IMG/VR virus record: IMGVR_UViG_3300025585_000161
Coordinates: 1-24,759 of that record
Reading direction: 5' to 3' (one strand)
Length of the DNA: 24,759 bases
From: a virus
The notes below the pieces were generated by a model. That model was given only the letters and a program-made list of their open reading frames with translations. It was not told the DNA's origin and searched no databases. This document shows, one piece after another, positions 1-24,759 of this stretch. Numbering within the stretch: the first letter of the stretch is position 1; the number at the start of each line of letters is the position of its first letter. A program made the translations under genes and the position numbers.

Positions 1-54
1 GTGCAACAGGTCGCCAAGTTTCGTGCCCTTGAAGTAGCCGACTAGATCACCCAT
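1..54 (-). CDS. N-terminal fragment of a distal-tail gene, cut by the window edge
   Basis: Only the first 18 codons are present, starting with ATG at 52-54 and reading MGDLVGYFKGTKLGDLLH. The ATG shares one base with the TAA stop of the tape measure gene (TAATG), so translation is probably coupled. In siphophages the gene after the tape measure is usually a distal tail or baseplate component, which is the only basis for the tail assignment. No domain can be judged from so short a piece. Confidence 0.6.
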   Translation of the reverse strand, partial: MGDLVGYFKGTKLGDLLH

Positions 55-2825
55 TAGCGGAGGCTCCGCACGATGCGCTCAATGTCGAGCAGTTGTTTTT
101 GGATGTCCGAAACCGTTTGCGTCAGGCTGTTTTGAGACGCCTTCACCTGCATGAAAAGGTAGTTGTAGTCCGCACCGAGTTCCTTGAGCGCGTCCACGGT
201 CTTCTTGGCCGCGGCTTCGATTTCCTCGGCGGCCGTCTTCTGCTCTTCGGCGATCTTCTCCAGCGCGGCCGTCAGCGCCTCTTGCGCCTGCACCTGAATC
301 TGGTGGGCGATGGAGAATTTGTCGGTTTCGGCCTCGGCCTGCCGCCGTAGGTTTTCGAAGAATTGCGCGCCGCCGTCGGCCGCGAGCGCCTCGGCATCGC
401 CGCCGCCGGGCATGTTGCGCAGCGCCTGCCGCCGCTCAAGCGCGGCACGGCGTCGGAGTTTTCGCGCGGCTCGGCGATACGCGGGCGGTAGGCTCTGCTC
501 CGAATCGGCCTCGGTGCCGCCTGCAAGCCCGATGAGCGTTTGTTGCCGCGTGCGGATGGCCGCTTGGATTGCGCGCTCGATGCCGCGGAGTTGCTCGTCG
601 TACAGTTCCTGCGCGCGCTTGCGCGATTCGTCGGCGCGCTTGTTGATCTCCTCAAGCGCTTTGTTGCGGCGCTCTTCGGCGTCGGCGATCTTCTTGTCCA
701 CCTCTTCGCGCTTGCGCGCGAGCGCCGTGGCGCGCTCTTCGGCCACGTCAAGCGCCTTTTGCGCGCCCTCTAGATTTGCCTTCGCGGAGTCCTCCAACGC
801 CTTCGCGGCCTTGAGCGCCGGGGACTCGGCCTTTTGAGCCATCAGTTGCTCGGCCACCGCGAGGTAGTCGGCATCCTTCGCGCCCGCGGCCTTCATAGCC
901 TCGATAAAGTTCCCGATTTGCTCGGGGTTCAGTTTGCTGAATTCGGGGTTGTTCAGGACGGCCGCGAGTTGCTGAAGCGCGGACATGCCCGAGCCGCCGG
1001 GAACGGGCCCGGCCATGTTGAACGGGTTGGCCGCGCCGAGGTTGCCAACGCGGCCCTCGATGGCCGCTTGATTCATCAGCAGTTCGCCGGGCACGACCAT
1101 GTTGCTACGCGCCTGCCCGCGCTCCTGAGCGCGCGAGAGGAACGCCGAGAAGCGCGAGAAGCCACGGCCGGGGGTGCCGCCGCCGACAGAGGCGGCGATG
1201 CCGCCGATGGTCGTCGAGATGCCCGACGCAAACGAGCCGACGGCGTCGCCGATGGTGCCGCCGACCTTGCTGGCCGCCTGCCCGACGATGCCGAATAGGT
1301 ACTGAATGGCCGACGCGCCCTTTTCCTTGAACGTCTCCCAAACGCCGTCCCAGAGCGTTTCAAACAGTTGCGGCAGATCTTCAAGCCGCAAGCCGTCGAT
1401 GATCTCGCGCACCTGATTGCCCCACGCGGAGAGGCCGGACACCACTTGCCGGATCTGCTCGGCCACGCCGCCCGCGAGCCGCTCGGCAAGCCGGGAAACG
1501 GCATCGATGATCGGTTGCAGGCTCTGGAGCAGTTCGCCGAACACGGGCGCGAGTTGCCGTCCGACGTTCGCCGCGAGGTTTGAGAACGAAGCCGAAAGCC
1601 TGTCGAGGAAATCGGCCGTGGTGAGCGCGTCTTTGTCCAAACCCTTCGACCGGGCTTGGTACTGCGCGAAAACCTCGTTGACCAACGCGGTGCGGCGCTC
1701 TAGGTCGCTGAGGCTATCGGACGTGCGGCCGAGCGTCGCCGCGTACTTGGACATCACCTTTTCGAGGTCAACGGTGATGCCGAGGTTATCGAGGATGAGT
1801 TTGGATTCGCGGCCGATGCCGAGCGCCAACGATTCAAGCGCCGCCGCGGCATCGAGGCCGACGGTGCGGCCGAGGAATCTGGCCACCTCGGCCAGTTTCG
1901 CGAATTCCTCCACGCTCGACGCGGCACCAAGCGCGGCCGCGCGGTTGGCCTGAACCATGAGGTTCGTGTCGGAAATCGTGCCCTTGGTGGCCTCGCGGAG
2001 CACGCCGAGCGCTTCGGGCAACGTGTTGCCCGTGATCTTCGCGAGTTTTTCAAACGACGGCGAAACGGCCTCTTGTTTCGAGAACGCGAGCAGCGAGCCT
2101 ATGGCGGCCGCGCCCGCGCCTAGCAGGCCGATTTTGATGGCGTCAACGAGTTTGTCGGCGATAGCCGCGCCGAGTTCCGTGGCGGCCGTTAGAACGCCGC
2201 CCGCGGCGCCTGCGGCCGCGCGAACGCCGCCGCCCAGCGCGCCACCGACGAGCGGGATGCCCTCGAGCGCGCCGCCGACGATGTCGCCGCCGCCGCGAAC
2301 GGCCGCGCCGCCGAGTATGCCCGTGGCACGGAACGCGCCGCCGAGCGGGTTGCCGGAGAAGAGCGCCTGCCCGGCCGGGCCGATGGCACCACCGATGCCC
2401 GAGACCGCCGAGCCGATGCCCGAGCCGACGCCGCGGAGCGCGTCGCGGAGCGCCGAGCCCGCGCGCCGCGCGCTCTGCGTCAATTGCGTCTCGATGGTGC
2501 GGCTAAGGGTCACCACGACTTTCGTGGACGCCGCCGCGGCCGCCTTGAATGAGTTTTCGAGCGCTTGCCCCGATTTCTCGACTGCATCCGTCAGGCGCTT
2601 CGATGCATCGTCGAGGCGTTTGAAACCGTCCTCGACCTTCTTGAATTCCGCGCCGAACGCGCGCGCGCCGCCTGCCATCGCGGCCAAAAGCCGCGTTTGC
2701 CGCTCTAGCAAGTCGGTGACGCGCTTGATGCTATTCGGGTCGAGACCGCTTGCCCCAGCCGACGATGCCGGGCTTGGGCCCGCTCCCCCCGACTGGCGCT
2801 TGATCGTGATGTTGAGTTCCGCCAC
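54..2825 (-). CDS. tail tape measure protein
   Basis: A 923-residue protein that would sit inside the tail tube, set its length and help DNA ejection. At about 1.5 angstroms per residue it predicts a tail near 140 nm. Residues 1-110 are helical and charged. About 110-250 is Gly/Ala-rich and hydrophobic, with a membrane-like stretch around IGLLGAGAAAIGSLLAF. About 250-450 carries segments typical of tape measures (LGRTVGLDAAAALESLA, LDNLGITVDLEKV). About 690-780 is a Lys/Glu/Arg coiled coil. The start is a GTG with GGAG about seven bases upstream. It overlaps the end of the frameshifted chaperone frame by 95 bases and ends in TAATG with the next gene. Size, composition and the position after the chaperones make the call firm. 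Confidence 0.95.
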   Translation of the reverse strand: MAELNITIKRQSGGAGPSPASSAGASGLDPNSIKRVTDLLERQTRLLAAMAGGARAFGAEFKKVEDGFKRLDDASKRLTDAVEKSGQALENSFKAAAAASTKVVVTLSRTIETQLTQSARRAGSALRDALRGVGSGIGSAVSGIGGAIGPAGQALFSGNPLGGAFRATGILGGAAVRGGGDIVGGALEGIPLVGGALGGGVRAAAGAAGGVLTAATELGAAIADKLVDAIKIGLLGAGAAAIGSLLAFSKQEAVSPSFEKLAKITGNTLPEALGVLREATKGTISDTNLMVQANRAAALGAASSVEEFAKLAEVARFLGRTVGLDAAAALESLALGIGRESKLILDNLGITVDLEKVMSKYAATLGRTSDSLSDLERRTALVNEVFAQYQARSKGLDKDALTTADFLDRLSASFSNLAANVGRQLAPVFGELLQSLQPIIDAVSRLAERLAGGVAEQIRQVVSGLSAWGNQVREIIDGLRLEDLPQLFETLWDGVWETFKEKGASAIQYLFGIVGQAASKVGGTIGDAVGSFASGISTTIGGIAASVGGGTPGRGFSRFSAFLSRAQERGQARSNMVVPGELLMNQAAIEGRVGNLGAANPFNMAGPVPGGSGMSALQQLAAVLNNPEFSKLNPEQIGNFIEAMKAAGAKDADYLAVAEQLMAQKAESPALKAAKALEDSAKANLEGAQKALDVAEERATALARKREEVDKKIADAEERRNKALEEINKRADESRKRAQELYDEQLRGIERAIQAAIRTRQQTLIGLAGGTEADSEQSLPPAYRRAARKLRRRAALERRQALRNMPGGGDAEALAADGGAQFFENLRRQAEAETDKFSIAHQIQVQAQEALTAALEKIAEEQKTAAEEIEAAAKKTVDALKELGADYNYLFMQVKASQNSLTQTVSDIQKQLLDIERIVRSLR

Positions 2826-3395
2826 CGACTGCTCCGAGGTTCGACACCACCGCTAGGTGGTCGGCAACGCACAAAAGGCCGAGCACAAGTCTATAGGTAA
2901 CCGCAAGACGTTCGGGCTGTTCGCGAAGGCCGCCGGGAAATGGGAAGTCGCCCGTTTTCGATGCGTGCACGAGATCGAGCGCCGTGCCGTAGTGCTTGCG
3001 GTCTTTCGGTGGCGGCTTGCCGAGGCAGAAATGTTCCACCTCGGCAAGTATCAGTTTGGGGCTTCTTCGCCGTCCTTTTGCTGCTCGTCCATGAAGTAGA
3101 GAATGCCTTGCGTCAGCCGCTCGACGGGCTTTGAACGCTGGCTTTCCATCCATTTCTTCCATTTGTCGCCGCTCGATCCGCGGGGCGGAATTCCCTCGTC
3201 GCCGCGGTCAACGTAGGCCGCGAGCATCAGCGCGGTTGTTTCGGGCGCGAGAAGGTCTTTGGACGCAGCGCGCTGCCATGAAGCCTTCGTCCACGCGGAG
3301 GCGTCCTTCAGAAAAACAACGCCGAGACCGAAGTCGGAGAGATCGACTTCGGCCTCAAGCCACGACGTCTTGCGAAACCATGCGGGGTGTGCCAT
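2731..3395 (-). CDS. tail assembly chaperone, frameshifted long form (lambda gpGT-like)
   Basis: The predicted -1 frameshift product is 221 residues: the first 114 codons of the short form, then 107 residues in the -1 frame, reading on as LILAEVEHFCLGKPPPKDRK and ending at 2731. The shift occurs at C CCA AAC (3054-3060), directly before the zero-frame TGA. The -1 frame is open to 2731 and looks protein-like up to about VADHLAVV. The last ~30 residues overlap the start of the tape measure gene and are Gly/Pro-rich. Lambda-type GT fusions recruit tail tube protein to the tape measure complex. I infer the same here from position and signal, since sequence similarity cannot be judged by eye. Confidence 0.85.
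3016..3048 (-). promoter_or_regulatory. frameshift-stimulating hairpin
   Basis: On the transcript, CTTGCCGAGG (3039-3048) and CCTCGGCAAG (3016-3025) form a perfect 10-bp stem around a 13-base loop. The spacer from the slippery heptamer is five bases, within the range that stimulates -1 frameshifting. The stem lies inside the -1 frame coding sequence. A pseudoknot with downstream C-rich sequence is possible but not shown. Confidence 0.85.
3051..3395 (-). CDS. tail assembly chaperone, short form (lambda gpG-like)
   Basis: A 114-residue protein read in the zero frame, ending at a TGA just after the slippery heptamer. By analogy with lambda gpG it would bind the tape measure during tail assembly and be absent from the virion. 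I chose ATG at 3393-3395 (MAHPAWF) because AAGGTG lies six bases upstream; the GTG nine bases earlier overlaps that ribosome site. The protein is acidic/aromatic with a Lys-rich middle and shows no motif I recognise. The assignment rests on position between the tail tube and tape measure genes and on the frameshift architecture. Confidence 0.88.
   Translation of the reverse strand: MAHPAWFRKTSWLEAEVDLSDFGLGVVFLKDASAWTKASWQRAASKDLLAPETTALMLAAYVDRGDEGIPPRGSSGDKWKKWMESQRSKPVERLTQGILYFMDEQQKDGEEAPN
3054..3060 (-). promoter_or_regulatory. programmed -1 ribosomal frameshift slippery site
   Basis: The minus strand reads C CCA AAC in the zero frame of the chaperone gene, a perfect X XXY YYZ heptamer. 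The next codon is the zero-frame stop TGA. After slipping back one base, the frame continues as CTG ATA CTT and stays open for 107 codons. A perfect hairpin starts five bases downstream. This is the usual arrangement for tail-chaperone frameshifting in siphophages. Confidence 0.9.
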
Positions 3396-3413
3396 AGGCG
3401 ACACCTTACCACA

Positions 3414-4652
3414 TCAGGTGTTGTTGTCGTTGTAGGCGAGCACGGTGCACAAGTCGGTCTGCCCGGAGGCGAGCCGCGCCGTGCCCGAGAAGGTCACTTG
3501 CTTGTAGTCGCCGCCCGAAGACGGCGGCTCCTTCGTCTCGACGTCGAAGAGCGGGACTTCCAGTTGCCAAGCCGTGTTCTTCACGGTGATGGCCGTGCCC
3601 GTGCCGTCGATGGCGAACGGGAGCGCCGGGGAAACCGTCAGGACGGCCGAGGCAATCGCGGTGATCTTCGTGACGCAAACCTTATTCGAAGCCGAGTGCA
3701 CGAGGATGATGTAGTCATCCACGGCGAGGCCCGAGGCGCTCGCCACGGTCACCGAGGTGGCACCCGAGGCCAGCGACTGGGAGCACGTCGTGTCGCCGGA
3801 CGGCGTCGAGCCGTGGCCCATGACCTTCACCTTGCCCTGACGGAGTTTCCCGAGGCGCGTGAGCCGGAGGTAGTCCGTCGAAGCCATGATGAACGCGCCC
3901 GAGATTTCGAGGCTCGGCGCCTTGCGGTAGGCGCGCGTCCACGTGAGGTGCTGGCCTGCGTCGGTGTTGTTGGCGTGGAACGAAACCGAGAGGTTGTTTG
4001 AGTAGTTGAGCGACAGGTTGATGAGGTCGGTCGTGTCGCCCTGATAAGACGGCAGCGTGCCCGTGTCGGGAGCCAATTTGAGGTCGATGTACACGTTGCC
4101 CGTGGTGTACGGGTCTTGCGCCGGGAACGTCGGCGAAGGCGCCGCGGAGGTGAGCGGCACCTCCTGATTCACGAAGATGCGGTTTTGCAAACGCACCTCT
4201 TCGATGTTCGTGCGGTCGAAGGCCATCGTGAAGCCGTTGAACAGCACGCCGCGGAGCGCGCGGCCCGTGTCGGTGTTTGAGCCCGTGCCGCCGAAGCCCG
4301 ACGTGCCCGCGCCAATGGTGCCGTTCCAATACTGCTCGATGCCGTGGTACGACGGCAGGCCGTTCGTCTTCGTGAGCGTAGCGTTGAGCAGGAAAGAGAT
4401 GTTCTCGGGGAACATGGGCGTTTCCAAGGTGCCCTCGGCCGCGTTGCGCGAGGTCATGACCTTGTACTTGACGCCCGGATCCTTGTGCTCGGTGTCGATG
4501 GCCTTGGCCGTGATCGTCTCGCCCGCCTTGAGGCCGTCGGTGAAGATCGGCACGTAAAAAGGCGCGGTCGTGTTGAAGGCTTCGGTGCGGCTGGTCGGCG
4601 TCGAGTTGACGTTCGCCCGCAGATACATCATGTCGTTGAGAATGTCAGCCAT
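3414..4652 (-). CDS. major tail tube protein with an inserted beta domain
   Basis: A 412-residue beta-rich protein expected to polymerise into the tail tube. The first ~270 residues and the last ~50 (TAWQLEVPLFDVETK onward) look like a tail-tube fold. Between about 280 and 358 lies an insert with the common phage surface motif SGATSVTVASASGLAVDDYI and three Cys residues nearby. Such inserts often decorate the outside of the tube. ATG at 4650-4652 is preceded by AGGTGA. It sits directly before the chaperone and tape measure genes, as tail-tube genes do. At 412 residues it is long for the family, which the insert explains. Confidence 0.85.
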   Translation of the reverse strand: MADILNDMMYLRANVNSTPTSRTEAFNTTAPFYVPIFTDGLKAGETITAKAIDTEHKDPGVKYKVMTSRNAAEGTLETPMFPENISFLLNATLTKTNGLPSYHGIEQYWNGTIGAGTSGFGGTGSNTDTGRALRGVLFNGFTMAFDRTNIEEVRLQNRIFVNQEVPLTSAAPSPTFPAQDPYTTGNVYIDLKLAPDTGTLPSYQGDTTDLINLSLNYSNNLSVSFHANNTDAGQHLTWTRAYRKAPSLEISGAFIMASTDYLRLTRLGKLRQGKVKVMGHGSTPSGDTTCSQSLASGATSVTVASASGLAVDDYIILVHSASNKVCVTKITAIASAVLTVSPALPFAIDGTGTAITVKNTAWQLEVPLFDVETKEPPSSGGDYKQVTFSGTARLASGQTDLCTVLAYNDNNT

Positions 4653-4659
4653 GTTTCAC

Positions 4660-5145
4660 CTAGTTGTAGATGCGTCGAGGCCCGCGCAAGGTCAGCACGC
4701 CCGTCCAGAGGTAGGCCCGCGGCGGGCCTTGCCCATTGGTCAGTAGCGGCACGATCTCGCGGGGCACGAGTTCATATTGCCTGATGGTGGAAGAGCCAAG
4801 GTTGGAGCCGCGGGCGGCTCGGTTGTACAGAATTCCCAAGAGCACGTCGGCGGCGTTCTCGATGGCCGCGGTGCTCGCCGCGCCCTCGGCCGCGCGGTAC
4901 ATGATGGCGAGCGGCACCGTGACGTATTCGTAGTACTGGCCTTCGACAAAAGCCTCGTGGCCCATTGCGCCCATGCGCGCGCAAATGAGCGGCAGGCGGT
5001 CGGACTGCAAGAGTTGCTCGATGTCCTGCGGCACGATGTTGCCGTCATAGAAACGGAATTCGGTTAGGCCGAGCGCGGTGTACGCCGTCTTCGTTTGCAG
5101 ATAGGCCCAGAAGTCGGCCTGCATGTCCGTCCAAGGTGAGGTCAC
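4660..5145 (-). CDS. probable tail terminator / tail completion protein
   Basis: A 161-residue protein just before the tail tube gene, the usual place for the tail terminator that caps the tube and joins it to the neck. It has an N-terminal helix (MQADFWAYLQTKTAYTALGL) followed by alternating strands and helices, and ends in a beta segment (RAYLWTGVLTLRG), a pattern seen in small tail-terminator proteins. It starts with GTG in a four-base GTGA overlap with the preceding gene's stop. The function is inferred from position and secondary-structure feel, not from a diagnostic motif. Confidence 0.55.
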   Translation of the reverse strand: MTSPWTDMQADFWAYLQTKTAYTALGLTEFRFYDGNIVPQDIEQLLQSDRLPLICARMGAMGHEAFVEGQYYEYVTVPLAIMYRAAEGAASTAAIENAADVLLGILYNRAARGSNLGSSTIRQYELVPREIVPLLTNGQGPPRAYLWTGVLTLRGPRRIYN

Positions 5146-5630
5146 GTCGAAGCCCTCGGCAGCACGTTGCTGTTAAGCCATTGTTCAATAGTGGCGTCGA
5201 GCACCTTATCCAAGGCGCGGAGATCCCAGATTTTCGCGTCATCCTCGTGCCCGACCACCGCGCCGAACGGGTCGCGCATTTCGCGCTGGAGCGGCCCGCG
5301 GTAGTTCTGATGCGGGTCGATGTTCGCCGCGAGCGGCCGCGTCCACGTGAAAAACGTGGTGGCCTCGGCGAGCGCGCCCGTCCAAAAGTACTTGGCCCAA
5401 ATCACACCGTTGGCCGAAGGGTTTGCGTAGTAGCCGAAGCCTTGCTGCCGGGCGTCCACGGTGATGCCCTTGACGCTGCCCATGCCACCTTTGCGCCACC
5501 GCTCGGACTGCGATTTGCCGATGCTGTCGCGCGCGAAACCCCAAAAGTCTGACCAGTCCTCTAGGCGCTTGTCGAGTTGCAGCAGCAACGCCATCGCGTC
5601 CTGCTCGGTTTCGACGGTGACGTTGGCCAC
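5142..5630 (-). CDS. putative neck / head-tail joining protein
   Basis: A 162-residue protein of unknown family. Its N-terminal half is helical (LLLQLDKRLEDWSDFWGFARD), and the middle has an aromatic stretch (GFGYYANPSANGVIWAKYFW). This layout recalls gp10-like or virion-morphogenesis neck proteins, which keep a helix followed by SxxxRW-type segments (here SQSERWRKGGMG, roughly residues 40-51). GTG at 5628-5630 follows the TAG of the upstream gene directly and has AAGGTG six bases upstream. It overlaps the next gene as GTGA. Neck function is inferred from location between the connector candidate and the tail terminator. Confidence 0.5.
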   Translation of the reverse strand: MANVTVETEQDAMALLLQLDKRLEDWSDFWGFARDSIGKSQSERWRKGGMGSVKGITVDARQQGFGYYANPSANGVIWAKYFWTGALAEATTFFTWTRPLAANIDPHQNYRGPLQREMRDPFGAVVGHEDDAKIWDLRALDKVLDATIEQWLNSNVLPRAST

Positions 5631-6029
5631 CTAGCGCACCTTCTCGACGGCAATCGTGGAGGGGAAGCGCCGCTCGTTGTAAACCTTCGAACCGTCGAGG
5701 CCCGCCACGTAGCCGCGCGTCAAAATCGTCGTGGCCGCGCTGCGCGCCTCGGCCATGAGGAAGTCGGAGTATTTGGCCTGCTCGTTTTGCTCGGGCGAAA
5801 CCTTCACGAGGTTTTGCCTGATGTACCACGATGATGCGACCTTGAGCCAGATTTGCCCGATCTCGGGCGGCACGCTTGTGAGCGTCCATAGGCTGCGGTC
5901 AAAATCGGCAAACATCGTATTCACGAACACGTCGGCCTCGGTTTCGGCCAATGTCGCGCGCGTCGAGACCAACGAGGGGAAACCCTCTAGGAAGTCAGCC
6001 GCGGCCACGAGTTTTCCGTAAATGGCCAT
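5631..6029 (-). CDS. probable head-tail connector (gp6-like adaptor)
   Basis: A 132-residue, almost entirely helical protein (ADVFVNTMFADFDRSLWTL, then PPEIGQIWLKVASSWYIRQN). All-alpha proteins of this size, two to three genes before the tail terminator, are usually gp6/gp15-like adaptors that dock under the portal ring. I chose ATG at 6027-6029, which overlaps the upstream TGA as TGATG and has GAAGGA close upstream; an in-frame start 24 bases earlier is inside the previous gene. The fold call is by pattern only. Confidence 0.55.
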   Translation of the reverse strand: MAIYGKLVAAADFLEGFPSLVSTRATLAETEADVFVNTMFADFDRSLWTLTSVPPEIGQIWLKVASSWYIRQNLVKVSPEQNEQAKYSDFLMAEARSAATTILTRGYVAGLDGSKVYNERRFPSTIAVEKVR

Positions 6030-6301
6030 CAATCCTTCTCGTGCGCAAACCAAGTCACGTATCGGTCTTGGCTTGCAAATTGGCTATTGCTGATCGAGAT
6101 GGTGAAGCCCGTTTTGCTGATGCCCGTGGCCGTCCACGTCGCGCCTGCGATCTCGTCGGCACCGTTGGTGACGACGAACACGGCCGGAGCCTCGACGAAC
6201 GGCGTCACGAACGTGACGGCCGTGGTGGCCGAGCCGCCCGCCGAGAAGGTCACGAGCGTTTGGCTGAGTTCCAGCAGGCGGCCTTTGAATCCCACGCTCA
6301 T
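6029..6301 (-). CDS. small beta-sandwich protein resembling an H-type lectin domain
   Basis: A 90-residue, beta-rich protein. The order of short strands (VTFSAGGSATTAVTFVTPF, APAVFVVTN, TWTATGISKTGFTISI, YVTWFAHEKD) matches the H-type lectin pattern: paired F-P-V strands, a T-x-T-G-F strand and a final V-x-W-x-A strand. Such domains bind sugars or act as trimeric caps in other phage proteins. The gene begins at ATG 6299-6301 in an ATGA overlap and ends in TGATG with the connector candidate. Its place between head and connector genes is unusual for a receptor-binding protein, so a capsid decoration or neck-fibre role is possible. The fold match is by eye. Confidence 0.5.
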   Translation of the reverse strand: MSVGFKGRLLELSQTLVTFSAGGSATTAVTFVTPFVEAPAVFVVTNGADEIAGATWTATGISKTGFTISISNSQFASQDRYVTWFAHEKD

Positions 6302-6687
6302 GTCGTCACCTCTTGCTGCGAGAGCCAACGGCGTCGGAGCGCCCGGCCCTCTTCGACGGCTTCTTTGTAGTAGATCTCGGGCACGGGCACGAGGTATGAA
6401 ACGTCCCCAAAACCGAGGCCGAGACTGTCCCAAGCCGACGAAGCCACGCGGCCGGAGTTCTCGCGCGTTTCAATGGTACGCCATTCCTCAAGAGTCAGGA
6501 CGCGCCATAGGTAGCGCCCCATCACGCCGTCGGGCGCGACCTTGCCGAGCATGTCGCGCGGCACCTCCATGCGGAAGTGCACGATGCCCGCCGCGGTAGC
6601 CTCGGACACGATGCGCCGCCGCTGCACGGCGCGGATGTGCGCCGCGAAACTGAGGAAGAGGTTGTTGCGATTGATGCGCCACGCCAT
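6298..6687 (-). CDS. hypothetical head/connector-region protein
   Basis: A 129-residue protein of no family I recognise. It has an Arg-rich N-terminus (MAWRINRNNLFLSFAAHIRA), a central segment with several Trp (YLWRVLTLEEWRTIE) and a charged C-terminal helix. ATG at 6685-6687 overlaps the upstream TGA as TGATG, and the end overlaps the next gene as ATGA, so it belongs to the head-to-tail operon. A structural or head-completion role is likely from location alone. Confidence 0.65.
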   Translation of the reverse strand: MAWRINRNNLFLSFAAHIRAVQRRRIVSEATAAGIVHFRMEVPRDMLGKVAPDGVMGRYLWRVLTLEEWRTIETRENSGRVASSAWDSLGLGFGDVSYLVPVPEIYYKEAVEEGRALRRRWLSQQEVTT

Positions 6688-7475
6688 CAGAGCGTCCCGT
6701 CGATGTAGTTGATGGCCTCGGAGCGTCGGCCTTGGCGCGTGACCAGTCGGTTGACGGTCTCGCGAAATCGGAAGCCCTCGAAAACGGCGTGCCGGGCGAT
6801 GTTGTCGGCACCGTCTAGGCCGATGTCCTCCATGTCGGCCGAGCGCCGCGTGGCCCTTTTCGCGTCGGCTTGGTTGACGCCCTGAATGGTGACGGGCTCG
6901 ACGCCGGGCGCGTCGGACGGAGCGGGCGCGGCCTCGGGCGCTGGCTGCTCTGCGCCGGGCGCGGCCTGCTCGCCGGGCGCGCGCGGGCCGGGCGGCTTGG
7001 CCTGCGCCTCGTCGCGCTTCGCGATGTCGCGCTTGAGCACCTTGTTGGCGTCTTCCATGGCGCGCTCGATGCGGTCGAGCGCCTTATCCATCGCGGTCTT
7101 CTGAAGCCCTAGGACGGGCGCTGCACCCTTCTCCACGTCGGCCTTGGTGTTGCCACCCGCCGGGGCCGGGAGCGCGTCAGAAGCCGCCGCATCGAAGCCC
7201 ATGGCCGAGCCGCCCAGAGTGCGCGTGACGCTCTTGACGAATACGCGCACGTCTAGCGTCAGTTGCTTGCGGAAGGTCGAAAGTTGGCGGCGCGAAGTTT
7301 CGAACGACGTGCCGACGCCTACGGGGAGCGCGGCGATCCGTCGCACGGTCTTCTTGCGGAGCAGCAGTTCAAGCGCGAGCACGGCCGCGAGCGCCTCGCG
7401 CCACGAGATGCCCTTTTGCCGCTCGATGTCCTCGATGGCCTCGCGGTGAATCTGAGCGAAGCCCTGCCACGTCAT
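6687..7475 (-). CDS. hypothetical structural protein with a Pro/Ala-rich linker
   Basis: A 262-residue protein. Residues 1-100 are helical (IHREAIEDIERQKGISWREA). A charged helix around 128-155 (DKALDRIERAMEDANKVLKR) precedes a Pro/Ala/Glu linker at about 157-192, then a basic C-terminal part (RRSADMEDIGLDGADNIARH). The linker suggests two modules, such as a minor head protein that must flex or pass through a channel. The start is ATG at 7473-7475 in an ATGA overlap. No named family could be assigned. Confidence 0.65.
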   Translation of the reverse strand: MTWQGFAQIHREAIEDIERQKGISWREALAAVLALELLLRKKTVRRIAALPVGVGTSFETSRRQLSTFRKQLTLDVRVFVKSVTRTLGGSAMGFDAAASDALPAPAGGNTKADVEKGAAPVLGLQKTAMDKALDRIERAMEDANKVLKRDIAKRDEAQAKPPGPRAPGEQAAPGAEQPAPEAAPAPSDAPGVEPVTIQGVNQADAKRATRRSADMEDIGLDGADNIARHAVFEGFRFRETVNRLVTRQGRRSEAINYIDGTL

Positions 7476-7846
7476 TTCAGCGCCCAGCCGACGACGCCGC
7501 GCGTCGTCTCAAGAGGTTCACACTCGACGCCTTCGGGCTGCTCTTCGTAGACCACGCGGCCGTCGGCGGCGAAGCCGAGCACGTGCGATGGCATCACGAT
7601 GGTGGGCGCGCAATCGTCCACCTGATAGCCGCGGCGTCGCATCCCGTCGATCTGCGCACCGTTGACGTCCACCGATTTCGAGCCTTTGCGCATCCTGCGC
7701 GAGGGGTTCGCGCGCTCGGCTTCGCGCTTCTTCTGCGCGTCGGCCGCCGCGGTTTCCTTGAACACGCCGCGGAGTTCGTTGACGTCTCGGCCCGTGGCCT
7801 TGACCTCCCACGTGCCGTCAGGGTTTGTGGTTTTTCGTATTGCCAC
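7472..7846 (-). CDS. hypothetical protein, head operon
   Basis: A 124-residue protein starting with GTG (7844-7846), inside the last 29 bases of the preceding gene and with GAGG nine bases upstream. The N-terminal half is basic and helical (VNELRGVFKETAAADAQKKR); the C-terminal half is beta-like (APTIVMPSHVLGFAADGRVV). This is typical of small capsid-associated proteins, but no family is recognised. Its overlaps with both neighbours show it is co-translated with them. Confidence 0.6.
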   Translation of the reverse strand: MAIRKTTNPDGTWEVKATGRDVNELRGVFKETAAADAQKKREAERANPSRRMRKGSKSVDVNGAQIDGMRRRGYQVDDCAPTIVMPSHVLGFAADGRVVYEEQPEGVECEPLETTRGVVGWALK

Positions 7847-8279
7847 CGCGAAGCGCCTCTTGGATGAGCGCGGCGTGCGCCGGGTTGGCCGCCGATTCGC
7901 CGGGGAAGTAGTACGGGCCTTGCTTGTCGGGCGGGGGAAGTTTCTGCGCGGTCACCTTGTCGCCGTTCACGTCGATGAAGATGCCGTCGGCCGCTACGCT
8001 GTAGCCCGCCTTCGGCACGTCGCCGAAGTAGAGTTTGGACGCGAGGAAGCACCACGCGACAGAGCGCCTGCCGTCTTCTGGCGCGCAATCGCGGTGGTCG
8101 ATGATTACTTGCTGCACGGGCCCGGTCTGCGTGTCGCGCTGCGGCAGGCGGCACACGTGCCACCTGTCGCAGCCGCGGTTGTTTGCCGCGGGCTGCGAAC
8201 AGGTCGGACGGTTGCGGTCGGGAAGTTGCCCGGGCCGCGGCGTGTGGGGGTCAAATTCGCGGAGGATATCTTTGGCCAT
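7818..8279 (-). CDS. hypothetical cysteine-containing protein after the capsid gene
   Basis: A 153-residue protein. Five Cys (27, 37, 43, 65, 77) plus His41 and His62 cluster in the N-terminal half, giving spacings such as C-x9-C-x3-H-x-C that could bind a metal. The C-terminal half is beta-like (YSVAADGIFIDVNGDKVTAQ). I chose ATG at 8277-8279, with GGGGG just upstream; a GTG nine bases earlier is possible. Being first after the major capsid gene, it could be a decoration or head-completion protein, but nothing in the sequence proves this. Confidence 0.6.
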   Translation of the reverse strand: MAKDILREFDPHTPRPGQLPDRNRPTCSQPAANNRGCDRWHVCRLPQRDTQTGPVQQVIIDHRDCAPEDGRRSVAWCFLASKLYFGDVPKAGYSVAADGIFIDVNGDKVTAQKLPPPDKQGPYYFPGESAANPAHAALIQEALRGGNTKNHKP

Positions 8280-8297
8280 GGCCCCCACACTATCACA

Positions 8298-9146
8298 TCA
8301 CGTGGTGACGGTGTAAACGACGCCCTCGGTCGGGTAGATGCAGGCCACGTCGTAGTCGGCCGAAGCCGCGAGGTTCATGGCCTTGTTGTTGCGGTCGTCC
8401 CACATCTCAACGAGAAGATCGGACTTCCACGCCATGCCGATGGTGCGGCCGCTGAAGACCATGTTTTGGTACTTGGCCGGGCTTCCCGTCGAGACGATGC
8501 ACGTGCTGAAGCCGATGCGAACGCCCGCCACGAGGTCGTAGGTGCCAGTCACGGCAGCCGACGAGCCCGCCGCGCCGCGCACCGAAGCCGAGAGGATCGC
8601 GCCCGACGAATCCAAAAGGAGATCGTCCCACGCGGAGGTGTGCATGGCCGCGCGCACGAAATCCAGTTGATCCTTCGCCGCCGCGCGAACATTGGCCGCC
8701 GCGGCCAAGAGTTTCGCGAGGGACGCGGCCGTGTCGCCTTCGTCAACGGTCGTGCCCGTGAAGTTGGCGTATTCGGCCGCGCAATCGGCGTCCATCTTCA
8801 CGGCGACGGCCTTGCCGACCTGTTCGCCGTAGACGGCGAAGACGTCGAACGAGTTACGACGGCGCGCCTTGTCGGTGAACGACATGGCCACATCGATTTC
8901 GTACGGGGTGAACGACACCTTCGCGACCGTGTCGGCCGAGAACGTGCGCGCGTTGGCTTCGGTGTAAGCCGCAGCCGTCACCGCGCCGACCTTGATGGCG
9001 TCGTAGACGTTGCCGGGGCCCGCGAACGGAATTTCGGTGATGCCGAGCGCGCGGAAAATGCGCGCGTTTTCGGCCGCCGCGTACACCTGTCCCTTGATGA
9101 CGGGCAGCGAGTTCGCCAGCGTCGTGACGGTCATTTCGTTTGCCAT
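8298..9146 (-). CDS. major capsid protein (HK97-fold)
   Basis: A 282-residue protein that would form the icosahedral shell. Features typical of HK97-fold coats are a helical start (LPVIKGQVYAAAENARIFRA), a long beta/E-loop-like part (TAAAYTEANARTFSADTVAKV), a spine-like helix (FDVFAVYGEQVGKAVAVKMD) and a Gly-rich hydrophobic A-domain with the conserved look of AAMHTSAWDDLLLDSSG and GRTIGMAWKSDLLVE. I chose ATG at 9144-9146 because GGAGAGGAT lies just upstream. It follows the scaffold gene. No maturation protease is visible, which suits a scaffold-dependent P22/SPP1-style pathway. Confidence 0.88.
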   Translation of the reverse strand: MANEMTVTTLANSLPVIKGQVYAAAENARIFRALGITEIPFAGPGNVYDAIKVGAVTAAAYTEANARTFSADTVAKVSFTPYEIDVAMSFTDKARRRNSFDVFAVYGEQVGKAVAVKMDADCAAEYANFTGTTVDEGDTAASLAKLLAAAANVRAAAKDQLDFVRAAMHTSAWDDLLLDSSGAILSASVRGAAGSSAAVTGTYDLVAGVRIGFSTCIVSTGSPAKYQNMVFSGRTIGMAWKSDLLVEMWDDRNNKAMNLAASADYDVACIYPTEGVVYTVTT

Positions 9147-9173
9147 GAGATCCTCTCCTTCGCCAGCCATAGG

Positions 9174-9887
9174 CTAGCCTTTGATGTTGATTCGACCTGC
9201 CAAGGCTTGCATCACGAATGCCTGCCGCGCGTTTGAGTCGTTGCCGAAACTGTTGAGTTTCGCCGTGTACTCCGCTTGGCTCATCGTGTCGCCGCCTTGT
9301 TGCGTCGGTGATGCCGACGCGGTGCCGCCGCCGCCTCCACGGTTGGCGCTTTGGAGGAGCCATTTGTTTTGGCTCACGTACGCCTTCGCGAAGTCTTCGA
9401 CTGCAACCATGCCCACCGTCGGATCATCTCGGAAGTAGCGGTTGTCCTCGCCCACCTTGAGGTCGGGTCGAAGGATCCGCACGACGGCCTCGGGGTCGGT
9501 CACCCCCAAGCCCGAAACCACCGTCCGAAGGTGCGATTCACGCTCTGCCGTGCGTTTGGCCTCGTCGGCCGCGCGGAGTTGCGTTTGCATGGTCTCAAGG
9601 GCTTTTTGCATGGCGGCCAGTTGGTCGCTCGACTTCGCCGGGCCCGACGCCGGCGGCGTCGTCGCGGGTTCGTCTTGCACCGTCTGGAACCGCTGAAGCA
9701 ATCGTTCCTCAAGCCGCTTCGTGTGGTTCGTGATAGCCGGATTCAGCATCTTGGGGAGGATCCTTTCGAGCGCCGCGGCCACGGCGGCCTCGGTACGCGC
9801 GTCGAGATTCTCAGGGCTCCCAGTCTGCTGTGCCGCTTGCGGTTGCCCGCTGTCGCCCTGCGGTTGGGCGTGTGTCGCGTCGGACAT
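9174..9887 (-). CDS. capsid scaffolding protein
   Basis: A 237-residue protein rich in Gln, Ala and Glu. It has a disordered start (SDATHAQPQGDSGQPQAAQQ), a coiled coil at about 85-120 (DQLAAMQKALETMQTQLRAA), and a C-terminal Gly-rich linker followed by a short helical tail, where scaffolds usually touch the coat protein. It lies between portal and capsid genes, the standard scaffold position. It shows no protease motif. The ribosome site is weak (GGAAG is 12 bases upstream of ATG at 9885-9887). Confidence 0.85.
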   Translation of the reverse strand: MSDATHAQPQGDSGQPQAAQQTGSPENLDARTEAAVAAALERILPKMLNPAITNHTKRLEERLLQRFQTVQDEPATTPPASGPAKSSDQLAAMQKALETMQTQLRAADEAKRTAERESHLRTVVSGLGVTDPEAVVRILRPDLKVGEDNRYFRDDPTVGMVAVEDFAKAYVSQNKWLLQSANRGGGGGTASASPTQQGGDTMSQAEYTAKLNSFGNDSNARQAFVMQALAGRINIKG

Positions 9888-9921
9888 GTTGTGAATCTAC
9901 TTCCGACCGCAAGACCTTCCC

Positions 9922-11373
9922 TCAAATAGAGCCTAGCACGTCTCCGTTGGGGTCGGCGTCTTCGTCGTAGTCGGCCGCGGCGAGTTCCGTTTGGATGGTC
10001 TGTTGCGTCGCGGTGTCGAGGTTGCCGGGCAGTTGTGACGCCACGTAGCCCGCCCAAGTCTTGCGCCACGTCGGGCTCTTTACGCGGTCGTACACGGCGT
10101 CGCCGACGTCGGCGATGCGGTCAACAGCCATCATGTCGAAAGACTTCGTGCGAATGATCGAGCCTTCGAACGCGCGCGCGTCGGGCGCGTACTCGGCAGG
10201 GGACACGTAGCGCGTGACCACCTCGTGCAAGTGTCGGTCTGCGCTGTCGAGGTTGTCCGTGAGGCGCGACAAGGTCGGCTGCTCTGCCGTCGAGAATGAC
10301 CACGCCATCGACACGCCCGAGCGCGACGAGCCGCCGCCGGACTGCAACACGGAATTCGGGTCGATGCCCGCGAGGTTGAAGCCTTGACGGATCGCCGAGT
10401 CAATGAGGTTTTCCCGAATGTCCATGCCCGTCGCGTCGAGCGCGAGGTACTTGGCGTCGGAGTCGGCGTCGGCGGGCAGTTTGATGATGTGCGAGGCGTC
10501 GGCCGCGATCTCTTCAAGGTCTTGGTTCACCTTGAGCACCAGTTGCGGCGAGCCGTGGAGGTACGACGCAAATGCCTGATCGGAGTCGAAGGAAAGTTTG
10601 CGAAGGTCGGCGCGACTGATTTCGTCGATGTAGGAACGGCCGTGCATATGCCCGAGTTGATGCGCATAGAACGGCACGACGGGCACGAGGCCGAGGCGGT
10701 GCTCCCATTCGACGGTCAAGACGGGGTCGCGGCCGTTCTTTTCGTCTTCGACGCTGAGGCGGTATTCGCGGCCGCCGACGCGGTCGAGGATGCGCCAGAT
10801 GCGCACGGCCTGCGCGGTCGCGAGCGGCCCGGCCTGCTCGATGATCGAGCGCTTGAGCACAATCCATTCAAGGCGGCCTGCGCGGTCAACGCTCCAGTTC
10901 AGGGCTTCTTCGGCCGTCCAGACCTCGGCGAATGGGAGCGGCTCGGCCGCGCGCGAAGGCGCGGGCTCGGCGAGCCGCGGCTTGTCCACCACGAGGAAGG
11001 CGATGCCCATGGTCAGCGCTTCGCCGAGCGCCTCGCCGAGCAGTTTGTCAACGGTCTTCGATGCGCCGTCGGCTTGTGCGTCGAATGCGGCGAGTTCGTC
11101 GGCATACTGCCCGACGTACTGGCGATTCGGCGCGGAGCGCGTGAGCGCGCCGCAAATGCGGTTGATGGCCGGGCCTGAATAGCCGAGCGATTGCGTGAGC
11201 GCGAGCCGTTGAGTGTAGGCCCGCTGGGATTCGTACTCCCCCTGCGGCAGCCACGGGCGTTTCTGCTCTTCGGTTTCGAGGCCGCCAGTAAAGGCGCGGT
11301 AACGCAGCCAGCGGTGCACCTGTGCGACGTACACCGGGTGCTTTTGGTCGAGGGTCTTTTTTAGGTCGCTCAT
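9922..11373 (-). CDS. portal protein (DUF4055-like)
   Basis: A 483-residue protein forming the dodecameric DNA channel at the capsid vertex. The N-terminus (HPVYVAQVHRWLRYRAFTGG, then YLPR-like WLPQGEYESQRAYTQR and RICGALTRSAPN) follows the DUF4055 portal pattern. The middle carries a beta-rich wing (AEVWTAEEALNWSVDRAGRL) and the clip/stem region around GIAFLVVDKP. I chose ATG at 11371-11373, overlapping the terminase stop as ATGA. Position after the large terminase and before scaffold supports it fully. Confidence 0.92.
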   Translation of the reverse strand: MSDLKKTLDQKHPVYVAQVHRWLRYRAFTGGLETEEQKRPWLPQGEYESQRAYTQRLALTQSLGYSGPAINRICGALTRSAPNRQYVGQYADELAAFDAQADGASKTVDKLLGEALGEALTMGIAFLVVDKPRLAEPAPSRAAEPLPFAEVWTAEEALNWSVDRAGRLEWIVLKRSIIEQAGPLATAQAVRIWRILDRVGGREYRLSVEDEKNGRDPVLTVEWEHRLGLVPVVPFYAHQLGHMHGRSYIDEISRADLRKLSFDSDQAFASYLHGSPQLVLKVNQDLEEIAADASHIIKLPADADSDAKYLALDATGMDIRENLIDSAIRQGFNLAGIDPNSVLQSGGGSSRSGVSMAWSFSTAEQPTLSRLTDNLDSADRHLHEVVTRYVSPAEYAPDARAFEGSIIRTKSFDMMAVDRIADVGDAVYDRVKSPTWRKTWAGYVASQLPGNLDTATQQTIQTELAAADYDEDADPNGDVLGSI

Positions 11374-12608
11374 GTCATTCCATAGCGTGGCTGCGCACGG
11401 AAGGCGCTTGGCCCATGATGCCGCATCAGCCAATACCCTAGCGCGTCGGAGGCGTGCGTTAGGGCGGCGTCGCGCTTGTCGAGGCTGCCGCCGTCGTCCC
11501 ATTTGACGCGCTCTAGGTCTTCGATGAGGCGCTTGGCCGACGGGTCGATGGCCACGCGGTCGCGGCCGAAGAGCCAGTTGACGGAGTTGACGCGGTCAAC
11601 CTGTCGCGGGTTGGACGCGAGCACATCGAGCCGCGGCGCGAGCGGTCGAAGCGCCTGCATGAGGATGGCGTACGTCGTCGTGCCCGTTTGGACGTTGCGG
11701 GCCGAGCCCGCCGCGTCGCCGTAGATCGAGACGCCGGAGCGGTGCGCCGCGTAGCGCTCGACGAGCAGGCGGGCCATGTCCTCCACGGAGGCGTTGTCCA
11801 AGACGTGCTCGGCGACAACGCGGAGGTGCCCGGCCACCTCTTGCCCGACGACGCAGCAGAGGGGCGTGACGTTGAAGTCAAACGCCAGCGCAAGCCGTTC
11901 GCCGGGCTCGATGGCGCACGGCCGGACGTGGCGGCCGCGGTCGAAGCCGACGTAGGCGCGCGTGCCGTCGAGCGTCACGAATTCGCCACCGAGTTCCTGC
12001 GCGAGCATGCGTTCGGAGTAGGTGGCCTCAAGCGCCGAAAAGTAGTCCGCGCTTAGGTGCGTGTTGTCGCGGCTCGTGGCGCGGATGAGGCGGCAATCCG
12101 GGTTGGCGTCGGCCACGTGCCGCTTCCAGACGTGGTCGTAACCGTTGGGCGTCGTCGTCCAGAGGTAGCGCGGTCGGTCTACCTTGCGGCAGCGCATGCG
12201 GCCGAGCACGACGTTGACGGCCTCGGTCGAGGCGTCGCGGACTTCATCGGCCCACCACGAGCCGAATTCGGCACCGCGGAGCATGTTGTAGTTTTCGGTC
12301 GAGCGCACGCGGATGAGCGCGCGTTGCGGCCCGATGTAGAGGTCACCGTCGCGCTTGTGCCAGTCGAAGTCTATGCCGAAATCCTCGGCCGCGCCGAAGA
12401 GTTGCGGCATGACGGCGTCTTTGAGTTGTTGGTACGAATTGGCCGTGGCGAGGTGAATGGAAGTCGGATAGGTCAGCGCGCGCACCATGAGCCAGCGCGC
12501 GCCAAACCACGTCTTCCCGCCGCCGAGGCCCGTGACCATGGCCACGTAAGGCTCGGCGGCCGTCATGGCCTTCCATTGGTGCGGCAGCAGGTCGAGCCGG
12601 ACGGTCAC
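11370..12608 (-). CDS. terL: terminase large subunit
   Basis: A 412-residue packaging motor: an ATPase that pumps DNA into the prohead plus an RNase H-like nuclease that cuts concatemers. Visible motifs are Walker A at 27-33 (GLGGGKT), Walker B at 117-122 (SWWADE, with D121/E122), a coupling segment TTTPNGYD (about 151-158), and nuclease acidic residues D244 (AFDFN), D298 (YGDAAG) and D388 (SDALGYW). It starts at GTG 12606-12608 in a GTGA overlap with the small subunit. At 412 residues it is near the usual 420-500, and all motifs are intact. Confidence 0.96.
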   Translation of the reverse strand: MTVRLDLLPHQWKAMTAAEPYVAMVTGLGGGKTWFGARWLMVRALTYPTSIHLATANSYQQLKDAVMPQLFGAAEDFGIDFDWHKRDGDLYIGPQRALIRVRSTENYNMLRGAEFGSWWADEVRDASTEAVNVVLGRMRCRKVDRPRYLWTTTPNGYDHVWKRHVADANPDCRLIRATSRDNTHLSADYFSALEATYSERMLAQELGGEFVTLDGTRAYVGFDRGRHVRPCAIEPGERLALAFDFNVTPLCCVVGQEVAGHLRVVAEHVLDNASVEDMARLLVERYAAHRSGVSIYGDAAGSARNVQTGTTTYAILMQALRPLAPRLDVLASNPRQVDRVNSVNWLFGRDRVAIDPSAKRLIEDLERVKWDDGGSLDKRDAALTHASDALGYWLMRHHGPSAFRAQPRYGMT

Positions 12609-12997
12609 GCCTTCGGCGGCGCCTGCTGGATGATGATGGTCGGCGCGGCCGTCGTCGGCTTGTCGTTGTCGTTGGGGTCGGGCAGGCCCTGAGACGCGCG
12701 GCGCACCTCGGGGTCGAGGCGGTCGGTGAGCCAGCGCAGCGTGGCGAGGTCGCCGGACTGGATGGCGGCCACGCGCGCCAAACGCAGCATTTCGAGGCTG
12801 CTCGCGGCCCTCGCGCGCGCGCACGACGCGCGAAAAGCCGGATCGGCCGCCTGCCAGTCGTGCGCGGTGCGGGTTGCCACGCCCGCGAGCATGCAGGCGG
12901 CATCGAACGTCGCAAGCGGTTCCCGCAGATTCTTGAGGATTTCAGCCTTAGCCGCCGCGTTCGGGTCGTTCTTGATCTTTTTGATTTTCCCGGCCAT
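12605..12997 (-). CDS. terS: terminase small subunit
   Basis: A 130-residue DNA-recognition subunit that would bind the packaging site and load the large subunit. Residues about 30-52 form a helix-turn-helix (DAACMLAGVATRTAHDWQAA). A central helix (SLEMLRLARVAAIQSGDLATL) suits ring oligomerisation, and a Pro/Thr tail could contact the large subunit. The start codon at 12995-12997 lies inside the preceding nuclease gene with no clear ribosome site, so it may depend on re-initiation. Adjacent to terL in the classical order. Confidence 0.88.
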   Translation of the reverse strand: MAGKIKKIKNDPNAAAKAEILKNLREPLATFDAACMLAGVATRTAHDWQAADPAFRASCARARAASSLEMLRLARVAAIQSGDLATLRWLTDRLDPEVRRASQGLPDPNDNDKPTTAAPTIIIQQAPPKA

Positions 12998-13343
12998 CGG
13001 TGGGCATTGTCACGGTATCGGCGAGGAAGCGCAAGAATGAATCGACGGACGTTGCCACAAATCCGAGGCCGCCGCATGCGTTGAGGTCGGCCAGAAAAGC
13101 GCGCTGTTCGGGCGTCGGAAACTCGCCGGGCACCTTGACCTCGACGGCCATGAAACGCCCGTCGGTGAGAAATCCGATGAGGTCGGGCGTGCCCTTCGGC
13201 GCGCCTTGCACGATGCTGCCCGCAAACGATTTGAACGTGCCGGAGTTGACGCGAAACACCCGCCCGATGGCGGGGTGCTTCCGCGCGGCCTTGACGATGG
13301 CGGCTTGAATCTCGGATTCCTTGACGGTGCGCGGGTTGGGCAT
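12948..13343 (-). CDS. VRR-NUC domain nuclease
   Basis: A 131-residue protein that is nearly all one PD-(D/E)xK VRR-NUC domain. It has SEIQAAIVKAA (E11, Q13), RVNSG (31-35), GTPDLIG with D54, EVK at 68-70, and Q80. Stand-alone phage VRR-NUC proteins are thought to be structure-specific DNA nucleases that resolve branches before packaging. It sits directly before the small terminase and overlaps it by 50 bases. All catalytic positions are present. The ATG at 13341-13343 has only a weak ribosome site. Confidence 0.88.
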   Translation of the reverse strand: MPNPRTVKESEIQAAIVKAARKHPAIGRVFRVNSGTFKSFAGSIVQGAPKGTPDLIGFLTDGRFMAVEVKVPGEFPTPEQRAFLADLNACGGLGFVATSVDSFLRFLADTVTMPTDGRENQKDQERPERGG

Positions 13344-13433
13344 GACCTACTCAAGACGCTGAGCAAAAATACTCAACGTCGCGAGCGTAACCGACCGGGC
13401 GAGGCCGCCGCAGAGCCAAAGCCCTAGGACGGC
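13344..13433 (-). other. gap before the packaging genes with a 10-bp hairpin
   Basis: This 90-base gap holds an inverted repeat at 13355-13380: on the transcript GACGUUGAGU pairs with GCUCAGCGUC (two G-U pairs) around an A/U loop. ACTCAA also occurs twice in direct orientation (13349-13354 and 13371-13376). There is no U-run after the hairpin, so it is not a simple terminator. The place just before the VRR-NUC and terminase genes makes a packaging-site or translational-control role conceivable. Confidence 0.35.
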
Positions 13434-13832
13434 CTATAATCGATTCCTGCCCTCGGTTGGTGTGGTCGGACGTCTCGGCCCCGCCGAAGCCCCCATAAGG
13501 CTCCCTGAAGCCCCTGAAGCCCGTTTGCGCAGCCGCTCGACGATGTCGGCCACCTGTTCCGGCCGGAGGCGGCTCCGTTCCTCGACGGGCGGCAGGGTCG
13601 CGAGCGGGTCAACGTCGAGCGCGGCTTCCCGCCGCACGGCGGTGACCGCCGCAAAGAGCGCCGCGGTCGGATTCGTCACGGCGGCCTCGAGGCGCAAGAC
13701 GCGGTCAACGGCCTTGGCCAGTTCGCCGCCGTCGATGTCGCGGAGCGGCGCGGCGTGCACCGCGAGCGTCGAGGGGTCGAGGTCGAGCCGGAAGGCTCGG
13801 CAAACGAGTGCAACGGCTTGGACGGCGTCCAT
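13434..13832 (-). CDS. possible helicase loader (G39P-like), replication gene
   Basis: A 132-residue helical protein directly after the replication initiator, overlapping it as TGATG (ATG 13830-13832). Its order of helices (AVALVCRAFRLDLDPSTLAV, AAPLRDIDGGELAKAVDRVL, then NPTAALFAAVTAVRREA) resembles the N-terminal domain of SPP1 G39P-type helicase loaders, in which LxDID..ELxxAVxxL is followed by a PT-containing helix. The C-terminal third is Arg/Pro-rich and probably disordered. No helicase gene lies in the window, so a host or off-window helicase would be the partner. Confidence 0.5.
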   Translation of the reverse strand: MDAVQAVALVCRAFRLDLDPSTLAVHAAPLRDIDGGELAKAVDRVLRLEAAVTNPTAALFAAVTAVRREAALDVDPLATLPPVEERSRLRPEQVADIVERLRKRASGASGSLMGASAGPRRPTTPTEGRNRL

Positions 13833-14653
13833 CAGACGGTCTTTCTGCCCACAAGTCGGGCAACGGGGTTTCCGGCCTCGGCAGCCAAAAGCGTTCGCGC
13901 GGCGTCGAGCGTGTCGGCGCCTTTGACGGTCGCCGCGGAGTGCTGGCCGCGTTGGCCCGAGTCGTACGCGCCGATCTCGACCCGTTCGAAGTTCTCGGGC
14001 CGGAGCACCCAGCCGAGGGAAGCCGTGAAGCGTTTCGAGCCGTTGAGGGCCGGGGAGCGGTTGACCGTTTCGAACACCTTGCCCCAGTCGAGGTCGGCGC
14101 GATCCACCCGGGCCACGGCCTTGACGAGGTTGGCCGTGACGGCCGGGGCGGGCGGCATGCCGGGGGCCGCGGCCGAGTTCCAAAGCGCCGCCACCTCGCG
14201 CGCGCGCGCACCCGCGTTCACGCTCACGCTAGTGAGCGTATCTCTATCTCCCTCTCCTTCTCCTTCTCCGGCCCTAAGCGGGGGGTTTAGGGGCGCCCTA
14301 AGCGGGGGGTTTAGGGCGGCCCTACGGGCCTCGTTAGGTAGCGCCAAGCGGGTCACACGTTCAATGGATTTCCCGCGCAAAACGTCACATTTCGGATTTA
14401 CCAAGCGCCCGTCATCGGTCGTTTTGAACATCCCTTGAAGCGCTTTGAGGGAGCGCCTCAACGTCTTTTCAGAGATCCCTGAAAGGCGGCTCAAAATTTT
14501 TGGATCGGCGTTGATCGAGCCTTCACGCCATTGAAACCACAGCAGCACGATGAACACGTAACGCACCTCGATGTCGAGCGCGGCCACCCGTTCGTCGTTG
14601 AAAAACGCATCGCCGTAAAACGGCATCCATTCCTGAATCTTGTGCTTCGACAT
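13832..14653 (-). CDS. replication initiator-like protein (lambda O-type organisation)
   Basis: A 273-residue protein. Residues 1-100 resemble the winged-helix start of phage initiators and DUF1376 proteins (EWMPFYGDAFFNDERVAALD, WREGSINADPKILSRLSGIS). Residues 112-135 are low complexity, with tandem ALNPPLRA/PLNPPLRA octapeptides and a GEGEGEG run. The C-terminal part (LDWGKVFETVNRSPALNGSK, FTASLGWVLRPENFERV) fits the conserved end of phage replication proteins that contact the helicase loader. ATG at 14651-14653 follows AAGGGGAG. The DNA coding the low-complexity part looks like an origin. Family name is moderately sure. Confidence 0.7.
   Translation of the reverse strand: MSKHKIQEWMPFYGDAFFNDERVAALDIEVRYVFIVLLWFQWREGSINADPKILSRLSGISEKTLRRSLKALQGMFKTTDDGRLVNPKCDVLRGKSIERVTRLALPNEARRAALNPPLRAPLNPPLRAGEGEGEGDRDTLTSVSVNAGARAREVAALWNSAAAPGMPPAPAVTANLVKAVARVDRADLDWGKVFETVNRSPALNGSKRFTASLGWVLRPENFERVEIGAYDSGQRGQHSAATVKGADTLDAARTLLAAEAGNPVARLVGRKTV
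14220..14340 (-). other. candidate replication origin inside the initiator gene
   Basis: Two identical 21-bp units (14272-14292 and 14296-14316) repeat with a 24-bp period. Each has arms CCCTAA and TTAGGG around nine bases. A decayed third unit starts in phase at 14320. Reading along the minus strand there follows an almost pure purine tract (14241-14270, with GGAGAAGGAGAAGG), then an 8-bp inverted repeat ACGCTCAC/GTGAGCGT with a 4-base loop (14220-14239). Iterons plus an unwinding tract within an initiator gene is the lambda ori layout; function here is inferred. Confidence 0.5.
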
Positions 14654-14672
14654 GCTTCTCCCCTTCGGTCGG

Positions 14673-14684
14673 TAGCCTAGGCTA
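14673..14684. promoter_or_regulatory. 12-bp palindrome and weak promoter candidate before the initiator gene
   Basis: TAGCCTAGGCTA is a perfect palindrome across the TAG stop of the exonuclease gene. On the minus strand TTGTCG (14697-14702) and TAGGCT (14674-14679) are spaced 17 bases, so it could be part of a promoter or operator for the initiator gene. Neither hexamer is close to consensus. Its core TAGCCTAG also occurs in the operator-like site at 21986-22004. Confidence 0.3.
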
Positions 14685-15435
14685 TCAGCCATTCCGCGAC
14701 AATGTCACCGAGTTCGGCGTCGAGGTCGTCGTGCCGTTTCAGGTACTCGCGGCCGTAGCGGTCGAGCACGCCTTCCACGGTCTGGCCGATGCGTTCGCCG
14801 CGCGCCCAGAGCCGTTCGGGCTGTTCCTCGCCGACGACGTGCCGGAGCCACCATCGGCCGACAATGGCCGCGTACTTCTTGCGCATGGCCTGCGGGTAGG
14901 TCACCTGTCGAATCTCGGTGCGAAACTCGGGCACGAGCCCGCGCACCTCGTCGGGGTGGTCGGCTTCGAAGATCGCGCCGACGAGCAGCCAGCGCGGCCA
15001 GTCGGTCACGGCCTGCTGGTGGAGGGTTTGTAGGCGGTACTCGAGCGGGCACGCGCCGCCTTCCCAACGCGCCTTCGATTTCTTCGACCAAACCGTTTTC
15101 ACCTCGATGCCGTGCGTCCCCCAACGCCCGTCGGGCGTCGCCGCGAGCCACGGGAACGCCTTGCCGCGCATCGTGGCCAAGTTCGTCTCAAGCGCGCCAA
15201 GCGGCTTCGGTTGGTCGTCGCTCGGTTGCAGCGCCTCGGCAAAGCGTTCCAAAATGAGCGGTTCGTAGCGGTTCCCGGCCACGGTGTACTCGTTGCCTTC
15301 GTCGTCGGCTCCGAGCGCGCCCAATTTTTCGAGGAACACGGCCCGAGGGTGCACGTGCGCGGAAATGCCAAGCACCGCCGCGGCCTCGGAAGCGCACACG
15401 GCGGTCTTGCGGTCAAAGTTCGGGTCGAACGTCAT
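14677..15435 (-). CDS. YqaJ-like viral recombinase / lambda-exonuclease-family nuclease
   Basis: A 252-residue 5'-3' exonuclease candidate that would resect double-stranded ends to feed single-strand annealing. Motifs in order: ASEAAAVLG (15-23), GNRYEP (54-59, E58), AATPDG (98-103, D102), EVK (111-113) and QTLHQQ (136-141). These are the conserved E/D/ExK/Q positions of the YqaJ family. It starts at ATG 15433-15435 in an ATGA overlap. The Sak4-like ATPase and SSB-like protein at 20248-21657 would complete a recombination set, though they are 5 kb away. Confidence 0.9.
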   Translation of the reverse strand: MTFDPNFDRKTAVCASEAAAVLGISAHVHPRAVFLEKLGALGADDEGNEYTVAGNRYEPLILERFAEALQPSDDQPKPLGALETNLATMRGKAFPWLAATPDGRWGTHGIEVKTVWSKKSKARWEGGACPLEYRLQTLHQQAVTDWPRWLLVGAIFEADHPDEVRGLVPEFRTEIRQVTYPQAMRKKYAAIVGRWWLRHVVGEEQPERLWARGERIGQTVEGVLDRYGREYLKRHDDLDAELGDIVAEWLIA

Positions 15436-16484
15436 GGTTTGTAGTGCTCCTTCAGCACGGGGAAAGATTCGTACAGGCGCGCCGCGTAGCGCGTCCAAGT
15501 GTTCCGTTCGTGCATGCGTTGCACGTACAAGAGTTTCGGGACGTGCACGATGCGGCCGACCTTGTAGAGCCGCACCATGAGGTCGTAGTCGTCGGCCCAA
15601 ACGAGGTCGCGGTAGCCGCCTGCGAGGTCGTAGCCGCGCCGCGTGAACGCGCGCACGTGGTTTGGGCATACTGGCATATGCTCGATCACGCGCCCGGCCG
15701 AGCACGTGCCATTGACGTCGGGCGCGCTGGCAACGTCGATGGCCCGGCCGCGCCACACCTCGGTGCGGTAGTGCCAGTCCGGCGATTTGTAGCGGTTGCA
15801 CGTGCCCGTCTCGGGGTAGTACTCCGAGAAGTCGGAGTAGGCCATCACGGCTTCCGGGTGCGCGCGAAACGTGCCCAGCAGGCTCGTGACGGCGTCTTCG
15901 GTGAGCCAATCGTCGTGGTCGAGTTCCACCAGATAGTCGCCGCGCGCGAACGCGCACGCCGCGCGCTTCAGGAAGCCGATGCGGTTAACGGGATTCATCG
16001 GAAACACGCGCACGCGCGGGTCTCGGTAGTTGTGCAGTTTGAACACGGTGCCATCGGTTGAGCCGTCGTCCACCACCACCCATTCCCAATTCGACCACGT
16101 TTGCGCGCGCACGGTTTCGTACGTCTCGTCGATGAATCGCGCCGCGTTGTGCGTGGCCGTGAAGATCGAGACGAGCGGCAACGAGTTGTCCGTGTCGCGC
16201 AGTTGCCTGAGGTGGTTGGCCTGCGATAGGTCATCGATCTCGGCCGCGGTCGGCATGGCCTCGCGATGCACCCAGTAGCGTCGAAGCCAATACGGCATGC
16301 CGTTCATGCAAGACCGATCCCACGAGGCTCCGACGGTCACGATGACGGAGTAGGTGCGGCCGCAGAGGAAGCCGCGCGCCTCATGCTCGTGGCAAACGTC
16401 CACGCGGTGCGTCTGCGCGTCGCTGTAGTCGGGCTTTTCGGCCAAGGCGGCCTCGGCTTGGCAGATGACCAGCGCGCTATGCAT
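15432..16484 (-). CDS. GT2-family glycosyltransferase
   Basis: A 350-residue protein with a GT-A fold domain from about residue 103. It shows LVSIFTATHN (104-113), VVVDDGSTDGT (136-146, nucleotide-sugar binding), a metal-binding DxD-like LDHDD (188-192) and a later WADDYDLMVRLYKVG that supplies the catalytic-base region. The first ~100 residues are a separate part with CHEHEARGFLC and several Trp/Arg, and match no family I know. No membrane segment is seen, so it should act in the cytoplasm. The start follows CGGAG. It overlaps the Lar-like gene by eight bases and the exonuclease as ATGA. The acceptor (DNA base, protein or surface glycan) is unknown. Confidence 0.9.
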   Translation of the reverse strand: MHSALVICQAEAALAEKPDYSDAQTHRVDVCHEHEARGFLCGRTYSVIVTVGASWDRSCMNGMPYWLRRYWVHREAMPTAAEIDDLSQANHLRQLRDTDNSLPLVSIFTATHNAARFIDETYETVRAQTWSNWEWVVVDDGSTDGTVFKLHNYRDPRVRVFPMNPVNRIGFLKRAACAFARGDYLVELDHDDWLTEDAVTSLLGTFRAHPEAVMAYSDFSEYYPETGTCNRYKSPDWHYRTEVWRGRAIDVASAPDVNGTCSAGRVIEHMPVCPNHVRAFTRRGYDLAGGYRDLVWADDYDLMVRLYKVGRIVHVPKLLYVQRMHERNTWTRYAARLYESFPVLKEHYKP

Positions 16485-16680
16485 CGACGGCTCCGAAGAG
16501 GTCTTGCACGGGGTTTCCGTGGTTCCATAGGTTGATGGCCTCGACGACGCTGGCCGTCGTCTCGGTGCGTTTGCCGCACGGCTCGCAAACGTATGCGAAC
16601 GGCCGCGCCAGTTCGTTGCGGTAACGAATCTCGGGAAGCCCGTTGCACGTCGCGCACGGGTTGGTCTTGCGTTTGTTCAT
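16477..16680 (-). CDS. Lar-like zinc-ribbon protein (restriction-alleviation family)
   Basis: A 67-residue protein with two CxxC pairs (C9/C12 and C32/C35) and the typical tail EAINLWN (47-53). This is the layout of Lar-family proteins, in which PCxxCG...C..C is followed by A...WN. The Rac prophage member Lar reduces type I restriction; many other phage members are uncharacterised. Its ATG (16678-16680) has AAAAGGA upstream. The overlap with the glycosyltransferase ties the two together in one transcript. Confidence 0.7.
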   Translation of the reverse strand: MNKRKTNPCATCNGLPEIRYRNELARPFAYVCEPCGKRTETTASVVEAINLWNHGNPVQDLFGAVDA

Positions 16681-16715
16681 GGGGTGTCCTTTTGTGGTTG
16701 TCAGTTCGCCGCGAA

Positions 16716-16734
16716 TCCGGCCGCGTCGGCCGGA
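16716..16734 (-). other. intercistronic hairpin
   Basis: TCCGGCCG and CGGCCGGA form a perfect 8-bp inverted repeat around three bases, four bases after the stop codon of the upstream basic-protein gene (TGA at 16738-16740). There is no U-run, so it is probably an mRNA-stability or processing element, or a weak attenuator, in the 57-base gap before the Lar-like gene. Confidence 0.5.
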
Positions 16735-16737
16735 CGG

Positions 16738-16983
16738 TCAGACGAGCGCGGTTTGCCGCAGCATCCGCGCGCGGTATTGCGCGCGCTTTGCCGCGCGGTA
16801 CGCCTCGGCCGCGGCCGGGTCGGCCATGACGCGCAGCCGGAATTTCCGCGCCGCGGCTCGGCCGGAGGCGCGCTTTTTGTCGAGGTAGCCGGGCACGGCC
16901 TTCATGGCCGCGTGATACGCGCGCGCGTAGACCGCGTGCGCCGCGCGCTGCTTTGGCGTGCGTTTGGTTCCTTTGCCTGGCAT
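16738..16983 (-). CDS. small basic protein, tandem paralogue 1
   Basis: An 81-residue, Arg/Lys/Ala-rich protein (MPGKGTKRTPKQRAAHAVYA...). It shares with the upstream neighbour at 16992-17219 the pattern MPxKGxKxTPxQxA, RAY...MK, and MADPAxxxAYxAxKxxxY, so the two arose by duplication. The charge and helical repeats suggest nucleic-acid binding. ATG at 16981-16983 is preceded by TAAGGAACCAC, and the TAA of the upstream gene forms part of this ribosome site. No named family recognised. Confidence 0.75.
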   Translation of the reverse strand: MPGKGTKRTPKQRAAHAVYARAYHAAMKAVPGYLDKKRASGRAAARKFRLRVMADPAAAEAYRAAKRAQYRARMLRQTALV

Positions 16984-16991
16984 GTGGTTCC

Positions 16992-17219
16992 TTACTTCTC
17001 GGCCTGCTTTTTGATTAGGTAGTTGCGGTGTTTGCGCGCCGCGTATGCCGCGCGCTTGGCGGGGTCGGCCATCGTCTTGTGGTAACTGAGCACCTTGCGC
17101 TTCAATCGGTTTTCGTACCACCCGAAAACCTTGTCCTTCATGGTGTGGTAGTAGGCTCGGTCGTACTCACGCCAGCGCGCAATCTGCTCAGGCGTCGCCT
17201 TGTAGCCTTTGCGTGGCAT
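16992..17219 (-). CDS. small basic protein, tandem paralogue 2
   Basis: A 75-residue Lys/Arg/Tyr-rich protein (MPRKGYKATPEQIARWREYD...), related to the adjacent 81-residue protein over nearly its whole length. The aromatic content is higher here (YDRAYYHTMKDKVFGWYENR). A helix pair with clustered basic residues suggests DNA or RNA binding, possibly as a host-directed early protein. The ATG shares a base with the upstream TAA (TAATG), with GAGGA before it. Confidence 0.75.
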   Translation of the reverse strand: MPRKGYKATPEQIARWREYDRAYYHTMKDKVFGWYENRLKRKVLSYHKTMADPAKRAAYAARKHRNYLIKKQAEK

Positions 17220-17524
17220 TAGCCGTCCTCCTCGACGCCGTCACGGACGCGCCGCAAGTCCATGCCGTCGTTCCTGTCGATTTCGAAGGCCGACAACATG
17301 CGTTGTTCCATGAAGCGGTTGAAAAACCGCGTGAAGGCCGCGTCGTCGAGCAGTTCAAGGCGGCTTCGGGTCACGTTGAAGACCGACCAAGAGTCGGGCC
17401 GACGCCGCACCTCAAACACCTCCATGCAGTACGTCAGGAACATCGACGGCTCGTGGTAGTTCGATTGTTGCGCGCCTTCGATCTGGTCTTTGATGACGTC
17501 GGCGGGGTTGCGGGGTTCGCTCAT
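17219..17524 (-). CDS. hypothetical early protein
   Basis: A 101-residue acidic/aromatic protein of unknown family. Visible parts are a polar start, a helix MFLTYCMEVFEVRR, and a Phe-rich helix AFTRFFNRFMEQRMLSAFEI. The start at 17522-17524 has AGGAG upstream and overlaps the preceding stop as ATGA; the end overlaps the next gene as TAATG. It is part of the small-gene operon. Confidence 0.65.
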   Translation of the reverse strand: MSEPRNPADVIKDQIEGAQQSNYHEPSMFLTYCMEVFEVRRRPDSWSVFNVTRSRLELLDDAAFTRFFNRFMEQRMLSAFEIDRNDGMDLRRVRDGVEEDG

Positions 17525-17784
17525 GACTTCTCCTTTTGTTCACGTTTTTCTTTTTTGATCAACTGCTGACATGCGTATGTCAAAGTTTCGAGGGTTTTGA
17601 AAAACTCCTCGCCCGTGATTTTTTTGGGGGAGACGAACACGCGCGATTTTTCTACCAACGGAAACTCGGTTCCAACGAACAGTTCAAAGTTCAAACGGTT
17701 GTCGGTTTCGTGCAATGTCAGCACTAACTTCGGAACGAAGTTTTTTTGTTTTTCGCGGAGTTCCAGTTCTTCTTCAGGACTCAC
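17521..17784 (-). CDS. hypothetical A/T-rich, Lys/Glu-rich protein
   Basis: An 87-residue protein starting at GTG (17782-17784) in a GTGA overlap: MSPEEELELREKQKNF, then a beta-like middle (NRLNFELFVGTEFPLVEKSR) and a Lys/Glu tail. Unlike its neighbours it is visibly A/T-rich, with T-runs up to seven bases on the plus strand and many AAA/GAA codons. That points to a more recent acquisition from a lower-GC source. Function unknown. Confidence 0.65.
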   Translation of the reverse strand: MSPEEELELREKQKNFVPKLVLTLHETDNRLNFELFVGTEFPLVEKSRVFVSPKKITGEEFFKTLETLTYACQQLIKKEKREQKEKS

Positions 17785-18020
17785 GGTTTCACCTCCCTCA
17801 GCCGCCGAATCTCGGCGGCCGCGGCCTCCATGGTTTCGGCGAAACGGTCGGGCCATTCGGCCGTCTCGCGCACGTAGTAGCGCTTCACCTGATTCAACGA
17901 GCCTTCGAAGACGAAGCACACCGAAATGACGTCGTCCATTTTCTCGACGACGATGCGCAGTTGCGGGCCTTCCTCGGCCGAGCGGAAATCGGCCGCCTCG
18001 CCGATGTCGCCGAAGGTCAC
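17781..18020 (-). CDS. hypothetical small protein
   Basis: A 79-residue protein starting at GTG 18018-18020 (GTGA overlap). A beta-hairpin-like section (LRIVVEKMDDVISVCFVFEG) is followed by an amphipathic helix (PDRFAETMEAAAAEIRRLRE). The long upstream open frame is only overlap with the neighbouring gene. No family recognised; it is translationally coupled on both sides. Confidence 0.6.
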   Translation of the reverse strand: MTFGDIGEAADFRSAEEGPQLRIVVEKMDDVISVCFVFEGSLNQVKRYYVRETAEWPDRFAETMEAAAAEIRRLREVKP

Positions 18021-18397
18021 GGGGTCACCTCCTCGACGATGCCCGAGCGGATGAGGCGCGCCGCGCCGCGGAGGATCGCGGCGGCTTCTTGGTCGGGAAT
18101 GGTCACCGAGCGCCTCGACGCCAGCGCATCGACGACGGCCGCGAGCATTTCGCGCATGTCGTCGCGTTCGAACACGCGCCGCAGTATCGGCCGCTCGTCG
18201 CCGTCGCGCAGGCCGGAGCAGAACGCATCGAGCACGAGCCCGAGTTGATCGGCCAGCGCGTGCAGGCGGTCGGCGCACGGCTGGCAGCACGCGCCATTGG
18301 TGTGCCACGAAAGGGTCAACGTGTCGTCAATGTTGACACTCAGCGCGGCCGTTTGGTGGTCGATGAGCGGGTTGCGTTTGCAGGCGGTACAGATCAC
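18017..18397 (-). CDS. hypothetical protein with CxxC pairs
   Basis: A 126-residue protein starting at GTG 18395-18397 (GTGA overlap). C3/C6 and C38/C41 (with C37) form two CxxC pairs that could hold one zinc ion around HTNGACC. The rest is helical (LHALADQLGLVLDAFCSGLR, then MREMLAAVVDALASRRS). The zinc knuckle suggests protein or nucleic-acid binding. Family unknown. Confidence 0.6.
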   Translation of the reverse strand: MICTACKRNPLIDHQTAALSVNIDDTLTLSWHTNGACCQPCADRLHALADQLGLVLDAFCSGLRDGDERPILRRVFERDDMREMLAAVVDALASRRSVTIPDQEAAAILRGAARLIRSGIVEEVTP

Positions 18398-18624
18398 GTC
18401 TTCGGCTCCTTCTTGGCTTTGGCGATGATGCGCCATAAAGGGATGATGTTGAATTCCTCGTCGTCGGTGTGCTCGACCTCTCGGAGGTCGTCTTCAATCT
18501 CAAGCCGGAACGCCTCGGCGTCGGCTTTGATGGTCTCGTCACCCGCGAGCAGGCGCCCGATGAGCCAGTCGGCTTCCTTGAGCAGCAGCGCGATGGAGTT
18601 GGGCGAGCGGTAGCGAAGATTCAT
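18394..18624 (-). CDS. hypothetical small acidic protein
   Basis: A 76-residue protein (MNLRYRSPNSIALLLKEADW...) with two helices and an acidic centre (EIEDDLREVEHTDDEEFN). Its ATG (18622-18624) overlaps the preceding TGA as ATGA. The charge is unlike the basic paralogues nearby. Unknown function, coupled within the small-gene operon. Confidence 0.6.
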   Translation of the reverse strand: MNLRYRSPNSIALLLKEADWLIGRLLAGDETIKADAEAFRLEIEDDLREVEHTDDEEFNIIPLWRIIAKAKKEPKT

Positions 18625-18866
18625 TGGCCGTTGTCCTCTTGGAAACGCTCAAACCAAATCTCACGCGCGCGCATGACGTTGGCGAGTTTCCGTTTCATGA
18701 GTTTGAACGTGAATTCGTCTCGGCTTCGTTTGTCGCCGCGCGGGAACGCCATGCGCAGAGCCTGCGCGAGGATGTTTTTCTTGAGTTCCAAAATGGTCGC
18801 GTCGATTTCCCGAACGTCGGCCTTGGCCGCGATCACCTTGGCTGGGGTCAGGGCGTGCCACGTCAT
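18621..18866 (-). CDS. hypothetical helical protein
   Basis: An 81-residue helical protein starting at ATG 18864-18866 (ATGA overlap). The core KADVREIDATILELKKNIL is heptad-like, and the second half is strongly basic (RGDKRSRDEFTFKLMKRKLA). It could bind nucleic acid or a protein partner through a short coiled coil. No family recognised. Confidence 0.6.
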   Translation of the reverse strand: MTWHALTPAKVIAAKADVREIDATILELKKNILAQALRMAFPRGDKRSRDEFTFKLMKRKLANVMRAREIWFERFQEDNGQ

Positions 18867-18994
18867 GCGTCCACCTTTTGGCCCGTGGCCTTCAGGAAGA
18901 GGAAGTAGCCGATGCAAACCAGCGCGATCAGCACCGCGAGGTCGGCCGCGAAGCCCGCGAAGGCTTCGCCGATGGTGTTGGCGATGTCGTTCAT
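18863..18994 (-). CDS. 43-residue single-pass membrane protein
   Basis: A very small gene coupled on both sides by ATGA overlaps (ATG 18992-18994). Residues about 16-35 (ADLAVLIALVCIGYFLFLKA) form one membrane helix with a polar start and a Lys-rich end, suggesting N-out/C-in. It lies far from the lysis genes, so an early membrane-directed role (superinfection exclusion or host takeover) is as likely as lysis. The tight overlaps make it a real gene despite its size. Confidence 0.6.
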   Translation of the reverse strand: MNDIANTIGEAFAGFAADLAVLIALVCIGYFLFLKATGQKVDA

Positions 18995-19233
18995 TTGGTC
19001 ACCGTCCTGAGTTTCATGTTGGCCACGCGCGCGCGGTTGACGAGTTCCGTGCGCGCCTTCCACGCGGCATCGGCGATGCCCCTGGCGTTGATGCGGAAAT
19101 CCATGCCGTCGATGTGGCAGTTATAGGCCACGCCGTCCACGGTGACGACCGCGGCTCCGTCGTACTTGCCATGCCGCAGCACGACAAACGCCGTGCGCGT
19201 CGAAACGTCGATTTTGATGGTGTCGGTCTTCAT
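18991..19233 (-). CDS. hypothetical small protein
   Basis: An 80-residue protein (MKTDTIKIDVSTRTAFVVLR...) with an all-beta first half and a helical second half (GIADAAWKARTELVNRARVA). The ATG (19231-19233) follows AAGTAAGGAACCAC, the same 14 bases as before the gene at 16983. Unknown function. Confidence 0.6.
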   Translation of the reverse strand: MKTDTIKIDVSTRTAFVVLRHGKYDGAAVVTVDGVAYNCHIDGMDFRINARGIADAAWKARTELVNRARVANMKLRTVTK

Positions 19234-19241
19234 GTGGTTCC

Positions 19242-19733
19242 TTACTTGGTTCGGATGATTTGGCGGTCGCCAGCGCGGTAGGCGTCGAGCGTCGGCACCT
19301 TGAAGCAAACGTCGGCTTCCTCGCGGCCTTCGGCACCCGTCGAAGACTTGCGCCACGAGCCTCCGCGGGGTTGGTCGTGGTCGCTGACGCGCACGACGAG
19401 CATGGATTCGTCACGCTCAACGGTGATGTATCGAGAGTCGCCGAAACTGCCGCGCGAATGCGTCACCGTCCAGCCCTTCGACATGTACAGGTTCTTGAGG
19501 TCGTGCACGCACGTGTCGAGGAAGTCGAAGTAGTCCTCTTCGGTCGCCGCGGTTTTGGCCTGCTCACGCTCGGCCTCGGCCTCGTCTTGTGCCGACTGGC
19601 GCTCTTCGGCGAGGAAGGCGCGCAAGCCGCGCTCGCCGTGCTCGTTGAGGATGTCGTTGAGCAAGTCGCGGTCGATGTGGCGCGCCGCGAGGAATTCGAA
19701 GTCGTCTTGGCTGAGGATGTTTTCGATGTTCAT
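19242..19733 (-). CDS. hypothetical protein with a charged coiled-coil segment
   Basis: A 163-residue protein. A helical start (ILSQDDFEFLAARHIDRDLL) leads into a Glu/Ala/Arg coiled coil at about 41-66 (EEERQSAQDEAEAEREQAKT-like), then a beta-rich half (SRYITVERDESMLVVRVSDH) ending in VPTLDAYRAGDRQII. The ATG at 19731-19733 lies in a repeated leader ending CCCCACCATG. No family recognised. It is separated from the upstream gene by a UUCG-capped hairpin. Confidence 0.65.
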   Translation of the reverse strand: MNIENILSQDDFEFLAARHIDRDLLNDILNEHGERGLRAFLAEERQSAQDEAEAEREQAKTAATEEDYFDFLDTCVHDLKNLYMSKGWTVTHSRGSFGDSRYITVERDESMLVVRVSDHDQPRGGSWRKSSTGAEGREEADVCFKVPTLDAYRAGDRQIIRTK

Positions 19734-19759
19734 GGTGGGGATCTTTCGGCGGGGGTGCT

Positions 19760-19781
19760 GGGCGCGCCCGAAGGCGCGCCC
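19760..19781 (-). other. UUCG-capped intercistronic hairpin
   Basis: On the transcript GGGCGCGCC and GGCGCGCCC form a perfect 9-bp G/C stem closed by a UUCG tetraloop, nine bases after the stop of the upstream gene (19791). No U-run follows on the minus strand, so it more likely stabilises or partitions the mRNA between the 70-residue and 163-residue genes than ends transcription. Confidence 0.6.
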
Positions 19782-19790
19782 GGTTTTGAA

Positions 19791-20003
19791 TCAGGCCGTG
19801 ACGAGAACCTTGCAAGCCCAGACGACGAAATCGTGGAGGTCTTGCGACGTTTCCTCGGTGTAGGCCACGATGCCGCAATCGGTCGCCGCCTGCTTGAACG
19901 CCGAGATCGGCTCAACGTCTTTGTCCATCAGCGCGATGCCGTAGTTGAAGGCGGCGACGTACTTGCGGGTCTTCTCGATCTTGTTCATGGTCTCGGTCGT
20001 CAT
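19791..20003 (-). CDS. hypothetical small protein, first gene of the early operon
   Basis: A 70-residue helical protein (MTTETMNKIEKTRKYVAAFN...), with aromatic and Cys residues near the end (GIVAYTEETSQDLHDFVVWA). It is the first gene after the promoter at about 20036-20071 and so would be made first. The ATG (20001-20003) sits in the repeated leader ending CCCCACCATG; Met6 is an alternative start. Unknown family. Confidence 0.65.
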   Translation of the reverse strand: MTTETMNKIEKTRKYVAAFNYGIALMDKDVEPISAFKQAATDCGIVAYTEETSQDLHDFVVWACKVLVTA

Positions 20004-20019
20004 GGTGGGGTTCTTTCCG

Positions 20020-20034
20020 CGGTGCGCAGCACCG
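20020..20034 (-). promoter_or_regulatory. leader hairpin before the early operon
   Basis: CGGTGC and GCACCG form a 6-bp stem around three bases in the short 5' leader, just upstream of the GAAAGA ribosome-site region. It could affect translation or stability of the first message. Confidence 0.4.
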
Positions 20035-20042
20035 ACATGAGA

Positions 20043-20071
20043 AGGATAGACGCTACGCTATGCTAGCGCAA
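20043..20071 (-). promoter_or_regulatory. sigma70-like promoter for the small-gene operon
   Basis: TTGCGC (-35, 20066-20071) and TATCCT (-10, 20043-20048) are separated by exactly 17 bases, each matching consensus at four of six positions. It lies just after a strong terminator and about 33 bases from the first start codon, where a promoter is needed. The spacer holds an inverted-repeat operator. Confidence 0.6.
20051..20069. promoter_or_regulatory. operator-like inverted repeat, copy 1
   Basis: CGCTACGCTATGCTAGCGC has arms CGCTA and TAGCG and fills the spacer of the promoter above. It matches a second site at 21986-22004 in 16 of 19 positions. A protein bound here would block RNA polymerase. 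The HTH gene at 21677-21919 is the obvious candidate regulator. Confidence 0.55.
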
Positions 20072-20083
20072 GCCCACCAAATG

Positions 20084-20117
20084 AAAAAAAATGCGACCCC
20101 TCGACAAGAGGGGCCGC
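20084..20117 (-). terminator. intrinsic terminator after the recombination operon
   Basis: On the transcript GCGGCCCCTC and GAGGGGTCGC form a 10-bp stem (one G-U pair) around a five-base loop, followed by A and eight U residues. It ends transcription from the ATPase/SSB-like operon upstream and separates it from the small-gene operon, whose promoter begins just beyond. Confidence 0.9.
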
Positions 20118-20120
20118 GAG

Positions 20121-20241
20121 CGGTCGCCGTTGAGGTGGTTATGCGATCGAGAACAGGTTAGCCGACGACCGTTTGAAAGGTGTCCGCGCGCGGGGTGCCC
20201 GACGCCGTCGGGCCTCCGATCCCCACCGAAGCCCGCGCGCG
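20121..20241 (-). ncRNA. structured RNA region between the SSB-like gene and its terminator
   Basis: No convincing gene lies here. Three stems can be drawn on the transcript. A 10-bp stem (20232-20241 with 20185-20194, CGCGCGCGGG arms) encloses a 7-bp, 3-base-loop hairpin (20197-20213). A 9-bp stem (20163-20171 with 20121-20129, one G-U) follows, and the terminator hairpin comes last. This could be a structured 3' UTR or a small RNA released from the operon end. Confidence 0.4.
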
Positions 20242-20247
20242 AACGTG

Positions 20248-20790
20248 TCAGAAGGGGATGTCGGCGTCTTCGGGCTCGGGAAGGCCCGTGGGCGGCCCGG
20301 AGAGCCTCGCGGCCGATCCGGCCGACCGATCAGCCGAGCCGGGCGCGCGAACGCTCCCGGAGGCGCGGGAGGCGCTCACCTTGAGGTTGGTGAAGCCGTT
20401 CTTGCCGGGCGTCACGTCGATGACCACCTCCCGGCCGAGAAGGTAGCGCCGCACGTACGGCGAATCCGGCCCACCGAAGTGCTCGGGCTCGACGTGGTCG
20501 CGGGTCAGGTCTTGCAGTTCCTTCGTGGAGCAGCAGGCCGCCACGAGGTTCTGAAACTTCCAGATGAGCGTGCTGGCCGTCGCTAACGGCACCTTGTCGA
20601 GCGCTTCGCCTTCGTCATTCGCGAAGATCACGAGCGCGGCCGGGTTGCCCATCTTGTCGGTGACAGGCCCGGCCTTCGCCTCCGTGATGAAGCGCTTGAC
20701 GGTCACGACGTGGCGGCCGACGCCGAGCCGGGCGCGGTCGCCGCCCGTTTGGGCGGCGTCGGTCGGCTTTTGGATGTTCGTCCAGTCCAT
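20248..20790 (-). CDS. SSB-like single-strand DNA-binding protein
   Basis: A 180-residue protein. Residues about 25-135 are beta-rich (GRHVVTVKRFITEAKAGPVT, ALVIFANDEGEALDKVPLAT, GREVVIDVTPGKNGFTNLKV) and fit an OB-like or DUF669-type fold. A disordered Ser/Gly/Pro linker follows and the chain ends in PEPEDADIPF, the acidic tip typical of SSB proteins, which recruits repair enzymes. ATG at 20788-20790 has AAAGGA upstream. It is three bases from the Sak4-like gene, so the two proteins should act together on single-stranded DNA. Confidence 0.75.
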   Translation of the reverse strand: MDWTNIQKPTDAAQTGGDRARLGVGRHVVTVKRFITEAKAGPVTDKMGNPAALVIFANDEGEALDKVPLATASTLIWKFQNLVAACCSTKELQDLTRDHVEPEHFGGPDSPYVRRYLLGREVVIDVTPGKNGFTNLKVSASRASGSVRAPGSADRSAGSAARLSGPPTGLPEPEDADIPF

Positions 20791-20793
20791 GGC

Positions 20794-21657
20794 TCAGTCC
20801 TTTCCCGCCAAGGCGGTGAGTTTCGCGAGCGCCTTGGTGAGCGCCGCGGCGTTCGTGCGGTTGGCATCGACGTGCGCGCGAGCCTTGCCCGTCGGGTCGT
20901 CAACGACCTCAAGCAGCCGCAGGCATTTGGCGAACAGGTCGGCCGCGTCGTCGGCCTTCGGCCCGAGTTCTGCCCGCATCGAGGCGTATGCCGCGAAGTC
21001 GGTCGAGATCGTGGCCGGAGCGCCGCGGAGTCGGCATTTGGCGTCCCACGCGCCCGGTGCCAGCCGGATCACACGGCGGCCCGTCACGGTCACCTTCTCG
21101 TCTTTGTTTACTTGGTGCTCGATGTCCGCGAAGCCGATGGTGTCGCACCACGCGGTCACGACGCCCACGGCCTTCTGGTGAATCGCGAGTTCATGTTTGG
21201 TGTAGTCGAGGCCCGACGGGTTGGTGATGTTCCTCACCGCGGAATGCCCGAGCAAGATCACCTCGACGCCACGAGCGCGGAGGCCGTCGAGCGCGCGCAA
21301 GAGTTCGCCGAACGTGTCGAGCGCCGCCGCGTAGCCCTTGCCGTAGCCGGGCGCCTCGATGGTGTCCCAGCCGTACTTCTTGCAGACCTCGGCGTGGATG
21401 AGTTTTTCGAGCGCGTCGATGGTGTCGATGACGACGGTTTTGTAGTCGGTCGGCACGGCCTCGATGGCGTCGATCACCTCGCGGTAGGTCGTCGGGTGCA
21501 CGCGGTCAACGTCGAGCGCGTTGGTGCCGTGCTCGATGTCGAGGAAGAGCGGAGACGGCGCCCCGGCCGCGAAGGTGGATTTCCCAACGCCCGGGCGGCC
21601 GTAGATGAGGATGCGGTCGGGAGCCGATTGACGGCCTTTGGTGATGTTCAGTTTCAT
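20794..21657 (-). CDS. Sak4-like / AAA_24 RecA-fold recombination ATPase
   Basis: A 287-residue ATPase. Walker A is GRPGVGKST (20-28), followed by a strand FLDIEHG (38-44). Walker B is TVVIDTID (74-81) and a sensor-like VILLGHSAV lies near residue 135. This core, without extra DNA-binding domains, is that of phage Sak4 proteins, which pair single strands and work with SSB; the adjacent SSB-like gene supports this. The ATG at 21655-21657 lies in the repeated leader ending CCCCACCATG. Partner nuclease is probably the YqaJ-like protein. Confidence 0.85.
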   Translation of the reverse strand: MKLNITKGRQSAPDRILIYGRPGVGKSTFAAGAPSPLFLDIEHGTNALDVDRVHPTTYREVIDAIEAVPTDYKTVVIDTIDALEKLIHAEVCKKYGWDTIEAPGYGKGYAAALDTFGELLRALDGLRARGVEVILLGHSAVRNITNPSGLDYTKHELAIHQKAVGVVTAWCDTIGFADIEHQVNKDEKVTVTGRRVIRLAPGAWDAKCRLRGAPATISTDFAAYASMRAELGPKADDAADLFAKCLRLLEVVDDPTGKARAHVDANRTNAAALTKALAKLTALAGKD

Positions 21658-21676
21658 GGTGGGGATCTTCTTGCAG

Positions 21677-21919
21677 TTACTGGCTCACGGTCGCGATTTG
21701 CGCGCCCGTTAGGTCGCCGTCTGAGATTTCCAAAATCTTGCAGACCGCGGCCCGATGGTGATTTTTCACGCGCAGCCCGTCGAGCCAGTTACGGGCCAAA
21801 GCGTGACTCACGGCCACGGAGGCCGCGAATTGTGTAACCGTGAGGCCGCGCGCCGCGAGCAAGTCTCGCAGCGTCAAGCCTCGTTGTAGTGCGCCGCCGC
21901 GCTTGGTTGTCGTCGTCAT
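21677..21919 (-). CDS. small HTH (XRE-like) transcriptional regulator
   Basis: An 80-residue protein with one helix-turn-helix over about residues 17-60: LRDLLAARGLTVTQFAASVA, then VSHALARNWLDGLRVKNH. The order follows the XRE/Cro pattern of TxxQxAxxxxVSxxxxxxWxxG. A short C-terminal tail leaves no room for a protease or dimer domain, so Cro-like size. The ATG (21917-21919) lacks a clear ribosome site. An operator-like palindrome 67 bases upstream and its near copy at 20051 suggest autoregulation and control of the small-gene operon. Confidence 0.75.
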   Translation of the reverse strand: MTTTTKRGGALQRGLTLRDLLAARGLTVTQFAASVAVSHALARNWLDGLRVKNHHRAAVCKILEISDGDLTGAQIATVSQ

Positions 21920-21985
21920 AGGTATGGAGAGAACGGAATGGAATCAGGGAAAAGATGCAAGCGCGTGCGGCGTTTGACCGTCGCG

Positions 21986-22004
21986 CGCTACACTAGCCTA
22001 GCGC
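21986..22004. promoter_or_regulatory. operator-like inverted repeat, copy 2
   Basis: CGCTACACTAGCCTAGCGC has the same CGCTA/TAGCG arms as the site at 20051-20069 and matches it at 16 of 19 positions. It overlaps the stop codon of the upstream gene and the -10 of a candidate promoter for the HTH gene, as expected for autoregulation. Confidence 0.5.
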
Positions 22005-22018
22005 GGAATCGTCGGCAA
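21990..22018 (-). promoter_or_regulatory. weak promoter candidate for the HTH gene and recombination operon
   Basis: TTGCCG (22013-22018) and TAGTGT (21990-21995) are 17 bases apart on the minus strand; matches to consensus are only four and three of six. It overlaps the operator-like palindrome and would start a leader of about 65 bases before the HTH gene. Nothing better is visible in 21920-21992. Confidence 0.35.
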
Positions 22019-22220
22019 GGTCGGGCGCAAATTCTCCTCGACCTCGTATGGCATCCGCGCAGCGTCGGCGCAATTCCTGCTCGATCAGCACCTTTTGCCA
22101 CGGCGTCATGCGCTCATAAAGTTGGCACGCCACGTGGAACATCGCGCGGATTTCTATCGGCCCCCATCGACGCCAATGGCCGATGCCAGCGCGCCGGGCC
22201 GCGAAGAACACCGAGCCCAT
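21993..22220 (-). CDS. hypothetical Arg/Trp-rich small protein
   Basis: A 75-residue protein (MGSVFFAARRAGIGHWRRWG...) with a central helix (IRAMFHVACQLYERMTPWQK) and a basic helix (VLIEQELRRRCADAIRGRGE). I chose ATG at 22218-22220, eight bases after the upstream stop; its ribosome site is poor. Its stop codon lies within operator copy 2. No family recognised. Confidence 0.55.
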   Translation of the reverse strand: MGSVFFAARRAGIGHWRRWGPIEIRAMFHVACQLYERMTPWQKVLIEQELRRRCADAIRGRGEFAPDLADDSALG

Positions 22221-22227
22221 CGGCGCG

Positions 22228-22593
22228 TCAGCATTTGGCCTTCTCGTCTGGTGGCGGCTCAAGAAGTTCTCTCGGCAGGATCTCGACGATGGCCATAATG
22301 CAATCGAGCCGGAAGGCTTGGTAGTACGGCGCACGGATTTCCAAAAGCCGCGGTTCGATGATGCCGTCCTCGTTGCACGCCAACGAGTTCTTCAGGTTCG
22401 GCGCGGTTTTGCTGCATGCGACGATCTTCGTGCCGTTTTCGAAGTAGATTTGGAAGATGCGCGCGCCGTCCCAGTCGCGCGGGTCGTCGGTGTAGGCGTA
22501 GCGCGCCGCGTATTCGCTGAAGGTGTGAATGTCCTCAGAAGGTCGAGGCCCGTGGCCGTCGGTAGCACCTCGATCCGTCGGGTTTTCGGCCAT
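22228..22593 (-). CDS. hypothetical protein overlapping the phosphoesterase gene
   Basis: A 121-residue acidic/aromatic protein. The first ~25 residues are polar, followed by DIHTFSEYAARYAYTDDPRD, a beta part (ARIFQIYFENGTKIVACSKT) and a helix ending LPRELLEPPPDEKAKC. Over 22392-22593 this frame looks like the genuine protein, while the phosphoesterase frame is Ser/Thr/Arg low complexity. ATG at 22591-22593 has only GGTG as a ribosome site. Unknown family. Confidence 0.65.
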   Translation of the reverse strand: MAENPTDRGATDGHGPRPSEDIHTFSEYAARYAYTDDPRDWDGARIFQIYFENGTKIVACSKTAPNLKNSLACNEDGIIEPRLLEIRAPYYQAFRLDCIMAIVEILPRELLEPPPDEKAKC

Positions 22594-23651
22594 AGGAGCA
22601 CCATGTAGTCGGGGTGGTTGTTTTCGTTCGTGAATCCGTTTTCGAGCGCGTAGTCGTCGAGCGCGGCGACCTTGTACGCGCCGACTTGTACGCCGTAGCG
22701 CATGCGGCCTTTGTGCCGCAGTTCGGCCACGCCCGAGCGGTGTGTGTGCCCCGCGCATATAACGTCGGCGTCACCGTCGTCGAAGCGGTGGGCCTTGCCA
22801 ACGCCGTGCGCCGGGTTCCAGCCGGAATTGCCCGTCACCTTGTGCCGAAGCCGCACGCGGTACTCCACGTCGCCCTCAAGCACCACCGTGAGGTCGAGTT
22901 GATACGGGTGGTACGGAACGTCACGGCAAACGGTTTCCATCACGGTGTCGAGCGCCGCGAGGCCCGTAAGTTTGCCGGAGATCAAGTCGTGATTTCCCGC
23001 GCATACGCCGATGAGTTTTCCGTCGGCGTTCAGGCGTTGCAGGAAACGCGCCGCGGCGCGCACCTCGCCCGGAAAGTCCACGGGAGACTTGCGGCCTTCG
23101 TGCATGACGGTGCGCCAAATCATGGAGTCGAGGATGTCGCCGATGGACACCGCGAAGAGCCGCTCGGTGCTTTCGAGCGCCTTGACGACGCCCTCAAGCC
23201 GCGCGTAGTCCACGCCGACCGATCCGACGTGCATATCCCCCATCACCACGATGCCAATCGGTTCGGAGCCCGTGATGCGGATTTCCCGATGCTGTAGTTC
23301 CTCTGCGGCCGTCGCCCGGGCCTTGGCCGCGCCCACGAGCGCCGCCCAGCATTCGTCGCCGTCCATTTCTCCGTGCGGCACCTCGGTCGTCACGTTCGCC
23401 GAGAGTTGCGCCATGCGCACGCGCTTCGCGGAGTTGGCAATCGGCGGCCAAGTGTCGGATTCAAGCGCCGCGCGAATCTCGGCCCACGTGCAGCCGTACG
23501 CGCGCATGACGGTGGTCTCCGATGCAAACGGCGCCTCAAGCGCGCGCAAGCATGACCGCCACAGATACGGGCTCAACACTTCCGACCTCGACAACGCAAG
23601 GCGGTAGGCGCTCTGACACCACCGCCTTAGTTCGGCGTCACTTCGTTGCAT
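22392..23651 (-). CDS. calcineurin-like metallophosphoesterase
   Basis: A 419-residue protein. From about residue 130 it shows the full metal-binding set: GDMH (138-141), GD (171-172), GNHD (219-222), a His at RHK (270) and GHTH (301-304). Such phage enzymes are phosphodiesterases or phosphatases acting on nucleic acid or nucleotides; the substrate here is unknown. The first ~130 residues are a separate helical part. The last ~65 residues overlap the next gene out of frame and look unlike protein, so the functional fold probably ends near 352-372. ATG at 23649-23651 overlaps the upstream gene by 14 bases. Confidence 0.88.
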   Translation of the reverse strand: MQRSDAELRRWCQSAYRLALSRSEVLSPYLWRSCLRALEAPFASETTVMRAYGCTWAEIRAALESDTWPPIANSAKRVRMAQLSANVTTEVPHGEMDGDECWAALVGAAKARATAAEELQHREIRITGSEPIGIVVMGDMHVGSVGVDYARLEGVVKALESTERLFAVSIGDILDSMIWRTVMHEGRKSPVDFPGEVRAAARFLQRLNADGKLIGVCAGNHDLISGKLTGLAALDTVMETVCRDVPYHPYQLDLTVVLEGDVEYRVRLRHKVTGNSGWNPAHGVGKAHRFDDGDADVICAGHTHRSGVAELRHKGRMRYGVQVGAYKVAALDDYALENGFTNENNHPDYMVLLWPKTRRIEVLPTATGLDLLRTFTPSANTRRATPTPTTRATGTARASSKSTSKTARRSSHAAKPRRT

Positions 23652-24033
23652 TTGCAGCCTTGAGTAGTGCCTTCAGGTCTGCTTCGTGAATCAGGAAGTA
23701 GCCCGCGGCGGGTTCCACGGTGCCGATAGTAGCCGTGCCGTCTAGCACGACTGTCACCGAATGCTGCGCGACGCGCGGCCATCCTTTGATCTGGTCTTCG
23801 ACCGGGTGCAACGTCGCCACAACCACATGCGACGTGCCGCACCCGCCAATGGCAGCACAAGCCAAAACAAGAAGCAGGCCGCTACGTCGGCCGCGCTCAA
23901 GCACCGCGGCGATAGGCGTTGCATCCAATGGCGTTTTCCCATGCTGCACCTCGGCGGTCACGCTCGGCCGCGTAGCGAGCCAGCCGAGCACCTCGCGCAC
24001 GATGGCCACGAGCACGGCCACGATGGCGCTCAT
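23638..24033 (-). CDS. membrane or lipoprotein-like protein next to the holin genes
   Basis: A 131-residue protein with two hydrophobic parts: residues 2-19 (SAIVAVLVAIVREVLGWL) and 52-64 (GLLLVLACAAIGG). Cys65 is in an IGGC context that resembles a lipobox, preceded by RGRR. The tail is soluble (SVTVVLDGTATIGTVEPAAG). With the holin-like genes upstream it could belong to lysis (spanin-like), but it is not a typical Rz or Rz1. ATG at 24031-24033 in an ATGA overlap. Confidence 0.55.
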   Translation of the reverse strand: MSAIVAVLVAIVREVLGWLATRPSVTAEVQHGKTPLDATPIAAVLERGRRSGLLLVLACAAIGGCGTSHVVVATLHPVEDQIKGWPRVAQHSVTVVLDGTATIGTVEPAAGYFLIHEADLKALLKAANATK

Positions 24034-24371
24034 TTCTTGCCCGCTACTGCCGCCTCGATGTAGGCGTTGACCTTTTCCGAGCCCCATTCGACAAGCAGGC
24101 CCGCGGCCTTTGGGCCCGCAATCGCGAGCGCCTTGGCGGCCGCCTTCTTGCGCGCTTGCGTCTTCTCGTCGTCGGTCAACGTGCCATCGGCCGACGCGGC
24201 CTTGAGATCATCGACGTACTCGGCTTTCACGGCCTGCACAGCGATGACGATGGCTTCAAGCGCTTCGGTCTTGGCGTCGTTGAGTTCAAGGCGCTTCCCA
24301 ATCCATCGCACCGCGATGAGCAGCACCGAGAGCGCCACGGTCAAGATGAGGTCTTGCGTTTCGAGGTTCAT
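24030..24371 (-). CDS. holin-like protein (LLH family pattern)
   Basis: A 113-residue protein. One membrane helix at about 7-24 (DLILTVALSVLLIAVRWI) is followed by charged helices (LEAIVIAVQAVKAEYVDDLK) and DGTLTDDEKTQARKKAAAKA. This single-pass, helical C-terminus layout is that of phage LL-H-type holins. ATG at 24369-24371 follows AAAAGGACACC at 11 or more bases and overlaps the upstream stop as ATGA. Confidence 0.7.
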   Translation of the reverse strand: MNLETQDLILTVALSVLLIAVRWIGKRLELNDAKTEALEAIVIAVQAVKAEYVDDLKAASADGTLTDDEKTQARKKAAAKALAIAGPKAAGLLVEWGSEKVNAYIEAAVAGKK

Positions 24372-24598
24372 TGTTGGTGGTGTCCTTTTGCCACGATGTA
24401 GGTGGCCACGCCCGTGAGCACGGCCGTGATGAGGTGTTGGAACAGCGACGCCCACGGCTTTTGCGCGGCCATCGTCTGCTCAAGCGCGCGCACGCTCTTT
24501 GCGAGTTCGGCAATCGAGCGCGCGAGATTGTTTTGCGCCGCCTCGATCTGCTTGATTTTCTCGTCGATCACGGCGATGCGGATTTCGGAGTCGGTCAT
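24368..24598 (-). CDS. coiled-coil, tail-anchored membrane protein (XhlA/antiholin-like)
   Basis: A 76-residue protein: a coiled coil at about 5-45 (IDEKIKQIEAAQNNLARSIA) followed by a C-terminal membrane helix at 52-70 (LFQHLITAVLTGVATYIVAK). This matches the layout of XhlA-type proteins, which work with a holin in lysis. The ATG (24596-24598) overlaps the preceding stop as ATGA. Confidence 0.7.
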   Translation of the reverse strand: MTDSEIRIAVIDEKIKQIEAAQNNLARSIAELAKSVRALEQTMAAQKPWASLFQHLITAVLTGVATYIVAKGHHQQ

Positions 24599-24759
24599 GG
24601 CGTCGGCTCTGGGGGCGGCGCGGGTTCGATGAATCGCGGCGCTGCGTTGGCGTCGTACGTCCACCCGGGCGCGCACCGCTCGTCTGCTTCCAGTTGAATC
24701 GTGAGCATCTCGGGCCATGGCGAGTCACCGCCGCCCCACACCACAACGTTATCGACGAC
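24595..24759 (-). CDS. C-terminal fragment of a gene cut by the right edge
   Basis: The last 54 codons of a gene entering from the right edge, ending at TGA 24595-24597. It reads NVVVWGGGDSPWPEMLTIQL, then GWTYDANAAPRFIEPAPPPE. The GWxYD...F..P.PPPEP ending is common in small phage proteins coded beside tail-fibre and lysis genes. The upstream part is not in the window, so full function is unknown. Confidence 0.75.
   Translation of the reverse strand, partial: VVDNVVVWGGGDSPWPEMLTIQLEADERCAPGWTYDANAAPRFIEPAPPPEPTP

Follow-up and report, generated by a model that had tools for sequence, protein, structure and literature searches.

Does a short array of repeats in the middle of a phage gene serve only the protein that it encodes, or does the same DNA also mark the place where replication begins? 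This question was raised by the minus-strand gene at 13832-14653 of the window, by which we mean the whole 24,759-nt viral contig that was analysed. The initial annotation had pointed to repeat units inside this gene and compared their arrangement with lambda ori in gene O. Our results support this comparison: the region is probably a lambda-like intragenic replication origin, lying in the gene of its own DUF1376-type initiator, and the reading draws on iteron arms that are kept while their number varies, on constraint at the DNA level and on the gene contexts of DUF1376 members. The lambda-type layout is a known kind of origin, and its recurrence across DUF1376 genes is the newer and more interesting part. 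The origin reading is limited in that the collections hold only two close relatives and the window protein lies below the DUF1376 cut-off. These relatives are two phages in IMG/VR with a close relative of the gene, L002 (82% protein identity) and L003 (73%), and both align with the window along the neighbouring genes.

The gene likely encodes an initiator of 273 aa, for which profile matches and an AF2 model predict a winged-helix-like N-terminal domain, a disordered linker and a helical C-terminal domain. Its start codon is the ATG at 14653-14651, which is preceded by a ribosome-site-like stretch (GGGGAG), and an in-frame ATG further upstream, at 14692, is absent from L003. The match to DUF1376 (PF07120) had an E-value of 1e-4 and 23.1 bits, below the curated cut-off of 30.1, while the orthologs scored 25.3 bits in L002 (below) and 31.9 bits in L003 (above); by these profile scores the window protein would be a borderline member of the DUF1376 (YdaU) family. 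The C-terminal part gave weak PHROG matches to DnaD-like families (helicase loaders) and O-like families (initiators), the O-like match being that of the L003 ortholog. A search for lambda O homology across the protein gave no match in the annotated phage collection at E 0.01. In the AF2 model (mean pLDDT 60) the N-terminal domain is mainly helical, residues 106-143 form a low-confidence linker and the C-terminal domain is helical; the same layout, with a low-complexity linker, was seen when other DUF1376 members were compared. Foldseek matches were weak (E above 0.2), and the best of them were mostly winged-helix DNA-binding proteins, including the N-terminal domain of DnaD. The winged-helix assignment, which we keep as a prediction, does not rest on this modest fold model alone.

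Among the window genes that were scanned, none matched a helicase, loader or primase family, and no loader like lambda P was recognised next to the initiator gene. A small ORF at 13434-13832 (minus strand) starts in an ATGA-like overlap with the stop codon of the initiator gene and has equivalents in L002 and L003; it matched no PHROG or Pfam family, and it is a candidate for a helicase-recruiting partner. On the other side, a family 2 glycosyltransferase gene at 15432-16484 (minus strand) overlaps the start of the adjacent YqaJ-type exonuclease gene, within the replication and recombination region.

The repeats consist of two 24-bp iteron units at 14295-14318 and 14271-14294 (minus strand), identified in the sequence and in the relatives. 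Each contains the inverted repeat CCCTAA-N9-TTAGGG, at 14296-14316 and 14272-14292, with perfect 6-bp arms and a 9-bp spacer. The two identical units with these arms and a 24-bp period, as described initially, were confirmed, and the exact identity extends over 22 bp (14271-14292 and 14295-14316). A decayed third unit lies at 14319-14342 (minus strand); it is decayed at the same position in L003 and is an intact unit in L002. It had been described as in phase, which holds for the arm CCCTAC at 14320-14325, while the arm TTAGG at 14334-14338 is one base off. With up to two mismatches allowed, CCCTAA-N9-TTAGGG occurs only at the two intact sites in the whole contig, and the pair forms the contig's only exact repeats of at least 16 bp within 100 bp. 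In 100 dinucleotide shuffles of the contig the mean number of matches was 0.16 and none of the shuffles gave two; shuffling the gene's synonymous codons 20,000 times never produced two perfect sites. These iterons are far beyond chance. The G-runs spanning both iterons (14280-14316, plus strand) could form a G-quadruplex; a simple pattern marks three stretches of this kind in the contig, this one included.

In the direction of the gene, the decayed unit is followed by the two intact units, a purine tract, an inverted repeat and an alternating CG stretch. The tract (14239-14269, minus strand) is hexanucleotide-like, of GGAGAA type, and it is strictly purine over the 23 nt at 14247-14269, as had been noted; no other uninterrupted run of purines or pyrimidines in the contig is longer than 12 nt. 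The earlier description of the tract as purine-rich rather than A/T-rich holds for its composition, yet the tract is still a locally weak spot. Since the 25-bp segment from 14239 belongs to the least stable 0.2% of such segments in the contig by nearest-neighbour energy, the tract is a plausible unwinding element as judged from its sequence. The 8-bp inverted repeat at 14220-14239 is perfect, has a 4-nt loop, folds into a hairpin on either strand and is identical in all three phages. It forms part of a 50-nt block (14190-14239, minus strand) which also includes the alternating CG stretch (14197-14209) and which is likewise identical in the three.

The comparison with the relatives bears directly on whether this DNA is constrained for its own sake. 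It had been expected that the repeat number would vary among related phages while the arms are kept, and this was seen in both relatives: L002 has three intact units, L003 has two and a decayed third, and the arms are kept in each. The three phages agree at 23 consecutive informative synonymous sites of the linker (permutation p=1e-4). The disfavoured codons CTA, CTT and AGG stand in the arms of each intact unit, a combination to which the codon usage of the phage gives a chance of about 2e-4 per unit. The codon rarity of the linker exceeds that of all 4,869 other 16-codon stretches scanned in the contig, and the unusual codon choice falls at the same linker place in all three phages. These results show a constraint at the DNA level beyond protein coding. 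The DNA that encodes the low-confidence linker of the AF2 model coincides with the iterons and the tract, and because this linker is disordered, the DNA there can be constrained without harm to the protein. Searches of viral contigs for the iterons returned nothing in the exact form and only L002 and L003 in the degenerate form; bacterial genomes scanned for a host with the initiator profile and the terminase gave none.

The same observations weigh on the explanation that the repeats amount to no more than a low-complexity linker in the protein, rich in proline and in glycine and glutamate, which was expanded by slippage and has no role at the DNA level. Many DUF1376 linkers are dipeptide repeats, slippage would copy codons, and the two units of the window could be one recent duplication. 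However, L002 has the same arm codons in its three units and different ones at their centres, the phages all retain the rare codons CTA, AGG, GGA and AGA, and the hairpin block that is identical in all three is not repetitive. We therefore regard this explanation as quite unlikely.

The origin reading also accommodates the way in which the gene has diverged. The window and L002 are 93% identical over 9 kb, whereas the segment at 14311-14573 (minus strand), comprising the winged-helix coding part and the distal iteron unit, diverged as a unit and is only 72% identical in the alignment. This segment contains 74 mismatches in 263 positions, and the remainder of the gene region has 42 in 609. Against L003, the stretch from the iterons to the hairpin is among the best conserved, and the neighbouring stretches are much poorer. 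These three sequences are most simply read as joint evolution, or joint exchange, of the DNA reader and its sites.

A reader with its sites could also be a transcription or autoregulatory factor with its operators, so that the protein would repress its own operon from within the gene. Paired inverted repeats fit a dimeric winged-helix regulator, and LexA and other repressors were among the Foldseek matches. But a promoter scan of 13400-15500 gave no promoter-like match, and operators would leave unexplained both the low-stability tract and hairpin in fixed order and the recurrence of the arrangement by helicase-loader and helicase genes. An operator function in place of an origin is accordingly given a low probability, and the two functions overlap, as an initiator can also autoregulate. 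That the constraint acts on RNA, with mRNA hairpins controlling translation or stability, is highly unlikely: the inverted repeats are able to pair in the transcript and the perfect 8-bp hairpin is conserved, but over the whole region, folded with DNA parameters, unusual stability was found for the strand opposite to the coding sense (z -2.33) and not for the coding-sense strand itself (z -0.92), the purine tract and the C-rich spacer are under constraint as well, and an Rfam scan gave no match.

For the preferred reading as a replication origin, we propose that the winged-helix N-terminal domain binds, probably in dimeric form, to the 24-bp inverted-repeat iterons. Such binding would open the adjacent, weakly paired purine tract beside the conserved inverted repeat, and the C-terminal domain would then recruit the replicative helicase, either directly or via a host loader. 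The initial annotation had suggested cumulative GC skew as a check, and the skew gave no support for an origin at this place: its extremes lie at 2851 (minimum) and 23146 (maximum), and near 14.25 kb the curve shows no more than a weak local inflection. We treat the skew as uninformative rather than refuting, because no end repeats were found in the 24,759-base record, the contig may be incomplete and its recognised genes lie on one strand.

DnaD-like replisome organizers of Gram-positive phages have origins, with repeats, in their genes. The window protein resembles them by the weak DnaD-like PHROG matches of its C-terminal part and has no strong sequence match to them. In lambda, with ori in gene O, and in the origins of the Stx phages P27 and 933W, the initiator gene carries inverted-repeat iterons at its middle, beside a tract that melts easily; among such relatives the iteron number is 4 or 6, and the protein is lengthened by additional iterons (PMC7466680). 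The window has the same arrangement: its initiator gene contains several iterons with inverted repeats, adjoined by a tract that should melt easily. In contrast to the 19-bp iterons of lambda, those of the window measure 24 bp and have a C-run as the spacer between their CCCTAA/TTAGGG arms. Unlike in the lambda and Stx origins, the melted tract is purine-rich and not AT-rich, a conserved hairpin follows it, and the protein is without an O-like family match beyond the weak C-terminal PHROG matches. Lambda has its P gene, whereas no loader was found beside the window initiator; a loader neighbour is present in the Rac prophage and in a Pseudomonas phage.

The Rac prophage of E. coli has an active origin, oriJ (PMC3945230), and its DUF1376 gene ydaU adjoins the DnaC-like ydaV. 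Like the window gene, ydaU has iteron-like repeats and a hexanucleotide tract at the linker position, with constrained synonymous sites: among YdaU relatives, synonymous identity was 0.88-0.92 over the tract, compared to 0.22-0.65 over the domain and the first part of the linker. Unlike in the window, the iteron sequence is another one, the tract is AT-rich and of GATACA type, and a loader gene lies next door.

This likeness extends to a survey of 62 diverse DUF1376 genes, in which the repeats were compared with synonymous shuffles by region. Direct repeats exceeded the shuffles in 33 of the 62 linkers; the corresponding counts were 8 for the N-terminal regions and 4 of 52 for the C-terminal ones. 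Inverted repeats showed a small excess only (13 linkers, against 9 N-terminal and 5 C-terminal regions). Slippage may account for part of the hexanucleotide signal in these linkers. The DUF1376 genes of other phages have different repeats at the linker place, and in several phages the gene adjoins a DnaC, DnaB or primase gene: the neighbour is DnaB in a Plectonema phage, DnaC in a Pseudomonas phage (where the gene follows cII) and a replicative helicase in an Acinetobacter phage. Judged from these gene orders, DUF1376 genes elsewhere can hold the position of lambda O by helicase-loader or helicase genes. Among 19 sampled contigs, with the downstream ORFs chosen mechanically, only 4 had a replication-family match downstream of the DUF1376 gene.

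It is probable that DUF1376/YdaU genes are self-contained replicator modules, found in phages of many bacterial groups. Each module would combine a reader domain with iterons, a hexanucleotide tract for unwinding and, in many cases, a hairpin, and its C-terminal domain, which would recruit the helicase, would be swappable. This pattern appears to be undescribed in the literature searched; among papers that mention DUF1376, no title or abstract concerned origins. DUF1376 is a large and almost unstudied family of phage proteins, and the origin reading gives it a testable function: the general claim can be tested directly in E. coli K-12, and the replication start would become predictable from sequence alone in many phages and prophages. 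The window itself illustrates well how the same DNA can encode a disordered protein linker and be a probable replication origin.

Several further features were observed in the family. Just past the linker tract of ten genes (L107, L118, L135, L144, L161, L163, L173, L096, L097 and L100) lies a hairpin with the near-constant loop TCACT[TA]CGTTC, whose arms vary between phages yet remain complementary. Seven copies were counted in the 51 kb that the DUF1376 genes cover, against none in 166 kb of DNA on their flanks, and Rfam gave no match in the loci tried; it looks like a structured element of the candidate DUF1376 origins. The YdaU relatives L056, L060, L061 and L068 have the N-terminal domain, repeats and tract in common with ydaU (L012), while their C-terminal parts are unrelated and join just past the tract, which suggests domain exchange at the candidate origin. 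In ydaU and its relatives (L077-L092 and L012), the copy number of the GATACA-type tract differs between phages, giving TDTD repeats of varying length. The ydaU allele L052 has one extra 12-bp unit, CCCCCCCTAAAT, compared with Rac, and this unit resembles the window iterons in their C-run and CCCTAA parts.
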